This document shows, one piece after another, positions 1 to 64,000 of a stretch of DNA of 64,000 bases. How positions within the stretch are numbered: the first letter of the stretch is position 1; the number at the start of each line of letters is the position of its first letter. The stretch lies in assembly GCF_030362795.1 (NCBI RefSeq), contig NZ_JAUCBM010000005.1, positions 186,001 through 250,000 on the forward strand, given 5' to 3'. Source of the DNA: Pseudochrobactrum kiredjianiae (GTDB lineage: Bacteria > Pseudomonadota > Alphaproteobacteria > Rhizobiales > Rhizobiaceae). The notes under the pieces are model-generated. The model did no database searches. It saw only the letters and a list, made by a program, of their open reading frames with translations, and was not told the DNA's origin. Position numbers and translations under genes: made by a program.

Positions 1-562
1 CGATAATATCACCACGTAAGGCTTCCAGAGTTGCGCGGCCACGAGCTGTTTGTGGCAGATTAGCAGTGACTTCCAGTAACCGGTCGGTAATTTTACGGGC
101 TTTGTCTGCATCATTCCGTTCAGTTGCTTCTGCTGCGGCAAAGCGCAGTTCCTGCACCGCTGAGAGGCGGCGCAGAGCCAGTCCTTCGCGCACGACCAGT
201 GCCAGCAGGGAGAAGAGTGCGATCAAGGCGACACCGAGTGTCAGCCAGCCAAGCCAGTCAGCGCGGCTATACATGGCGCGGATCAGGTCTTCCGTCCAGA
301 TTGCAATGGCGAAGCTCACCAGCAGGCCGAGTGCGGAGAAAAATACACTGCGCAGAGTAAAGCGACGTTTAATCAGGCTGGCCGGAGGCGGCGTCAGTTG
401 TGCGCCTGCATCAATGGCTTCCTGTTCAAAAACGTCAACCGCTTCCGTCGTGACTGTCGACAAGTCACGGATTGCCACCGGTTTGCGCGGAGCCTGTGGC
501 TGGCTGTCATCCGCTTGCGGTTCTACGCTGAAGCTCGTCGGTTTGCGCGGGCCTGAAGACAT
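1..562 (-). CDS. YcjF-like (DUF697) inner-membrane protein, 3' end outside the window
   Basis: The reading frame opens with ATG at 562 and runs off the left edge, giving 187 residues of an incomplete protein. The N-terminus is a Pro/Gln/Ala-rich cytoplasmic tail (about 1-65). A basic stretch (IKRRF) follows, then two hydrophobic helices at about 74-89 and 104-125, and then an amphipathic region with several Arg and Glu. This is the arrangement of the TIGR01620/YcjF family. The gene begins 23 bp after the stop codon of the ycjX-like gene, so the two are almost certainly one transcript, as in many proteobacteria where ycjX and ycjF are paired. In enterobacteria the pair belongs to the phage-shock/stress regulon, but the role in alphaproteobacteria is unsettled. 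The catalytic or binding part of DUF697 lies outside the window, so nothing can be said about it. Confidence 0.8.
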   Translation of the reverse strand, partial: MSSGPRKPTSFSVEPQADDSQPQAPRKPVAIRDLSTVTTEAVDVFEQEAIDAGAQLTPPPASLIKRRFTLRSVFFSALGLLVSFAIAIWTEDLIRAMYSRADWLGWLTLGVALIALFSLLALVVREGLALRRLSAVQELRFAAAEATERNDADKARKITDRLLEVTANLPQTARGRATLEALRGDII

Positions 563-585
563 GATTTATCCTTATGCTAGTCACC

Positions 586-2061
586 CTATGCTAATCGGTC
601 ACCGAGCAGAAACTGCATGGCACGGTCAAGGCGGATATGCGGAAGCGACAGATGAATACCATCAAGGTCGGCTTTGATAAGCGGCGGTCTGAAACGGACA
701 AAACGGATTGGTGCCTCACGGGCGCGATCCTGCGGGGAAAACTCCGGCTGTTCAAAAATCGCCTGCGTATCCTGAGGCAGATCACCCGGAAAGATCGCAG
801 TTTCTGTTTCACCATCAAAGACATCACCGTCGATGACTTCACCTTTCAGCGGCGTGCCGACAATCACCGGCAATGTGTCGCCATTCTGGTTCACTGTTGC
901 CTCACGTGTGGCACGCACTGCGGCCATCGCCAGTACATCAATTTCAGCGCCGGAGATGTCGGCGTTCTTGGCAGCACGATCAACCAGTCTGCGCACAATA
1001 GCCTCAAGCCGGTTATGGCTTTCATGATGCAGATGATCGGCTTTGGTGGCAGCAATCAGAATACGGCCAATGCGTTTCTGGATCAGGCCGGTGAGAAGGT
1101 TGGAGCGACCTGCACGGAAACAAGCCAGAATTTCTGTGAGTGCCCGTTCCAGATCGCGTACAGCAGCGCCGCCTGCATTAATCGCCTGCATCGCATCCAC
1201 CAGCACAATCTGCCGGTCGAGACGCGCAATATGCTCGCGGAAAAACGGTTTCACCACATGGGTTTTATAAGACTCATAGCGCCGCTCCATCATCGCCGCC
1301 AATGAGCCGTTTTTGAAACTGCCCTCTGGTAAATCCGGCAAAGGTGCAAAAGTAAGCGCAGGTGAGCCTTCCAGATCACCGGGCATCAGAAAACGTCCCG
1401 GGGGCAGGGTGGATAATGCTTGTTCGTCGGATTTTCCTGCGCGCAGATAGTCGGTGAAGCTGCGCGCCAGACGCTGCGCTGTCATCTCATCGGCAGGTGC
1501 CAAAGCGTCAATGTCTGCGGCTTCGCGCAGCCAGTTTTCTGCAAAGCCGAGATGCGCTGTTTCATTGGCGATGGCAAAAGAATCACGGGAGAACTCCGCG
1601 TAGGTTTTGCCGAGCAAAGGCAAATCCAGCAGCCACTCCCCCGGATAATCGACAATATCAATCGAGAGCTTACCGGCAGAGAGCATACGCCCCCATGAAG
1701 AGGCCGACTGATATTCAATCGTCAGGCGAAGCTCGGAGATTGCGCGGGTGGAATCCGGCCAGATGCGATCTTTTACAAGGGCTGCCAGATGGTCTTCATA
1801 CTGAAAACGAGGCACAGCATCGTCCGGTTGCGGTTGAAGATAAGCGCGGGCGATGCGTCCGGTAGCATGCGCTTCAAACAGCGGCATGCGCCCGCCTTGG
1901 GTCAGATTATGCACCAGAGAGGTAATAAAAACAGTTTTACCGGCGCGGGACAGGCCGGTAACACCAAGGCGCAAAGACGGTGTGACCAAGCTGCCGGTGC
2001 GCTCCATCAATGTGTCAAAAGCGATTTTGGCTTCATCTGTGAAGGTGGTCAGTTTGGCCAA
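586..2061 (-). CDS. YcjX-family P-loop GTPase-like protein
   Basis: This protein of about 491 residues carries a Walker A motif GLSRAGKT near residues 36-43, directly after the family signature LRLGVTG. Further on come DYPGEW (a DxxG-like switch region) and ATKADHL (resembling the NKxD base-recognition motif). These fit the YcjX family (DUF463) of nucleoside-triphosphate-binding stress proteins. The frame is open to a TTG at 2121, but no ribosome-binding site precedes that codon. I prefer the TTG at 2061, which has a G-rich stretch 5 nt upstream and gives the usual short N-terminus before TTFTDEA. A GTG at 2088 is a third option. The gene is first in a two-gene unit with the DUF697 gene downstream. 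The identification of the family is firm; the function is not. Confidence 0.88.
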   Translation of the reverse strand: MAKLTTFTDEAKIAFDTLMERTGSLVTPSLRLGVTGLSRAGKTVFITSLVHNLTQGGRMPLFEAHATGRIARAYLQPQPDDAVPRFQYEDHLAALVKDRIWPDSTRAISELRLTIEYQSASSWGRMLSAGKLSIDIVDYPGEWLLDLPLLGKTYAEFSRDSFAIANETAHLGFAENWLREAADIDALAPADEMTAQRLARSFTDYLRAGKSDEQALSTLPPGRFLMPGDLEGSPALTFAPLPDLPEGSFKNGSLAAMMERRYESYKTHVVKPFFREHIARLDRQIVLVDAMQAINAGGAAVRDLERALTEILACFRAGRSNLLTGLIQKRIGRILIAATKADHLHHESHNRLEAIVRRLVDRAAKNADISGAEIDVLAMAAVRATREATVNQNGDTLPVIVGTPLKGEVIDGDVFDGETETAIFPGDLPQDTQAIFEQPEFSPQDRAREAPIRFVRFRPPLIKADLDGIHLSLPHIRLDRAMQFLLGDRLA

Positions 2062-2179
2062 AGATGCCCCCGTAAAGACGTTACTCACTATTCTGTTTGT
2101 GAATATAGGGTGAGAAATCAATAAATTACAGAGAGTAAAAGCAGGTGCTTGTAAAATACACCTGTTGCAGTGTTCAGGT

Positions 2180-2704
2180 TCAGTCCTCCTGAGGCAGGAA
2201 AAGCGCGGTCAGACTGGCATTTTCCGGTGCGAGATCTGCAAAATCGGCACAGGTTTCAATCTGCGCCACCCCCGCAGTCGGGAAGCCGTAGCCAATGCGC
2301 TGCGCGAGCGGACTATCTGGCTGAGCAAAAAGCAGTGCGCAATCTTCAATGCTCGGATTGTGACCGACTAACAGTATGCATTGTGCATTTTGCGGACTCT
2401 GTTCACGGAGTTCAGCAATATAGCCAGATGCATTGGCACGGTAGAGTGATGGGGCGCATTGCGGCGTGATGCTGATTTGAGGGAAAGCGCGGGTGATTGC
2501 AGTGCTGAAAATCTCAGCCGTCTGTAAGGTGCGCAATGCCGGAGAACAGAGAATGAAATCAGGGATTATACCGGACTTTATCAGTCGTTGTGCCTGTTGC
2601 AGAGCATCTGTTTTTCCGGCGGAACTGAGCTGCCGGTCAAAGTCTTTGCCGCTGCTGTCAGGGAGAACGGCTTGTGCATGACGAAGGAGTAAAATGGTGC
2701 GCAT
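2180..2704 (-). CDS. sixA: SixA-like histidine phosphatase
   Basis: A protein of 174 residues opening with MRTILLLRHAQAV, the RH(G/A) catalytic box of the histidine phosphatase (phosphoglycerate-mutase-like) superfamily. Arg8 and His9 would form the phosphate pocket and the phospho-acceptor. SPALRTLQTAEIF supplies the second conserved Arg, and LLVGHNPSIE supplies the C-terminal catalytic His. The small size and this motif set match SixA, which dephosphorylates phosphohistidine proteins such as HPt domains. A link to the nearby CckA phosphorelay is tempting but only inference. The frame is open further upstream to 2767. I chose 2704 because the catalytic motif normally starts within ten residues of the N-terminus. 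It is transcribed away from dksA. Confidence 0.85.
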   Translation of the reverse strand: MRTILLLRHAQAVLPDSSGKDFDRQLSSAGKTDALQQAQRLIKSGIIPDFILCSPALRTLQTAEIFSTAITRAFPQISITPQCAPSLYRANASGYIAELREQSPQNAQCILLVGHNPSIEDCALLFAQPDSPLAQRIGYGFPTAGVAQIETCADFADLAPENASLTALFLPQED

Positions 2705-3176
2705 GAGCACATTTTGCAGGTTTTGCACTGAAAAGATAGTCCGATAAGCGGGCGAATCCTGTTGCAAAAACAGGTTTTATGCGTGCTGTCTCTGATCGAT
2801 ATAAGAGTCAAAACGGCATGTTTTTCTTATATTTTACAGTTGAAATATATCGATTCTGTTTATTGCTTTACGTTAAGCGTGAATATGACAGGATTTTTGC
2901 GAGAAATTATTAGGGTGAATCTAACGTTAATCTGAAAAATATTATCCTTATATATTATTAAATTTAAATATTTTTATTTTGAATTCGGAAATATAGCTCC
3001 GGATAAGTTTTTCAGCACTTTAAAATATCTGTGTCTCATTTTTATGTAACTTAGAAAGTGGTCATGTGTTTTTCAGGCTCAGGTTGAAAATACTTGGAGA
3101 AGTGATTTTTCAGGTTGTATAACGCAACTTATAGACCTATAAGGCGCTTCGTCTCCTAGGTGTGGGGTTATTCAAA
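2705..3176. promoter_or_regulatory. AT-rich divergent promoter region between sixA and dksA
   Basis: No credible coding frame is present. The stretch from about 2820 to 3060 is very A/T-rich, including a run of TATATTATTAAATTTAAA-like sequence near 2950-2970, which is typical of an alphaproteobacterial upstream promoter region. It must hold the promoters of both divergent genes. The last 60 bp before dksA form a leader, with a G-rich ribosome-binding site (GTGTGGGG, 3160-3167) about 9 nt before the ATG. Confidence 0.45.
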
Positions 3177-3593
3177 ATGAGTGAATTAATCGACCTTAAT
3201 TACAAACCCACGGATGACGAACCGTTCATGAATGAACGGCAGAAGTCATATTTCCGTGCCAAGCTCGTTACTTGGAAGAATGACATTTTGCGTGAAGCAC
3301 GCGAAACGCTGGAAGCATTGCAGCGTGAAAATGCTAATCATCCTGATTTGGCTGACAGGGCCTCTTCGGAAACGGATCGGTCTATTGAGCTTCGTGCCCG
3401 TGACCGCCAGCGTAAGCTAATCTCCAAAATTGATGCGGCTTTGCTTCGTATTGATGAAGGAACCTATGGTTTTTGTGAAGAAACCGGTGACCCGATCAAC
3501 ATCAAGCGGTTGGACGCCCGTCCGATTGCCACTTTGTCGATCGAAGCACAGGAACGTCACGAACGCCGCGAAAAAGTTTATCGCGACGAATAA
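3177..3593 (+). CDS. dksA: DksA/TraR-family RNA-polymerase-binding transcription factor, cysteine-poor
   Basis: 138 residues. The N-terminal half is a helical coiled coil with MNERQKSYFRAKLVTWKND at its start and the family-typical LADRASSETDRSIELRARDR; the C-terminal part is the zinc-finger fold (YGFCEETGDP, then LDARPIATLSIEAQERHE). DksA binds in the RNA polymerase secondary channel and, with ppGpp, resets promoter choice in starvation. Only one of the four zinc cysteines remains (Cys100). The other three positions are Thr, Ser and Ala, so this is the metal-independent cysteine-poor type. The frame also has a GTG at 3162, but ATG at 3177 gives the normal MSELIDLN start. It is a single-gene unit, followed by a composite repeat and a strong terminator shared with the convergent fliO-like gene. 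Confidence 0.93.
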   Translation: MSELIDLNYKPTDDEPFMNERQKSYFRAKLVTWKNDILREARETLEALQRENANHPDLADRASSETDRSIELRARDRQRKLISKIDAALLRIDEGTYGFCEETGDPINIKRLDARPIATLSIEAQERHERREKVYRDE

Positions 3594-3608
3594 ATGATAG
3601 GTGATGTG

Positions 3609-3716
3609 CTAGAGCGCCGTGCGCCCTCTTGGGCGCACAAAGATCGCTCTAACACTTTTATATTTACAGCATAATTTTACCTTAAACTGATTCAACTTTA
3701 AGGAATTATGCTGTAG
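3609..3716 (-). repeat. Composite palindromic repeat, family A, copy 1
   Basis: Two hairpins joined by an A/T-rich linker. The first has an AGAGCG/CGCTCT outer arm with GTGCGCCC/GGGCGCAC inside. The second has TACAGCATAATT-type outer arms with CCTTAAA/TTTAAGG inside. It starts 15 bp after the dksA stop codon. The strand given follows my convention that + means the TACAGC hairpin comes first. Confidence 0.85.
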
Positions 3717-3737
3717 AGCGCACGCATAAATAGAAAT

Positions 3738-3775
3738 TAAAAAACGCAGTGCTGGAGGGCACTGCGTTTTTTTTG
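3738..3775. terminator. Bidirectional Rho-independent terminator
   Basis: An almost perfect stem AAAAACGCAGTGC / GCACTGCGTTTTT is closed by a short loop and flanked by an A-run on one side and eight T on the other. It can therefore stop transcripts from dksA (plus strand) and from the fliO-like gene (minus strand). Confidence 0.85.
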
Positions 3776-3820
3776 ATCTGTATTATCGGGTAAGCCTGTC
3801 GGGAGAGGCCGCCCGCACGC

Positions 3821-4960
3821 TTATTTGCGCGGAGAAATGTCTAATGTGCTGGTTGCAGGCTGTTCGGTCTTTTCACTTGCTGCAAAGTGCTGATCCATTT
3901 CAGAGGACAGCAGGTCTTCAAACGAGATTTCGTTGTCTGTCGCCAGTTCTTTAGAGGACAGCGCTTCTGCTACCGCATTTTCAAGATCAAGCTCAAAACT
4001 TGGTTGAGGGGCAGGTCTTGCAGCCGGAGCCGCAACAGGGGATACACCGAAGGATGGTTCCTGTGGAGCCATACGCGGTGTAGCCTGTGGCGTGGCACGT
4101 TGCGATACCAGCGGATTACCCTCAATTGCACCTGAACCTGGGCGAACATCATCAAGAGATGGTGTTGCACTGCGGCTGTCGCGTTTGGCCGCAGCAATCA
4201 ATTCCTGCTGTGCTGCATTATTAGCAGCAGCAAGGCCTGATGTTGCGGCGATAACGCCACGAGATACCTGACCGAGTGGGTAAACCGGATGCAGTTTGGC
4301 TGCTGCGGATTCCGCCGTTGGACGTGCTACAGGCTGCGGCTTCTGGCTTTGTTGCTGACGGGCAGCCGCAACCTGCTGGGCATGGGTCTGTAATGGCTGA
4401 GACGGAGCTGCAACCTGTGTGACTGCCGGAGCGCTGGCAGTTGGGCGTGGCTGCGGTACAGGTGCTTCCGCTTCCGGCTTATAGGCAGGTGTTGCAGCAA
4501 TAATATCTGCAGGTGCAGCACTGAGAGCCTGTTCTGTTGAAACGGCTGGCGCACGTGCAATAACGGGTGCTGCAACAGCGGGCGCAATTGTTGCGCGTTC
4601 TTCCGGCTGACGCATGCGCTGAGTTGGCTGTGCTGCCTGTACCGGCTGGCTGGATTTATTGCGGGTGATATTCTGTTCAATCACAATATCAGATGGTCCG
4701 CCGATCAGGATCAGATGCTCCACATCATCGCGACGCACCAGAACCAGACGACGCTGACTGTCGATTGCAGCCGCATCGGTTACTGTCAGGCGTGGTGCTG
4801 CATCCGGATTTCTTGTGACGTAAGTTCCGGCTGTCATGCGCTTGATTGCAGCAAAGACAACAAAAACGCCTGCAAGAAACAGAGCAAAAAGCCCGATAAA
4901 GCTGATAATATGGGCTGTATTCTCGCCCACCAGCCCGCTCAGCCAATCCATCATATTCAA
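3821..4960 (-). CDS. FliO-like membrane protein with long disordered tail
   Basis: 379 residues. One transmembrane helix lies at about 16-41 (HIISFIGLFALFLAGVFVVF). A compact region follows with RRLVLVRRDDVEHLILIGGP and DIVIEQNI, which is the FliO signature (strands that end in LLIGG and DLVVEQ-type motifs). From about residue 105 on, the protein is low-complexity, rich in Ala, Pro and Gln, and ends in an acidic patch. FliO helps assemble the FliPQR export gate in flagellated bacteria, but no other flagellar gene is in this window. In the rhizobial order a FliO-like gene is commonly found next to cckA. Its role here is therefore uncertain: either a true flagellar factor kept far from its partners, or a diverged membrane protein. 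Confidence 0.72.
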   Translation of the reverse strand: MNMMDWLSGLVGENTAHIISFIGLFALFLAGVFVVFAAIKRMTAGTYVTRNPDAAPRLTVTDAAAIDSQRRLVLVRRDDVEHLILIGGPSDIVIEQNITRNKSSQPVQAAQPTQRMRQPEERATIAPAVAAPVIARAPAVSTEQALSAAPADIIAATPAYKPEAEAPVPQPRPTASAPAVTQVAAPSQPLQTHAQQVAAARQQQSQKPQPVARPTAESAAAKLHPVYPLGQVSRGVIAATSGLAAANNAAQQELIAAAKRDSRSATPSLDDVRPGSGAIEGNPLVSQRATPQATPRMAPQEPSFGVSPVAAPAARPAPQPSFELDLENAVAEALSSKELATDNEISFEDLLSSEMDQHFAASEKTEQPATSTLDISPRK

Positions 4961-5574
4961 TCGTCCTTATAAGAATCATGCAATTGCTGTGGCGTTCATA
5001 AACGCTTAATCAGCAAAATTGCATAATCTGCTTGTTTTTAAACACGGTTTTCAGGCCGCTAAAGGGCGCTTGAGACCATTATAGTGTGTAATCAGAGGTA
5101 TTTTTGCGTTTGTAAAAACGCATATTACACAGAAAGTAAATCTTTAAACTGAATGAAAGTTTAAAACATATTTATCCGCTTGAAAATGGCTGTGAGCGTT
5201 ACGCACCGAAATTACATTTTTTGCAGAAAAACAGGCCGAAATTAATGGCTTGTGAAGACTGTGCAGGCAATAAATACGCAGTTTCAGAAAAAAAGCGGGA
5301 ACCGTGAGGTTACAAGGAAATATCTACAGTCAGCGTGTTTCATGTTTCTACGACAATCGGGTGTGTTCCGGCGAAGCACTGAGAATTCCATTTGACTGTA
5401 AAATACTCTAAAGCATAATTCTGAAAAACCTCATAAGGCGAGGGTTTATCTAGGTGGTGCAAGGCTTTTGTACCTGATTTGATAGACTGCTGCCCGATAT
5501 TGCGGACTGCGCATAAGCGACGGATCTGCTGAACCGCCGGATATGTCGGCGCAAGAAAAGGGATATTGGGGCTT
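4961..5574. promoter_or_regulatory. Long intergenic region upstream of cckA and of the fliO-like gene
   Basis: 614 bp with no supported gene. It carries the divergent promoters of both neighbours. Small imperfect hairpins occur (for example AACCTC/GAGGGTT near 5438-5458), but nothing conserved is recognisable. The ribosome-binding site for cckA is the G-rich stretch at 5557-5570. Confidence 0.4.
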
Positions 5575-8184
5575 ATGTCTCAGCCATCACGGACAAATTC
5601 TTTTCCAAAAAACACTGCTCCTGCAAAGAAAAACCCCGCTGCGCTCAGATTGCTGACACTGGGCGTTTTATTGATTGCGGTTGCAGGATTATATTTTGTG
5701 TTCCGTGAACAGCTTGGCGATGCCTTCTTGCTGATTTTGTTAGGCTTATTGTCGATCATGGGCGTGTTTTGCCTGATTGGCTGGGCAACCGGTCTTATTC
5801 AGTTCAGCCCGCGTGAAGATCATGAAGACGTGGTTGATACACTGCTGGATTCCATGCCCGAGGGTACGGTTATCACGGATGCCAAAGGGCATATTGTCTA
5901 TGCGAACCACGCTTACGCACAGATGATGGGCGCGGAGAATGTCGCCGATCTGCCAACGCTTGATGCAGTGCTGGCCGGAGAGCCTTCTGCGCTCGAAGCC
6001 GTCTACCGGTTGAATAATGCCGTGCGGGACGGGTTGGCGGCACAGGAAGAGATTCGTCTGACCGGCTCGTCGGCAAAGGGGATGCAAGCGGCGGCATGGT
6101 ATCGCGTGAAAGCGCGGCCGGTGATCGCGCCGCAGACCAATCCGCTGAGTGAAACCGCAGGGCCTTTGTTCGCGTGGCAGATTACCGATATTTCTGAAGA
6201 ACGTGCCGAACAGGAGCGGTTCTTTCAGGATTTGCAGGAAGCGATTGATCATCTCGATCATGCGCCTGCCGGTTTCTTCTCTGCGGATGCGCAGGGGCGC
6301 ATCATTTATATCAATGCTACGCTGGCGGAATGGCTGGGTATTGATCTCACCAAATTCACTGCCGGCTCATTAACCCTGCACGATATTGTTGCCGGTAATG
6401 GCATGTCGCTGATTAATGCCGTGCGTGCTGATCCGGGTTCCAGCCGCAATACGGTGATCGATCTTGATCTGACAAAAAGCAATGGTCAGAGCCTTGCCGT
6501 GCGCTTTTATCATCGTGTGCAGCAGCCGCGGGATGGTTCGCGTGGCACCAGCCGCACTATTGTGCTGAATCGCGCCGAGGGCAATGATTCCTCCGCTGCA
6601 CAGCGTTCCGCCGAAGTACGTTTCACGCGGTTCTTCAATTCTGCACCGATGGCGATTGCCTCTGTTGATGTGAATGGGCGTATTCTTTCGACCAATGCGC
6701 GTTTTTTGGATATTTTCGGTTCAGATGTCGATCGCGATACGCTGGAAAAGCAGATTTCGCTGGAAAGCGTGGTGCATCCGCGTGACCGTGAAACGATTTC
6801 CCGTGCGCTGGCATCGGCCTTTGCAGGGCAGGCGACGATTACACCGATTGATACGGTTTTGCCTGGCAATGATGAGCGCCATATCCGTTTCTATGTCAGT
6901 CCGGTGTCTGATATCGGTGGTGAATCGATAGAGGAAGCAGCGATTGTTTCTGCTGTGGAAACCACAGAGCAAAAGGCGCTGGAAGGGCAGATGGCGCAAA
7001 GCCAGAAAATGCAGGCGGTTGGCCAGCTTGCTGGCGGTATTGCCCACGACTTCAATAACGTGCTGACTGCCATCATCATGTCTTCGGATCTGTTGCTGAG
7101 CAATCATCGTGCGTCTGATCCGTCTTTCCCTGATATTATGAATATTAAGCAGAATGCCAATCGCGCTGCCTCACTGGTGCGCCAGTTGCTGGCATTCTCA
7201 CGCCGCCAGACCCTGCGTCCGGAAGTGCTTGATCTGACCGATGTACTGGCCGATCTGCGGATGTTGCTGGCGCGTCTTGTCGGTACGGATATTACGCTGA
7301 AAATCGAGCATGGCCGTGATTTGTGGCCGGTGAAAGCCGATCTCGGACAATTTGAACAGGTTGCTGTGAACCTCGTGGTCAATGCGCGCGATGCGATGCC
7401 GGACGGCGGTACAATTACAGTGCGCACCCGCAATGTGGAAACATCTGAGGCGGCAGCACTTGGTTACCGTGAATTGCCGGAAGCCGATTACGTGTTGTAC
7501 GAGGTTGAAGATTCGGGCACCGGTATTCCTGCCGATATTCTCGCGAAGATATTTGAGCCGTTCTTTACGACTAAAGAAGTAGGCAAAGGCACCGGCCTCG
7601 GCCTGTCGATGGTCTATGGTATCATCAAGCAGACCGGTGGTTTCATTTTCTGTGATTCAACACTTGGTACGGGTACAATTTTCCGCATTTATCTGCCGCG
7701 TTTTGTGGAGGAAAAAGCACCGGTTGTGCTGGATGCCGACGGGCAGGTTGTGGTTGTTAAAAAGCCTGCACCTGTTGAAAAGAAAGCAGAAAAGCAAGCC
7801 GATCTCTCCGGTTCCGCAACCGTCTTGCTGGTGGAAGATGAAGATGCAGTGCGCATGGGCGGTGTCCGTGCGTTGCAGACAAGAGGGTATACAGTTCACG
7901 AGGCTTCTTCCGGCGTTGAGGCGCTGGAAGTGCTCGAAGAGCTGGAAGGAAAGGTCGATATTATCGTTTCCGATGTGGTTATGCCGGAAATGGATGGTCC
8001 CACACTGTTAAGGGAGTTGCGCAAATCCTATCCAAACATTAAGTTTATTTTCGTTTCAGGCTATGCAGAAGATGCTTTTGCAAAGAATCTGCCTGAAGAT
8101 GCTCAATTCGGGTTCCTGCCGAAACCATTCTCTCTGAAGCAGCTGGCGACCGCTGTTAAGGAGATGCTGGAAAAGGAAGACTGA
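5575..8184 (+). CDS. cckA: Hybrid sensor histidine kinase/phosphatase CckA (cell-cycle control)
   Basis: About 869 residues from ATG 5575; a TTG at 5566 would add three. Two adjacent membrane helices (about 25-68) are followed by three PAS-like sensor modules up to about residue 455 (one begins [15 protein letters not shown], another [19 protein letters not shown]). The HisKA domain follows, with phospho-acceptor His491 in GGIAHDFNN. The ATPase domain shows N, G1 and G2 boxes ([39 protein letters not shown]). The C-terminal receiver has an acceptor Asp at residue 800 ([10 protein letters not shown]). In alphaproteobacteria CckA passes phosphate through ChpT to CtrA and CpdR and switches to a phosphatase when it binds c-di-GMP. 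All catalytic residues are present, so it should be active. It is a single-gene unit. Confidence 0.96.
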
Positions 8185-8301
8185 TCGTCTGACCACAAAA
8201 TGGTCAGACAGAAGAGTACGAACCGTCACGCGACATCACATACGCGAACGGGGGGCTTGTGTTTAATAATGTCCCGTGACGGGACTGTATTGGAGGGAAA
8301 A

Positions 8302-9405
8302 ATGCGTCGTTCACTATTATCCGGAGTAGCCTTTGCTGCAACGCTTGCGTTTGCTTCCCAGGCATATGCCGATATTACAATCGGCCTGATTGCACCGGTT
8401 ACAGGCAGTGTTGCTGCTTATGGTATTCAGGTGAAAAACGGTGCCGAAACTGCCGTTGAAAACATCAATAAAAACGGCGGCATTCTCGGTGAGAAAGTTG
8501 TTCTGAAACTGGTTGATGACGCAGCTGACCCAAAGCAGGGTGTTTCTGCTGCCAACCAGCTGATTGGTGATGGCGTTAAATTTGTTGTTGGTCCGGTAAC
8601 TTCCGGTTCCGCTATGGCTGTGTCTGATGCGCTGGCTGAAGCCGGTGTTGTTATGGTGACACCAACTGCAACTGCGCCAAGCCTGACAAATCGCGGTCTG
8701 GAAAATGTTTTCCGTACCTGCGGACGTGATGATCAGCAGGCTGTTGTTGCCGCGAATTATGTTGCAAAGAATCTGGCCGGTAAAAAGGTTGGCGTTCTGC
8801 ATGATAAAGCCCCTTATGGTCAGGGTCTGGCAGACAGCTTCAAAGACAGCCTGAACAAAGACGGCGTTAAAGAAGTTCTTTATGAATCCCTGACACCGGG
8901 TGAAAAAGATCTCAGCGCGCTTGTCAGCAAGATCAAAAACAGCGGTGTGGAAGTGCTGTATTTCGGTGGTTATCATCCGGAAGCCGGTCTTCTGTCCCGT
9001 CAGCTGGCAGATCAGGGCGTGAAACTGCTCCTGATCGGTGGTGAAGGCCTGTCCAACACTGAATATTGGGCGATTGCCGGTGATACCGGTGCAGGCACAC
9101 TCTTCACCAATGCGGTTGATGTGACACAGAATCCGGCCGCTGCGGAAGCTGTTGAAGCACTGAAAGCCAAAGACATTGCGCCGGAAGTCTTCACACTGAA
9201 TGGCTATGCTGCTGTGCAGGTACTCAAAGACGGTATTGAAAAAGCCGGTAAGGCTGATGATCCTGCTGCGGTTGCCAAGCTGCTTCATGACGGTCTGGAA
9301 GCTAAAACCATTATCGGCAATCTGAGCTACGATAAAAACGGTGATCTGACTTCCCCGACTTTTGTGATTTACAAATGGGAAGACGGCAAAATCGTCGGTA
9401 ATTGA
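8302..9405 (+). CDS. Periplasmic Leu/Ile/Val-binding protein of a branched-chain amino-acid ABC transporter
   Basis: 367 residues. A Sec signal peptide ([23 protein letters not shown]) is followed by the mature start [12 protein letters not shown], the hallmark of the LivJ/LivK periplasmic binding family. [29 protein letters not shown] is the first ligand-binding segment, and the usual [10 protein letters not shown] element sits near the C-terminus. Although the frame is open from 8200, the ATG at 8302 is preceded by a strong TTGGAGGGAAA ribosome-binding site and gives the signal peptide. No liv permease or ATPase gene is adjacent. It is an orphan binding protein that must use a permease encoded elsewhere, which is common in Brucellaceae. 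Confidence 0.92.
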
Positions 9406-9424
9406 TTTCGCAATTTTTAAATAG

Positions 9425-9460
9425 AAAAACCGGCAGAGTGTTCACTCTGCCGGTTTTTTA
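9425..9460. terminator. Bidirectional Rho-independent terminator
   Basis: A perfect 16-bp stem (AAAAACCGGCAGAGTG paired with CACTCTGCCGGTTTTT) with a very short loop and a T-run. It lies between the convergent binding-protein gene and MFS gene and can serve both. Confidence 0.9.
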
Positions 9461-9480
9461 TTACGTGTATTTTGGTCGTT

Positions 9481-10707
9481 TCAGATGCCGGTGCGGCGGG
9501 AATCCCATACGGCAATTGCCCAGATAATCAGACCACCCAGTGCCAGCGCACTGCCGACAAAGCCGGAAGAGGCAAAGCCATATCCGGCGGCAATGGACAT
9601 GCCTGCCAGCCACGGACCGAGCGCATTGGCAACATTGAAAGCACTGTGATTAAGCGCTGCGGCCAAAGTCTGTGCATCCTGCGCCACATCCATCAGGCGG
9701 GTTTGCAAAACTGTTCCAAGACCACCGGTGCAGCCGATCAGGAATACCAGCGCCGACAAAAGCCAGACATTCATAACAACGAACGGGAAGATAATCAGAA
9801 AGATCGCATTGGACAGCAGCAGAATACCGGCTGTTGGCATCAGAGCGCGGTCAGCGCCCCATGAACCGATCAGGGTGCCACAGGTCATGCCGATACCGAA
9901 AATCGTCAGCACGACAGGCACCCAGTAAGGGGCAACGCCGGTTACTTCCAGCAGAGTTGAGGCAATATAGGCATAGACAGCAAACAGGCCACCGAAGCCG
10001 ATGGCGCCAATGGCGAGGGTGAGCCAGACCTGACGGTTTTTAAGAGCGCTCAATTCACGCAGTGGTGTTGCACCTGGGCGCGGCGGATCTTTCGGTGCGA
10101 AAGCCATAATCATCAGAAAGGTGATTGTTGCCAGCACGCCGGTAACGCCAAAGCCCCAGCGCCAGCCGAGTGCCTGCCCAAGCCATGTGGCGAAAGGCAC
10201 GCCGATCACCGTTGCAATCGACAGGCCGAGCATTACGCGGCCAACAGCCCATGCGCGGCGGTTCATTGGTACCAGCGAGGCTGCCATCAGCGCTGCGACG
10301 CCAAAATAGGCTCCGTGCGGCAGGCCGCTCATAAAACGGAACAGCAACATCCAATGATAGGACGGAGATAAAGCACTGAGCACATTGGCAATGGCAAACA
10401 CGGCCATCAGCCCCATTGCCAGTGTGCGCCGCGACATGCGGGCAAAAAACACGGCGAGGATTGGTGCGCCGACAACAACACCCAGCGCATAGGCGCTGAT
10501 AACATGACCGGCGGTGGGCTCATCAATGCCAAGCCCGACAGAGAAATAAGGCAGCAGGCTCATGGCTGCAAATTCTGTGGTGCCGATTGCAAAACCGCCC
10601 ATTGCAAGGGCCAGCAAAACCAGTTTGAAATTTACGGTGCGTTCTGCCGGTTCGGCATTGGTGACGGCGGGGCTGTCCAACACCAATGCAGGGGAGGAAT
10701 CTGTCAT
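9481..10707 (-). CDS. MFS transporter of the DHA1/AraJ type
   Basis: 408 residues with about twelve hydrophobic segments. The N-terminal half has GFAIGTTEFAAMSLLPYFSVGLGI and ARMSRRTLAMGLMAVFAIANV, the cytoplasmic loop motif of the major facilitator superfamily between helices 2 and 3. FMSGLPHGAYFGVAALMA matches helix 5 (motif C region) of the AraJ/YdhP group. These proteins are proton-driven exporters of sugars or drugs, and the substrate here cannot be told from sequence. The start ATG at 10707 is preceded on the coding strand by GAAAAAGAAAA, a weak ribosome-binding site. It is a single-gene unit, convergent with the binding-protein gene. Confidence 0.87.
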   Translation of the reverse strand: MTDSSPALVLDSPAVTNAEPAERTVNFKLVLLALAMGGFAIGTTEFAAMSLLPYFSVGLGIDEPTAGHVISAYALGVVVGAPILAVFFARMSRRTLAMGLMAVFAIANVLSALSPSYHWMLLFRFMSGLPHGAYFGVAALMAASLVPMNRRAWAVGRVMLGLSIATVIGVPFATWLGQALGWRWGFGVTGVLATITFLMIMAFAPKDPPRPGATPLRELSALKNRQVWLTLAIGAIGFGGLFAVYAYIASTLLEVTGVAPYWVPVVLTIFGIGMTCGTLIGSWGADRALMPTAGILLLSNAIFLIIFPFVVMNVWLLSALVFLIGCTGGLGTVLQTRLMDVAQDAQTLAAALNHSAFNVANALGPWLAGMSIAAGYGFASSGFVGSALALGGLIIWAIAVWDSRRTGI

Positions 10708-10858
10708 TTTCTTTTTCCTGAATTCGCTGTCAAACAGCGTTTTCCTTATATTTTTGTCCCCAAAATCTGATTTTCAGGACAATTGTTCATTGAATATTTT
10801 AGACGCGGCATTTCAGGAGTGCCCGTAACGCGCCTCCCGCACGCTACGATTACTCTCA

Positions 10859-10988
10859 TTACAGCGGTTTCAGTTAAGATTGAATCGTTGGAACCGCTGT
10901 AACTATTTGTTTTACGCATTATCCGACGCATCGCAGCAGGAAAAGAAATCAGTCCGGCGAACTGATTTACCTGCGGAGGCGCTTCGCA
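10859..10988. repeat. Composite RIME-like palindrome, family B, with an inserted hairpin
   Basis: The first hairpin (10859-10902) has arms TTACAGCGGTTtCA / TGgAACCGCTGTAA. After a short linker comes the half-palindrome TACGCATTATCCGACGCA (10913-10930), and its partner GCTTCGCACTTTGGCTCTCAAATGC starts at 10981. Between these two arms lies an extra 45-bp hairpin with AAATCAGT / ACTGATTT at its centre. The rest of the interval from the MFS start to 11100 holds no gene and contains the MFS promoter. Confidence 0.75.
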
Positions 10989-11100
10989 CTTTGGCTCTCA
11001 AATGCTATAAATAATTTATTTTCACCCCATTACATCGAAAAATGAGAGGTTGAAAGAAAAGAGTTTTTATAAAAAATCTGTGTGGGAAATATGACTGTTT

Positions 11101-11940
11101 TTACACCCGGTTTTTTAGTCTCAGTTCTTCCAGCTCCTTAATGCGCGCGGCGGTGTTTTGCTCCGGTTGTCTGGTCATTTCGCGGATAATGCTCTCTGAC
11201 AGCACAAACAGGGCAGCCGATGAGTCCCATGCAGAAGGCACGCCGGTACGTGCGGCCAGCACATGACGTGCAAAGCGCGCAATCGGTGACAGCCACTGAT
11301 CGGTAATCAGCAGAATTTCCACGCCACGGCTTTTTGCCGTTTCAGCCAGATGCAACAGGCTTTCCTGATAGCGACGGATATCAAACACAATCAGCATGTC
11401 TTTCTTGCCCATATCCAGCAATCTGTCACGCCACGCACTTTCCTGACCGGAGATATGGAAGACATGCGGGCGGATGACTGTCATATGCGCGGCCATATAT
11501 TGCGCCACCGGATCGGTAAAACGGCCACCGATAAGATAAATATTACCGCGTGCAGTTGCTAAAGCGCGGACAATATCGCTCAACTGTTTCTCGCTGATAT
11601 GGCGGAAGGTTTCACGGATATTTTCAAGCGTATATTCCAAGGCCGGATAGGTTGTATCCTGCTGAACTTGCTGGCTTTCATTGCGGTTGTGCGGTGATTG
11701 TAATTGTGCTGCAAGCTCTTCCTGAAGCCGTGCTTGGAAATCAGGATAATTCTGAAAACCAAGCCGGTTGATAAAGCGCAAGATTGTCGGTGAGCTGACA
11801 CCGGCTTGCGTGGAAAATTCTGCAACAGTTTTAAGGCCAAGCAATGGATAGTTGGCAATCAGTGTCTGTGCTGCATTGCGCTCGCCCGGTGGCATCGTGT
11901 CAATCCGCTCGGTAATCAGCTCCGCGATACTGTTATTCAT
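11101..11940 (-). CDS. MurR/RpiR-family transcriptional regulator of the adjacent catabolic locus
   Basis: 279 residues. The N-terminal part (about 1-75) is the HTH_6 domain, with KTVAEFSTQAGVSSPTILRFINRLGFQNYPDFQ carrying the recognition helix. The C-terminal part (about 115-270) is a SIS domain with the phosphosugar-isomerase fold (GNIYLIGGRFT, KDMLIVFDIRRY, ILLITDQ). RpiR proteins usually sense a phosphorylated or other small metabolite and repress or activate a neighbouring operon. This gene is divergent from the hydrolase-TRAP-ligase-dehydrogenase genes that follow, and two clean inverted repeats lie in the shared intergenic region. I chose ATG 11940; a TTG at 11994 is in frame but has no ribosome-binding site. 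Confidence 0.88.
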   Translation of the reverse strand: MNNSIAELITERIDTMPPGERNAAQTLIANYPLLGLKTVAEFSTQAGVSSPTILRFINRLGFQNYPDFQARLQEELAAQLQSPHNRNESQQVQQDTTYPALEYTLENIRETFRHISEKQLSDIVRALATARGNIYLIGGRFTDPVAQYMAAHMTVIRPHVFHISGQESAWRDRLLDMGKKDMLIVFDIRRYQESLLHLAETAKSRGVEILLITDQWLSPIARFARHVLAARTGVPSAWDSSAALFVLSESIIREMTRQPEQNTAARIKELEELRLKNRV

Positions 11941-12012
11941 TTCTGTTCCCGTCAGTTTTTGAGTGCTGTTTGTGATTGCGAAGCGTCGTTTCAATCAATT
12001 TAAAAATACTGT

Positions 12013-12041
12013 TTGACAAAAGATAGTAATGCGTATGAGAT
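12013..12041 (+). promoter_or_regulatory. Candidate promoter of the amidohydrolase/TRAP locus
   Basis: A consensus -35 hexamer TTGACA starts at 12013. The -10 is weak (TATGAG-like, 15-17 nt downstream), as expected for a promoter that needs an activator or is held off by a repressor. Confidence 0.35.
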
Positions 12042-12071
12042 GATACACAATAGTGCGAAATTAAAAATAAC

Positions 12072-12108
12072 GTAACATAAGTTACATCTGTAAATGGAAA
12101 TATTTACA
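12072..12108. promoter_or_regulatory. Two adjacent inverted repeats, candidate RpiR operators
   Basis: GTAAC-ATAA-GTTAC occupies 12072-12085 and TGTAAAT-N6-ATTTACA occupies 12089-12108. Both are perfect inverted repeats. They lie between the regulator gene and the amidohydrolase gene, downstream of the candidate -35 and just before the ATG at 12127. Binding there by the RpiR protein is inference. Confidence 0.5.
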
Positions 12109-12126
12109 CGCATGAGGGGAGGCAGA

Positions 12127-12954
12127 ATGGCGGAGCATCGCGATTCTCACGGCAATGATGTGCATACCCGATTTTCTGACACGGACGCTGACATTGATAT
12201 ACCGGCCGCATCGGTTCTCAATGAGCAGGGCGCCAGCCCGTATTTGCTGATCTGCGAGCATGCAACCAATTTTATGCCGGAGAAATTCGCTCGTCTGGGT
12301 TTGTCTGAGGCCGATATTGAGGCTCATATTGCATGGGATCCGGGGGCTGCAGAAGTTGCACGGCGTATGAGTAAGGCGTTGGATGCCACATTGGTTGAGG
12401 CCGGACTTTCGCGTTTGCTGATTGATTGCAACAGGCCGCTTTCTGCGCCGGATCTTATTCCGGAAATCAGTGAATTCACTGTTGTTCCGGGTAATCACAA
12501 TTTGTCTGAGGCCGCGCGGCAGGAGCGCATTGCGCTGTCGCACAAGCCTTTTCATGAGAAAATTGAAGCGGTTATCGAAGCGCGAAAACAGCGCGGGCAG
12601 GAAAGCCGGTTGATAACAATCCATTCCTATACGCCGGTTTATAAAGGCGTGGGGCGGCCATGGGAAATCGGGATCATTTATGATTCTGATGATCGTCTGG
12701 GTGCAAAAATGATTGCCGGATTGCGCAAGGATAGTGAAGAATCAGGCGTCAGTGTCGGTGTGAACCAGCCTTATTCACCCGATGACCGTGTTTACTACAC
12801 GGTGGAGTGTCATGCACGTAAACGTGGCGATCTCTGCGCCATGGTAGAAATTCGGAATAATGAAATTGCTGATGAAGAAGGGCAGGCTCTTTGGGCTGCT
12901 CGTCTGGCGGCAATTTTGCAGGAAATTGAGACTGACTACAGCATAACTCCTTAA
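12127..12954 (+). CDS. N-formylglutamate amidohydrolase-family hydrolase (possible gamma-glutamyl-amide hydrolase)
   Basis: 275 residues. The FGase signatures are visible: LLICEHATNFMPEKF with a metal-binding Glu-His, LLIDCNRPLSAPDLIP, LITIHSYTPVY with a second His, and EIRNNEIADEEG near the C-terminus. Classical members (HutG) release formate from N-formylglutamate in histidine breakdown, but no other hut gene is present here. The surrounding genes point to an amide made by a glutamine-synthetase-like ligase. My inference is that this enzyme cleaves a gamma-glutamyl amide late in that pathway. ATG 12127 was chosen for its strong GGGGAGGC ribosome-binding site; ATGs at 12094 and 12112 lack one, and the first lies inside the operator-like repeat. 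The last five codons and the stop lie inside a family A repeat. Confidence 0.85.
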   Translation: MAEHRDSHGNDVHTRFSDTDADIDIPAASVLNEQGASPYLLICEHATNFMPEKFARLGLSEADIEAHIAWDPGAAEVARRMSKALDATLVEAGLSRLLIDCNRPLSAPDLIPEISEFTVVPGNHNLSEAARQERIALSHKPFHEKIEAVIEARKQRGQESRLITIHSYTPVYKGVGRPWEIGIIYDSDDRLGAKMIAGLRKDSEESGVSVGVNQPYSPDDRVYYTVECHARKRGDLCAMVEIRNNEIADEEGQALWAARLAAILQEIETDYSITP

Positions 12955-13042
12955 ACTTGAATCAATTTAAGATAAAATTATGCTGTAAATATAAAGCGTT
13001 AGAGCGGAATTTGTGCGCCAAAGAGGGCGCACGGCGCTCTAA
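12937..13042 (+). repeat. Composite palindromic repeat, family A, copy 2, supplying a stop codon
   Basis: The TACAGCATAA hairpin comes first, then a linker, then the AGAGCG...CGCTCT hairpin with GTGCGCC / GGCGCAC. The final codons of the amidohydrolase (Tyr-Ser-Ile-Thr-Pro-stop) are read from the first arm of the element. It separates the hydrolase gene from dctQ. Confidence 0.88.
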
Positions 13043-13172
13043 GGAGAAGATAACCTTGATCCCGGCCAGTTGAGGAGCAGGCGGGGTTTCAAGGGAAAGC
13101 GGTAACTGGTGAATACAGGCATAAGAGCCGGAAAAGCGGCCATAACAAGCCTGAAACAACGGGAACAAAAAA

Positions 13173-13733
13173 GTGCCGAAAATACTCAGACTCTTCGTGA
13201 AATATGTCGATGCGCTGAATTATCGGGTCGGTCGCTGCGCGATGTATCTCATCTTTCTTATGGCAGGTTGTCTGCTCTATTCCACCTTTTCACGGGTTGT
13301 TCTTGGTGTGCCGGTGAACTGGGTTCTGGAGATGTCGCAGTTTATTCTGTCTGCTTATTATCTGCTGGGAGGTGCCTATGCGATGCAGCAGGGTGCCCAT
13401 GTGCGGATGGATTTGTTCTATGATCGCTTTACACCGAAAAAGAGGGCGCTGACCGATATTATCACTATTCTCTGCGTGATTTTCTATCTCGGTGTGATGT
13501 TTGCCGGTGGCCTGTCCAGCACGAATTATGCCTATGTTTATAATCAGAAAAATTATACCGCATGGGCGCCGGTACTCTGGCCGATCAAGACGCTGATGAC
13601 GCTCGGTGTTTTTCTGTTGTTGCTGCAATGCCTGTCTAATCTGATCAAGGATTATGCGATCTGGCGCGGCACACCGATCAAACCTGCATCCTATGTTCCT
13701 GATACAGCACCGCAGGAAGGGCAAGCCATATGA
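13173..13733 (+). CDS. TRAP transporter small membrane subunit (DctQ type)
   Basis: 186 residues with four hydrophobic helices (about 23-46, 52-72, 97-119, 136-160). The conserved DctQ pattern is seen: WVLEMSQFILSAYYLLGGAYAMQQGAHVRMDLFYDRF between helices 2 and 3. The subunit pairs with DctM to drive sodium-coupled import of a substrate delivered by the periplasmic DctP protein. The start is GTG at 13173, with CGGGAAC upstream as the ribosome-binding site. The gene overlaps dctM by four bases (ATGA), so translation is coupled. The transporter belongs to the same catabolic locus as the ligase and dehydrogenases downstream. Confidence 0.92.
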   Translation: MPKILRLFVKYVDALNYRVGRCAMYLIFLMAGCLLYSTFSRVVLGVPVNWVLEMSQFILSAYYLLGGAYAMQQGAHVRMDLFYDRFTPKKRALTDIITILCVIFYLGVMFAGGLSSTNYAYVYNQKNYTAWAPVLWPIKTLMTLGVFLLLLQCLSNLIKDYAIWRGTPIKPASYVPDTAPQEGQAI

Positions 13734-15055
13734 GTTCGGAATTTATTACCCTCTTTATGTTTGCCACAATGATGGTGCTGCTGATGACAGGGCAGCGCGT
13801 TTTTGGTGTGATCGGTTTTGTCGGCTCATTGGCAGCACTTCTGCTCTGGGGTAACGGCGCTTTCGAAATGCCGTTCAATGCCACTTTTGCGGTGCTGAAC
13901 TGGTATCCGCTGATTACCGTGCCGTTCTTTGTATTCATGGGCTATATGCTGTCTGAATCCGGAATTGCCAGTAATCTTTACCGTATGTTCCATGTCTGGT
14001 TTGGCGGCATTCGTGGCGGGCTTGCTCTTGGTACCGTCGGTCTGATGGTTATCATCTCCTGTATGAACGGGCTGAGTGTAGCCGGTATGGCAATTGGTGC
14101 GACGGTGGCGCTGCCGGAATTGCTTAAACGTGGCTATAACAAGGTAATGGTCACCGGTGTTATTCAGGCTGGCAGCTCACTGGGTATTCTCATTCCGCCA
14201 AGCGTGGTGCTGGTGCTTTATGCGATGATTGCCCGCCAACCGGTATTGCAATTATGGCTGGCTGGTATCGGGCCGGGCATGTTGATGGCAGCATTATTTG
14301 CCATTTATATTTATGTACGTTGCCGCATCAATCCAGAGCTCGGACCGGCGCTGCCAAAAGAGGAGCTGGATCAGATCACATGGTCTGAAAAAATCTCAAC
14401 ACTGGGTGCCGGTGTACTGCCATTGCTGATTTTTGGCACCATGATGGGGCTGTTTCTGACCGGTGTAACCAGTCTGGTTGAAAGCTCTGTTGTTGGCGCG
14501 TTACTGGCAACGCTGGCGGCCTTGTTTACAGGACGTCTGAGCAAGCAAGTTTGGGAAACCACCACCCGTAATTCGCTGATGATTTCCTGCATGTTCCTCT
14601 GGATCATTCTGGCGGCGCTGTGCTTCTCGTCTGTTTATGACGGATTGGGGGCGGTGAAGGCCATTGAGAAACTTTTGCTTGGCACGTTTGATTTATCACC
14701 ATGGACCATTCTTATCCTGATGTTGTTGTCCTTTGTCGTACTTGGCATGTTTCTGGACGACACAGCGATGCTGGTGATTGTGGCACCGCTTTATATTCCG
14801 CTGGTCAAAAGCCTCGGATTCAATGCGATCTGGTTTGGCATTCTCTACACCATTACCTGTCAGATCGCCTATATCACCCCGCCTTTCGGCTATAACCTGT
14901 TTATGATGCGAGCTATGGCACCGCCGGAAGTGACCCTGCTTGATATTTATAAATCCATTGTTCCGTTCTTTTTCCTGATGGTGCTGACGGTTATCATTTT
15001 GATGATCTTCCCGCAGATCGCTCTGTGGCTGCCCAACTGGTATTCGGGGCGATGA
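13730..15055 (+). CDS. TRAP transporter large membrane subunit (DctM type)
   Basis: 441 residues, almost entirely hydrophobic with about twelve helices. DctM motifs include FMGYMLSESGIASNLYRMF, GTVGLMVIISCMNGLSVAGMAIGA, QAGSSLGILIPPSVVLVLYAMI and FLDDTAMLVIVAPLYIPLVKSLGF. This is the sodium- and substrate-translocating subunit. Its ATG overlaps the stop codon of dctQ. The length is normal for the family and there is no break in the frame. Confidence 0.95.
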   Translation: MSSEFITLFMFATMMVLLMTGQRVFGVIGFVGSLAALLLWGNGAFEMPFNATFAVLNWYPLITVPFFVFMGYMLSESGIASNLYRMFHVWFGGIRGGLALGTVGLMVIISCMNGLSVAGMAIGATVALPELLKRGYNKVMVTGVIQAGSSLGILIPPSVVLVLYAMIARQPVLQLWLAGIGPGMLMAALFAIYIYVRCRINPELGPALPKEELDQITWSEKISTLGAGVLPLLIFGTMMGLFLTGVTSLVESSVVGALLATLAALFTGRLSKQVWETTTRNSLMISCMFLWIILAALCFSSVYDGLGAVKAIEKLLLGTFDLSPWTILILMLLSFVVLGMFLDDTAMLVIVAPLYIPLVKSLGFNAIWFGILYTITCQIAYITPPFGYNLFMMRAMAPPEVTLLDIYKSIVPFFFLMVLTVIILMIFPQIALWLPNWYSGR

Positions 15056-15237
15056 TAAACGCAGAATAAATACGCAGTGCATACGCAGTTCATAAAAAGA
15101 CAAAAGTCAAAACTGCGCTCAAGGGAACCAAAACTGAATGTGAAGGTGTTTGTTATTGCAGTTTCGAATTGAGAATATTGGCGGACAACCGTTACCAGTT
15201 TTCCTGAAACTGCTCCATTGCGACGGGAGACACGCAA

Positions 15238-16305
15238 ATGAGTGACAGCAAATTTCTGAATAAACGTGAATTTCTTAAAAAATCTGCTTTGACCACAGTC
15301 GGGGCAGTGGGTGCGACAGCACTTGCCACACCTTATGTGAAAGCACAGAGCCCGATTAAATGGCGTTTGCAGACCTATGCAGGGCCAGCTCTGGCTGAGC
15401 ATGTTATCAAGCCTTCAATTGATGCTTTCAACAAAGCCGCCAATGGCGAAATGGTGATCGAGCTTTTCACAGCCGATCAGCTGGTGCCGCAGGGTGAGCT
15501 TTTCCGTGCGGTGCAATCGGGCACGATTGATGCGGCACAATCTGATGATGACTCCATGGCATCGCCGGTGGATGTGTCGGTGTTCGGGGCGTATTTCCCG
15601 TTTGCTTCCCGCTACAGCCTTGATGTGCCGGTATTGTTCAATCATTACGGGCTCAATGAGATCTGGGAAGAGGCCTATAAGGAAATTCCGGGCGTGACAT
15701 GGCTCAGTGCAGGTTCATGGGATCCGTGTAATTTTGCCACCACAAAACCAATCCGCTCGCTGGAAGATCTTAAAGGTCTGCGCGTCTTTACTTTCCCGAC
15801 CGGAGGTCAGTTCCTCACCCGATTTGGGGTGGTGCCGGTGACGCTGCCTTGGGAAGATATTGAGGTGGCTATTCAGACCGGTGAGCTGGACGGGGTGTGC
15901 TGGTCGGGTGCGACCGAGGTTTATACCGTTGGTTGGGCTGATATTAATAAATACTATCTCACTAACAATATCAGTGGTGCATGGGCGGGTTCCTATTTTG
16001 CCAATACGGAAAAATGGGATGCAGTGCCGCCTCATCTGCAGCAATTGTTCAAACTCAGCATGGATAGCTCTCATTATTACCGCCAGCATTGGTATTGGTG
16101 GGGTGAAGCCCATTACCGTACCACCGGCGGTAAACTTGAACTGACAACCATTCCGGAAACGGAATGGAGCAAAGTTGAAGATGAGGCGATGAAGTTCTGG
16201 GACGAAGTGGCCGCGAAAAGCGAACGCAGTGCCAAAGTGGTGGCAATTCTGAAAAACTATCAGGATACCATGCGTAAGGCCGGAGCGCCGTATCGCTACT
16301 CTTAA
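15238..16305 (+). CDS. TRAP transporter substrate-binding protein (DctP family) lacking the carboxylate-binding Arg
   Basis: 355 residues. The leader reads NKREFLKKSALTT followed by a hydrophobic stretch and a cut near VKA-Q37; it resembles a twin-arginine signal in which Arg-Arg is replaced by Lys-Arg. The mature protein has the DctP fold signatures: FKLF-like FTADQLVPQGELFRAVQSG, then LKGLRVFTFPTGGQFL and VAIQTGELDGVCW. In most DctP proteins the seventh residue of the LKGLK-x-R element is an Arg that grips the carboxylate of the ligand; here that position is Phe184. The substrate is therefore probably not a simple carboxylate, consistent with an amine or amino alcohol. The ribosome-binding site is ACGGGAG. 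It follows dctM after 182 bp. Confidence 0.9.
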   Translation: MSDSKFLNKREFLKKSALTTVGAVGATALATPYVKAQSPIKWRLQTYAGPALAEHVIKPSIDAFNKAANGEMVIELFTADQLVPQGELFRAVQSGTIDAAQSDDDSMASPVDVSVFGAYFPFASRYSLDVPVLFNHYGLNEIWEEAYKEIPGVTWLSAGSWDPCNFATTKPIRSLEDLKGLRVFTFPTGGQFLTRFGVVPVTLPWEDIEVAIQTGELDGVCWSGATEVYTVGWADINKYYLTNNISGAWAGSYFANTEKWDAVPPHLQQLFKLSMDSSHYYRQHWYWWGEAHYRTTGGKLELTTIPETEWSKVEDEAMKFWDEVAAKSERSAKVVAILKNYQDTMRKAGAPYRYS

Positions 16306-16338
16306 GATATCATAGCAGTTCACGTTCTGAAGTTCTTT

Positions 16339-16392
16339 TTTATGCATTATCCTTCGCCAAAAGGCTCACGCGCTTTTGCCGGAAATGCTCTC
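16339..16392 (-). repeat. RIME-like palindrome, family B, single hairpin
   Basis: Arms ATGCATTATCC and GGAAATGCTCTC enclose AAAAG/CTTTT-type inner arms. The same sequence type is found at 30176 and 60797. It starts 34 bp after the dctP stop codon. Confidence 0.7.
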
Positions 16393-16405
16393 AATTTACA
16401 AAAAC

Positions 16406-16430
16406 TGTCGCCGCCGGAGGGGCGGCGACA
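16406..16430. terminator. GC-rich hairpin between dctP and the ligase gene (attenuator or mRNA 3' stabiliser)
   Basis: A perfect 10-bp stem TGTCGCCGCC / GGCGGCGACA with a 5-nt loop. No T-run follows, so it is unlikely to be a full terminator. It probably sets the ratio of binding-protein mRNA to downstream mRNA. Confidence 0.5.
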
Positions 16431-16470
16431 CTCCAATCTAATAAAATGCCGATGAAGCACGGAGTTGTAA

Positions 16471-17841
16471 ATGACCGGAAACCTGACTTTTGATGCGCTG
16501 AAACAAGCGGTCGCTCATGATGAAATTGATACCGTGCTCGTCTGCCTGACAGATATGCAGGGGCGGTTGGTCGGCAAGCGTTTCTATGCGCCGTTTTTTG
16601 TTGAAACCGCTTTTGATGAAACGCATGGCTGCAGCTATTTGCTGGCCGATGATATCGATATGGAGCCGGTTGCCGGATATGAGGCTGCAAGCTGGGATAA
16701 GGGCTATGGTGATTTTGTCATCAAGCCGGATTTGTCCACGCTGCGGCTTGCGCCATGGCTTGAGAAAACCGCGCTGGTTCTCTGCGATGTGCTGGATCAC
16801 CAAGATCATACAGATCTGGCCCACTCGCCGCGTGCGATGTTGAAGAAGCAGCTGGCGCGGTTGAAAGAGCGAGGCTATCGCGCTTATTTCGCCTCGGAGC
16901 TTGAGTTTTATCTCTTTGACGAGACCTATAAATCCGCACGCTCTAAGTACTGGAAACATATAGACACATCGTCTCCGTATATTCAGGACTATATGATCCA
17001 TCTGACCAGCAAGGAAGAATCCGTGTTGCGCGCGATGCGTAATCATCTGGCCAAAGCCGGTATTCCGATTGAGAATTCCAAAGGCGAGGCCGGTTCCGGT
17101 CAGCAGGAACTCAATGTGCGCTATGCGGAAGGGCTGGATATGGCCGACCGCCATGTCATTATGAAAAATGCAATGAAGGAAATTGCCGAGGCACAAGGCA
17201 AGTGCATCACCTTCATGGCGAAATATGACTATTGCAAAGCCGGCAGTTCCAGCCATGTGCATAATTCGCTGTGGAGTCTGGATGGCAGTAAGTCGCTGTT
17301 TTACGATCCGGATGCGCCATACACTATGTCACCTTTGATGCGCTCATGGGTGGCCGGACAGTTGAAATATGCCGCTGATTACACCTATTTCCTCGCGCCT
17401 TACGTCAATTCTTACAAGCGGTTTCAGGCGGGTACTTTCGCGCCGACCAAGATCAGCTGGAGTCAGGATAATCGCACAGCAGGGTTCCGTCTTTGCGGTG
17501 AGGGTACCAAGGGTATTCGTATTGAATGTCGTATCGGCGGGGCTGATCTCAACCCTTATCTGGCTTTTGCCGCGCTCATTGCTGCGGGCTTGCGCGGTAT
17601 TGATGAAAAGCTGGAACTGGAAGAACCGTTTGTCGGTGATGCCTATGCAGCGGTGAAGCTGAAGGAAATTCCTTACACCCTGCGCGATGCCATCGTGACC
17701 CTCAAGAATTCCGAATTTCTGAAAGAGGCTTTGGGCGAAAAAGTTCTCAATCATTATGTTCATACAGCTGATTGGGAGCAGGTTGAATATGACCGCCGTG
17801 TCACCGACTGGGAGCTACATCGTGGTTTCGAGCGCTACTAA
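16471..17841 (+). CDS. Glutamine synthetase-family ligase, gamma-glutamyl-amide synthetase type
   Basis: 456 residues. Family residues are visible: the metal ligands in SELEFYLFD (Glu143, Glu145), GEAGSGQQELN (Glu206, Glu213), the His of SSSHVHNSLW (His262/264), the ATP-loop NSYKRFQAGTFAPTKISWS, NRTAGFRLCG, and the catalytic Arg region IECRIGGADLNPYLA. The short N-terminal beta-grasp domain and lack of an adenylylation Tyr loop are typical of GlnA-like enzymes such as PuuA, GlnT and IpuC, which join glutamate to an amine instead of ammonia. The gene is 27 bp upstream of an aldehyde dehydrogenase gene and follows a TRAP importer, so a gamma-glutamylation route for an imported amine is the best guess. 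The ribosome-binding site GGAG lies 6-7 nt before the ATG. Confidence 0.88.
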   Translation: MTGNLTFDALKQAVAHDEIDTVLVCLTDMQGRLVGKRFYAPFFVETAFDETHGCSYLLADDIDMEPVAGYEAASWDKGYGDFVIKPDLSTLRLAPWLEKTALVLCDVLDHQDHTDLAHSPRAMLKKQLARLKERGYRAYFASELEFYLFDETYKSARSKYWKHIDTSSPYIQDYMIHLTSKEESVLRAMRNHLAKAGIPIENSKGEAGSGQQELNVRYAEGLDMADRHVIMKNAMKEIAEAQGKCITFMAKYDYCKAGSSSHVHNSLWSLDGSKSLFYDPDAPYTMSPLMRSWVAGQLKYAADYTYFLAPYVNSYKRFQAGTFAPTKISWSQDNRTAGFRLCGEGTKGIRIECRIGGADLNPYLAFAALIAAGLRGIDEKLELEEPFVGDAYAAVKLKEIPYTLRDAIVTLKNSEFLKEALGEKVLNHYVHTADWEQVEYDRRVTDWELHRGFERY

Positions 17842-17868
17842 TCTTAGAGTTATAAAAGGAATGAAGCC

Positions 17869-19254
17869 ATGAGCGATGTGGCGAGACTGATTTCTCCGAT
17901 TGACGGTTCCGTTTATGCGGAACGTGCTTGTCTTGATCTGGCTCAAGCACAGGCTGTTGTCTCAAATGCGCGGCAGGCGCAGGGCGGCTGGGCAGCTTTA
18001 ACAATTGCTGAGCGTGCAAGTTATTGCTCTGCGGCACTTGCTGCTCTGGCCGCAATGAACGACGAACTGGTGCCGGAGATTGCCTGGCAGATGGGGCGGC
18101 CGGTACGCTATGGCGGAGAAAATGGCGGCGTGCAGGAGCGCGGCCAATATATGATCAATATTGCGGAAGAGGCGCTCAAGCCGCTGGTGCCTGAAGAGAA
18201 AGACGGGTTCCGCCGCTATGTGAAGCATGTACCGCTTGGTGTGGTGATGGTGATTGCGCCGTGGAATTATCCGTATCTCACCGCAGTAAACACGATTATT
18301 CCGGCGCTGATGGCCGGTAATGTGGTGATCCTTAAACACGCCACACAGACACTGCTTGCCGGTGAGCGCTTTGCCAAAGCATTTGAGATTGCCGGTTTGC
18401 CGAAAGGCGTCTTCAGTAATGTTATGCTTGGTCATGCCACAACGGAAGCGCTGCTGGCTTCCGGTACCGTTGATCATGTGAATTTCACCGGCTCTGTTGG
18501 TGGTGGCCGTGCGATTGAAAAAGCTGCTGCCGGTACTTTCATGACTGTGGGACTGGAACTTGGCGGTAAAGATCCGGCCTATGTGTTGCCCGATGTTAAT
18601 GTTGAGCATGCCGTTGCCAATCTCGTGGATGGTGCCTTTTTCAATTCCGGTCAGTGCTGCTGTGGTATTGAGCGCATCTATGTTCATGAGGCGGTTTATG
18701 ACAAATTTGTCGATGGTTTTGTTGAGCTGACCAGCCAATATGTCGTTGGTAATCCGTTGGATGCCTCCTCAACGCTGGGGCCGATGGCACATGCGCGTTT
18801 CGCTGATTTGATCCGCGAGCAGAAGGCGGAAGCGCTGCGTAAAGGCGCGAAAGCTCATATCAATATGAGCGTTGAGAATGACCGTGCCGGTTCACCTTAT
18901 CTGGCGCCGGAAGTGCTGACCAATGTCGATCATCAGATGAGTGTGATGCGCGAAGAAAGCTTTGGTCCGATTGTCGGCATTATGAAGGTGCGCAGCGATG
19001 AAGAAGCTGTGGCGCTGATGAATGACAGCAATTTCGGCCTCACTGCCTCGCTTTGGACACCGGATACAGATCGCGCAGCCAATATTGCCGATCAGATTGA
19101 AACCGGCACAGTGTTTATGAACCGCTGTGATTATCTTGATCCGGGACTGGTCTGGACCGGTGTTAAAGATACGGGCAAGGGCGCTTCGCTCTCTTCCATT
19201 GGTTACGGCAATCTCACCCGTCCGAAATCCTATCACCTGCGTGAAAAAATCTGA
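17869..19254 (+). CDS. NAD(P)-dependent aldehyde dehydrogenase
   Basis: 461 residues. The cofactor-binding stretch APWNYPYLTAVNTIIPALMAGN, the TGSVGGGR loop, the general-base Glu in LELGGKDPAYV and the catalytic Cys in FNSGQCCCGIERIYV are all present. The C-terminal EESFGPIVGIMKV and the NFGLTASLWT motif complete the superfamily pattern. Three adjacent Cys surround the nucleophile. It is the third gene of the ligase group, 27 bp after it and 33 bp before the alcohol dehydrogenase. In a gamma-glutamyl pathway it would oxidise a gamma-glutamyl aminoaldehyde to the acid, as PuuC or IpuH does. That role is inference; the enzyme class is certain. Confidence 0.92.
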   Translation: MSDVARLISPIDGSVYAERACLDLAQAQAVVSNARQAQGGWAALTIAERASYCSAALAALAAMNDELVPEIAWQMGRPVRYGGENGGVQERGQYMINIAEEALKPLVPEEKDGFRRYVKHVPLGVVMVIAPWNYPYLTAVNTIIPALMAGNVVILKHATQTLLAGERFAKAFEIAGLPKGVFSNVMLGHATTEALLASGTVDHVNFTGSVGGGRAIEKAAAGTFMTVGLELGGKDPAYVLPDVNVEHAVANLVDGAFFNSGQCCCGIERIYVHEAVYDKFVDGFVELTSQYVVGNPLDASSTLGPMAHARFADLIREQKAEALRKGAKAHINMSVENDRAGSPYLAPEVLTNVDHQMSVMREESFGPIVGIMKVRSDEEAVALMNDSNFGLTASLWTPDTDRAANIADQIETGTVFMNRCDYLDPGLVWTGVKDTGKGASLSSIGYGNLTRPKSYHLREKI

Positions 19255-19287
19255 TCGCTTCTGAATTTTGATGTGAAAGTAAGTGTA

Positions 19288-20460
19288 ATGACAACATTGA
19301 CCTCAAAATGGAATTTCCCGACCACTGTGCTGTTTGGCGCTGGTCGTATTAAAGAACTGCCTGCAGTGCTGAAAGCTGCAGGTATCAGCAATCCGCTGTT
19401 TGTCACCGATCCGGGTTTGGCGAAGCTGCCGGTTGTGGCATCCACTCTGGCAGTGCTAGATCAGGCGGGTGTGAAATACGGGACTTTTACGGAAGTGAAG
19501 CCCAATCCGGTGGAGAGCAATCTGACTGCCGGTGTTAAGGTCTATAATGACGGTCATCATGATGGTGTAATTGCCTTTGGCGGCGGCTCGGCACTTGATC
19601 TTGGCAAGCTGATTGCATTTCAGGCCAAACAGACACGTCCGGTGTGGGATTTTGAAGATATTGGTGACTGGTGGACACGTGCAGATAGCGCAGTGATTGC
19701 ACCGGTGATTGCCGTGCCGACAACAGCGGGTACGGGCTCGGAAGTCGGACGTGCCGGTGTGCTGACCAATGAAGCCACCCACACGAAGAAGGTGATTTTC
19801 CATCCGAAAATGCTGCCGGTGACCGTGATTGCTGATCCGGAATTATCAGTCGGTATGCCGCCATTTATTACAGCGGGCACCGGCCTCGATGCGTTGGCAC
19901 ATTGTTTAGAGGCCTATTGTGCACCCGGTTATCACCCGATGGCGGATGGCATCGCATTGGAAGGTATGCGTTTGGTGTTTGAAAACCTGCCGAAGGCCTA
20001 TGCAAACGGGCAGGACATTACTGCGCGTGCCAATATGATGGCGGCAGCGGCGATGGGCGCAACAGCCTTCCAGAAGGGGCTTGGTGCCATCCATTCGCTG
20101 TCGCATCCGATCGGTGCGCTTTATGATACGCATCATGGTATGACCAATGCGGTGTTTATGCCTTATGTGTTGCACCATAACCGTGCGGCGATTGAAAGCC
20201 GTATCGGGCGGGTGGCTGACTATCTTGGTATTGCAGGCGGATTTGACGGCTTTGTTGCGGCAGTAATGAAACTGCGCAAAGAGCTGAATGTGCCGGACAG
20301 TCTGCCGGAATTTATTAAAGGTCTGGAAATGGATGACGCCCAAAAGGATATGATCGCGGAAATGGCGATTGTCGATCCGACAGCTGGCGGTAATCCGGTT
20401 GAACTGACAAAAGAAGGCGCATTAAAGCTGCTTAATCAGGCACTTAAAGGCACAGCCTGA
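19288..20460 (+). CDS. Iron-type (group III) alcohol dehydrogenase
   Basis: 390 residues. The N-terminal domain has LFGAGRIKELP and the nucleotide-binding GGGSALDLGKLIAF, then the family pattern VPTTAGTGSEV. The metal ligands are in GLDALAHCLEAY (Asp and His of DxxxH) and in GAIHSLSHPIGALYDTHHGMTNA (two further His). Such enzymes interconvert alcohols and aldehydes with NAD(P). Here it would produce the aldehyde consumed by the gene just upstream. The frame is open from a GTG at 19273, but ATG 19288 is the likelier start. It is the last gene of the locus, before a hairpin terminator. Confidence 0.92.
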   Translation: MTTLTSKWNFPTTVLFGAGRIKELPAVLKAAGISNPLFVTDPGLAKLPVVASTLAVLDQAGVKYGTFTEVKPNPVESNLTAGVKVYNDGHHDGVIAFGGGSALDLGKLIAFQAKQTRPVWDFEDIGDWWTRADSAVIAPVIAVPTTAGTGSEVGRAGVLTNEATHTKKVIFHPKMLPVTVIADPELSVGMPPFITAGTGLDALAHCLEAYCAPGYHPMADGIALEGMRLVFENLPKAYANGQDITARANMMAAAAMGATAFQKGLGAIHSLSHPIGALYDTHHGMTNAVFMPYVLHHNRAAIESRIGRVADYLGIAGGFDGFVAAVMKLRKELNVPDSLPEFIKGLEMDDAQKDMIAEMAIVDPTAGGNPVELTKEGALKLLNQALKGTA

Positions 20461-20463
20461 TTA

Positions 20464-20508
20464 TATTATGAGAAAGGGCAAAACATGGTGTTTTGCCCTT
20501 ATATAATC
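20464..20508. terminator. Bidirectional terminator after the catabolic locus
   Basis: A perfect 12-bp stem AAGGGCAAAACA / TGTTTTGCCCTT with loop TGG (20474-20500), flanked by A/T-rich arms. It lies between convergent genes. Confidence 0.75.
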
Positions 20509-21028
20509 ATGACGGGAAGTCGTAGACGAGGGCACCGTGTTTTGTAAGAAACGGGCCGACAAATTCTTTAAATTTCTGATGTTCCGGATCGTAAAAGGCC
20601 GGATCCGTGACTGCCGGAGTGCCTACATAGTAATTGCGGTCGCCTTCTGATCGGAACTCCACGATGAATGCCTGATCGAAATTTTGTCCTGCACCTTCAA
20701 GGCTAGTGTTCTGACCTCCGGCCTTTATGGAAACAATATAAGGCTGGCCGTTCCGTTTGGCCTTATCTTTGAGTTGCAAAAACCGGTCGAAAACCTCTCT
20801 GCGCTGTTCAGCGCTGACCATTGGCTTATAGCGAAAAAGCACAATATGCTGAATGGTGCCGGTTTTAAAATCCGATGCGGTAAATTTTGCTGGATTAACA
20901 TGGTTTTCAGGCGTTGCAGGGGGCATTGTCTCTGTCAGGTTTTGAGCTAAATGGTGAGCTTGGCTGCTGATTACCGTCATACTGGTGATAAGTATGAAAA
21001 GGGTAGATATAGTTATAAATATTCGCAT
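20507..21028 (-). CDS. Exported Dabb-domain (stress-responsive A/B barrel) protein
   Basis: 173 residues. A hydrophobic leader MRIFITISTLFILITSMTV suggests export. The Dabb domain begins near residue 60 with GTIQHIVLFRYKPMVSAEQRREV, followed by the central FDQAFIVEFRSEGDRNYYVGTPA and the terminal DPEHQKFKEFVGPFL. These are all diagnostic of the dimeric alpha/beta barrel. Homologues in plants and bacteria respond to salt or are of unknown role, and no ligand can be named. ATG 21028 was preferred over a GTG at 21037. The stop codon lies next to the shared terminator. The 295 bp upstream of it hold no supported gene. Confidence 0.82.
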   Translation of the reverse strand: MRIFITISTLFILITSMTVISSQAHHLAQNLTETMPPATPENHVNPAKFTASDFKTGTIQHIVLFRYKPMVSAEQRREVFDRFLQLKDKAKRNGQPYIVSIKAGGQNTSLEGAGQNFDQAFIVEFRSEGDRNYYVGTPAVTDPAFYDPEHQKFKEFVGPFLTKHGALVYDFPS

Positions 21029-21323
21029 AATACACACATTGAAATATTAGAATTTATTTTTTAGTTATGATGATAAATTTAGTTAACTATATAAAATAAT
21101 TATAATGAATAATAATTCTGCAAAGCGTATTGCTTTGCCAGAGTTTTTATACTCCAGTTTGCATCGTAATAATGGTATTCTGTCAATATTATGGTCGCAT
21201 AATTTTTCTGATTTTGAGCTAGATTATTTCACAGTCGAGTTGAAGCAACCTGACTGCGATAATGCGACCAATAAAGAAACCAGAGTGAACTTTGCGGCCA
21301 ATACGAACGTAAACCGTTCTGGA

Positions 21324-22181
21324 TTATGCTTCCCGTGCACCACTTTCTGCCAGTACAGGAACAGGGTGCCCGTTTTCGTCGACGGCAACCATAGTAAACT
21401 CACCCTTGGCAGTCATCAGGCGCTCACCGCTCATCATATCTTCAGACCAAAGTTCGGTGGAAACAACCACAGAACTGCGGCCGGATTTGATGACTTTTGA
21501 TACCAGTTCGAGAATAGAACCAACGCGTACCGGATATTTGAAATCCATTTTGCGGGATGAGGCCAGAACGGTTGGCAGGCGGCAGTAGCGCGTAGCAGCA
21601 ATGAAAGCGCTTTTGCTCATCGCGGCCATCGCCTCACCACCGAACATGGTGCCATAGGAATTGGCCTGATCAGCGAAGACAACATCGGACATACGCAGCA
21701 AGGTTGGCTGATCGTCGATTGTTTCGGTGGTCTCTGCTTGTGGTAGAGGCGGCAGGCTCCATGATTTGTCTTTAGTCAGCTCGGTTTTGGCAACCATATG
21801 GAACAGACCGCGGGTGCACAGGACGCGCTCGCCGCCGATCATATTTTCTGCCACCAGTTCCACTTCAACGGACAGTGATGTACGGCCAACGCGAATGACT
21901 TTGGCGGTGAGTTCAACAATCTGGCCGAGTTTAACCGGTGCTGTGTAATCAATACGCTCGCAGGATGCGGTGACAAAAGGAACGCGGCCATGACGGGTTG
22001 CAGAAATAAAGGCAATGCGATCCATCAAGGCAAAGCCTGCACCGCCGAATAATGTGCCGTGATGATTGGTATCTCCGGGAAAAACAACCGTTACGAGACG
22101 CGAAATCAGAGGTACATCCTGACCATAAATTACATCATCAGATGCTGGAATAGTCTGGTCATCATTCAGGGGCGCTGTCAT
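21324..22181 (-). CDS. Tandem hotdog-fold acyl-CoA thioesterase
   Basis: 285 residues made of two hotdog domains (about 25-150 and 155-275), as in the cytosolic ACOT7-like family. The first shows FPGDTNHHGTLFGGAGFALMDRIAFISATRH with the catalytic-type Asp; the second shows ANSYGTMFGGEAMAAMSKSAFIAATRY, where that Asp is Ser. Both keep the GG turn and the central helix. The enzyme hydrolyses acyl-CoA to free acid and CoA. The changed residue suggests that one domain is catalytic and the other structural or complementary, as known in other double-hotdog enzymes. It is a single-gene unit. Confidence 0.88.
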   Translation of the reverse strand: MTAPLNDDQTIPASDDVIYGQDVPLISRLVTVVFPGDTNHHGTLFGGAGFALMDRIAFISATRHGRVPFVTASCERIDYTAPVKLGQIVELTAKVIRVGRTSLSVEVELVAENMIGGERVLCTRGLFHMVAKTELTKDKSWSLPPLPQAETTETIDDQPTLLRMSDVVFADQANSYGTMFGGEAMAAMSKSAFIAATRYCRLPTVLASSRKMDFKYPVRVGSILELVSKVIKSGRSSVVVSTELWSEDMMSGERLMTAKGEFTMVAVDENGHPVPVLAESGAREA

Positions 22182-22385
22182 GGATTTGTCCTTGCATGCC
22201 TTTGTCGGGTTGTAAAAGGCATGTCCTTATCCGCTACTTAAACATTATGTGTCGCGCTTTTACGGTGCTTATCATGATTACACAAGGTTTGGTGGAGGCA
22301 TAGGGGCGCCGGTTTTTGACCCGTACTATGAGAGAAAACCCCCATCCTTTTGTTTTTCAAACAGCAATTTCTCATTGGATTAAAA

Positions 22386-22424
22386 TGAAAAAACCGTGAC
22401 AGAGAAACTGTCACGGCCTTTTTC
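22386..22424. terminator. Rho-independent terminator of metE
   Basis: A perfect 9-bp stem CCGTGACAG / CTGTCACGG with loop AGAAA, flanked by GAAAAAA and CCTTTTTC. On the minus strand it lies downstream of metE, after the repeat. Upstream to 22182 the region holds no other gene. Confidence 0.8.
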
Positions 22425-22435
22425 ATCGATACATC

Positions 22436-22508
22436 AGAGTACCATGTGCCAGACTTGGCACACAAAACTCGCTCTGACACTTTAAAATGAGAGCATCATT
22501 TTGTATGC
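22436..22508 (-). repeat. Composite palindromic repeat, family A, copy 3 (degenerate)
   Basis: The AGAG...CTCT hairpin is of the second subtype (GTGCCA / TGGCAC inner arms), and the TACAGC hairpin is reduced to a GCAT...ATGC remnant. It begins 3 bp beyond the metE stop codon. Confidence 0.7.
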
Positions 22509-22511
22509 TTA

Positions 22512-24860
22512 TCAGGCGGCTGCGCGCAGTTGGCGGGCGGCCTCTACCAGATTAACAAGTGCCGGTTTGGTTTCTGCCCAGCCGCGGGTTTTGAGGCCGC
22601 AATCCGGATTGACCCAAATCTGCTGTGCTTTGAGCTTTTGTGCTGCTTTCTCGATCAGGTCGACCATTTCTTCCACATCAGGAATCCGCGGCGAGTGAAT
22701 GTCATAGACACCGGGACCGATCTCATTCGGATAGCCCTGTTCAGAGAAGGCACTCAGCAGTTCCATCTTAGAGCGGGAGGTTTCAATCGAAATCACATCG
22801 GCATCCAGTGCTGCAATTGCAGGCATAATGTCGTTGAATTCCGAATAGCACATATGCGTATGAATCTGGGTTTCGTCCTTCACGCCGGCGGCGCTGAGGC
22901 GGAAGGCTGTCACAGCCCAATCCAGATACGGTGCCCAATCGCTCTTGCGTAGCGGCAGACCTTCACGAAGTGCTGGTTCATCAATCTGGATAACGCTGAT
23001 GCCTGCGGCTTCCAAATCAGTCACTTCATCACGCAATGCCAGTGCAATCTGTCGGCAGACTTCCGAGCGTGGCAGATCATCACGTACAAATGACCATTGC
23101 AGCATGGTTACGGGACCGGTGAGCATGCCTTTCATTGGCTTGTCAGTCTTGCTCTGAGCGAATTTTGCCCATTCGACAGTCATGGCAACAGGGCGGGAAA
23201 CATCCCCGTAAATCACCGGAGGGCGTACATAACGCGAGCCGTAACTCTGTACCCAGCCGGATTGGGTGAAGGCATACCCGTCAAGCTGCTCACCAAAATA
23301 TTGCACCATGTCATTGCGTTCAAATTCGCCGTGAACCAGAACGTCAATACCGATTTCTTCCTGCCAGCGGATAGCTGTTTCAGTTTCCTGCTCAAGGAAG
23401 GTCTGATAATCGGCTGCAGCTAACTCACCTTTGGTGAAGCGCGAACGAGCCTGACGAACCTCGGCAGTCTGTGGGAAGGAACCGATTGTTGTTGTCGGAT
23501 AAAGCGGCAGTTTCAGATGATCTGCCTGCAATTTGACGCGTGCATCAAATGCGCTGTTACGATGGGATTGTGCATCGGTAATCGCAGCAACACGTGCCTG
23601 AACGGCCTTATTATTGACCTTGGTTGATGCTTTGCGGGCGGCAATGGCTTCATCCGAGGCTGTCAAGGCTGCCTCAGTTGTTTCAGGCTTATCGCCAAGA
23701 TCGGTGCCGAGTACTGCCAGCTCTTCCAGTTTCTGCACAGCAAAAGCCAGTGACTGGCGGATTTCCGCATCAAGTTTCTTTTCCGATTCCAGATCAATCG
23801 GCACATGAAGCAGCGAGCAAGATGGTGCGATCTGCACAGCATCGGCCCCACGCTTGGCAATAACCGATTTTACACGCTCAGTAATCGCACGCAGGTCAGC
23901 ACGCCAGATATTGCGGCCATCAATCACGCCGAGTGAAAGCACCAGATTAGGACGGGCGATCTTAACCGCAGCGTCAAGATCCTGCGGTGCGCGTACCAGA
24001 TCAAGATGCAGACCTGCAACTGGCAAGGTAATGGCGGTCAGAAGATTGTCGCCATAAGAACCGAAATAATTGGCCAGCAGGATTTTCAGTTCCGGCAGTT
24101 TCTCAGCAAAGAACTCGAAGGCTGTGCGGATAGCAGCATGGTCATCGGCATTGAGATCAAGGCTCAGAACCGGCTCGTCAATCTGCACCCAGTCGGCACC
24201 GGCTGCATGGAGCTGCGCGAGAATTTCCGTGTAGACGAGCAACAGGGCTTCAAGTGTCTTGTTCAGATCAAATGCGCTGTCATTGGATTTGCCGAGTTTC
24301 AGGAACGAAACAGGGCCGAGCAGAACAGGGCGGGTATGAATGCCGAGTTCTTTGGCTTCATTAAATTCGTTAAGCGCTTTGTTTGTTGTCAGGGTGAATT
24401 TCTGACCCGCGCTGAATTCCGGCACCATATAGTGGTAATTGGTGTCGAACCATTTGGTCATTTCCAGAGCAGGCACGCCATTACTGGTAGTTTCGTCGCC
24501 GTGATCGCGGCCGCAACCGCAGCTTGATGCTTCAGTCTGCGCACCGGTTTTACCGCCGCGAGCCAGAGCGAAATAAGTGTCCAGATCAACTTTGCCACCT
24601 TTCCAGCCATAAAGAGCCGGAATGACGCCGAGAGTAACACTCAGGTCGAGCACATGGTCATAGAGGGAGAAGTCATTGGAAGGAATGCTTTTGATGCCCT
24701 TTTCCTGCTGCAGCTTCCAATTGGCAGCGCGCAAGGATTTGGCAGTTGCAAGCAACTCGTTTTGTGTGGTTTTGCCTGCCCAATAGGATTCAAGAGCGAA
24801 TTTGAGTTCACGCTGTTTTCCGATACGCGGAAAACCGAGATTGGCTGTAGTAACGGTCAT
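22512..24860 (-). CDS. metE: Cobalamin-independent methionine synthase MetE
   Basis: 782 residues, full length for the family. It transfers the methyl group of 5-methyltetrahydropteroyl-triglutamate to homocysteine. The N-terminal domain begins TTANLGFPRIGKQRELKFALE with the folate-binding LGFPR motif. The C-terminal barrel holds the zinc ligands in HTHMCYSEFND (His, Cys) and NPDCGLKTR (Cys). An unusual feature is a loop after about residue 112 with CGCGRDHGDE, a Cys/His/Asp-rich insertion before ALEMTKWFDTNYHY that E. coli MetE lacks. The gene is controlled by a cobalamin riboswitch directly upstream, so it should be off when B12 is plentiful and the B12-dependent MetH can work. Confidence 0.97.
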   Translation of the reverse strand: MTVTTANLGFPRIGKQRELKFALESYWAGKTTQNELLATAKSLRAANWKLQQEKGIKSIPSNDFSLYDHVLDLSVTLGVIPALYGWKGGKVDLDTYFALARGGKTGAQTEASSCGCGRDHGDETTSNGVPALEMTKWFDTNYHYMVPEFSAGQKFTLTTNKALNEFNEAKELGIHTRPVLLGPVSFLKLGKSNDSAFDLNKTLEALLLVYTEILAQLHAAGADWVQIDEPVLSLDLNADDHAAIRTAFEFFAEKLPELKILLANYFGSYGDNLLTAITLPVAGLHLDLVRAPQDLDAAVKIARPNLVLSLGVIDGRNIWRADLRAITERVKSVIAKRGADAVQIAPSCSLLHVPIDLESEKKLDAEIRQSLAFAVQKLEELAVLGTDLGDKPETTEAALTASDEAIAARKASTKVNNKAVQARVAAITDAQSHRNSAFDARVKLQADHLKLPLYPTTTIGSFPQTAEVRQARSRFTKGELAAADYQTFLEQETETAIRWQEEIGIDVLVHGEFERNDMVQYFGEQLDGYAFTQSGWVQSYGSRYVRPPVIYGDVSRPVAMTVEWAKFAQSKTDKPMKGMLTGPVTMLQWSFVRDDLPRSEVCRQIALALRDEVTDLEAAGISVIQIDEPALREGLPLRKSDWAPYLDWAVTAFRLSAAGVKDETQIHTHMCYSEFNDIMPAIAALDADVISIETSRSKMELLSAFSEQGYPNEIGPGVYDIHSPRIPDVEEMVDLIEKAAQKLKAQQIWVNPDCGLKTRGWAETKPALVNLVEAARQLRAAA

Positions 24861-24927
24861 TTCAATACCCCGACGAATGTTGACATTAAGGAACTGTGCG
24901 CTGTCCTGTTCTGTCTTTCTAATGTGA

Positions 24928-25219
24928 TACCGGGCAGGTCTCCTGGCTTGCGGGTCATCATTTGCTTCCGGTCTTCCCGAAATGTTGCCATTTCAGTGAC
25001 CGCCTTCGAGCTGATGCTGTGCGCATGTGCTGTCGGGCAAATATCCGGTGAAGGTTTTCACAGGACATGCGGAAGAAAACTCGCCGCTTACAGTTGCGGG
25101 GGCAGCTGCGGATTTGACTATGCCCGCTATCAGTTGCCTGAAATTACTGAGCATTGGCCGCACCGCATTCCCTCTTAGCTTTAAAACTCTTGCGCCCACC
25201 GGTTGGAATGGCAGGGCAA
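24928..25219 (-). ncRNA. Cobalamin (B12) riboswitch upstream of metE
   Basis: Read on the minus strand, the leader holds AAGAGGGAATGCGGTG (P3/L3 region), then the invariant core GCTGCCCCCGCAACTGTAAG (complement of 25087-25106), and at the 3' end the B12 box AAGCCAGGAGACCTGCC (complement of 24933-24949). The order and spacing match the AdoCbl riboswitch. It ends about 70 nt before the metE start, which leaves room for an expression platform. It explains the long 5' region of metE. The rest of the interval to 25611 is A/T-rich and holds the divergent metE and gdhA promoters, with no gene. Confidence 0.93.
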
Positions 25220-25611
25220 CAATCAAAAGAACCACGATGTGCAGAATGTGCCTCAGGATTTATCGGATGTCAATAATGATATAAAGATTTGTTTATATGG
25301 ATATATGGCTATAAATTTATACTAAATGCTTGGTGGTGTGCAAAAATCATATCTGCGGGAATGGTGTTTATGAGTGATTTTTTGCGAATCAAGCGGATTG
25401 CTGGGTGCAAACAGCATTTGGGGCAGAAATATTGTCCTAATATGCAATCACGCGCCAAGGTATGTCGTATAATTCATAGATAAATGGTCTAACCTTATGC
25501 TGAATAGTCATAATGTCAGCATGACTGTCATATTTTTATTGCGTGAAGCGTCATCAAAAGTTATTCAAAATGTAATTTTTCATGCTGCAATCGCAAGAAA
25601 GGGAAATTTCG

Positions 25612-26877
25612 ATGTCGCAGGATAATCCTCTCGAAAATGCACTCGTACGTCTGGATGAGGCTGCAAGCCATCTGGACATAGACGCGGATGTTATCGAAAA
25701 ACTGAAATTTGCCCGAGAGACTACCAAGGTGCGATTGATGATCCGTATGGATGACGGCTCACGCAAATCCTTCATTGCATGGCGCTGCCGTTATGATGAT
25801 ACACGCGGGCCGACAAAAGGCGGTATCCGCTTCCATCCGGATTCGACAGCAGAAGAAGTAGAAACACTGGCTTTCTGGATGACATTCAAATGTGCCGTGA
25901 TGAACCTGCCTTATGGCGGCGGTAAAGGTGCCATTCAGGTTGATCCGCGTAAATTGTCGAAGGCCGAACTGGAGCGGCTTTCACGCGCTTATATTCAGGC
26001 TTTTGCCCGTATTCTGGGGCCAGATCGCGATATCCCGGCACCGGATGTTTATACTAATTCGATGATTATGGGCTGGATGGCCGATGAATATTCGCAGATT
26101 GTTGGTCAGTCCTCACCAGCGGTGATTACCGGTAAGCCGATTGCTTTGGGCGGTTCGCTCGGACGTGATGATGCAACTGCGCGTGGTGGTTTTTATCTCG
26201 TGCGCCATCTGGCGAGCGATCTTGGTCTGAGTGAAGAACTGCATGTGGCCATTCAGGGCTTCGGCAATGCCGGACAGCATATGGCCAAGCTCATGGCCAG
26301 TGATGGCCATAAAATTGTAGCGGTTTCGGATTCTGAAGGTGCTGTCTATTGTGCTTCCGGTCTGGATATTGCTGCGCTGATTACCGCTAAGCAAAATGGT
26401 CGCTCAGTCTTGGCGACTGTTGGTCATGGCGGCCATGAGGCATTGGCTGCGGCCGATTTGGTTGGCGTTCAATGCGATGTGCTGGTGCCTGCCGCGATGG
26501 AAGATATGATCCATGCACGCAATGCAGGAACTGTGAAAGCCAAGCTGATCCTTGAGCTGGCAAATGGTCCGGTAACACCGGAAGCCGATGCTATCTTGCA
26601 AAAGATGGGTGTGACTATTCTGCCGGACATTCTGGCAAATGCCGGTGGTGTAACCGTGTCCTATTTTGAATGGGTGCAGAACCGCCAGTGTTTCTACTGG
26701 GAGCTGGAGGAAATCCATACACGCCTGCGCGCTATTATGGAGCGGGAAGGCCGCGCTATCTGGAATGTGGCAAAGGAAAAAGGCGTTACCGTGCGTACCG
26801 CCGCTTATGTTCATGCGCTGCTGCGCCTTGCACAAGCGATTGAAGCACATGGCACGCAGAGTGATTTTGTTGCCTGA
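25612..26877 (+). CDS. gdhA: Glutamate dehydrogenase (Glu/Leu/Phe/Val dehydrogenase family)
   Basis: 421 residues. The catalytic stretch GPTKGGIRFHP ... MTFKCAVMNLPYGGGKGAI holds the substrate-binding and catalytic lysines. The Rossmann fold is marked by VAIQGFGNAGQHMAKLM, and LELANGPVTPEAD and DILANAGGVTVSYFEW follow. It interconverts glutamate with 2-oxoglutarate and ammonia. The acidic residue after the glycine loop is not certain enough to fix NAD over NADP. ATG 25612 is preceded by AAGAAAGGGAAA; the ATG at 25582 adds ten residues without a site. The 3' end is duplicated: a 28-bp unit covering the last codons and stop is repeated in tandem beyond the gene. Confidence 0.95.
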   Translation: MSQDNPLENALVRLDEAASHLDIDADVIEKLKFARETTKVRLMIRMDDGSRKSFIAWRCRYDDTRGPTKGGIRFHPDSTAEEVETLAFWMTFKCAVMNLPYGGGKGAIQVDPRKLSKAELERLSRAYIQAFARILGPDRDIPAPDVYTNSMIMGWMADEYSQIVGQSSPAVITGKPIALGGSLGRDDATARGGFYLVRHLASDLGLSEELHVAIQGFGNAGQHMAKLMASDGHKIVAVSDSEGAVYCASGLDIAALITAKQNGRSVLATVGHGGHEALAAADLVGVQCDVLVPAAMEDMIHARNAGTVKAKLILELANGPVTPEADAILQKMGVTILPDILANAGGVTVSYFEWVQNRQCFYWELEEIHTRLRAIMEREGRAIWNVAKEKGVTVRTAAYVHALLRLAQAIEAHGTQSDFVA

Positions 26878-26933
26878 GAGGGCAACTGGTGATTTTGTTG
26901 CCTAAGAGGGCAACGGGTGACTTTGTTGCCTGA
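26861..26933. repeat. Tandem 28-bp repeat spanning the gdhA stop codon
   Basis: Two full units (26861-26888 and 26889-26916) and a 17-bp partial third (from 26917). Each starts GTGA(T/C)TTTGTTGCCT; the two full units continue (G/A)AGAGGGCAAC. The first contains the last codons and TGA of gdhA. Each full unit also contains an inverted repeat GTTGCC...GGCAAC. The period is not a multiple of three. Confidence 0.9.
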
Positions 26934-26954
26934 TCGACAAGTGACGTAATTTGA

Positions 26955-26994
26955 AAAACGATAAAGGCCGGTGAAAACCGGCCTTTATCGTTTT
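26955..26994. terminator. Bidirectional Rho-independent terminator after gdhA
   Basis: A perfect 18-bp stem (26955-26972 with 26977-26994) with tetraloop GAAA. It ends in TTTT on both strands and lies between convergent gdhA and the VanZ-like gene. Confidence 0.92.
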
Positions 26995-27020
26995 GTGAAG
27001 TAAGTGAAATATCTATCTGA

Positions 27021-27368
27021 TTATTTTAAAGAATTTTTCCAAAAAATAATGATTTTTCCGAGAGCGACACCGGCTGTAGCGCCAGCAGATTTAACGAGAA
27101 AATCCGATAATTCGCCATGTCTGTCTGGTGTCAGGCGCTGCATCAATTCGAACAATCCGGCGGCAGAAATCAGCATAATCAGAACCAGCGCCCAGCGTTT
27201 CGGATAAGCCAGACAGAACAGAAGACCAATGACGAGCAGCATCATAAAGCGCTCAGCCGTGACATGACCCGGAATATGCGGACGGAAATTAATCGGGCTG
27301 ATTGTGACTGCAAGCAATGCTGCCAGCATCAACCAGGCCAGAACGGGTAAAACAGGAAAGCGACGCAT
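27021..27368 (-). CDS. VanZ-like small membrane protein
   Basis: 115 residues with three to four hydrophobic helices. The VanZ-like signature is the C-terminal FELMQRLTPDRHGELSDFLVKSAGATAGVALG: a Glu/Gln-rich turn, then D-x3-N/K-x-x-G. ISPINFRP in the first loop is also typical. VanZ-like proteins have been linked to glycopeptide resistance and envelope traits, but the function of this one is unknown. The ATG at 27368 directly abuts the stop codon of the upstream gene, so the two are co-translated. Confidence 0.75.
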   Translation of the reverse strand: MRRFPVLPVLAWLMLAALLAVTISPINFRPHIPGHVTAERFMMLLVIGLLFCLAYPKRWALVLIMLISAAGLFELMQRLTPDRHGELSDFLVKSAGATAGVALGKIIIFWKNSLK

Positions 27369-27719
27369 TTATTCCTCGTCAATCGGTAGCTGCTGAGTGT
27401 CATCCTGATTGCATGGCAAATACAGCATTTCAGTAAACAGCGTTTTGGCACTCTCACCGAGAATAAAATCGCGGTTGGCAATATCATCAACGCCCATGCA
27501 CCATTGCACGCCGCGCTGGGAAATGCCGAATTCATTAGAGAGATAGGATTTGGCGTAGTCGATGCCATCTGCACAATCTGCCTGTTTGCAAAAACCGCCG
27601 TCCTGAGCCAGTTGTTTCAGAGAGTTCTGGCCGGCTGACATTGTATAAAAATAGGTGCCTGCGGCCGTCAATGCGAGGACGCCACCAATAGCAATCAATG
27701 CAATGACCGTTTTTCTCAT
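27369..27719 (-). CDS. Small membrane-anchored protein of unknown function
   Basis: 116 residues. An N-terminal hydrophobic segment (about 4-28, IALIAIGGVLALTAAGTYFY) anchors or exports it. The rest is hydrophilic and outside, with four Cys (FCKQADC, QWCMG, LPCNQD) that could form two disulfides, and an acidic end (LPIDEE). I recognise no domain. The stop codon touches the start codon of the VanZ-like gene, so they probably act together. The 351 bp upstream to mgtE hold no gene that I can support and must contain both divergent promoters. Confidence 0.7.
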   Translation of the reverse strand: MRKTVIALIAIGGVLALTAAGTYFYTMSAGQNSLKQLAQDGGFCKQADCADGIDYAKSYLSNEFGISQRGVQWCMGVDDIANRDFILGESAKTLFTEMLYLPCNQDDTQQLPIDEE

Positions 27720-28070
27720 CGGAACTCTGTCTCAGCGGTTAAAAGTGCCTTTATCTGCGCCTTAGCATGAAGGATGCGTCGACTGCTAGACATTGTCGAG
27801 TGAAATGAGGCTATTTAGCATTCGTGAACATATGATCTTCTGCCAAGCTGATCGGGCTCATGCGGTTCAGTAAGGTGAAAGCGTGACATTTTTACGGTGG
27901 AGGGAGCTGAGGAAATTGCTTGCCGTAAGAGGTGTGTTTTTTTATAGAGGACGCAATGCTTCGGCAGCATTTTTGAAAGACACATTACCGATATACAGTT
28001 TTGCTACATGCTGTTTTTCGCGTAGCTTTATTGTCTGCTAATTTTTTACTCTCTTAATGAAACGGTTCTC
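27720..28070. promoter_or_regulatory. Intergenic region with divergent promoters
   Basis: No coding frame and no repeat are seen. I looked for a magnesium (M-box) riboswitch ahead of mgtE and do not find its conserved core. Confidence 0.35.
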
Positions 28071-29492
28071 ATGCAGCACATTGACCCGTCCCAAAATATC
28101 GATTCTGAAAAGCATATCCGGGAGGATGTGTATGATGAGGACGGTTCTGTCAGTGAAGCACTGGTTACGCGTATTGAGGAGGCGCTTGACGCCCGCGATG
28201 CCAGTAGTGTGCGTGATGAAGTGCGCGATCTGCACTCCTCCGAGCTTGGGCACCTGCTTGAAGCGCTGGATGGCAGCGAGCGGCAATCACTGGTTGAATT
28301 GCTGGGCGATGAATTCGACTTTGAGGCGCTGACCGAAGTTGATGAGGCGATCCGTCTTGAGATCGTCGATGCCATGCCCAACTCGCTGATCGCTGAGGGT
28401 GTGCAGGATCTTGATTCCGATGATGCGGTTTATATTCTTGAGGATATGGATCAGCAGGATCAGGATGAAATTCTTGCCAAGCTGCCATTTACCGAGCGTA
28501 TTCGCTTACGCCGTGCGTTGGAATATCCGGAAGACAGTGCAGGGCGCCGCATGCAGACAGAATTTGTGGCTGTGCCACCGTTCTGGACGATTGGTCAGAC
28601 GATTGACTATATGCGTGAGGATAACGACCTGCCGGATCGGTTCTCGCAGGTCTTTGTGATTGATCCGGCATTTCATCTCCTCGGCACGATTGATCTTGAC
28701 CGTCTGTTGCGCGTGCAGCGCGTTGTGCGGGTGGAAGATCTGATGGTTGAAGCGCGTCATGCTATTCCTGCGACGATGGATCAGGAAGAAGCCGCGCAGA
28801 TTTTCGAGCAGTATAACCTGCTTTCCACCGCTGTTCTCGACGAGAATGATCGTCTTGTCGGTGTGCTGACGATTGACGACGTAGTGGATGTTATTCAGGA
28901 AGAAGCCGAAGAGGATATTATGCGCCTCGGTGGTGTGGGCGATGAAGAATTGTCTGACAGCTTTATGACAATTGCCCGTTCACGCTCGCCATGGCTGTTC
29001 GTCAACCTGTTTACGGCTTTTCTCTCGGCTTCCGTGATTGGTCTGTTTGACGGCACAATTCAGCAGATGGTGGCGCTGGCTGTGCTGATGCCGATTGTTG
29101 CCTCTATGGGTGGCAATGCGGCGACCCAGACCATGACAGTCACTGTGCGTGCGATCGCAACCCGTAATATTGATATTCATAATGCTGCGCGCGTTATCCG
29201 TCGTGAGGCGCTGATCGGTCTGCTCAATGGCTTGATGTTTGCGGTTATGATCGGAGCAGTAGCGGGCTATTGGTTTGATAATGCACAGCTTGGCGGCATT
29301 ATTGGCAGTGCGATGATTATTAATATGCTGGCGGCGGCGCTGGGCGGTATTCTTATTCCGCTCTTGCTGCATCGCCTGGGGGCTGATCCGGCAATTGCTT
29401 CAGCCGTATTTGTGACCACTGTGACGGATGTTATCGGCTTTTTCGCCTTTCTCGGCCTTGCAACATGGTGGTTCGGATTTTCGTTCAGCTAA
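28071..29492 (+). CDS. mgtE: MgtE-family magnesium transporter
   Basis: 473 residues. The order is an N-terminal helical MgtE_N superhelix (about 40-145), two CBS domains (about 155-285, ending GVLTIDDVVDVIQEEAEEDI, a family signature), and five C-terminal membrane helices (about 300-470) with PIVASMGGNAATQTMTVTVRAIA, the conserved pore region of MgtE. The family forms a dimeric Mg2+ channel gated by Mg2+ bound between the cytoplasmic domains. Acidic residues are abundant in the N domain as expected. It is monocistronic. Confidence 0.95.
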   Translation: MQHIDPSQNIDSEKHIREDVYDEDGSVSEALVTRIEEALDARDASSVRDEVRDLHSSELGHLLEALDGSERQSLVELLGDEFDFEALTEVDEAIRLEIVDAMPNSLIAEGVQDLDSDDAVYILEDMDQQDQDEILAKLPFTERIRLRRALEYPEDSAGRRMQTEFVAVPPFWTIGQTIDYMREDNDLPDRFSQVFVIDPAFHLLGTIDLDRLLRVQRVVRVEDLMVEARHAIPATMDQEEAAQIFEQYNLLSTAVLDENDRLVGVLTIDDVVDVIQEEAEEDIMRLGGVGDEELSDSFMTIARSRSPWLFVNLFTAFLSASVIGLFDGTIQQMVALAVLMPIVASMGGNAATQTMTVTVRAIATRNIDIHNAARVIRREALIGLLNGLMFAVMIGAVAGYWFDNAQLGGIIGSAMIINMLAAALGGILIPLLLHRLGADPAIASAVFVTTVTDVIGFFAFLGLATWWFGFSFS

Positions 29493-29753
29493 ACTATTCG
29501 TGATTTAAAATTACGCTATTTGCGTCTTATGCGATTTTTTGTTGCGTAATTATTATTATTACATATGAATATTATTTTTGCTCAATGTGCAGATAATTAC
29601 TGTAAATAGGGTGCAAGAGTGCCGTTGTTTTCAACCGCAGAGCAGAATTCTGCTGAAAATAACGGCTTGTGAAATATCGCAATTACGAATGAAATATTGA
29701 CTTTTACGTAAATGCGGTGTCACAAAAGAGCATACAACGAATTGGTGGACTAA

Positions 29754-30140
29754 ATGCGTGAATATTATTCGATTACGGAGCTGACGAGGGAGTTTGGGAT
29801 TTCCACGCGAACTCTGCGCTTTTATGAGGATGAGGGGTTAATTCATCCTCTGCGCCGTGGTCGGACACGTTTATTTCGTCCGTCTGACAGGCATTTGCTC
29901 AAGCAGATTATGCGCGGCAAGCGGCTCGGTTTTTCAATCGCAGAAATTCACGAAATCATTCAGATGTATCGCGAACCACCGGGCGAAGCCGGTCAACTGC
30001 GTCTGCTCATCAAGCGGGTTGAAGAAAAGCGCGAAGATTTGCGTCAGAAACGTCGTGATATTGATGAGACTTTAGGTGAGCTGGATCAGGTGGAAGAAGC
30101 CTGCATCGGTCGCATGGCAGAACTTGGCGTTCGCACCTGA
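29754..30140 (+). CDS. MerR-family transcriptional regulator
   Basis: 128 residues. The winged-helix N-terminus reads YYSITELTREFGISTRTLRFYEDEGLIHPLRRGRTRLF, with the MerR hallmark RTLRFYE, and a long C-terminal dimerisation helix runs from about 78 to 122. No metal-binding Cys pair is present (only one Cys, in EEACIGR), so it is not a metal or SoxR sensor. The length and sequence resemble rhizobial LiuR-type regulators of branched-chain catabolism, but no such genes are next to it, so the target is unknown. The 261 bp upstream are A/T-rich with no gene. Confidence 0.88.
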   Translation: MREYYSITELTREFGISTRTLRFYEDEGLIHPLRRGRTRLFRPSDRHLLKQIMRGKRLGFSIAEIHEIIQMYREPPGEAGQLRLLIKRVEEKREDLRQKRRDIDETLGELDQVEEACIGRMAELGVRT

Positions 30141-30175
30141 TAATGAATTTTTATAGAGCGGAAGGGCGGCTTACG

Positions 30176-30222
30176 AGCATATCCCGAAAAGTGTGAAGCG
30201 GTTTTCGGATAAGATATGCGTT
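30176..30222 (+). repeat. RIME-like palindrome, family B, single hairpin
   Basis: Arms GCATATCCCGAAAA and TTTTCGGATAAGATATGC enclose GTGTGAAGCGG. It lies between the merR gene and the convergent DUF1624 gene, and its end touches the DUF1624 stop codon. Confidence 0.75.
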
Positions 30223-31228
30223 AATTCGATGGAATAAGCTGCCCTTCTTGCGTTTTGGCAACGCATTGTGCGGAGAATGTATTGAGTTTTTGCCGCTCTT
30301 CTTCTGTCGTGGTCTTGCTTGTCAGTAATTTTGTCAGTTGATTGGTTTCAATGACCTCCAGCATACAGCCGCAATAAGTCCGGCAGAACTGCGGGTCGCT
30401 GCCGATGCTGCACTGAGTTGTACATTGATTGACAAAATTCGCGGCTTGCACAGCCGGTGATGGCGGAATGATTGCGGAAAAGCCGTAGAGCAGCCCGATC
30501 AGAACCGGCTGATGCACCAGATAGAAAATCAGGCTGTGGCGACCGATAAAGGTGAGTAGGTGCTCAAGCCATGGTGGCTTGATGCCGCCTTGCAGCAGGC
30601 GCAGGAGGCCTGTGGCCTGCATGATGCGCGCAGCCGCAATACCGAGCAGAACGGCACCGAACCATGGAAACAGTGGTACATAATCATTGGAAACAGGATT
30701 GATGCTGGAAAGTCCGACCCACCATAAGGCGGGATGGTTGAAGAATTCAGCGCGATAATAAACCGGTGTGGCGATGATTGCAGCAGCCAGCAGAATGGTC
30801 AGCCACACAGGGCTACGGATAAATAACAGCCCGAGCAGGCTTGCCAGAGCAATCTGATGCAGAATGCCAAAGAAGATAAAGCCTTGTGGCATGAAGAACC
30901 ATGTCAGCAGACTGATTGCAGCGGCAGCAAGCACCACTTGTGCCAGACGCTTTAAGAATGGTCGCCAGCGAATAGCACGGCTATGGGCAAGTACTAAGCT
31001 GAACCCAACCAGAAACAGAAAGCTTGAGGCGATGCAGCGGGCGAATATCCGCCACCAGCCCTGACTGGCGCTGCCTTGTGCCAGATAGCCGAAAAACTCC
31101 AGATCCCAGCCGAAGTGATAAATTGCCATGGCAATGAGTGCCATACCGCGGGCAATATCCAGACGCCCGAGGCGCAAGCCGGATTTCATCGGTGTTTCAG
31201 CGTGAAGGGCAGTGCTGGCCGGATTCAT
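30221..31228 (-). CDS. DUF1624/acyltransferase-like membrane protein with Cys-rich C-terminal extension
   Basis: 335 residues. The start of the domain, RLDIARGMALIAMAIYHFGWDLEFFG, with its Asp-Ile-Ala-Arg-Gly and conserved His, matches the DUF1624/heparan-alpha-glucosaminide acetyltransferase-like family. About eight membrane helices follow, ending GRHSLIFYLVHQPVLIGLLYG. After about residue 255 comes a hydrophilic tail with six Cys in 25 residues (QCTTQCS, FCRTYCGCM) and a charged end. This tail is not part of the core membrane domain; it may be a periplasmic disulfide module or bind metal. Transferase activity is assumed from the family. The stop codon borders a family B repeat. Confidence 0.82.
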   Translation of the reverse strand: MNPASTALHAETPMKSGLRLGRLDIARGMALIAMAIYHFGWDLEFFGYLAQGSASQGWWRIFARCIASSFLFLVGFSLVLAHSRAIRWRPFLKRLAQVVLAAAAISLLTWFFMPQGFIFFGILHQIALASLLGLLFIRSPVWLTILLAAAIIATPVYYRAEFFNHPALWWVGLSSINPVSNDYVPLFPWFGAVLLGIAAARIMQATGLLRLLQGGIKPPWLEHLLTFIGRHSLIFYLVHQPVLIGLLYGFSAIIPPSPAVQAANFVNQCTTQCSIGSDPQFCRTYCGCMLEVIETNQLTKLLTSKTTTEEERQKLNTFSAQCVAKTQEGQLIPSN

Positions 31229-31613
31229 TGCAGACTTTCAGCAGATTGTTGTGGCTATCGCTATAGCTACAATGAGTTTGTGCCGGATGACAAGCTGTGA
31301 TGCTTTTGTCGGTTTCGGAAGCGCTTCTGGCCGGATAACGGATCGTAAAAGGCATTCATGCATGGTTATTATGCGGGGTTTTGACAGAGTTTTGCCGGAA
31401 TGGTAAATATGGCAACTTTAGAATTAATGTTTAAGTTATTGATATTTATTGCATTTTTCTATCATGGTAAATTTGCATAGCTGCTATGTCATGGTTTTGA
31501 CGCAATTGCAGATTGCTTGTGACAGGGCTTTGGAGTATAAATATCAGACAGGCATAGCAATAGTGCGGTGCATGTTCTCATGAATGAAATACCGGAAACG
31601 AGTAAAATATTCC
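31229..31613. promoter_or_regulatory. Intergenic region with an imperfect operator-like palindrome
   Basis: TTGTGGCTAT-N4-ATAGCTACAA (near 31248-31271) is an inverted repeat with one mismatch, just upstream of the DUF1624 start. Otherwise it is A/T-rich with no gene. Confidence 0.35.
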
Positions 31614-31712
31614 ATGGATGAAACAGTTCAGAAGTCCTGCTGGGGTGTAACCCTTTGGGCAGTTATTGGATTGGCCGCTGTAATTTTGTTGACCTATTTG
31701 TTCTCCGTGTAA
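31614..31712 (+). CDS. 32-residue single-span membrane peptide
   Basis: The frame ATG GAT GAA ACA ... TCC GTG TAA encodes 32 residues: a short charged start (MDETVQKS), then WGVTLWAVIGLAAVILLTYLF as one membrane helix, and a two-residue tail. It stands alone in a 960-bp gap between two genes and is followed by a good terminator 35 bp later, the arrangement of a real short transcript. A ribosome-binding site is weak (GGAAACGAG, 15-20 nt upstream). I do not recognise a family. Similar small membrane proteins often regulate transporters or stress proteases, but nothing here tells which. Confidence 0.6.
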   Translation: MDETVQKSCWGVTLWAVIGLAAVILLTYLFSV

Positions 31713-31744
31713 TCACGGATATTCAAAGAAATTTCAGAGCGTTT

Positions 31745-31780
31745 AAATCACCGGTGCTTTTAGCCCGGTGATTTTTTATT
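31745..31780 (+). terminator. Rho-independent terminator of the small membrane peptide gene
   Basis: Stem AAATCACCGG / CCGGTGATTT followed by a T-run (TTTTTTATT). Confidence 0.85.
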
Positions 31781-31960
31781 GTGACATGACGAATTATTTA
31801 TCGCCTGTTTGTCGCTTTCTTGCTGGTTTGTGGTGTATTTTGCACATGCTGCAGCCATATTAAGTGAGACACTTATGTGATCCGGTTTTACAGAACTGCA
31901 TAACGGGTTATATAAGGCTTGAGATGAGGGAGTTTGCGGGCAGTGATTTGCCTGCACTTT

Positions 31961-32066
31961 CTAGAGCATAATTCCTTAAACTTGGATCAGTTTAAGGTGA
32001 AATTATGCTCTAACTTTAAAGTGTTAGAGCGAGTTTTGTGTGCCAAGTCTGGCACACGGCGCTATA
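31961..32066 (+). repeat. Composite palindromic repeat, family A, copy 4
   Basis: Full element, second subtype: the first hairpin begins TAGAGCATAATTCC, then linker AACTTTAAAGTGTT, then the AGAGCG hairpin with GTGTGCCA / TGGCACAC arms. It lies in the 481-bp interval before sdaA, which holds no gene and must contain the sdaA promoter in its last 125 bp. Confidence 0.9.
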
Positions 32067-32193
32067 GAGCGTGTGGCGCATAATTATAGCTACAATGCTC
32101 ACTCTGGATTCTTTACTTTATCGCATACTCGCGGACGCTAAATGAGTCCATTTAACTGCGATATGCTCTGGAAATGAAAGAACGGTATCTTCT

Positions 32194-33597
32194 ATGTTCC
32201 TGTCAGTTTTTGACCTGTTTAAAATTGGCATCGGGCCGTCGAGTTCTCATACGATGGGACCGATGACGGCAGGGCATCAGTTTCTTAAAGAATTAAAAGA
32301 CGGCCAGTGGCCGCGTCCGCATAATGCGAAAGTCACGCGGATTAAAGCCTATCTGCATGGCTCATTGGCTTTTACCGGTATTGGTCATGCGACTGACCGT
32401 GCGGTTATTCTCGGTCTTTGCGGGTTTTTGCCAGCCAATATTGATCCTAATAATATGGACACTCTGCTGGCTAAGGTGAATGAAGAGCATAAAATTCGCC
32501 CAAGCGGTCATCCGGCCTATGACTTTGATCCGAAAGCGGATCTGGTAATGGATCGCAAGGTCGCCTTGCCTGGTCATGCCAATGGTTTGGCCTTTGAAGC
32601 GCTGGATCGTGATGATCGCGTTTTGCTGCGCCGCGTTTATTATTCCATCGGCGGTGGTTTTATCGTTACGGAAGAAGAGCTGAACGCCACGCGTGTGAGC
32701 GGTGGTAAAGCGCCTGCCGATGATAATGTGCCTTATCCGTTTGCGACAGCCAAAGCGATGCTGGAAATGTCGGCAAAGAGCGGTCTTTCCATCGCGGAAA
32801 TGAAGCGTGCCAATGAAGAAACCCGTATGAGCCGTGTAGAGCTGGATGCGGGGCTGGATAAAATCTGGGATGCCATGCGCAGCTGTATCGAGCGCGGGCT
32901 GACACAGGAAGGCATTATGCCGGGCGGGCTGAATGTACGTCGCCGTGCCAAGCAGTTGCATGACCGTTTGAATGAAGAATGGCGCCAGAACCGTCATAAT
33001 CCGCTGCTCGCCAATGACTGGCTGTCGGTTTATGCGATGGCGGTGAATGAGGAGAATGCTGCCGGTGGCCGTGTTGTGACCGCGCCGACCAATGGTGCAG
33101 CAGGCGTTGTGCCTGCGGTGATGCGCTATTATCTGCATTTCCATGAGGATGCGGACCAGAAGGGCATTCGTGACTTTCTGCTAACGTCTTCTGCAGTTGG
33201 TGGCATTATCAAGCATAATGCGTCGATCTCCGGTGCTGAAGTCGGCTGTCAGGGTGAGGTCGGTTCGGCTTCGGCTATGGCGGCAGCAGGGCTTGCTGCT
33301 GTTCTGGGCGGAACATCCGAGCAGATCGAGAATGCGGCCGAGATCGCGCTGGAACATCATTTGGGCATGACCTGTGATCCGATCGCCGGATTGGTTCAGG
33401 TGCCGTGTATTGAGCGTAATGCGCTTGGTGCGGTGAAGGCCGTAACTGGTGCGTCACTGGCCGTGAAGGGCGATGGTACGCATTTTGTGCCGCTTGATGC
33501 CTGTATCGAAACCATGCGTCAAACCGGCGTGGATATGAATGAGCGCTATAAAGAAACCAGTCTCGGCGGGCTTGCTGTGAATGTGGTTGAGTGCTGA
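32194..33597 (+). CDS. sdaA: L-serine ammonia-lyase (serine dehydratase), single-chain Fe-S type
   Basis: 467 residues. The beta domain begins [23 protein letters not shown], the invariant SSSHT substrate motif. The alpha domain carries [29 protein letters not shown] and [19 protein letters not shown], with the Cys that ligate an oxygen-sensitive [4Fe-4S] cluster. The enzyme converts L-serine to pyruvate and ammonia. Both domains are in one chain, as in E. coli SdaA. It is monocistronic and has its own terminator. Confidence 0.96.
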
Positions 33598-33617
33598 TTT
33601 CATCTTTATAAAATACA

Positions 33618-33656
33618 GAAAACTCCGCATGATGAATGTGGAGTTTTTTGTTTTTA
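33618..33656 (+). terminator. Terminator after sdaA
   Basis: Stem AAACTCCGCAT / ATGTGGAGTTT with a short loop, followed by TTTTGTTTTT. It can also serve the convergent gene. Confidence 0.8.
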
Positions 33657-33678
33657 AACAATATTTTACGTAAACTTT

Positions 33679-34071
33679 TTAATCTTTTGAGGGAGCTTTG
33701 TTCAGGCGCTCGGCAATACGTGCTTTGTTGAGTGCAATTGCTGCTTCATCCGGCTGCCAGTCGGCACACCAAAGCGCCGGAATATTTTCAATCAGATGCT
33801 CGGTGGTGCGGTAGGACGGCTGATATTCACGTCGCAGCATTTCATCAATCAGTGCCTGCTGACGCTTAACCAGAAAACCCAGACGCGGATAGAAAAACCG
33901 CACATGACCTTTGCCAAGTGTATAGCTGCGCGGATTGCGCGGATCATCCGGTTTCTCGCCGCGCTCGATAGCGGCACGGGCGAGCGTAAAGATGCGTGGC
34001 AGTTCGCGATATTCTGCCACCAGATGCGGGCCGGTTAATTCTTGTGGCGGTATGCAATTGATACGGGTCAT
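33679..34071 (-). CDS. T4 endonuclease V-like pyrimidine-dimer DNA glycosylase
   Basis: 130 residues. The sequence MTRINCIPPQEL followed by HLVAEYRELPRIF is the T4 DenV signature. Thr2 is the N-terminal nucleophile once Met is removed, and Arg3, Arg22, Glu23 (the catalytic acid) and Arg26 are at the same numbers as in the phage enzyme. GKGHVRFFYPRLGFLVKRQQALIDEMLRR matches the central helix region. The enzyme would nick DNA at UV-induced pyrimidine dimers through a glycosylase/AP-lyase reaction. It starts within the stop codon of the sugar-kinase-like gene (overlap CATCA on the plus strand), so the two are translationally coupled. That pairing is unexpected for a repair enzyme. I see no LexA box upstream of the pair. 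Confidence 0.88.
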   Translation of the reverse strand: MTRINCIPPQELTGPHLVAEYRELPRIFTLARAAIERGEKPDDPRNPRSYTLGKGHVRFFYPRLGFLVKRQQALIDEMLRREYQPSYRTTEHLIENIPALWCADWQPDEAAIALNKARIAERLNKAPSKD

Positions 34072-34949
34072 CAGGATTGTGCCGTTTGGGTGTAGAGTTT
34101 TGCAGCGAGTGCCACCGCGCCGGTCAATGCATCGGCTTGCGGCGTGCGCAGACGTGGCTGATAGCGGACAGACAGACGCGGGCCATAGAGTGCGCCGAGA
34201 CCACCGATCAGCGACAGAACCGGCTGGTCGTCATGCATTGAGGCATCGAGTGCTGCTTCAATGGTCTCGACCGATTGTTTGAGGATTTTATCAGCCAGCG
34301 GATCATTCTGTGCTGCATATTCAAATACCAGCGGAGCAAACTGACCAAAATCATTCGGACGGGCATCATGGGCAAAGCGCACAATGGCATGAGGCTCATT
34401 ATCAAAATGTTTTAGCAGGGCTGAGCTGAGCGGGGTGCGTTTATAAATACCATCATGAACGAGCAGGGATTCTTCAATCAGTTTCTGGCCGAGGCGGGCG
34501 CCCCCGCCAAGATCGCTGACTTTAAAGCCCCAGCCGCCCTTCATCGTAACGCTGTTGTTGCGGCGAGAGATATAGACAGACCCGGTACCGAGAATAACCA
34601 CCACGCCATCTGCATCGCCGATTGCTCCTTGCAAAGCGATAATGCCGTCAGACACAACGCTGCTGTTGGCAAAGGGTAGGGCTTGTTGCAATTGGGCGGC
34701 AACACCGGAGACATTGGCGCCAGCCAGACCAAGACAGGCGGTGATACGGCTATAGCTATGAACCGGCAAATTGGCAGCCAGTAGCGCGGCATCTGTTGCG
34801 GACAAAATATTGACAACAGAGGTGTCCATATCGGTCATGATGTTTGCAGGGCCGGCCTGACCTGTACCCAGAACTTTGCCGGAGGTATCTGCGATTGTTG
34901 CGCGGCAGCCGGTGCCGCCACCGTCTACGCCAAGAATATAATCCGCCAC
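34071..34949 (-). CDS. BadF/BadG-family sugar kinase (N-acetylglucosamine kinase-like)
   Basis: 292 residues of the ASKHA ATPase fold. ILGVDGGGTGCRATIAD is the phosphate-1 loop, VVILGTGSVYISRR is phosphate 2 (with GTGS), and LSLIGGLGALYGPRL is the adenosine loop. GGWGFKVSDLGGGARLGQKLIEE is the typical BadF-family segment also found in GlcNAc kinases. It probably phosphorylates an (amino)sugar. The operon for a sugar ABC transporter lies just upstream in the opposite direction, so the two may share a promoter region and a substrate. The downstream gene is the DenV-like glycosylase, overlapping by one base. Confidence 0.87.
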   Translation of the reverse strand: MADYILGVDGGGTGCRATIADTSGKVLGTGQAGPANIMTDMDTSVVNILSATDAALLAANLPVHSYSRITACLGLAGANVSGVAAQLQQALPFANSSVVSDGIIALQGAIGDADGVVVILGTGSVYISRRNNSVTMKGGWGFKVSDLGGGARLGQKLIEESLLVHDGIYKRTPLSSALLKHFDNEPHAIVRFAHDARPNDFGQFAPLVFEYAAQNDPLADKILKQSVETIEAALDASMHDDQPVLSLIGGLGALYGPRLSVRYQPRLRTPQADALTGAVALAAKLYTQTAQS

Positions 34950-35578
34950 ATTATGCTCCCGATTCTTTATACGTTTGTGATGCAGGTTTTATTGCAGGAA
35001 ACGCAAATTGCCAATTCAAAGAATATCATCTTTTAAATCGTTTTAATTTGTCCTTACGGTCAATGAATTGCCAGCAAGATGTTTTTTCGAGTCGCAGTGT
35101 GCCGGTTAAATTGCAATCGGGGAATTGGTATTCAAGAATGGTCTTTTATGATGATCCATATGGTCGAAAAAAATAGAACCAATATTGCTGTTTGAATAAG
35201 ACGACTACCAGCGAATGCAACTAATGGTGATAAAATCTTTGCTTTTACTGGACAGCAAACGATATTTACGCATTACTCTATCGGAGGACAGACGGGAGAA
35301 GAGGTCTTAAAGGGGAACTGAGACCGGTTGGTTTATTTTCAAATATAGAACCAGTCCGGTTGTGAGGGAACTTCAGAGAATTATTCTTACCGCAATAAGT
35401 GGTTCTGTTCACAGGCTGCCGGACATAATTTTCTGTCCTTATGCCTGAATATGAAATCCGAGGCAGATATTGCAACGGTGCAGGTCTAAGAATGACGATC
35501 CGGAAAACCGGAGCTTTAAGAACAGAAACAAACACGTTTCATGACGCGCCAAATTGAGCGCGCCGCGGGGAGAGAAAA
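34950..35578. promoter_or_regulatory. Divergent control region of the kinase and sugar-transport operons
   Basis: 629 bp without a supported gene. An imperfect long inverted repeat (GACCGGTTGGTT ... AACCAGTCCGGTT, about 35322-35361) may be an operator. The SBP gene has its ribosome-binding site GGGGAGAGAAAA just before its ATG. Confidence 0.4.
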
Positions 35579-36853
35579 ATGAATTTTAAGAATTTCAGTT
35601 CCGCATTGCTGGCATCAAGCGTTCTTGGTGCCTCGGTACTGGGTGCTGTATCTGCCGCTTCGGCTGCAGATGTTGCGCTGACTATTGAAAGCTGGCGTAA
35701 TGACGATCTGCCAATCTGGCAGGAAAAGCTCATTCCGGCTTTTGAAGCAGCCAATCCGGGCATTAAGATCACCTTCAACCCTTCAACGCCGACTGAATAT
35801 GATGCGGCGCTGGGTGCGAAGCTTGATGCCGGCACTGCCGGTGACATCATCACCTGCCGTCCGTTCGATAAATCGCTGGCACTGTATGAAAAAGGCCAGC
35901 TGTCTTCGCTGAATGATCTCGAAGGCATGAAAAATTTCAGCGATGTGGCGAAATCCGCATGGCAGACCGATGATGGCAAAACTGCATTCTGCGTGCCGGT
36001 TGCCTCAGTTATTCACGGCTTCATCTATAACAAAGACGCCTTTGAAAAAGTTGGCGTGAGCGTTCCTAAGACCGAAGAAGAATTCTTCGCCGTTATGGAA
36101 AAAATCAAAGCTGATGGCAATTACATTCCGATGGCTATGGGCACCAAGGATCTCTGGGAAGCTGCAACGATGGGCTACCAGAATATCGGCCCGACCTATT
36201 GGAAGGGTGAAGAAGGCCGTAAAGCTCTGATCGCCGGTACACAGAAGCTGACCGATGCAGATTGGGTTGGCCCGTTCAAAACCCTTGCAAAATGGAAAGA
36301 TTATCTCGGCGACGGTTTCGAAGCGCAGACCTATCCGGACAGCCAGAACCTGTTCACACTTGGTCGTGCAGCCGTTTATCCAACCGGCTCATGGGAAATC
36401 AGCGTTTTCAACCCGCAGGTTGATTTCAAAATGGGCGCTTTCCCGCCTCCGGTTCGTAAAGACGGCGACACTTGCTATATCTCCGATCACAACGATCTGG
36501 GTATCGGCATGAATGCCAAGACCAAAAATCCGGAAGCTGCTGCCAAGTTCCTGAATTGGGTGGCATCGGATGAGTTCGCAACCATTTATGCGAATGCTCT
36601 GCCGGGCTTCTTCAGCCTGTCTTCCAATGAAATCAAACTGGAAGACCCGCTGGCAGCGGAAATGGTTGGCTGGCGTAAGGATTGTAAGTCGACAATTCGT
36701 TCGACCTACCAGATCCTGTCACGCGGTACACCAAATCTGGAAAATGAAACCTGGATTGAATCCGCCAATGTTATCAATGGCACAGTGACACCTGAACAGG
36801 CTGGCGAAAAGCTGCAAAAAGGCCTCGACAGCTGGTACAAGCCTGCGAAGTAA
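35579..36853 (+). CDS. Sugar ABC transporter substrate-binding protein
   Basis: 424 residues. Signal peptide MNFKNFSSALLASSVLGASVLG to ASA-ADVALTIESW. The mature protein is a family 1 carbohydrate-binding protein, with the ladder LIPAFEAANPGIKITFNPSTPTEY, LGAKLDAGTAGDIITCRP and FTLGRAAVYPTGSW typical of COG1653. It feeds a two-permease importer encoded just downstream. The exact sugar is unknown. The neighbouring kinase suggests an amino sugar or a disaccharide. Confidence 0.94.
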   Translation: MNFKNFSSALLASSVLGASVLGAVSAASAADVALTIESWRNDDLPIWQEKLIPAFEAANPGIKITFNPSTPTEYDAALGAKLDAGTAGDIITCRPFDKSLALYEKGQLSSLNDLEGMKNFSDVAKSAWQTDDGKTAFCVPVASVIHGFIYNKDAFEKVGVSVPKTEEEFFAVMEKIKADGNYIPMAMGTKDLWEAATMGYQNIGPTYWKGEEGRKALIAGTQKLTDADWVGPFKTLAKWKDYLGDGFEAQTYPDSQNLFTLGRAAVYPTGSWEISVFNPQVDFKMGAFPPPVRKDGDTCYISDHNDLGIGMNAKTKNPEAAAKFLNWVASDEFATIYANALPGFFSLSSNEIKLEDPLAAEMVGWRKDCKSTIRSTYQILSRGTPNLENETWIESANVINGTVTPEQAGEKLQKGLDSWYKPAK

Positions 36854-36863
36854 CATGAATTGA

Positions 36864-36936
36864 AGCCATTCGCCGCCTCCTGTGCCGCTGTCTGATGAAG
36901 ACGTGACACGGGAGCAGGCGGGTGGCTTTTTTATCC
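36864..36936 (+). terminator. Stem-loop between the binding-protein and permease genes
   Basis: An imperfect long stem (GCCATTCGCCGCCTCCTGTG with CACGGGAGCAGGCGGGTGGC) is followed by TTTTTT. It should stop part of the transcripts, giving more binding protein than permease, a known arrangement in sugar ABC operons. A degenerate family B repeat may follow at about 36948-36994. Confidence 0.7.
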
Positions 36937-37013
36937 AATTGTTTTTGATGCATATTCCGGTGCAATTATTGCTGCTTTGCCGGAAGTGCCCGTTTTGAAA
37001 GCGTTAGACCGGT

Positions 37014-37943
37014 ATGGCGCGAAATTCGACAAGCAAACCGCCTTTCCGCTGGCATATTGCGGTATTTCTGGCACCAGCAGTGCTGGTCTATACGGCAATT
37101 ATGATCCTGCCGCTTTTCGGAACGATGCAATTGTCGCTGTTCCGCGTGGAAAATCAGCAGAGTTTTTTTGTCGGACTGGATAATTTCCGCACTCTGCTCG
37201 GCGATGAGCGCTGGTCTACCAGTTTCTGGAATGCGCTGGGCAATAATATGTGGTTCTTTGTCATCCATATGGTGGTGCAGAACCCGATCGGTATTTTGCT
37301 TGCTGCACTGCTTAGCCATCCGAAATTGCGTTTTGCCGCTTTCTACCGCTCGGCGATTTTTATTCCGACCATTCTGTCTTTTGTGATTGTCGGTTTCGTC
37401 TGGAAGCTGATCTTGTCGCCGCTTTGGGGTGTTGCACCCAATATGCTTGATCTGGTGGGGCTGAAAAGCCTGTTTGCACCATGGCTCGGCCAAAAAGAAT
37501 ATGCTCTGACGACGCTTGGTCTGATCTCTGTCTGGCAGTTTATCGGTATTCCGATGATGCTGATTTATGCTGCATTACTGTCTATTCCTGATGAAATTAT
37601 TGAGGCTGCCGAATGCGACGGGATTACCGGCGCATCGCAGTTCTGGAAGATCAAGCTGCCGCTGATCCTGCCTTCCATCGGGATTATCTCCATTCTGACC
37701 TTTGTCGGCAATTTCAACGCGTTCGATCTGATCTATTCGGCGCAGGGCGCGCTGGCAGGGCCGAATTACTCCACCGATATTCTCGGCACGTTCATGTTCC
37801 GCACCTTCTTTGGCTTCCAGCTGCAGGTTGGAGATAAGAATATGGGCGCAACGATTGCCTCACTGATGTTTTTCATCATTCTGATCGGCGTCTGTGTCTA
37901 TTTGTTCGGCATTCAGCGGCGTCTGCGCCGCTACCAGTTCTGA
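37014..37943 (+). CDS. Sugar ABC transporter permease 1
   Basis: 309 residues with six membrane helices and the inner-membrane signature EAAECDGITGASQFWKIKLPLILPSIGIIS, the EAA loop that contacts the ATPase. The start MARNSTSKPPFRWHIAVFLAPAVLVYTAIMILP is typical of the UgpA/MalF-like family. Position between binding protein and second permease defines an operon. The ATG at 37014 has a poor ribosome-binding site, suggesting lower translation than of the binding protein. Confidence 0.95.
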   Translation: MARNSTSKPPFRWHIAVFLAPAVLVYTAIMILPLFGTMQLSLFRVENQQSFFVGLDNFRTLLGDERWSTSFWNALGNNMWFFVIHMVVQNPIGILLAALLSHPKLRFAAFYRSAIFIPTILSFVIVGFVWKLILSPLWGVAPNMLDLVGLKSLFAPWLGQKEYALTTLGLISVWQFIGIPMMLIYAALLSIPDEIIEAAECDGITGASQFWKIKLPLILPSIGIISILTFVGNFNAFDLIYSAQGALAGPNYSTDILGTFMFRTFFGFQLQVGDKNMGATIASLMFFIILIGVCVYLFGIQRRLRRYQF

Positions 37944-37953
37944 GGATAATGAT

Positions 37954-38793
37954 ATGAGCCGCGCATCCCAATCTCCGGTCCGCAGTATCGCCGCCCATGC
38001 GATCCTTATTCTCTATACGCTGATCGCCCTGTTTCCGGTTGTGATCATCATCATCAATTCCTTCAAGACCAAGGCGGCAATCTTTCGTTCGCCTTTGTCC
38101 CTGCCAAATTCAGAAACATTCAGTCTGGTCGGCTATCAGACTGTGATGACACAGGGTAATTTCTTTCTCTATTTCCAGAACAGCATGATCGTTACCGTTG
38201 TAGCGATTGCGCTGGTGCTGATTTTCGGAGCCATGGCCGCTTTCGCGCTGTCGGAATATCGCTTTCGCGGCAATACGCTGATGGGGCTTTATCTGGCGCT
38301 GGGGATTATGATCCCGATCCGTCTTGGCACAGTTTCCATTCTCGAACTGATGGTGGCCAGCGGTCTGGTGAATACGCTGACCTCGCTAATCCTTGTCTAT
38401 ACCGCACAGGGATTGCCACTCGCCATTTTCATCCTGTCTGAATTTATGGGGCAGGTGTCGAAAGACCTCAAAGATGCCGGCCGTATGGATGGTCTGAGCG
38501 AATATCGTATTTTCTTCCGCCTTGTGCTACCGCTGATACGTCCGGCAATGGCAACGGTTGCGGTGTTTACGATGATCCCGATCTGGAATGATCTCTGGTT
38601 CCCGCTGATCCTTGCGCCGTCTGAGGAAACCAAAACCGTAACACTCGGCGCACAGATGTTTATCGGGCAATATGTAACCAACTGGAATGCGGTGCTGGCC
38701 GCGCTGTCGCTGGCAATTCTGCCGGTGCTGATCCTCTATTTCATATTCTCCCGTCAGTTAATTCGCGGCATTACCGCAGGAGCAGTCAAATGA
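37954..38793 (+). CDS. Sugar ABC transporter permease 2
   Basis: 279 residues, six helices. The EAA loop reads KDLKDAGRMDGLSEYRIFFRLVLPLIRPAMATV, the UgpE/MalG type. The frame is open from 37894, but ATG 37954 follows the ribosome-binding site TGAGGATAA and the stop of permease 1 by 10 bp. Its stop overlaps the ATG of the oxidoreductase gene by four bases. Confidence 0.94.
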   Translation: MSRASQSPVRSIAAHAILILYTLIALFPVVIIIINSFKTKAAIFRSPLSLPNSETFSLVGYQTVMTQGNFFLYFQNSMIVTVVAIALVLIFGAMAAFALSEYRFRGNTLMGLYLALGIMIPIRLGTVSILELMVASGLVNTLTSLILVYTAQGLPLAIFILSEFMGQVSKDLKDAGRMDGLSEYRIFFRLVLPLIRPAMATVAVFTMIPIWNDLWFPLILAPSEETKTVTLGAQMFIGQYVTNWNAVLAALSLAILPVLILYFIFSRQLIRGITAGAVK

Positions 38794-39857
38794 GTAATAA
38801 TGGGGCAAAAAAGCTGCGTGTGATGGTCGCTGGTCTGGGGAATATGGGGCTGAGCCATGCGCTGGCCTATCATAAAAATCCGGGCTTTGAGATTGTCGGT
38901 CTGGTCAATCGCTCAATCGTTAACCTGCCGGAGGAACTGCGCTCTTATCCGCTGATGACATCTTATGAAGAGGCATTGCAGCAGCTTAAGCCTGATCTGG
39001 TCTGTGTGGCGACCTATTCGGACAGCCATGCTGACTATGCGATTATGGCAATGGAAGCTGGCAGCGACGTTTTCGTTGAGAAGCCATTGGCGACAACGGT
39101 GGCTGATGCCGAACGTGTGGTGGCAAAAGCCAAAGAGACAGGCCGACAGCTGGTGATCGGCTATATTCTGCGCCATCATCCATCCTGGGTGCGTTTGATT
39201 GAAGAAGCGCGCAATCTCGGCGGGCCTTATGTTTTCCGTATGAATTTGAACCAGCAGTCCAGCGGCGCTCATTGGCAAACGCATAAGCAGTTGATGAAAA
39301 CCACGTCACCGATTGTCGATTGCGGTGTGCATTATCTGGATGTGATGTGCCAGATCACCGATGCAAAAGCCGTGGAAGTGCGTGGCATGGGCGTGCGGCT
39401 CTCCGATGAAGTTGCGGAAGGCATGTATAATTACGGGCATCTGCAAGTGCTGTTCGCGGATGGTTCGGTTGGCTGGTATGAAGCAGGCTGGGGGCCGATG
39501 ATGTCGGAAACTGCTTTCTTCGTGAAAGATGTGATCTCGCCGAAGGGCTGCGTTTCCATCGTTATGGAAGAGGGCGCAAGCTCTGCTGACATTAACACCC
39601 ATACCAAAACATCTGTGATCCGTGTGCATCAGGCTGAAACCGATGCAGAGGGCAAATTCAAAAGACAAGATGAGTTGCTCTCCATGCAGGGTGAACCGGA
39701 TCATCAGGATTTGTGTGATCGCGAGCAGGCTTTCATGCTGAAGGCGATTACAGAGAATATTGATCTGACCCGCCACATGGATGATGCGATACAGTCTCTG
39801 CGTATCTGCCTTGCAGCGGATGAGAGCGTGCGCAGTGGTCTGGCTGTGAAACTATAA
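38790..39857 (+). CDS. Gfo/Idh/MocA-family NAD(P)-dependent oxidoreductase
   Basis: 355 residues. The Rossmann motif VMVAGLGNMGLSHALAYH starts the protein, the family marker EKPLA is at about residue 92 (VFVEKPLATTV), and the C-terminal domain carries DCGVHYLDVMCQI with the catalytic-type Asp and His. Members oxidise or epimerise sugars and inositols. It is co-translated with the permease upstream (ATGA overlap), so it most likely acts on the imported sugar. Confidence 0.93.
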   Translation: MSNNGAKKLRVMVAGLGNMGLSHALAYHKNPGFEIVGLVNRSIVNLPEELRSYPLMTSYEEALQQLKPDLVCVATYSDSHADYAIMAMEAGSDVFVEKPLATTVADAERVVAKAKETGRQLVIGYILRHHPSWVRLIEEARNLGGPYVFRMNLNQQSSGAHWQTHKQLMKTTSPIVDCGVHYLDVMCQITDAKAVEVRGMGVRLSDEVAEGMYNYGHLQVLFADGSVGWYEAGWGPMMSETAFFVKDVISPKGCVSIVMEEGASSADINTHTKTSVIRVHQAETDAEGKFKRQDELLSMQGEPDHQDLCDREQAFMLKAITENIDLTRHMDDAIQSLRICLAADESVRSGLAVKL

Positions 39858-39913
39858 TATTGCCTGCCTCAATAAATGCATGGCTTTGAAATTACTCTGA
39901 CGGGAAGACGATT

Positions 39914-40915
39914 TTGGGAACTCTGAAACTCAATAATATCCGTAAATCATATGGTCAGGTCGATATTATCAAGGGTATCGATCTGGATGTACGAGACGGT
40001 GAACTGGTCGTTTTCGTCGGGCCGTCCGGTTGCGGAAAATCTACATTGCTGCGCATCATTGCAGGGCTGGAAGATGCCAATTCCGGTGAGGTGCGTATTG
40101 ATGATGAGATTGTCAATCAGACGCCGCCTGCCAAGCGCGGCATTGCCATGGTGTTTCAGAGCTATGCGCTCTATCCGCATTTGACTGTTGAGGCCAATAT
40201 GGGGCTTGGCCTCAAACAGGCCGGTAAACCAACCGCTGAAATTAATGAGCGGGTGAAGCAGGCTTCCGGTATGTTGTCGCTGGAAAGCTATTTGCAGCGC
40301 CGTCCTGCGGAGCTTTCGGGTGGTCAGCGTCAGCGCGTGGCTATCGGTCGTGCGCTGGTGCGCGAGCCGAAGCTGTTTCTGTTTGATGAGCCTTTGTCCA
40401 ACCTTGATGCGGCGTTACGTGTGAATACACGTCTTGAGATCGCCAAACTGCATCGCCAGCTTTCCGCTACCATGATTTATGTAACCCACGATCAGGTGGA
40501 AGCGATGACGCTGGCTGACCGGATTGTTGTGCTGAATGCTGGCAAAATCGAGCAGGTCGGCGCACCGATGGATTTGTATAATGCGCCGGATAATGAGTTT
40601 GTTGCAGGTTTTATAGGCTCTCCGAAAATGAATTTTTTCGATGCTTCCGCACTGAATGATGGTCAGGCTAAGCGCATCGGTATCCGGCCTGAACATATTA
40701 CGCTCGATACAAATTCAGGCCAGTGGAAAGGCTCTGTCATTCATGTTGAACAGCTTGGCGCTGATACCAATGTGTATCTCGATACAGAGGCTGCAGGCTT
40801 GCTGACCGTGCGTATCTTCGGCCAGTATCGCATTGAAGCCGGCGCTCAGATTTATGCCACACCAGACAGCGGAAAAATTCATCGCTTTGACGGTGAGGGA
40901 CGGGCGATCCGCTAA
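39914..40915 (+). CDS. Sugar ABC transporter ATP-binding protein (MalK/UgpC type)
   Basis: 333 residues. Walker A GPSGCGKST, signature LSGGQRQRVAIGRAL, Walker B LFLFDEPLSNLDA, the switch His in YVTHDQVEAM, and a C-terminal OB-fold regulatory domain (IGIRPEHI). The start is TTG at 39914, the only start that keeps the family N-terminus GTLKLNNIRKSYG; it is preceded by GGGAAGA at 6 nt spacing. It completes the importer as the fifth and last gene of the operon. Confidence 0.94.
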   Translation: MGTLKLNNIRKSYGQVDIIKGIDLDVRDGELVVFVGPSGCGKSTLLRIIAGLEDANSGEVRIDDEIVNQTPPAKRGIAMVFQSYALYPHLTVEANMGLGLKQAGKPTAEINERVKQASGMLSLESYLQRRPAELSGGQRQRVAIGRALVREPKLFLFDEPLSNLDAALRVNTRLEIAKLHRQLSATMIYVTHDQVEAMTLADRIVVLNAGKIEQVGAPMDLYNAPDNEFVAGFIGSPKMNFFDASALNDGQAKRIGIRPEHITLDTNSGQWKGSVIHVEQLGADTNVYLDTEAAGLLTVRIFGQYRIEAGAQIYATPDSGKIHRFDGEGRAIR

Positions 40916-41156
40916 GGATTGCGATTCTTAAAACGAAGAGCGGAAGTCGCATAATATTGGCGTAGGTTAATCCGTATCAAATGGGATTGCGGGCAATTAT
41001 AAGTATCCTCATGGGGTTTGAAGGATGTTTTATATTGTGATCAGCATAAAAACGCGATTTTAAAGATATGAATTTGACCTTATGCCAAAAATTAACCAAC
41101 ATGCCGCCGTATTTGCCGTTATCCTGCGGCACATCTTGAATCAGGAAATTTGAACC

Positions 41157-41819
41157 ATGTTGAAAAAGATTGCCATTGCTGCAACCGTCACTACATTTCT
41201 GGCCGGTTGTACAACAGACCCTTACACAGGCGAGCAGAAAATCTCCAATACTGCCGGCGGCGCAGGTATTGGTGCTGCGGTTGGTGCGCTTGGCGGTATG
41301 ATGGTTGGCGGTTCAAAAAATGCACAGCGTAATGCCGTGCTGATTGGTGCCGGTCTTGGCGCGCTGGGCGGCGGTGCAATCGGTAACTATATGGATCGTC
41401 AGGAAAGTGAACTGCGCTCGCAGCTGCAGGGCACCGGCGTATCGGTTACCCGTAATGGCGACCGTATTATCCTGAATATGCCTTCCAGCATTACATTCAA
41501 CACCGATCAGGATGTTGTAATGCCGCAATTCTACTCGACTCTGACCTCAGTGGCGATCGTTCTGCGTAAGTTCGACAAGACTCTGGTTGATATTAAAGGT
41601 CACACAGATTCGACCGGTTCAGCTTCGCATAACCAGCAGCTGTCGCAGCGTCGTGCCGCTTCTGTCGGTAACTACCTGAGCGGTCAGGGCATTGATGGTC
41701 GTCGTTTTGCGATCATGGGCTTTGGTGCTACCCAGCCGGTTGCATCCAATGCAACGCCGGATGGCCGCGCACAGAACCGTCGCGTGGAAATCGAAATCTC
41801 CCCGCTTAAAGGCGTATAA
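41157..41819 (+). CDS. OmpA-family outer-membrane lipoprotein with glycine zipper
   Basis: 220 residues. The lipobox TFLAGC puts the lipidated Cys at about position 18. Glycine-rich helices (GGAGIGAAVGALGG and GAGLGALGGGAIGNYMDRQESELR) form a glycine zipper, and the C-terminal OmpA domain (about 115-215) has the peptidoglycan-binding HTDSTGSASHNQQLSQRRA and NRRVEIEI. This is the YiaD type: anchored in the outer membrane and bound to the cell wall. It is monocistronic, with a terminator. Confidence 0.94.
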   Translation: MLKKIAIAATVTTFLAGCTTDPYTGEQKISNTAGGAGIGAAVGALGGMMVGGSKNAQRNAVLIGAGLGALGGGAIGNYMDRQESELRSQLQGTGVSVTRNGDRIILNMPSSITFNTDQDVVMPQFYSTLTSVAIVLRKFDKTLVDIKGHTDSTGSASHNQQLSQRRAASVGNYLSGQGIDGRRFAIMGFGATQPVASNATPDGRAQNRRVEIEISPLKGV

Positions 41820-41844
41820 GCGCTTTAAAAACGCTTTGTATAAT

Positions 41845-41877
41845 GACCGCTTCGGCTTTGCCGGAGCGGTTTTTTAT
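41845..41877 (+). terminator. Terminator after the OmpA-like lipoprotein gene
   Basis: Stem ACCGCTTCGGC / GCCGGAGCGGT with loop TTT, then TTTTTT. Confidence 0.85.
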
Positions 41878-42003
41878 TACGTGGCGATGATCCGTATGGC
41901 AGGTGCTGTTCGTGACTCTGGTCGAATCGACTTTTCATAAAATTCGTTCCCGTCTTGTTTTAATTTGAAATATCTTTTTTAGTGCTGCATTATTTATAAT
42001 TTA

Positions 42004-42018
42004 GAACAACAGAAGAAC
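42004..42018. promoter_or_regulatory. LexA (SOS) box upstream of recA
   Basis: GAAC-N7-GAAC at 42004-42018 is the direct-repeat LexA site typical of alphaproteobacteria (GTTC-N7-GTTC on the other strand). It lies 122 bp before the recA start in an otherwise A/T-rich promoter region (41878-42140) without genes. Confidence 0.85.
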
Positions 42019-42140
42019 AAAATATAATTTCATAGCGATATCAATCCATTAACCTACTTGCGAAGTGAGAACAAATAGGATACATATTATTCATAAAGTT
42101 TCAATCTGCGGACTTCAAGTGACGCAAAGGGATAGTTAAA

Positions 42141-43226
42141 ATGTCTCAGAATTCATTACGACTTGTTGAGGATAAATCAGTGGACAAATCAAAGGCTCTG
42201 GACGCGGCACTGTCACAGATTGAGCGCTCATTCGGTAAGGGCTCAATCATGCGCCTTGGCCAGAATGACAAGGTAGTGGAAATTGAAACTGTTTCGACCG
42301 GTTCACTGTCTCTGGATATTGCGCTTGGTGTCGGCGGTTTGCCAAAAGGACGTATTGTTGAAATCTACGGGCCTGAAAGCTCGGGTAAAACAACAATGGC
42401 GCTGCATACAATTGCAGAAGCACAGAAAAAAGGCGGTATTTGCGCATTCGTTGATGCGGAACATGCGCTTGATCCTGTCTATGCCCGCAAGCTCGGCGTT
42501 GATCTGGAAAATCTGCTGATCTCGCAGCCGGATACCGGTGAGCAGGCGCTGGAAATTACTGATACACTGGTGCGTTCCGGTGCGATTGATGTTCTGGTTG
42601 TTGACTCCGTTGCAGCTTTGACACCACGTGCGGAAATTGAAGGCGAGATGGGCGACTCTCTCCCGGGTCTTCAGGCACGTCTGATGAGTCAGGCACTGCG
42701 TAAGCTGACGGCTTCGATTTCCAAATCGAATACGATGGTTATTTTCATCAACCAAATTCGTATGAAAATCGGTGTGATGTTTGGTTCGCCTGAAACCACG
42801 ACCGGCGGTAATGCGCTGAAATTCTATGCTTCTGTGCGTTTGGATATCCGTCGTATCGGTGCGATCAAGGAGCGTGATGAAGTCGTGGGCAATCAGACCC
42901 GCATCAAGGTTGTTAAAAACAAACTTGCTCCTCCGTTCAAGCAGGTTGAGTTCGACATTATGTATGGTCAGGGCGTATCCAAGACCGGTGAACTGGTTGA
43001 TCTTGGCGTTAAGGCAGGTATTGTTGAGAAATCGGGTTCATGGTTCTCGTATAACTCACAGCGCCTCGGTCAGGGTCGCGATAATGCGAAAAACTTCCTG
43101 AAAGAAAATCCGGAAGTTGCAAATGAGATTGAACTGACCTTGCGCCAGAATGCCGGTCTGATCGCTGAGCAGATGCTCGATAATGGCGGCGACGAAGATG
43201 ATGCGCAGGATGCTGCTGAAGCGTAA
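42141..43226 (+). CDS. recA: Recombinase RecA
   Basis: 361 residues, full length. Walker [41 protein letters not shown], Walker [10 protein letters not shown], the L1 loop [12 protein letters not shown] and L2 [13 protein letters not shown] are all intact. The acidic C-terminus ([13 protein letters not shown]) is usual. RecA does strand exchange and triggers LexA self-cleavage. A LexA box lies in its promoter. It is followed 8-10 bp after the stop by a family A repeat. Confidence 0.98.
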
Positions 43227-43234
43227 GCTGACGG

Positions 43235-43343
43235 ATAGAGCGCCGTGCGCCCTTTTGGGTGCTACACAAGGTCGCTCTAGCACTTTATATTTACAGCATA
43301 ATTTTACCTTGAACTGATTCAAGTTTAAGGAATTATGCTGTAG
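43235..43343 (-). repeat. Composite palindromic repeat, family A, copy 5
   Basis: The AGAGCG hairpin comes first (inner arm decayed to GGGTGCTACAC), then linker, then TACAGCATAATT...AATTATGCTGTA. The first arm starts about 10 bp after the recA stop. The rest of the 387-bp gap to alaS holds the alaS promoter and no gene. Confidence 0.88.
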
Positions 43344-43613
43344 CATATTGATTAAATTTCATGCCCCGCATTGCATACCGTGATGCGGGGCATTTTGTTG
43401 CTACGGCACTTCAATTTGTGCTGATATCTGGACAGTCCATCATCATCTGTTTAAAAGCAGGGCAGTTGCAATGGTGACTGCTATTCTCTGTCTGTGAGGT
43501 TGCGCTTTGGTGAGACCTGACGGGTGGTTGTGCAGATTGAAGCCACTGCTTATTTAAGATGTTAAAGGTCGTATGATTACGACTTAAAATCGGGCAGAAC
43601 CCAAAGGTGAACA

Positions 43614-46274
43614 ATGAGCGGCGTTAACGAGATCAGGTCAACATTCCTCGATTATTTTCGTAAGAATGGCCATGAGGCGGTGGCGTCGAGTCCGCTTGTT
43701 CCACGTAATGACCCGACTTTGATGTTCACCAATGCCGGTATGGTGCAGTTCAAAAACGTTTTTACGGGTCTTGAAACACGACCTTACAGCCGTGCTGCGT
43801 CTGCCCAGAAATGCGTTCGCGCTGGCGGTAAGCATAACGATCTGGATAATGTCGGCTATACAGCACGTCATCATACTTTCTTTGAAATGCTGGGGAATTT
43901 CTCTTTCGGTGATTATTTCAAGGAAGAGGCGATTACATTTGCATGGAATTTGCTGACCAAGGAATTTGGTCTGAACAAAGACAAGTTGCTTGTCACTGTT
44001 TATCACACTGACGAAGATGCTGCGAATTACTGGAAAAAGATTGCAGGTCTCTCGGATGATCGGATCATTCGCATTGCGACCAATGATAATTTCTGGTCGA
44101 TGGGTGATACCGGTCCTTGCGGTCCTTGCTCTGAAATTTTCTTTGACCACGGCGATCATATCTGGGGAGGCCCTCCGGGATCAGCCGATGAGGACGGTGA
44201 TCGTTTTATCGAGATCTGGAATCTCGTTTTCATGCAGTTTGAACAGATCAGCAAAGAAGAGCGCATTGATCTGCCGCGTCCGTCGATTGATACGGGCATG
44301 GGGCTGGAGCGTATCGCTGCTGTCTTGCAAGGCGTGCATGATAATTATGACATTGATCTGTTTAAAGCACTGATCCGCGCTTCGGAAGAAGCAACCGGCG
44401 TTAAAGCCGAGGGCGGTCAGCGTGCCAGCCATCGCGTGATTGCCGATCATCTGCGTTCTGCCAGCTTCCTGATTGCTGATGGCGTTTTGCCGTCGAATGA
44501 AGGTCGTGGTTACGTACTACGCCGCATTATGCGTCGTGCCATGCGTCATGCACAGTTGCTTGGTTCCCGCGATCCGTTGATGTATCGTCTGCTGCCAACA
44601 TTGATCCGTGAAATGGGGCAGGCTTATCCTGAACTGGTGCGTGCTGAGGCATTGATTTCAGAAACTCTGAAGCTCGAAGAAACCCGCTTCCGCAAAACAC
44701 TGGAACGCGGCCTTGGTCTGCTGAGCGATGCAACAGAAAATATGAGCGAAGGTCAGAGCCTTGATGGCGAGACTGCGTTCAAACTTTATGACACCTATGG
44801 TTTCCCGCTCGACCTGACACAGGATGCTTTGCGTCAGCGCGGCATCACTGTTGATACAGATGGTTTCAGTGCGGCTATGGAGCGTCAGAAAGCTGAAGCG
44901 CGCGCTAACTGGTCAGGCTCTGGCGATGCTGCGACTGAGCGCGTTTGGTTCACTGTTCGTGATAAGGTCGGCGCTACGGAGTTCCTCGGTTATGATACTG
45001 AGAAGGCTGAGGGCGTTGTTACTGCTCTGGTGCGTGATGGTCAGATCATTGATAAAGCTGAACAGGGTGAAACTGTCAGCATTATCGTGAACCAGACCCC
45101 ATTCTATGCAGAATCCGGTGGTCAGCAAGGCGATGCCGGTTTCATTTATGGCGATGGCTTCGTAATTGAAGTGACCGACACGGTGAAGAAGGCTGATGGT
45201 GTGTTTGTCCATCAGGCTATGATCCGTGAAGGCAAGCTCGCAACTGGTGATGCAGTTGAGCTGGTGGTTGCACATGATCGCCGCACACGTATGCGTTCCA
45301 ACCATTCGGCAACCCATCTTCTGCATGAAGCGCTGCGCGAAACGCTCGGTGATCATGTGGCACAAAAGGGCTCGCTTGTTGCGCCGGAACGTCTGCGTTT
45401 CGACTTCTCGCATCCAAAGCCGATCAGCGAAGAAGAATTGCGCAAGGTTGAAAATATTGCCAATGAGATCATTTTGCAGAATTCTCCGGTTGTTACCCGC
45501 CTGATGGCAGTTGACGATGCGATTGAAGCCGGTGCTATGGCGCTGTTCGGCGAAAAATATGGTGATGAAGTACGCGTAGTTTCCATGGGAACGGCGACAC
45601 AGGGCGATAAAGCCGGAAAAACGTATTCTCTTGAGCTTTGCGGCGGTACGCATGTTCGCCAAACCGGTGATATTGGTCTGGTGCGCATTGTCTCGGAAGG
45701 TGCAGTTGCTGCCGGTGTTCGCCGTATGGAAGCACTGACGGGTGAGGCAGCTCGTCTTTATCTCGAAGAGCAGGATGAGCGCGTTAAAGCGATTGCATCT
45801 GCACTGAAGACAACGCCGTCTGAGGCTCTGGAGCGTGTGAACACGCTGATTGATGAGCGTCGCAAGCTTGAAAAAGAACTGACCGAAGCCCGTAAAAAAC
45901 TGGCTCTGAGCGGCGGTTCATCCAAGGGTGATAGTGAAGCGAAGACCATTAATGGTGTTCAGTTCATGGGACGCAGCGTGACCGGTGTTGCACCGAAAGA
46001 TCTGAAGCCGCTGGCTGATGAAGGTAAAAAAGCACTGGGTTCTGGCATCGTGGCCTTTATCGGTGTGAGTGAAGACGGCAAGGCCAGCGCGGTGGTTGCT
46101 GTTACCGATGATCTGACTTCACGTTTCAGCGCCGTTGATCTGGTACGTGTTGCGTCAAGCGCACTTGGCGGTCAGGGCGGTGGCGGTCGTGCTGATATGG
46201 CACAGGCTGGTGGCCCCGATGGTTCTAAGGCTGATGAAGCTTTGGAAGCTCTTGCAAAAGCAATTGCAGGCTAA
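43614..46274 (+). CDS. alaS: Alanyl-tRNA synthetase
   Basis: 886 residues, full length. The class II catalytic core has [11 protein letters not shown] and RYPLV-type [16 protein letters not shown]. The editing domain has the zinc site [11 protein letters not shown] with the Cys/His partner ELCGGTHV. The C-terminal C-Ala domain ends with [11 protein letters not shown]. It charges tRNA-Ala and edits mis-charged Ser and Gly. The recA-alaS neighbourhood is conserved in alphaproteobacteria. Confidence 0.98.
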
Positions 46275-46298
46275 GCCTTGAACGAGCTTTGATAGTTT

Positions 46299-46329
46299 AA
46301 GCCGCCGGAGAGATCCGGCGGCTTTTTAT
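46299..46329 (+). terminator. Terminator after alaS
   Basis: Perfect 11-bp stem AAGCCGCCGGA / TCCGGCGGCTT with tetraloop GAGA, followed by TTTA. Confidence 0.88.
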
Positions 46330-46402
46330 TTATAAAAGAGTTTAAAACGCCTGAGGCGGCATGTGTCGCAAAGAATACAGCTTGAAATAAAGGGTGGAGA
46401 TG

Positions 46403-47149
46403 ATGAGCAAGACAATTCTGATTACTGGTGCCAGCCGTGGTATTGGTCGGGCAGCTGCAAATTTATGCGGTGAACGCGGCTGGTCTGTTGGTGTCAATTA
46501 TGTTGGCGATCGTGAGGCTGCTGAACAAACCGCCAAGGATGTTCGCAAAGCAGGTGGTAAGGCGATTATCGTGCAGGGCGACGCTGCAGTTGAAACTGAT
46601 GTCATTGCCATGTTCAATGAGACAGAGAAGCAACTTGGGCAACTGGACGGCATTGTCGTCAATGCAGGTATTGTTGCGCCATCGCTACAACTTGCTGATA
46701 TGAGCGCAGAGCGGTTGCAGCGTATGTTTGATGTTAATGTGCTGGGCGCTTATCTCTGTGCGCGGGAGGGCGCGCGCCGCCTCCCGATTGATCGTGGCGG
46801 CAAGGGTGGTTCTATTGTACTGGTATCGTCCGTGGCGTCACGGATCGGCTCGCCGTTTGAATATATTGATTATGCAGGATCAAAGGCTGCTGTTGACACG
46901 CTGGCACTTGGACTATCCAAGGAGCTTGGTGCGCAAAAGGTTCGTGTTAATGCTGTGCGTCCGGGACTGGTGAATACAGATATTCATGCCAGTGGTGGGC
47001 AGCCGGGGCGGGCTCAAAGACTGGGTGTAAATACGCCTTTTGGAAGGCCGGGTGAGGCAACTGAGATTGCAGAAGCAATTGTATGGCTGCTCAGCGATGC
47101 TTCGTCTTATACGTCCGGTGCGCTGCTTGATGTTTCCGGCGGACGTTAG
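46403..47149 (+). CDS. SDR-family NAD(P)-dependent oxidoreductase
   Basis: 248 residues. TGASRGIGRAA is the nucleotide-binding glycine motif, VVNAGIV the NNAG-like motif, and SSVASRIGSPFEYIDYAGSKAAVD carries the catalytic Ser, Tyr and Lys. The C-terminal NTDIHASGG and LLSDASSYTSGALLDVSGG are the classical FabG-like pattern. The closest functional class is 3-oxoacyl-ACP reductase or glucose dehydrogenase, and the substrate is not known. The double ATG at 46400-46405 follows AGGGTGGAG; I took the second. It is monocistronic. Confidence 0.92.
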   Translation: MSKTILITGASRGIGRAAANLCGERGWSVGVNYVGDREAAEQTAKDVRKAGGKAIIVQGDAAVETDVIAMFNETEKQLGQLDGIVVNAGIVAPSLQLADMSAERLQRMFDVNVLGAYLCAREGARRLPIDRGGKGGSIVLVSSVASRIGSPFEYIDYAGSKAAVDTLALGLSKELGAQKVRVNAVRPGLVNTDIHASGGQPGRAQRLGVNTPFGRPGEATEIAEAIVWLLSDASSYTSGALLDVSGGR

Positions 47150-47203
47150 ACTGGTTGGAGTGCGCACAATATTTTCTGATACAGGCTGTTGTCAGCCATA
47201 ACT

Positions 47204-47241
47204 AAAAAAGGGTGCAGCGAATATTCGCGCACCCTTTTTTA
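47204..47241. terminator. Bidirectional terminator between the SDR and Nudix genes
   Basis: Perfect 12-bp stem AAAAAAGGGTGC / GCACCCTTTTTT enclosing the self-complementary GCGAATATTCGC. Confidence 0.9.
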
Positions 47242-47248
47242 CCTGTGC

Positions 47249-47728
47249 TTATTTGCTTTGAATGAAATCCGGCAGATTGAGCAGTAGTTTCTTTAATTCC
47301 GGTTCATCCACGCGTATAGCCGCTTCCGCGGGGCTAACCCATTCGCTGATACGCTGGCCGCGTTCCGGCCAATTTTTCGCCATGCGGTCAAACTCAACGG
47401 CATAGACATTGACCGTAAAACTGGGAATGGCCTCCACAGGCAGATCATATTTCATATAATCGAATTGGCCGATCGGATCAGGATTAACTGTGCCGCGAAT
47501 ACCAGATTCTTCAAAAGCCTCCCGCAGAGCCATGTCATGCAGGGTTTTTCCGGCTTTTGGCCAGCCTTTCGGGGTAATCCAGCGACCTGTGCCGCGACTG
47601 GTAATGAGTAGTATCTCAGGTGAGGGGCCCGGTTTTCGATAAACGAGTGCCGCAACCTGCAGAAGACGTCCTGCAGCTGTTAAAATTCGTTTATCTGTGG
47701 CGACGATACCGCTTCCCTGTATATTCAC
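47249..47728 (-). CDS. Nudix hydrolase (diphosphoinositol/nucleotide phosphohydrolase-like)
   Basis: 159 residues. The Nudix helix is present as GWPKAGKTLHDMALREAFEESGI. The core REAFEES keeps the catalytic Glu and metal ligands, but the first Glu of the consensus GX5E is Lys. PKGW before it and the RWITPK context resemble the DIPP-like subgroup. The start codon is GTG at 47728, preceded by AAGGTAAG. It is convergent with the SDR gene. The substrate is not known. Confidence 0.85.
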   Translation of the reverse strand: MNIQGSGIVATDKRILTAAGRLLQVAALVYRKPGPSPEILLITSRGTGRWITPKGWPKAGKTLHDMALREAFEESGIRGTVNPDPIGQFDYMKYDLPVEAIPSFTVNVYAVEFDRMAKNWPERGQRISEWVSPAEAAIRVDEPELKKLLLNLPDFIQSK

Positions 47729-48098
47729 TGAATCTACTTACCTTATTATGTATTTTGTTGGCCGCCTTTGAATAGCAGCAGTTATTTTATATAATTTTTT
47801 TAAGCTACGCTTTAATATGCAGCCTATAGACCTCATCAATATGGTTTTAGATTGACTGAGGTGTGTTTGATTTATGCTTTGCAGCATTTTTTTGTTTTTA
47901 TTCTATTGTTTATTTCTTAATCACATAGGTCCGCCCATTCCGGTGCATATGAGAATTAAGAACATTACTGAAGCCAAATCAGGCAGCTTCATAGTCTGAT
48001 GCGGATAGGAGCGCACTGCACCTGCCGGTTTTGTCAGTTGCATCCATCCGGTATGTGTTGCTGCCAAAGGATTTTAAACCAATGGCAGCAGAATTCTT
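47729..48098. other. Intergenic region without a gene
   Basis: A/T-rich (about 47740-47930) with no credible coding frame. It must contain the Nudix-gene promoter. The last part adjoins a family A repeat that belongs to the 3' side of gpt. Confidence 0.4.
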
Positions 48099-48157
48099 TA
48101 CAGCATAAAGTGTTAGAGCGACCTTTGTGCGCCCAGCAGGGCGCACGGCGCTCTAGC
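48099..48157 (+). repeat. Composite palindromic repeat, family A, copy 6 (central palindrome missing), supplying the gpt stop codon
   Basis: TACAGCATAAAGTGTTAGAGCG joins the beginning of hairpin 1 directly to the linker, so most of hairpin 1 is deleted. Hairpin 2 (GTGCGCCC / GGGCGCAC) is intact. The TAG stop codon of gpt is read from its CTAGAGCG end. Confidence 0.85.
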
Positions 48158-48650
48158 CGCGATGGCTTTTGTTGATCGGCTCCTGATAGGTGAAGCCCAT
48201 ATCCCAAGGGAAATAAATCCATGTATCCTGCGAAACTTCTGTAACAAAAGTATCAACCAGCGGACGACCCTGCGGTTTTGCATAGACGGTCGCGAAATGT
48301 GCTTTTGGCATCATATTGCGAACGATCTGTGCGGTTTTGCCTGTGTCGGTAAGATCGTCGATCACAAGAACGCCTTCGCCGCCATTGACCAGCAGTTTTT
48401 CACCGATGTCTTTAATAACGCGCAATTCGCCCTGTTCGCTGTAGTCGTGATAAGAAGCGATGCAGACGGTTTCAATCATGCGGATGCCAAGTTCACGGCA
48501 GATAATCGCAGCCGGCACCAGTCCGCCACGGGTAATGGCAACGATTGCGTGCCATTCTTTGCCTTGACCGGCAATGCGCCATGCGAGTGCGCGGGCATCG
48601 CGATGAAATTGGTCCCAGGAAACCGGGAAAGCTTTATCAGGCAAGGACAT
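48153..48650 (-). CDS. gpt: Xanthine phosphoribosyltransferase
   Basis: 165 residues. The PRPP-binding loop is [13 protein letters not shown], and the hood and base region is [24 protein letters not shown]. The N-terminus [20 protein letters not shown] and the end [13 protein letters not shown] match Gpt of E. coli type. It salvages xanthine and guanine with PRPP. The stop codon lies within a family A repeat. The 496-bp gap upstream to the Usp gene has another family A repeat. Confidence 0.94.
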
Positions 48651-48846
48651 CGAAATGCTCCGTTTAGACTATTCTGACAGTTCCGCATGTTTCAGGTGAA
48701 AGCAGCGGCCATTCTGTGCTGTTGTTTCGTTTTGGTGTTTTTCAAACCATCGAGCGATCTGAAAACGGGTAATGTATCCGCGGATAACCGCTAACTTCAA
48801 ATCTGTCCCAGGACAAGATTTGTGTAGGCAGGCTAACGAGGACAGA
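48651..48846. promoter_or_regulatory. Promoter region of gpt
   Basis: No supported gene. A short inverted repeat CTGTCCCAGGACAAG lies near 48802-48815. Confidence 0.3.
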
Positions 48847-48953
48847 TACAGCATAATTCCTTAAACTTGAATCAGTTTAAGGTGAAATTATGCTGTAAAT
48901 ATAAAGTTCTAGAGCGACCTTTATGCGCCCAAGAGGGCGCATGGCGCTCTAGC
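48847..48953 (+). repeat. Composite palindromic repeat, family A, copy 7
   Basis: Complete element. Hairpin 2 has ATGCGCCC / GGGCGCAT in place of GTGCGCCC / GGGCGCAC, a compensatory double change. It lies in the gpt-usp gap, not next to a stop codon. Confidence 0.92.
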
Positions 48954-49043
48954 CTTAAATCGGGCAACACATTAGAAATTGCCCGTTTCAGGTGATTTAC
49001 CGTGATAAACGAAAAAATACTTTTTTGGCAATATTAACTTTGT

Positions 49044-49071
49044 CACATCGGCAGATAAATCTGCTGATGTG
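49044..49071. terminator. Hairpin downstream of the Usp gene
   Basis: Stem CACATCGGCAGA / TCTGCTGATGTG with loop TAAA. It has no clear T-run on the minus strand, so it is a weak terminator or 3' stabiliser. Another stem, CGGGCAA / TTGCCCG, lies at about 48961-48991. Confidence 0.45.
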
Positions 49072-49146
49072 AGTATTTTCATTTAGCTTCGTTTGTTTTC
49101 GTTTTGTGTGCAGGATATAGGCTCAGGCCATACCACATGCAAGTTA

Positions 49147-50043
49147 TCAACGCGAAAACAGTGTCAGACAAGGCATATTGGCGAGAAATGAGCGGGTTAC
49201 ACCGCCAAATATCAATTCTTTCAAGCGCGACTGGCTATAGGCGCCCATAATCAGCACATCAATATTATTGGCCTCAACATATTGGCGCAAACGATCCTGA
49301 ACGGTCAGCCCTTCAGACGGAATAAGATCAATACTGGCGGCAATGTCATGGCGCTGATAGGCCTGCTGTAAGCGCAGTGCGATTTCCGGCGCTTCACGAG
49401 GTGCATTCGGATCGCGCGTTGGGGCAGGGATAACCGTTGTCGCGGCTTCCTCACTCTCCGGTTTGGGTGCGTTTATCCAGACAATACGCACAGTTGCGCA
49501 ATTGCGTGCCAGAGGCAGGGCATCGAAGGCCGCACTGGATGCTTCATACTTACCGTTAAAGGCGATAACGAGCTGGCGAATACTGCGTGGCGGGTGGAAA
49601 TTATAGGGCACAATCAGTGCTGGTGTTTTGGTGTTGTAAACGAGTTGATCCAGCGGTGTAATCTGCGTTTCCGGATCATCAGGATCAGCCTGACCGGCGA
49701 GGATCAGATCTGCTGCCATACCAAATTCATTGACCGTCTGGCTGGCATTGTCATATTCAGAACGGACAATCAGAAACTCTGAGGTTGTGGAGTAATTGGA
49801 GATTTGTTGCTGAAACAAGAGCGCAACATCCTCAGCATTTTTCTGATGATGTTTGAGATGCCCCTCATAAAAACTGGCATCTATAAAGCCGCTGGCATCA
49901 GAATAAATAACCGGGGTGGGAATAACATAAAGACCGGTGACATGCATTGGTTCTCCGTCCTTGGCGAGAAGCGCAAGGGCTTTGAACATTCGCTGCAATT
50001 CTTGTGTGCTGCGGATATAGGCGATGACGGTACGATAGGACAT
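49147..50043 (-). CDS. Tandem-domain universal stress protein
   Basis: 298 residues with two Usp domains (about 1-145 and 150-298). The C-terminal one keeps the ATP-binding pattern G-x2-G-x9-G(S/T), seen as LIMGAYSQSRLKELIFGGVTRSFL. The first domain has LILAGQADPDD without the full glycine pattern. The tandem form is typical of alphaproteobacteria and is often linked to starvation or low oxygen. ATG 50043 follows CGGAGTG. It is downstream of a cinA-like gene in the same direction, with a strong inverted repeat between them. Confidence 0.9.
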   Translation of the reverse strand: MSYRTVIAYIRSTQELQRMFKALALLAKDGEPMHVTGLYVIPTPVIYSDASGFIDASFYEGHLKHHQKNAEDVALLFQQQISNYSTTSEFLIVRSEYDNASQTVNEFGMAADLILAGQADPDDPETQITPLDQLVYNTKTPALIVPYNFHPPRSIRQLVIAFNGKYEASSAAFDALPLARNCATVRIVWINAPKPESEEAATTVIPAPTRDPNAPREAPEIALRLQQAYQRHDIAASIDLIPSEGLTVQDRLRQYVEANNIDVLIMGAYSQSRLKELIFGGVTRSFLANMPCLTLFSR

Positions 50044-50109
50044 GGATAACACTCCGTATTCGTTACGCGTGATAGCTGCGCAATTTCAGTTCAGTTTTTT
50101 ATCTCTGTC

Positions 50110-50146
50110 GATCCCCTGTAGGCGATCCTGCAAAAGACAGGGGATC
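50110..50146. terminator. Inverted repeat between cinA-like and usp genes
   Basis: GATCCCCTGT / ACAGGGGATC is a perfect 10-bp inverted repeat with a 17-nt loop. It has no T-run, so it may be a weak terminator or a protein site. Confidence 0.45.
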
Positions 50147-50289
50147 AGTCATAAATCAAGCATTTCACTTTCAAGTTGAATACTTGAATGGCATGATAAT
50201 GCGACCACTCAAGAATTCCGTTTTCTAAAAGTCTGTATTGAAGCGATTATAGCGTATTTTATGCTGGCTATAAACGCAAATAGCTGCAT

Positions 50290-51036
50290 TTATTGCTGAA
50301 TATCTGCCAGCATTTTCTCAATAGCAGCGGCTGCAGCGCCCAGTTTTTTCTCATCCCTTGCTCGCACGACCAACTCGGTTGAGAATTTGCCTTCTTCAAA
50401 TTTAGGGTACGAGCCGATCACTGTATCTGGATGGGCATCCTGCACCTCGCGCAGAGGGATGCCGATAACACCTTCACCAAACGGGCAAAAAATAGTACGC
50501 GAGTGATAGCGACTGCCGGTGCGCAAAGTCGGCAGGATATTTTCGACCATAGCCTGAAAAACAGAAGGCACACCGGCCATGACATAGACATTGCCGATGA
50601 TGAAGCCAGGTGCCACCGAGACGGGATTGTCGATGTGCTGCGCGCCTTGAGGCATACGCGCCATACGCTGGCGTGATGGCGTAAATTCTGTGTCTCTTGA
50701 TTTATAATGGGCGGCCAGCAATGCCATTGCTTTATCATCATAGATGCATGGCAGATCGAAAGCTGCTGATACGGCATCAGCTGTAATGTCATCATGGGTA
50801 GGGCCGATGCCGCCGGACGTAAACAGATAGTCATAGCTTTCACTCAGCTCTTTAACGGCTTTAACAATTGCCGGCTGCTCGTCAGCAACAATGCGAACTT
50901 CAGTCAGATCAATGCCTGCTTCATAAAGCCGGTCTGCCATATGGCCGATATTCTTGTCTTTGGTGCGGCCGGAGAGCAATTCATCACCGATTGCCAGCAT
51001 TGCGGCGCGTATAATTACGGGCTGTGTATTTGTCAT
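50290..51036 (-). CDS. CinA/MoaB-like molybdopterin-binding-domain protein
   Basis: 248 residues. The MPT-binding fold shows AAMLAIGDELLSGRTKDKN at the start, FTSGGIGPTHDDITADAV in the middle (the GGIGPTxDD motif) and VYVMAGVPSVFQAMVE. This is the N-terminal CinA domain alone, without the C-terminal nicotinamide-nucleotide amidohydrolase domain of full CinA. Likely a pyridine-nucleotide or ADP-ribose-type hydrolase, but this is uncertain. ATG 51036 was chosen for GGAG at 5-6 nt spacing. Confidence 0.87.
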   Translation of the reverse strand: MTNTQPVIIRAAMLAIGDELLSGRTKDKNIGHMADRLYEAGIDLTEVRIVADEQPAIVKAVKELSESYDYLFTSGGIGPTHDDITADAVSAAFDLPCIYDDKAMALLAAHYKSRDTEFTPSRQRMARMPQGAQHIDNPVSVAPGFIIGNVYVMAGVPSVFQAMVENILPTLRTGSRYHSRTIFCPFGEGVIGIPLREVQDAHPDTVIGSYPKFEEGKFSTELVVRARDEKKLGAAAAAIEKMLADIQQ

Positions 51037-51275
51037 GGGAGACTCCATTTATAGAGTGACCATGAACGGACAGGGCCGGTATCGTCAAGTGATGCTGTGT
51101 TCAACCATTATTGTGAGGACGGGAGATTGTCCTGAATCCTGAACAGTGCGTCCTGCATCCTGTGACTGGTCTATTTAAATTTCTGTATTAAATATTGAGT
51201 ATAGATTGAATTGCATTTGTACGGCTTGGTGCCGTGAAACGAATGCCCGACACACAAAACGGAGATTGATTGAAT

Positions 51276-51875
51276 ATGGCTAAGGTTCTTGTACTTTATT
51301 ATTCCGCTTATGGTCACATGGAACAGATGGCTAAAGCTGCTGCCGAAGGTGCGCGCGAAGCCGGTGCTCAGGTCGACATCAAGCGCGTTGCGGAACTGGT
51401 GCCTGCCGAAGTTGCCAAGGCTTCCGGCTTTAAACTGGATCAGGAAGCAGAAATTGCTACTCCTGCTGATCTGGAAAACTACGATGCAATCATCGTTGGT
51501 GTTTCTTCGCGTTTCGGCATCATGTCGTCGCAGCTGAAAAACTTCTTCGACCAGACCGGCGGTCTGTGGGCTAAAGGCGCTTTGCTGAACAAAGTTGGTT
51601 CAGTCATGGCTTCTTCCGCAACCCAGCATGGTGGTCAGGAATTGGCTTTGATCTCCACCCAGTGGCAGCTTCAGCACCACGGTATGATTATCGTGCCGCT
51701 ATCCTATGCTTTCCAGGGTCAGCTCGGTAATGATGTTGTTCGCGGTGGTGCGCCTTACGGTATGACAACCACTGCTGATGGCGACGGCTCCCGTCAGCCG
51801 TCCGAGGTTGAACTCGAAGGTGCCCGTTTTCAGGGCAAGCGCGTTGCAGAGATCGCGACTAAAATTCACGGCTAA
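51276..51875 (+). CDS. wrbA: NAD(P)H:quinone oxidoreductase, WrbA family
   Basis: 199 residues. [24 protein letters not shown] is the flavodoxin-like FMN-binding start, with [20 protein letters not shown] and [30 protein letters not shown] as the family signatures. It reduces quinones by two electrons and protects against redox stress. ATG 51276 gives the family N-terminus. A TTG at 51270 has the better-spaced GGAG, so the start is slightly open. Terminator follows. Confidence 0.95.
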
Positions 51876-51917
51876 ACTTCTGCAAAAAGTGCTGTGTGTA
51901 CTAATTTGTGATCTAAG

Positions 51918-51943
51918 AAAAGCGGCTTCGGCCGCTTTTTTTG
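51918..51943 (+). terminator. Terminator after wrbA
   Basis: AAAAGCGGC / GCCGCTTTT around the stable tetraloop TTCG, followed by T7. Confidence 0.92.
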
Positions 51944-52254
51944 TGCGCCGCGGCAGAGGGCAATTTAGATGCCGAGAGCCAGCAATAGGGTAGCAGAGTG
52001 CCTCTTGAGGGGAATGCACAGGGATGAGCGACAGATTCGCCGCAGGCCGATTTTCTGGCTGTTGCGGTGCAAAAATATAAAGCCTGTGGTTGCGTCAGGA
52101 CGAAAATGCCGGATTTCAGGGCTTATTTCTGTGTTTAACCCTGTTTTTTAAGGCTTCAAAGTGAAAACTTAGCTTGGTTCGTCTGTTTCTTTGAATAAAC
52201 TTCGCCAATCCGGCTGAGTCGTAACCAGCGGAAAAAAACGAAAGGAATTACCTC
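51944..52254. promoter_or_regulatory. Promoter region of the HU gene
   Basis: No gene is supported. The last 100 bp are A/T-rich and hold the HU promoter. A ribosome-binding site AAAGGAATTACC precedes the ATG. Confidence 0.4.
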
Positions 52255-52530
52255 ATGAACAAAAATGAACTGGTTGCTGCCGTTGCAGAAAAGTCAGGTC
52301 TCACCAAGACTGATGCCGCTTCTGCCGTTGACGCTGTGCTTGAATCTGTCACCGGTACATTGAAAGAAGGCGGCGAAGTTCGTCTGCCAGGTTTTGGTAT
52401 TTTCTCAGTATCACATCGTGCAGCTTCTACTGGCCGTAACCCATCGACCGGTAAAGAAGTTGAAATTGCTGCCCGTAACGTGCCAAAATTCTCGGCTGGT
52501 AAAGGCCTGAAAGACGCTGTTAACAGCTAG
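52255..52530 (+). CDS. hup: HU-family histone-like DNA-binding protein
   Basis: 91 residues. MNKNELVAAVAEKSGLTKTDAASAVDAVLESV forms the dimer helices, GEVRLPGFGIFSV leads to the DNA-binding arm, and the arm HRAASTGRNPSTGKEVEIAARNVPKFSAG carries the conserved RNPxTG. HU bends DNA and packs the nucleoid. The stop TAG lies within the first bases of a family A repeat. Confidence 0.98.
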   Translation: MNKNELVAAVAEKSGLTKTDAASAVDAVLESVTGTLKEGGEVRLPGFGIFSVSHRAASTGRNPSTGKEVEIAARNVPKFSAGKGLKDAVNS

Positions 52531-52633
52531 GACATAATTCCTTAAACTTGGAGAAGTTTAAGGTAAAACTATGCCCTAACTTTAAAGTGTTAGAGCGAGT
52601 TTTGTGTGCCAAGTCTGGCACACGGCGCTCTAG
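52527..52633 (+). repeat. Composite palindromic repeat, family A, copy 8, supplying the HU stop codon
   Basis: CTAGGACATAATTCC begins hairpin 1, and the HU stop codon TAG is part of it. The linker is AACTTTAAAGTGTT. Hairpin 2 is of the second subtype (GTGTGCCA / TGGCACAC). Confidence 0.92.
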
Positions 52634-52639
52634 TCAGCT

Positions 52640-52739
52640 TTTTATCGGAGCAGGGGTGTTGATCATTCCTGCTGATCCGGTCTCTGCGTCAGAGAGCAAC
52701 CATGCTGATAAAGGCGGTGGATTTGCTGAAGGCGTATGA
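52640..52739 (+). pseudogene. Possible remnant or 5'-truncated gene for a small exported protein
   Basis: Downstream of copy 8 a frame reads LFIGAGVLIIPADPVSASES and ends HADKGGGFAEGV-stop. This looks like the end of a signal peptide with an Ala-x-Ala cut and a short mature tail. Upstream the frame runs into the repeat, with no usual ATG and ribosome-binding site. A terminator follows at once. A gene whose 5' end was replaced by the repeat would explain this, but it is only a suggestion. Confidence 0.3.
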
Positions 52740-52744
52740 AATAA

Positions 52745-52784
52745 CAAAGCCGCAAAGACAATTTGTCTCTGCGGCTTTTATTTT
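52745..52784 (+). terminator. Terminator after the remnant
   Basis: AAAGCCGCA-AAGACA / TGTCTC-TGCGGCTTT stem, followed by TATTTT. Confidence 0.75.
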
Positions 52785-52818
52785 AAAGATACGGCACAGC
52801 GCGGTTGCGTGTCGTGAA

Positions 52819-53127
52819 TTATTTATTGGATCTGTTCGGGCCGTTGCCGGTGCCGACATCGACAGTAATATCACCGCTGATTTTTACACGCGTATTGCCA
52901 ATGTTAAAGCTGCCGTCCGGATTGGTCGAGGGGGCAGTGTTTTCCGGCTCAGCCTGTAGCGGCGTGACAATCGGCTTGGCAGGTTTGACGCCCGGCAAGG
53001 AATGTTCCGGCGCTGATTGCTCTGTTTGTGGCGTGTTTGTGAAATCTGTTTGTCCTGCAAAAACCGGCGCGGCAAAGCTCACAGCAATGCCGGAAAGAAT
53101 GACTGAAAAAACTGCTTTGCGGATCAT
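52819..53127 (-). CDS. Small exported protein of unknown function
   Basis: 102 residues. Signal peptide MIRKAVFSVILSGIAVSFAAPVFA with cleavage before GQTDFTN. The mature part is a Pro/Glu/Thr-rich spacer to about residue 70, then a conserved-looking end DGSFNIGNTRVKISGDITVDVG. It may be periplasmic. No domain is recognised. A GTG at 53145 is in frame, but ATG 53127 gives the cleaner signal. The upstream region is shared with the RND genes. Confidence 0.72.
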   Translation of the reverse strand: MIRKAVFSVILSGIAVSFAAPVFAGQTDFTNTPQTEQSAPEHSLPGVKPAKPIVTPLQAEPENTAPSTNPDGSFNIGNTRVKISGDITVDVGTGNGPNRSNK

Positions 53128-53754
53128 AATTATAATGTCTTTCACTCTATAACAGGCCGGGATGGTTATGATGCATATCTTGTTCGAAACTCGTTTTACA
53201 GTGTTCGGACATGTTCTGATGCAATGCCGGTGTTCATCCTTAGCGGTGAATCATGACATAATGTGGTTCGTTTGAAACGAACGTCAGGCCCAATACCTGA
53301 AGCGCGCTTGAGATATTGCTATAAAAATTCATAACAATTTCGTGAGTAATAGCATCCGGTTAACGGCCGATAATATAAGGTGTAAAAACCGGTTTTTTAG
53401 TCTAAACTCCTGACAAAACCGTGAAGCATGGTAGTTTTTATGGTGAGCGGAGAAGAATTTGTTGTTTCTTGACATAATCTTGATCCGAAAACGAATAAAA
53501 ACACGCTATTCTGACTGCCAATTCACGCGTTGAGTATGTGTAGAGCCTGAAACACGTGTGATAAAACAGGCTGATATAAAACGGTAATCCCATTACCGCA
53601 CAATGCTGATGACCATAGCGTGACCAAGCATGAGTTGACAATTTTCAGCTTAACGTACAGTTATCGCACCCTATTTAGTGTTAACGTATGTCCAGCCATG
53701 CCGATTGGACATTCTTCGTTCCGTATCCATTCTGCGGCAGGAGTGCCACATAAG
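53128..53754. promoter_or_regulatory. Divergent control region of the small exported protein and the RND efflux genes
   Basis: No gene is supported in 627 bp. GTTCGTTT-G-AAACGAAC (53266-53282) is a perfect inverted repeat of operator type. A consensus -35 TTGACA lies at 53468, followed by an A/T-rich stretch that may be the -10. No regulator gene is next to it. Confidence 0.5.
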
Positions 53755-54915
53755 ATGATTAAGCGTTTCATCATCGCGATTATATTGCTCGTTGTGATCT
53801 GTGGAGGGTTGATTGGTTTCAACATGTTCCGCGCACAGGCGATCAAGGATTTCTTCGCTAATATGAAACAGCCTTCCCAAGCTGTTTCGACCATGGACGT
53901 TAAGCCGGGCCAGTGGCTGCCTGGTATTGAAGCGATTGGTTCTGCCCGTGCCGAAGACGGTGTTAATCTGACATTCCAGGTTGACGGTATCGTCAAGGAA
54001 ATCTTGTTCAAACCAAACCAGCAGGTCAAAAAAGGCGATTTGCTGGTGCAGCTGGATGATGAAATTCAGAAAGCTGATCTGGCTGCGACCAAAGCTGAAG
54101 CTGAACTCAGCGAACAGAATTATAAGCGTGCGCAAACTCTGCGTACACAAGGCGTCGGTGCTGTATCTAATGTAGATACAACAGCTGCTGCTCTGTCTTC
54201 TGCCAAGGCAAATGTTGCCAAAGCACAGGCAACACTTGATCTGAAGCGTTTGATTGCACCTTTCTCCGGTGTGATTGGTATTTCCCGCGTTGATATTGGT
54301 CAGTTTATGGCTCCGGGCACCGTTGTAGCGACATTGCAGAATGTTGACACAATGCGCGTGGATTTCAGTGTTCCTGAACAGGAACTGAAAAACCTGTCCA
54401 TGGGTCAGGAAGTCAAGATCGGTGCCTCAGCTGCTGATTATGCTTTCTCTGGTAAAATTATCGGTATTGATCCGAAGATCGACCCGGCAAGCCGTCTGGT
54501 AACAGTGCAGGCACAGGTTGATAATTCTGAAAAATCACTGGTACCGGGACAGTTTGTACAGGTTCGTGTGGTGCTGCCGCAGGAAAACAATGTTGTTGTT
54601 CTGCCGCTGACCACTGTTGTGACCAGTCTCTATGGTGACTTTGTTTTCACTGTTGTGAAAAAAGACGCCGAGAAAACTGACGCTGCTAAAGCTGCAGATG
54701 CACCAAAAGCAGACACAGCTGAAAAAGCTGACAATCTGATCCTGCATCAGGTGTTTGTGAAGCTTGGCCGTCGTACCGGTAACAATGTTGAAATTCTGAG
54801 CGGTGTTAAGGAAGGCGACATTGTTGTGACTTCCGGCCAGAACCGACTGAGCAACGGGATGAGCGCGCATATTGACAATACGGTCAATCCTGCTGATGCC
54901 CAGAATAAAAAATAA
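53755..54915 (+). CDS. RND efflux periplasmic adaptor (membrane fusion) protein
   Basis: 386 residues. An N-terminal membrane anchor (about 4-26) is followed by the lipoyl half-motif GIEAIGSARAEDGVNLTFQVDGIVKEILFKPNQQVKKGDLLVQLDD, a coiled coil (about 110-170), the second lipoyl half (APFSGVIGISRVDIGQFM) and a beta-barrel. An Ala/Lys/Asp-rich insertion lies at about 303-325 (KTDAAKAADAPKADTAEKAD). It links the RND pump to an outer-membrane channel. ATG 53755 was chosen over upstream codons because it precedes the membrane anchor and follows AGGAG. It is 9 bp upstream of the RND gene. Confidence 0.93.
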   Translation: MIKRFIIAIILLVVICGGLIGFNMFRAQAIKDFFANMKQPSQAVSTMDVKPGQWLPGIEAIGSARAEDGVNLTFQVDGIVKEILFKPNQQVKKGDLLVQLDDEIQKADLAATKAEAELSEQNYKRAQTLRTQGVGAVSNVDTTAAALSSAKANVAKAQATLDLKRLIAPFSGVIGISRVDIGQFMAPGTVVATLQNVDTMRVDFSVPEQELKNLSMGQEVKIGASAADYAFSGKIIGIDPKIDPASRLVTVQAQVDNSEKSLVPGQFVQVRVVLPQENNVVVLPLTTVVTSLYGDFVFTVVKKDAEKTDAAKAADAPKADTAEKADNLILHQVFVKLGRRTGNNVEILSGVKEGDIVVTSGQNRLSNGMSAHIDNTVNPADAQNKK

Positions 54916-54924
54916 GGTCGAGAG

Positions 54925-57900
54925 ATGAGCTTTTCTGATAGTTTTATACGCAGGCCGGTTCTTTCGATTGTTGTTGCGCTGATGATTATCCTGCTTGGTT
55001 TACAGGGCATTTTCAATCTGTCAGTGCGGCAGTATCCGGAAGTGGACGAAACGGTAATTACCGTTACGACCTCCTATGCCGGTGCGAGCGCGGAGCTCAT
55101 TCAGGGCTTCATCACGGCGCCTATTGCGAAAGCAGTGGCGACGACAGAAGATGTTGACTATGTGACTTCAAAAAGTAGTCAGTCGGTCAGTATCGTGACA
55201 GTACAGATGAAGCTCGGGGCAAATCCTGATGCGGCTCTGACAGAGGTTATCTCCAAGGTTAATCAGGTGCGCGGCGATCTGCCGAGTGAAGCTGAGGATC
55301 CGGTGATTTCCAAGGGTACCGGTCAGTCTTTTGCGACCATGTATCTGGCTGTACAGAATCCGAATATGTCCAATGAGCAGATCACTGAATATATTGACCG
55401 CGTGATCCGTCCGCGCATGTCCACCATTGAAGGTGTGGCTGATGCGCAGATCCTCGGTGGTCAGGAATATTCGATGCGCGTCTGGGTGGATCCTATCCGC
55501 ATGGCCGCACGTAATGTGACTGCGTCTGAAGTTTTGGCTGCGATTAAAGCATCCAACTTCCTGTCAGCACCTGGTAAGACAAAGAACGAATATTTCGCAA
55601 CCTCGATTACGCTGCGTTCCACGCTGCAGACACCTGAGGCTTTTGCGGAAATGCCGATCCGTGCAGATGGTTCTGACATCATCCGCATGCGCGATGTTGC
55701 CAGTGTTGAACTGGCTGCTAAAAGCACAGATACGGTTGTGACCTTTAACGGTTCCAGCGGTACCTTTATCGGTGTATTCCCGACTCCTTCGGCTAACCCG
55801 ATTGACATGGCAACTGCCGTGAACAAGGAACTGCCGAGCATTCAGGAAAGCCTGCCGCAGGGCATGAACATCATTCTCGTTTATGATGCGACTGAGCAGA
55901 TTTCTTCTTCGATTGTTGAGGTTTTCAAAACAATTGCTGAAGCGATGCTCATTGTTGTCGTCGTGATCCTGTTGTTCCTTGGTTCGTTCCGCTCGGTTCT
56001 GATCCCGATTGTTACCATTCCGATCTCGCTGATTGGCGTGTGTTTCTTCCTGTTCATTCTCGGTTTCTCGATCAACCTGCTGTCATTGCTAGCAATGGTT
56101 CTCGCCATTGGTTTGGTTGTGGATGATGCGATCGTGGTGCTTGAGAATATTCACCGGCACATTGAAGAAGGTTTGACACCTATTCATGCTTCCTTTGTGG
56201 GCATGAAGGAAATTACCTCTTCCATCGTGGCGATGACGATTACGCTGGCTGCGGTGTTTGCACCGCTCGGCTTTACCGGTGGTCTGACCGGTTCGCTGTT
56301 CCGTGAATTTGCGTTCACACTGGCTGGTGCGGTTATTATTTCGGGTGTTGCAGCGTTGACCATCTCTCCGATGATGTGTTCGCGTATGTTGAAACACGGT
56401 GAAGCCAGCCGTTTTGCAAAATTCGTAGATCGTTTGTTCTCGCGTTTTGAAAATGGTTATGAACGCTGGGTTTCCGGTTCGCTCAACTATCGTCCGATCA
56501 CACTGTTAGTGGTTGTTTCGCTCGTGGGCGTTATGGGCTTCCTGTTCGTGAATACCTCGTCGGAACTGGCGCCTGAAGAAGATTCCGGTGCACTGTTCTC
56601 GATGTTCCAAGGGCCTGAATATGCCACAACCGACTATACCAAGCTCTATGCAGACCAGATTGATGAACTGACCAAAGATCTGCCTGAACTGAAAGCCCGT
56701 TTTAACATTGTCGGCTTCGGCAATGCGACAAATGAAGGTATTGCTCTTTGGGCTCTGAAAGACTGGGGACAGCGTGACCGTTCGCAGAAACAGATTCAGG
56801 AAGAACTGACGAAGCGTATTAAAGATGTAACCGGTGTACAGGCTTTCATCTTTGCTCCGCCGTCTCTGCCGGGTACCGGTGGTGGTCTGCCAATTTCGGT
56901 TGCCATTCAGTCGACCGGTTCTTCGGATCAGGTTTTTGAAATCTCTGAGGAAATCAAAAGTCAGGCGCAGACTTCGGGACAATTCATCATTGTTCAGAAC
57001 TCCCTGTCGTTTAATGCTCCGCAGACAACCATTGAAGTTGACCGTGAACGCGCATCTGCAATGGGCGTGACTGTCAGCGAAATCGGTGCAACCCTCGGTC
57101 TGATGACCGGTGGTGGTAAGGTTGCGCAGTTTGATCGTGATAATAACAGCTATGATATTATCATGCAGGTTCCGGACGAATACCGTCGTAATCCGTCGAA
57201 GCTCGGTGAATTCTACGTTCGCAGTGCTTCGGGTGAAATGGTGCCGTTGTCTGCTGTGGTTAAAATTACCAACAACGCATCGCCGACAGCAATTGAGCAG
57301 TTTAACCAGTTGAACTCCTCAACCATTACAGCGCTGCCAATGCCGGGCGTTACAACCGGTGATGGTCTGAAAACGATCATTGATATTGCCAATGCCAAGT
57401 TGCCGGAAGGTTTCTTCCTTGATTATTCGGGTCAGTCCCGTCTGGAAATCGAGCAGGGTAATACAATTCTGATCGCCTTCTCGCTGGCTGTTATCGTGAT
57501 TTATCTGGTGCTGGCTGCACAGTTCGAAAGCTTCCGCGATCCGTTCATCATTATGATGACTGTTCCGCTGTCGATTTTCGGTGCGATTGTGCCGCTGAAT
57601 CTCGGTCTTGGTACGCTGAATATCTATACGCAGGTTGGTCTGATTACCCTTGTGGGGCTGATAACCAAGCATGGTATTCTGATGGTGGAATTCGCCAATC
57701 AGCAGCGCCATGAGCACGGATTAAGCCGTCACGATGCGATTATCGCTTCGGCTAAAACCCGTCTGCGTCCGATCCTGATGACCACTGCAGCTATGGCGCT
57801 TGGTGTTGTACCATTGATGATGGCAACCGGTGCCGGTGCAGCAGCCCGCTACTCCATGGGTCTGGTGATCTTCACCGGTCTGATGGTTGGTACGGTGTTC

Positions 57901-58017
57901 ACCCTGTTCGTGGTGCCGATGTTCTATACTTATATTTCCGCTAAAACTGTCAAACCACTGGTTTCAGTGCCGACAGAAGAGGAAATTAAAGCAGAAGCAC
58001 AGGCTGCTCATCATTGA
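54925..58017 (+). CDS. RND-family multidrug efflux transporter
   Basis: 1030 residues, full length. The first helix is SIVVALMIILLGLQGIFNLSVRQYPEVDE. TM4 has the proton-relay pair in AIGLVVDDAIVVLENIHRHIEEG. The periplasmic porter and docking domains lie between TM1-2 and TM7-8, and there are twelve helices in all. It resembles the AcrB/MexF-like HAE-1 group. Two-gene operon with the adaptor; no outer-membrane channel is encoded here, so it would use one encoded elsewhere. Substrates are unknown. Confidence 0.95.
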   Translation: MSFSDSFIRRPVLSIVVALMIILLGLQGIFNLSVRQYPEVDETVITVTTSYAGASAELIQGFITAPIAKAVATTEDVDYVTSKSSQSVSIVTVQMKLGANPDAALTEVISKVNQVRGDLPSEAEDPVISKGTGQSFATMYLAVQNPNMSNEQITEYIDRVIRPRMSTIEGVADAQILGGQEYSMRVWVDPIRMAARNVTASEVLAAIKASNFLSAPGKTKNEYFATSITLRSTLQTPEAFAEMPIRADGSDIIRMRDVASVELAAKSTDTVVTFNGSSGTFIGVFPTPSANPIDMATAVNKELPSIQESLPQGMNIILVYDATEQISSSIVEVFKTIAEAMLIVVVVILLFLGSFRSVLIPIVTIPISLIGVCFFLFILGFSINLLSLLAMVLAIGLVVDDAIVVLENIHRHIEEGLTPIHASFVGMKEITSSIVAMTITLAAVFAPLGFTGGLTGSLFREFAFTLAGAVIISGVAALTISPMMCSRMLKHGEASRFAKFVDRLFSRFENGYERWVSGSLNYRPITLLVVVSLVGVMGFLFVNTSSELAPEEDSGALFSMFQGPEYATTDYTKLYADQIDELTKDLPELKARFNIVGFGNATNEGIALWALKDWGQRDRSQKQIQEELTKRIKDVTGVQAFIFAPPSLPGTGGGLPISVAIQSTGSSDQVFEISEEIKSQAQTSGQFIIVQNSLSFNAPQTTIEVDRERASAMGVTVSEIGATLGLMTGGGKVAQFDRDNNSYDIIMQVPDEYRRNPSKLGEFYVRSASGEMVPLSAVVKITNNASPTAIEQFNQLNSSTITALPMPGVTTGDGLKTIIDIANAKLPEGFFLDYSGQSRLEIEQGNTILIAFSLAVIVIYLVLAAQFESFRDPFIIMMTVPLSIFGAIVPLNLGLGTLNIYTQVGLITLVGLITKHGILMVEFANQQRHEHGLSRHDAIIASAKTRLRPILMTTAAMALGVVPLMMATGAGAAARYSMGLVIFTGLMVGTVFTLFVVPMFYTYISAKTVKPLVSVPTEEEIKAEAQAAHH

Positions 58018-58036
58018 TGTGACAGAGAATAATAAT

Positions 58037-58071
58037 GAAAAAGGCCGGTCTCAATGACCGGCCTTTTTTTG
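58037..58071 (+). terminator. Terminator after the RND gene
   Basis: AAAAGGCCGGTC / GACCGGCCTTTT stem with loop TCAAT, then a T-run. Confidence 0.9.
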
Positions 58072-58081
58072 TTTGGCTTAT

Positions 58082-58118
58082 ACCAAAACCCTGTGAGTAT
58101 GACTCATGGGGTTTTGGT
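58082..58118. repeat. Isolated long inverted repeat (hairpin)
   Basis: ACCAAAACCC-TG-TGAGT-ATG-ACTCA-TG-GGGTTTTGGT is a nested, almost perfect hairpin just after the RND terminator. It is unlike family A and B. It may be another repeat type or a protein-binding site. Confidence 0.6.
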
Positions 58119-58271
58119 TAAGCCCGAGTCGCGATTGAACTTCTTCAAGGCGTGATGCGTTAGCATCTTAGCGTCTTGGTATTATATGCATCGGTTCACA
58201 TTTTCACGAAAATTATTATTCTTGTGTTTATGTGCTCTGGTATTATGTAGTCATTGCTATATATATGATGA

Positions 58272-59270
58272 ATGACAAAATTATCCGTACTCGATTTGGC
58301 GCCGATCACACTAGGCAGCACCGCAGCGCAAGCCATGCAGAATACTGTAGAGCTTGCACAACACGCAGAAAAACTCGGCTTTCACCGCTATTGGCTGGCC
58401 GAGCATCATAATATGCCGGGTATTGCCAGCGCTGCTACAGCAGTGCTGATCGGCCATGTTGCCGGTGCCACCAAGACCATTCGGGTCGGGGCGGGTGGTA
58501 TTATGCTGCCAAACCATTCGCCATTGGTTATTGCTGAGCAATTTGGCACATTGGCGTCGCTCTATCCGAACCGGATTGATTTAGGTTTAGGTCGCGCACC
58601 GGGCACCGATCAGGTGACATCCTATGCGTTGCGCCGCAATTCGAGTTCTGACGCGCAATCCTTCCCGCAGGATGTGGTGGAACTGCTTGGTTATTTCGGG
58701 GAGCCGACAACAGAGCAACGTGTACGCGCTTATCCGGGTTCCGGTCTGAATGTTCCTGTATGGATTCTCGGCTCCAGCCTGTTCGGTGCGCAATTGGCTG
58801 CGATGCTTGGTATGCCTTATGCTTTTGCCTCACATTTTGCTCCGGGCGATCTGGATGATGCGATTGCGCTTTACCGCCATCGTTTTGAGCCGTCACAATA
58901 TCTCGACAAACCTTATGTGATGGCTGGTTTTAATGTCTTTGCCGCCGATACGGATGATGAAGCCAGATTATTGTTCACTTCGGTTCAACAGGCTTTTGTG
59001 AATTTACGTACCGGTAATGCAGGGCAGTTGCCACCTCCGATACAGGATTATGAAGAGAATCTTGATCCGCGTTTTGTGCCATCGATCAAGGCTGCACTAG
59101 CCTGTTCAGCAGTCGGCAACAAACAAACGATACGCCGGCAGATTGACGCCTTTGTTGAGCGTACCGGTGTTGATGAATTGATGATTACAGCGCAGATTTT
59201 CGACCATAAGGCACGTTTACATTCGTTTGAATTGCTGGCAGAGGCAATGGGACTGCAACCGGAAGGGTAA
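58272..59270 (+). CDS. LLM-class flavin-dependent oxidoreductase (luciferase-like)
   Basis: 332 residues. [54 protein letters not shown] is the classical start of the group 1 luciferase-like monooxygenases, and [13 protein letters not shown] is the FMN-binding motif. The substrate is unknown. It is followed one base after its stop by an OsmC gene with the ribosome-binding site GGAAGGG inside its last codons, so the two are co-expressed. Confidence 0.93.
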
Positions 59271-59271
59271 C

Positions 59272-59691
59272 ATGGTAGGTTTAGGCATACGCACCAGAGA
59301 AACCGGCGCAACAGCCACACTGCAAGGGCAGGAAAAGCCGGTTATCCGCTCATTGACAGGTGGCGAACTGACACTGGAAAACACCGTGTCCGGTGTCGGT
59401 TTCAATGCGATTGATCTGCTCTATGCGTCTCTGACTGCCTGTCTGGTAATGAGCGCCCGTATTGCTGCGCGAAAGCTCGGTTTGATTGAGCGCATCAGTG
59501 CTTATGAGGTTCAGGTCAGCGGTGAGAAGACTGAGCAAGAGCCTTATCGTATTACCCGATTTGATGTGCAGTTTCGGATCACGGGTGACTTGTCTGAAAC
59601 TGAGACACATGAACTGGCAGAAATGGCGGAAGCAATGTGTACGGTGAGCAATACGCTTAAAGCCAATGCCGATGTGACTATTAGCACATAA
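59272..59691 (+). CDS. OsmC/Ohr-family peroxide-reducing protein
   Basis: 139 residues. DLLYASLTACLVMSARIAARKLGL holds the first conserved Cys and AEAMCTVSNTLKANADV the second, the pair used to reduce organic hydroperoxides. The family beta-sheet swap is suggested by LTGGELTLENTVSGVGFNAID. The start at 59272 uses the GGAAGGG site just inside the end of the LLM gene. Confidence 0.9.
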   Translation: MVGLGIRTRETGATATLQGQEKPVIRSLTGGELTLENTVSGVGFNAIDLLYASLTACLVMSARIAARKLGLIERISAYEVQVSGEKTEQEPYRITRFDVQFRITGDLSETETHELAEMAEAMCTVSNTLKANADVTIST

Positions 59692-59693
59692 AT

Positions 59694-59731
59694 AAAAAGC
59701 CTGCTGTGAGATACACAGCAGGCTTTTTTTG
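59694..59731. terminator. Bidirectional terminator
   Basis: Perfect 15-bp stem AAAAAGCCTGCTGTG / CACAGCAGGCTTTTT with loop AGATA, between the convergent OsmC and DmpA-like genes. Confidence 0.92.
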
Positions 59732-59751
59732 TTTTCACGTCCAAGTCAGTC

Positions 59752-60783
59752 TCAGCTATTCAGCTTGAACCAGTCTGCCAGTGATTTGCGGCTGTTTCCG
59801 TCACGTCCGGTAAAGCTCTCTGCTGCGCACATGGAGTTGAGAATAGCTTCCTGTGTGGATTCAGTAGCCGCTCGGAACAGCTGATCAATCTTGTCTTCGT
59901 TCAGTGCCTGCATGGCCACCAGATCGGGTTTTTGATCGTGGTCAATGGTTACGCCTGTCGTGAAGCCGATAACAATATCGCCGCTGCCATGCCCCCAGAA
60001 TGCACCAAGGCGTGCAATACCTGCGCCGCAGCGACGAATGACGCGCTGAAGCTGACGGTGTTCCAGCGGAATGTCTGTCGCCATAATCATCATAATCGAG
60101 CCTTTTTCAGGCTGGTCTGGAAAATCCGGTGTCGGATGACGACCATCCGGCAGCGTCAGATCACCCTTGCGGCCAAAATTGGACAAGACCAGTGTGCCAA
60201 GGTGATAGTCTTTGCCATCAAGCTTAATTCGGCGGGAGGAGGTGCCGATGCCGCCTTTAAAACCAAAGCAAGTCATGCCGGTGCCTGCGCCGACATTGCC
60301 CTGTGCGACAGCGCCGGAGGTTGCAGCATCAAGTGCTGCATAAGTATGGTCTTCAGTCACAGCCATAGCCTGAATATCGTTCAGCGGGCCGTCATTGCAT
60401 TCACCGACCACCGCATTAACGGTTGATGTGGTGCGGCCGATATCGCTGTTGGCAGCAACTGCACGTTTGATCAGCGCATTGACACAGGTACCGACACTGA
60501 GCGTATTGGTGAGCAGAATTGGTGTTTCCAGCGAGCCGAGTTCATTGACCTGTACGAGGCCAGCGCTCTTACCGAAGCCGTTAATGGATTCGGAAGCAGC
60601 CAGAACTTTTTGACGAAACATATTGCCGTCATGGGGTAAAATCGCTGTGACGCCGGTATTTACATTGCCTTCACGAATTGTGATGTGGCCGACTTTCACG
60701 CCCGGAACATCGGTAATCGCATTATGGGTGCCGGTCGGCATGATACCGCAAACAATACCAAAATCGCGTGCTGAAGCTGACAT
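59752..60783 (-). CDS. dmpA: P1-family aminopeptidase (DmpA-like, self-processing)
   Basis: 343 residues. AITDVPGVKVGHITIREGN is the family N-terminus, GAGTGMTCFGFKGGIGTSSR holds the nucleophile Ser region where the precursor cleaves itself, and GIARLGAFWGHGSGDIVIGFTTG is the C-terminal motif. Family members in Ochrobactrum (DmpA) act as L-aminopeptidase and D-esterase/amidase. This is shorter than classical DmpA by about 30 residues at the N-terminus. A family B repeat lies only 14 bp upstream of the ATG. Confidence 0.93.
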   Translation of the reverse strand: MSASARDFGIVCGIMPTGTHNAITDVPGVKVGHITIREGNVNTGVTAILPHDGNMFRQKVLAASESINGFGKSAGLVQVNELGSLETPILLTNTLSVGTCVNALIKRAVAANSDIGRTTSTVNAVVGECNDGPLNDIQAMAVTEDHTYAALDAATSGAVAQGNVGAGTGMTCFGFKGGIGTSSRRIKLDGKDYHLGTLVLSNFGRKGDLTLPDGRHPTPDFPDQPEKGSIMMIMATDIPLEHRQLQRVIRRCGAGIARLGAFWGHGSGDIVIGFTTGVTIDHDQKPDLVAMQALNEDKIDQLFRAATESTQEAILNSMCAAESFTGRDGNSRKSLADWFKLNS

Positions 60784-60796
60784 AGGATACTCCTGT

Positions 60797-60904
60797 TAAA
60801 GCATTTCCAGCAAAAGTGCGAAGCGGTTTTGCGTTGGATAATGCGTGAAAACAAAGATTTAGAGAGGTTGAAAATCCATCTTTCATACAACGGCTCTAAA
60901 TCCG
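60797..60904 (+). repeat. Composite RIME-like palindrome, family B, complete
   Basis: Hairpin AGCATTTCCAGCAAAAGTGCG / GCGGTTTTGCGTTGGATAATGCG, then linker, then GATTTAGAG-GGTTG / CAAC-GGCTCTAAATC. It directly precedes the DmpA-like gene. Confidence 0.8.
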
Positions 60905-61256
60905 TAGAGGCATGCGGTACGAAATAAATAGCAGATAAAGAATGACAGCCCGACCGGATTCCGGTGGGCTGTCAGTGCATTATCATCAGGCATTAAAAAG
61001 AAACGGCAATATCACTTCTGCGGCAAAAATGCCGTTTCAGTGTGGTGCTAATGCCCGACATATGATCATAGCCAAGGAAATTAAACAGCTTGTTCCGGGG
61101 GAGGCCCAAAAGAACAAACCGTTTGTGGGGCGCTTGCGATCATAACGGTATCCGGCCAGTTTTTCTAAATTATGGCCGGATAAATTTCAGTATTTGAAGG
61201 CTTAAGCTGAAAGTTTTTTGAAACGCAGTTTTTAACGAAAAACCGGTTCCACTTTT
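60905..61256. other. Intergenic region with two hairpins
   Basis: TGACAGCCC-g-ACCGG-att-CCGGT-GGGCTGTCA (60943-60974) and TATCCGGCCA / TGGCCGGATA (61147-61182). On the minus strand the first is followed by a U-rich stretch and may be the terminator of the aminotransferase gene. No gene is supported. Confidence 0.5.
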
Positions 61257-62105
61257 TTAAACTGCTTTAGCAACTTCGATATATTTCACCTGCAGGCTGC
61301 GGGTAATCGGACCTGGCTTGCCATCAGCAATCACTGTACCTGCAATCTTCACAACCGGCGTTACGAAACCGGAAGCACTGGTCTGGAACGCTTCTTTTGC
61401 TTTGAAGGCTTCTTCAAGGGTAAAGCGGCGATCTTCAATCTTCAGATTCTGCTCTTCTGCAATTTTCAGCATGGCAATGCGTGTGCAACCTGGCAGAATT
61501 GCATTGGAGTTCGGGCGCACGATCAGTGTGCCGTCTTCAGTGATGATGAATGCGCTGGAGGAGGCACCTTCAGTAATATAGCCGTCTTCCTGCATCCATG
61601 CGTCCTGACAACCATGAGCGGTTGCTTCCTGCTTGGCAAGTACCTGTGCGAGCAACATCACTGTCTTAATGTCGCGGCGCTGCCAGCGGATGTCTTCAAC
61701 CACGTGAATGGCAATGCCATTTTTCTGAGATGCTGATGAAGTCAGGTTTTTTACCTGCGTATAAGCAACCAGAGTTGGTGTCAGATCTTTGCTGTAAACG
61801 AAATCACGGTCAGCGGCACCACGGGTGATCTGCATATAGACCACACCTTCAGTGATGTTGTTGCGCTTGATCAGCTCGTTCTGCATGGCGATGATGTCTT
61901 CGTTGCTCATCGGCGCCGGTACATCAATCATTTTCAGAGAGCGGCTGAGGCGTGCCATGTGAGCGTCATTATCAACGAGCTTGCCATCGATAACTGCACT
62001 GACTTCATAAATGCCATCGCCAAAAACGAATCCGCGGTCGAATACCGAGATTTTGGCTTCTTCTTCAGGGACATAGGCACCGTTTACATATACAATTCGG
62101 CTCAC
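61257..62105 (-). CDS. dat: Class IV aminotransferase (D-amino-acid aminotransferase type)
   Basis: 282 residues. VFDRGFVFGDGIYEV is the family start, the PLP-binding Lys is in RRDIKTVMLLAQVLAKQEA, and ITEGASSSAFII and LPGCTRIAMLKIA are the cofactor-phosphate motifs. The length and the GFVFGDGIYEV/DIK pattern fit D-alanine aminotransferase, which makes D-glutamate for the cell wall, more than the branched-chain enzyme IlvE, which has longer N-termini. Single gene. Confidence 0.92.
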   Translation of the reverse strand: MSRIVYVNGAYVPEEEAKISVFDRGFVFGDGIYEVSAVIDGKLVDNDAHMARLSRSLKMIDVPAPMSNEDIIAMQNELIKRNNITEGVVYMQITRGAADRDFVYSKDLTPTLVAYTQVKNLTSSASQKNGIAIHVVEDIRWQRRDIKTVMLLAQVLAKQEATAHGCQDAWMQEDGYITEGASSSAFIITEDGTLIVRPNSNAILPGCTRIAMLKIAEEQNLKIEDRRFTLEEAFKAKEAFQTSASGFVTPVVKIAGTVIADGKPGPITRSLQVKYIEVAKAV

Positions 62106-62434
62106 AACGCATTCCTTAGCGTTAGAATTTACAGGAATCTGATGTGGTTGAAGCTATGTAAAAATAGCTCTGAGAGCCAATGCTTAGTTTTCTGAATGTT
62201 ATGCAAGTTTTGCATACTTGAACAGATGGCTCAAACAACCGTTTCTATTCAGGTACTATTTCAAACGACAGAATTTTATATATGAGATTTTTATATCTCT
62301 TCATGTTTCCCTCTCTCGAACCACTATGCGCTTTTGCACCATAATTCCGCCTGATTTCGGTTGGTCCCGCCTTTAGTGGTTCTGCCGGAAGCAGTCGTCG
62401 CAGTTGTGACGATTGAACTTCAGGAGTTCGGATA
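62106..62434. promoter_or_regulatory. Upstream region of the kdp operon
   Basis: A 9-bp inverted repeat GAACCACTA (62318-62326) / TAGTGGTTC (62374-62382) flanks a 47-nt segment. This may be a leader structure or KdpE-related site. No gene otherwise. Confidence 0.4.
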
Positions 62435-62515
62435 ATGGATATCATCATGATTACCGCAGGCGCCGGATTTATCGGCCTGTCTTATTTTTACACCCTTGTT
62501 TGCGACCGGTTGTGA
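62435..62515 (+). CDS. 26-residue leader membrane peptide of the kdp operon
   Basis: MDIIMITAGAGFIGLSYFYT and six more residues (LVCDRL). It is one membrane span with a short basic/acidic end. AGGAG lies about 9 nt before the ATG. It is 9 bp upstream of kdpF. Its codon use is plain and its position is strictly in line with the operon, so it is probably translated. Similar short peptides ahead of kdpF occur in other rhizobial kdp operons as far as I recall. It may act in Kdp complex assembly or as a control peptide. Confidence 0.7.
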   Translation: MDIIMITAGAGFIGLSYFYTLVCDRL

Positions 62516-62524
62516 GGGCGCATC

Positions 62525-62614
62525 ATGTGGTTTGATTATGTTCTCGGCGGCTCGGTTGCCGCATTGCTCAGCCTCTATCTGCTTTACGCACTGGCACGAC
62601 CTGAGCGCTTCTAA
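62525..62614 (+). CDS. kdpF: KdpF, small subunit of the potassium-transporting P-type ATPase
   Basis: 29 residues [20 protein letters not shown]... ending YALARPERF, the conserved KdpF end (ARPE-F). A single membrane span that stabilises the KdpABC complex. Too short for ordinary gene finding. It lies between the 26-residue peptide and kdpA. Confidence 0.92.
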
Positions 62615-62649
62615 CCCCATATAGTCATGAAAGCGGAAAGTATTTTCCA

Positions 62650-64000
62650 ATGACATTCAACGGATTATTGCAGATTGCGATCCTGTTCGGGCTCACAATT
62701 CTGCTGGTGAAACCGGTAGGCGGCTATCTGACCCGCGTGTTTACCGGTGAACGGACCTTCCTCTCGCCGGTAATCGCGCCGGTTGAACGCGGTCTCTACA
62801 GACTGGCCGGAACCCATGAAAAAGAAGAGCAGCACTCGACGGTTTATACAGCATCATTGCTGATGTTCAGCATTGCCGGTTTTGTCGTGCTGTATCTGTT
62901 GCAGCGCTTTCAGGGCGTATTGCCTTATAACCCTGCCGGTATGCAGGCGGTGGAGCCGACTTCTGCCTTTAATACGGCAATCAGCTTCATGACCAATACC
63001 AACTGGCAGGGTTATGCCGGTGAAAGCACCATGAGCTATTTCACCCAGATGGTTGGTATTACGGTACAGAACTTTGTTTCCGCAGCAGTAGGTATCGCCG
63101 GTGCTATGGCAATTACCCGTGGTTTTGCCCGTTCCTCAAGCAATACAATCGGGAACTTCTGGGTCGATCTGACCCGTGCCACGCTCTATGTGCTGTTACC
63201 AATCTGCATTATCGGCACGCTTGTACTGGTCTGGCAGGGTGTGCCGCAAAATCTCAATGATTACACGCTTGCAACCACCCTTGAAGGTGCGCGGCAGACT
63301 ATTGCACAAGGCCCTGTTGCCTCGCAGATGATTATCAAACATCTGGGTACCAATGGCGGCGGTTTCTTCAATGCTAACTCTGCGCACCCGTTTGAGAACC
63401 CGACTGCTCTGACCAATCTTATCCATCTGTTGTCGATCTTCGTGATCTCAACTGCCATGACCAATGTGTTTGGCCGGATGGTCGGCAATCAGCGTCAGGG
63501 CTGGGTGCTGTTTGCGGTCTTTGGTGTGCTGGTCGTACTGGGAACCTCGGTTCTCTATTGGGCAGAAGCCAGCGGCAATCCACTGATGCAGGTGCTTGGC
63601 GTTGTTGGCGGCAATATGGAAGGCAAGGAAGCACGCTTCGGCATTGCATTGTCTGCTTTGTTCTCCGAAGTGACGACGGCTGCTTCTACGGGCGCGGTTA
63701 ATAATATGCATGACAGTCTGATGCCGCTTGGCGGACTGGTGCCACTTTTCAATATGCAAATCCCTAATCTCGGCGGTATTGGTGCGGGTATCTACGGCAT
63801 GTTGCTGTTCTTCATTCTGGCGATCTTCATTGCCGGTCTGATGGTTGGCCGCACACCGGAATATCTGGGCAAGAAAATTGAGGCCAAAGAGGTCAAGATG
63901 AGCCTGCTGGCTACGCTTGGACCATCGCTTGCCATTCTCGGTTTTGCTGCATTGGCTGTGGTTCTGCCGCAGGGATTGTCGAGCATTCAGGATGCGGGGC
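62650..64000 (+). CDS. kdpA: KdpA, potassium-binding translocating subunit (3' end beyond the window)
   Basis: 450 residues are visible. The N-terminus is [34 protein letters not shown]. The selectivity-filter repeats are seen as [35 protein letters not shown] and [19 protein letters not shown]. KdpA is the K+-selective channel-like subunit that passes potassium to KdpB. It starts 35 bp after kdpF. The expected kdpB, kdpC and perhaps kdpDE should follow outside the window. Confidence 0.97.

What the first reader, a model, noticed from the sequence alone, without database searches (positions are those of the whole stretch)
12127..20460. Candidate gamma-glutamyl amino-alcohol catabolic pathway with its own TRAP importer
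One locus combines an RpiR regulator, an N-formylglutamate amidohydrolase-like enzyme, DctQMP, a glutamine-synthetase-like ligase, an aldehyde dehydrogenase and an iron alcohol dehydrogenase. The logic fits import of an amino alcohol, gamma-glutamylation of its amine, oxidation of the alcohol to aldehyde and then acid, and hydrolysis of the gamma-glutamyl amide. The Puu (putrescine) and Ipu (isopropylamine) pathways use the same order of chemistry, and an ethanolamine version has, as I recall, been reported in another proteobacterium. Using an FGase-family hydrolase for the last step would be distinctive.
Basis: inference. Interest (0 to 1): 0.78.

Follow-up and report, generated by a model that had tools for sequence, protein, structure and literature searches.

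The report
Known ethanolamine import and breakdown operon
This is an ordinary copy, in a bacterium related to Brucella, of a published type of gene cluster that imports ethanolamine, tags it with glutamate, oxidises it and cuts it into glycine and glutamate.

Summary
In detail: window 11101-20460 holds a divergent RpiR regulator and seven co-directional genes (FGase, DctQ, DctM, DctP, GS-like ligase, ALDH, Fe-ADH). The pathway logic is also right, but it is in print. The annotated genes and their order match the Phaeobacter MED193 ethanolamine operon, whose EtoX binds ethanolamine (Kd about 8 uM). The window's binding protein matches ethanolamine-bound Csal_0678 (4UAB) at E 6e-152. It lacks the carboxylate-binding Arg of typical TRAP proteins and keeps the probable ligand-platform Glu. 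The ligase matches Csal_0679 (5DM3) at E 5e-167 and misses the four NCBIfam ligase cutoffs listed. EutB is absent. Ethanolamine is therefore the probable substrate. An FGase-type last enzyme was already proposed. Small additions: a better FGase start (12127), a candidate operator (12072-12085) in 22 of 22 close loci, and a hairpin repeat inside the operon. A side finding is more interesting: 16 of 16 fetched genomes with a divergent ligase beside this importer have no FGase gene, and 13 carry a class-I GATase gene there instead. The window itself is already known, low interest.

The parts
11101..11994 (-). RpiR-family regulator (HTH_6 + SIS)
   Evidence: Pfam above cutoff; an RpiR gene also heads the MED193 operon by locus tag
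12012..12046 (+). conserved promoter-like block: TTTGAC at 12012, then GTATGAGATGATAC 12033-12046, whose TATGAG could be a -10
   Evidence: aligned in relatives; the consensus scanner lists no promoter here; inference
12072..12085 (.). candidate RpiR operator GTAACATAAGTTAC (inverted repeat GTAAC-4-GTTAC)
   Evidence: exact upstream of FGase in 22 of 22 loci whose RpiR is 71% or more identical; 1-2 mismatches in 13 of 13 loci with RpiR 57-69%, 2-5 mismatches in 13 of 13 with RpiR 33-44%; binding not tested
12127..12954 (+). FGase-family hydrolase, proposed gamma-glutamylglycine amidohydrolase (GGAH); longer ORF starts at 12094
   Evidence: PF05013 E 1e-40; far below the HutG cutoff; nearest solved structure 2ODF
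12955..13042 (.). hairpin-forming intergenic repeat inserted between FGase and dctQ (not part of the pathway)
   Evidence: about 88 bp, 41 matches in the genome; no copy found in this gap in 49 of 49 loci with both genes
13173..13733 (+). DctQ, TRAP small permease (EtoV-like)
   Evidence: PF04290
13730..15055 (+). DctM, TRAP large permease (EtoW-like)
   Evidence: PF06808
15238..16305 (+). DctP, ethanolamine-binding protein (EtoX-like)
   Evidence: 4UAB/4XF5 sequence E 6e-152; F184 in place of the conserved Arg, E227 at the probable ligand-platform Glu
16471..17841 (+). GS-like ligase, proposed ethanolamine gamma-glutamylase (ETAGA)
   Evidence: 5DM3 (Csal_0679) E 5e-167; 11ZS E 2e-265; misses the four NCBIfam ligase cutoffs listed
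17869..19254 (+). aldehyde dehydrogenase, proposed to oxidise the gamma-glutamyl aldehyde to gamma-glutamylglycine (GAADDH)
   Evidence: PF00171; no cutoff reached in the 25 of 45 NCBIfam rows shown
19273..20460 (+). iron alcohol dehydrogenase, proposed gamma-glutamylethanolamide dehydrogenase (GETADH)
   Evidence: PF00465; no cutoff reached in 15 of 15 NCBIfam rows
20474..20500 (.). perfect 12-bp inverted repeat, probable terminator between Fe-ADH and the convergent Dabb gene
   Evidence: function inferred

Best explanation
The locus is the copy of the published Eto ethanolamine operon in what is by similarity a Pseudochrobactrum genome. Shown here: gene content, order, families and close similarity to Csal_0678 and Csal_0679. 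Inferred from relatives: the DctP protein binds ethanolamine in the periplasm and DctQM carries it in. The GS-like ligase uses ATP and glutamate to make gamma-glutamylethanolamide. The Fe-ADH oxidises the alcohol to the aldehyde, the ALDH makes gamma-glutamylglycine, and the FGase cuts this to glycine and glutamate, so the glutamate is recovered. RpiR controls the operon, probably through the inverted repeat at 12072-12085.
Against: No activity has been measured for any protein of this window, and no MED193 sequence was compared here: that match is by annotated function and locus-tag order. In the passages I read, the hydrolase and dehydrogenase steps of the relatives rest on induction and gene context, not on purified enzymes. 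MED193 EtoX also rises on phosphate starvation. In one search cell-wall amidases follow the poly-gamma-glutamate hydrolases within about 1 Z, so the fold does not single out gamma-glutamyl chemistry. The ligase passes the broad Pfam Gln-synt_C cutoff and keeps Asp at the aligned Asp50 position. 4XF5 is, from recall, the alaninol complex of the same binding protein, so close amino alcohols may also be taken up.
Confidence: 0.93

Rival explanations
1. Same chemistry, but the main substrate is another small amino alcohol (alaninol, 3-aminopropanol, serinol) giving another gamma-glutamyl amino acid.
For: The binding pocket may accept close analogues: 4XF5 is a second entry of the same protein, recalled as the alaninol complex.
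Against: Binding protein and ligase are closest to the adjacent pair Csal_0678/0679, and the MED193 operon is induced by phosphoethanolamine.
Confidence: 0.05
2. A putrescine or other polyamine gamma-glutamylation (Puu-like) pathway.
For: GS-like ligase plus ALDH, same order of chemistry.
Against: The ligase scores 198 bits against a cutoff of 650 for gamma-glutamylputrescine synthetase and the ALDH 198 against 850 for PuuC; the importer's binding protein is of the ethanolamine clade.
Confidence: 0.01
3. A true glutamine synthetase and a histidine-pathway N-formylglutamate hydrolase placed by chance beside a TRAP importer.
For: Family names alone; PDB 11ZS, the closest structure, is deposited as glutamine synthetase; Asp50 position still Asp.
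Against: GlnA and GS-III cutoffs missed; HutG score 19.8 against 278.75; the genome has another gene that looks like canonical GlnA, though I did not score it against NCBIfam; order conserved in 39 of 80 loci.
Confidence: 0.01

Closest known systems
Eto operon of Phaeobacter sp. MED193, MED193_10021-10056 (PMC10132767)
   Same: Same annotated genes in the same locus-tag order, RpiR to gamma-glutamylethanolamide dehydrogenase; same proposed steps (passages).
   Different: Another genus. Orientations and sequences of MED193 were not seen here. The window carries a hairpin repeat between FGase and dctQ.
Csal_0678/Csal_0679 of Chromohalobacter salexigens (PDB 4UAB, 5DM3)
   Same: Binding protein and ligase match over nearly full length; PF05013 hydrolase listed for that pathway.
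   Different: Ligase 47-50% identical to the chains of 5DM3.
Streptomyces coelicolor GlnA4 pathway, SCO1611-1615 (PMC6529630)
   Same: Gamma-glutamylethanolamide route with an FGase-family last enzyme proposed (passages).
   Different: Regulator EpuRI; no TRAP importer was named in the passages read.
PDB 11ZS, Brucella melitensis 'glutamine synthetase'
   Same: 78% identical to the window ligase.
   Different: Deposited as glutamine synthetase; by similarity it belongs with the ethanolamine ligases, which is not tested.

Membership tests
Eto ethanolamine gamma-glutamylation operon | RpiR / hydrolase / DctQMP / GS-like / ALDH / Fe-ADH in this order | tested here: met
   published order
Eto ethanolamine gamma-glutamylation operon | binding protein of the EtoX/Csal_0678 kind, no carboxylate-binding Arg, ligand-platform Glu kept | tested here: met
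   the match of E227 to Csal Glu220 is inferred from the alignment (chain index 217; it is the only Glu of the chain between 210 and 230)
Eto ethanolamine gamma-glutamylation operon | ligase of the Csal_0679 kind | tested here: met
Eto ethanolamine gamma-glutamylation operon | ethanolamine binding and the four enzyme activities | not testable with these tools
   needs purified proteins
Glutamine synthetase (GlnA, type III) | score above NCBIfam equivalog cutoff | tested here: not met
   249 of 429 and 232 of 470 bits; the broad Pfam domain cutoff is met
Puu putrescine pathway | ligase above the GGputSyn cutoff, ALDH above the PuuC cutoff | tested here: not met
   198 of 650 and 198 of 850 bits
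HutG N-formylglutamate deformylase | score above TIGR02017 cutoff | tested here: not met
   19.8 of 278.75 bits
Eut (ethanolamine ammonia-lyase) route | EutB present in the genome | tested here: not met
   PF06751 in 0 of 1 (own) genome; found in 1 of 14 controls, E. coli

The most novel reading that the evidence does not exclude
Bacteria with this ethanolamine importer built the same four-step route with two different toolkits: an FGase with the Csal_0679-type ligase (this window), or, mainly in Halomonas and Billgrantia, a class-I GATase (PuuD-type fold) with a ligase only 31-33% identical. Sixteen of 16 genomes with the divergent ligase beside the importer lack any FGase-family gene; 13 of 16 have the GATase gene just after the Fe-ADH; 4 of 4 sampled FGase-operon genomes lack that GATase at E 1e-15, and the own genome has only weak matches. 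Against it: 3 of 16 (L059, L071, L080) have neither hydrolase, so at least one further solution must exist or the reading is incomplete. I raised the odds from 0.45 to 0.6 because.
Probability: 0.6. Interest if true: 0.35.

Novelty: already known. Interest (0 to 1): 0.18.

Why it matters
The ethanolamine operon known from marine and halophilic bacteria is present in 7 of 7 genomes of this genus searched and, patchily, in its order: 89 of 297 sampled genomes have the binding protein. The GS-like genes of these operons should therefore not be named glutamine synthetase on similarity alone. The one step that still deserves a direct assay is the last one: the FGase here, and the class-I GATase that seems to replace it elsewhere.

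Tried and rejected
HutG, GlnA, GS-III, PuuA, PuuC: rejected by curated cutoffs. Eut route: EutB absent.

Does the candidate operator also sit by the ligase in genomes where the ligase lies away from the importer? Not seen: the exact palindrome is absent from the eight ligase loci listed (L088-L095, about 1.5 kb of flank each), so a shared regulon was not shown. In the own genome the pattern GTAACNNNNGTTAC occurs at 3 places against 33 hits for the reversed control; the other two places were not examined. The inverted-repeat tool could not report it (minimum length 12, arms are 5), and the promoter scan lists nothing there and no excess over shuffles (6 found, mean 9.6). The conservation of 12033-12046 may be only that of a promoter.

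GS active site: the column aligned with Asp50 is Asp in 6 of the 12 ligase rows, the window included, Glu in L025, and Lys, Ala or Asn in the five divergent ones; the model is weak there (pLDDT under 50 at residues 54-66). That residue does not speak against ammonia in the window protein; only the flap residue and the family scores do.

Distribution against a uniform picture: the 12 same-family genomes listed besides the own one have no match, and 5 of 6 same-family genomes of other genera have none. L069 (RpiR-FGase-TRAP) has only a 32% ligase in its genome.

The Vetting et al. 2015 paper is not held; what I say of it comes from passages of PMC10132767, PMC4646407, PMC12410723 and PMC5812351. 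Paper searches: (none found). Only passages were seen of PMC10132767, PMC6529630, PMC9397018, PMC5812351, PMC12410723 and PMC4646407; no paper was read whole. I did not search the literature for the FGase/GATase swap.

Full report
WHAT IS THERE. By similarity the window lies in a Pseudochrobactrum genome: the four nearest binding proteins are 97% identical and come from two records titled Pseudochrobactrum, a Brucellaceae MAG, and a record titled Bacillus subtilis that is probably mislabelled. Eight genes form the locus: RpiR on the minus strand (11101-11994), then FGase, dctQ, dctM, dctP, GS-like ligase, ALDH and Fe-ADH up to 20460. dctQ and dctM overlap by 4 bases; ligase-ALDH and ALDH-ADH gaps are 27 and 18 bases; larger gaps lie before dctQ (218), dctP (182) and the ligase (165). 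A perfect 12-bp inverted repeat at 20474-20500 separates the last gene from a convergent Dabb-domain gene.

HOW IT WORKS. An operon with the same annotated genes in the same locus-tag order is published as the ethanolamine pathway of Phaeobacter MED193 (passages). Its EtoX binds ethanolamine (Kd 7.9 +/- 1.9 uM) and none of the four analogues named; five of its proteins (GGAH, EtoX, ETAGA, GAADDH, GETADH) rise on phosphoethanolamine, EtoX also on phosphate starvation. I compared no MED193 sequence. The window's DctP hits 4UAB/4XF5 at 509 bits and the next solved TRAP protein at 63 bits. The Arg that holds carboxylates in typical TRAP proteins aligns with Phe184; across 81 sequences, query included, this column is 62 Phe and 19 Tyr, never Arg. 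Fischer et al. discuss exactly this loss in Csal_0678 (passage). Csal_0678 holds ethanolamine with Glu220 (passage); the only Glu near there in the aligned chain matches window Glu227, present in 81 of 81.

COMPARATIVE GENOMICS. Of 80 loci fetched by the binding protein, 39 have all eight genes in this order (tblastn at E 1e-15; some loci are cut by contig ends). Four (L028, L033, L035, L038) have RpiR-FGase-DctQMP without the ligase block, and 4 of 4 of their genomes hold a ligase 71-73% identical outside that stretch. Twelve loci show only DctQMP, seven of them titled Parvibaculum; of these, L032, L041 and L050 were checked and 3 of 3 genomes have a ligase 60-61% identical. In the order sample 89 of 297 genomes have the binding protein at E 1e-80 or better, but the 12 same-family genomes listed besides the own one do not. 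Among 21 relatives 9 do, including 7 of 7 of the genus counting the own genome.

A SECOND TOOLKIT. Sixteen loci, 11 of them titled Halomonas or Billgrantia, have a ligase only 31-33% identical with an ALDH and an Fe-ADH. In 13 of the 16 a class-I GATase gene follows the Fe-ADH directly. None of the 16 genomes has any FGase-family match, with a positive control in 1 of 14 control genomes, Caulobacter. The GATase is absent at E 1e-15 from 4 of 4 sampled genomes with the FGase operon (L005, L026, L065, L054), and the own genome has only weak matches (best E 1e-8, 34% identity over part). Three of the 16 (L059, L071, L080) have neither. This looks like a replacement of both first and last enzyme around one importer. 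Activities are untested.

REGULATION. Between rpiR and FGase, the 14-bp inverted repeat GTAACATAAGTTAC is exact in the window and in 22 of 22 loci whose RpiR is at least 71% identical; among the loci held the only other exact match to the pattern was L086, the window's own stretch fetched again. With RpiR 57-69% identical, 13 of 13 loci have a best match with 1-2 mismatches in the ten arm positions; with RpiR 33-44%, 13 of 13 have 2-5. I take it as the likely RpiR operator; no binding was tested, and close relatedness explains part of the conservation.

VERDICT. The window adds a new host genus and small details; the FGase/GATase swap in relatives is the more interesting lead.

Noticed in passing
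L055:15387-16103 and 12 further loci (L061, L063, L064, L067, L068, L072, L075-L078, L081, L083): Class-I GATase gene directly after the Fe-ADH in ethanolamine-importer loci with a divergent ligase; 16 of 16 such genomes lack any FGase-family gene, 13 of 16 have the GATase, 3 have neither. A possible replacement hydrolase.
   Followed up: partly
window 12955-13042; further copies near 3610-3695, 43236-43324, 48105-48155 (partial), 48865-48951, 52546-52632: An 88-bp hairpin-forming intergenic repeat (fold z -6.15 for the whole 12955-13172 gap) with 41 matches in the own genome (40 of 154 candidates scored). It has 14 to 40 or more matches in four near genomes (L004, L005, L007, L008), 0 in that of L010 and 1 weak in that of L014. 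In the FGase-dctQ gap it was found only here: the gap is roughly 70-100 bases shorter in the six nearest relatives, measured between BLAST hit ends.
   Followed up: partly
PDB 11ZS compared with window 16471-17841: A structure released in 2026 as Brucella melitensis glutamine synthetase is 78% identical to this ethanolamine-type ligase, so its name may be wrong.
   Followed up: no
window 24916-25231 (minus) and 22512-24860 (minus): A cobalamin riboswitch (84.4 bits) stands upstream of the B12-independent methionine synthase gene metE, a familiar arrangement.
   Followed up: no
L004: A record titled Bacillus subtilis strain SK6B4 carries a locus 93-97% identical to the window over 11 of the 12 proteins compared (Dabb 73%); probably a mislabelled or contaminated assembly.
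   Followed up: no
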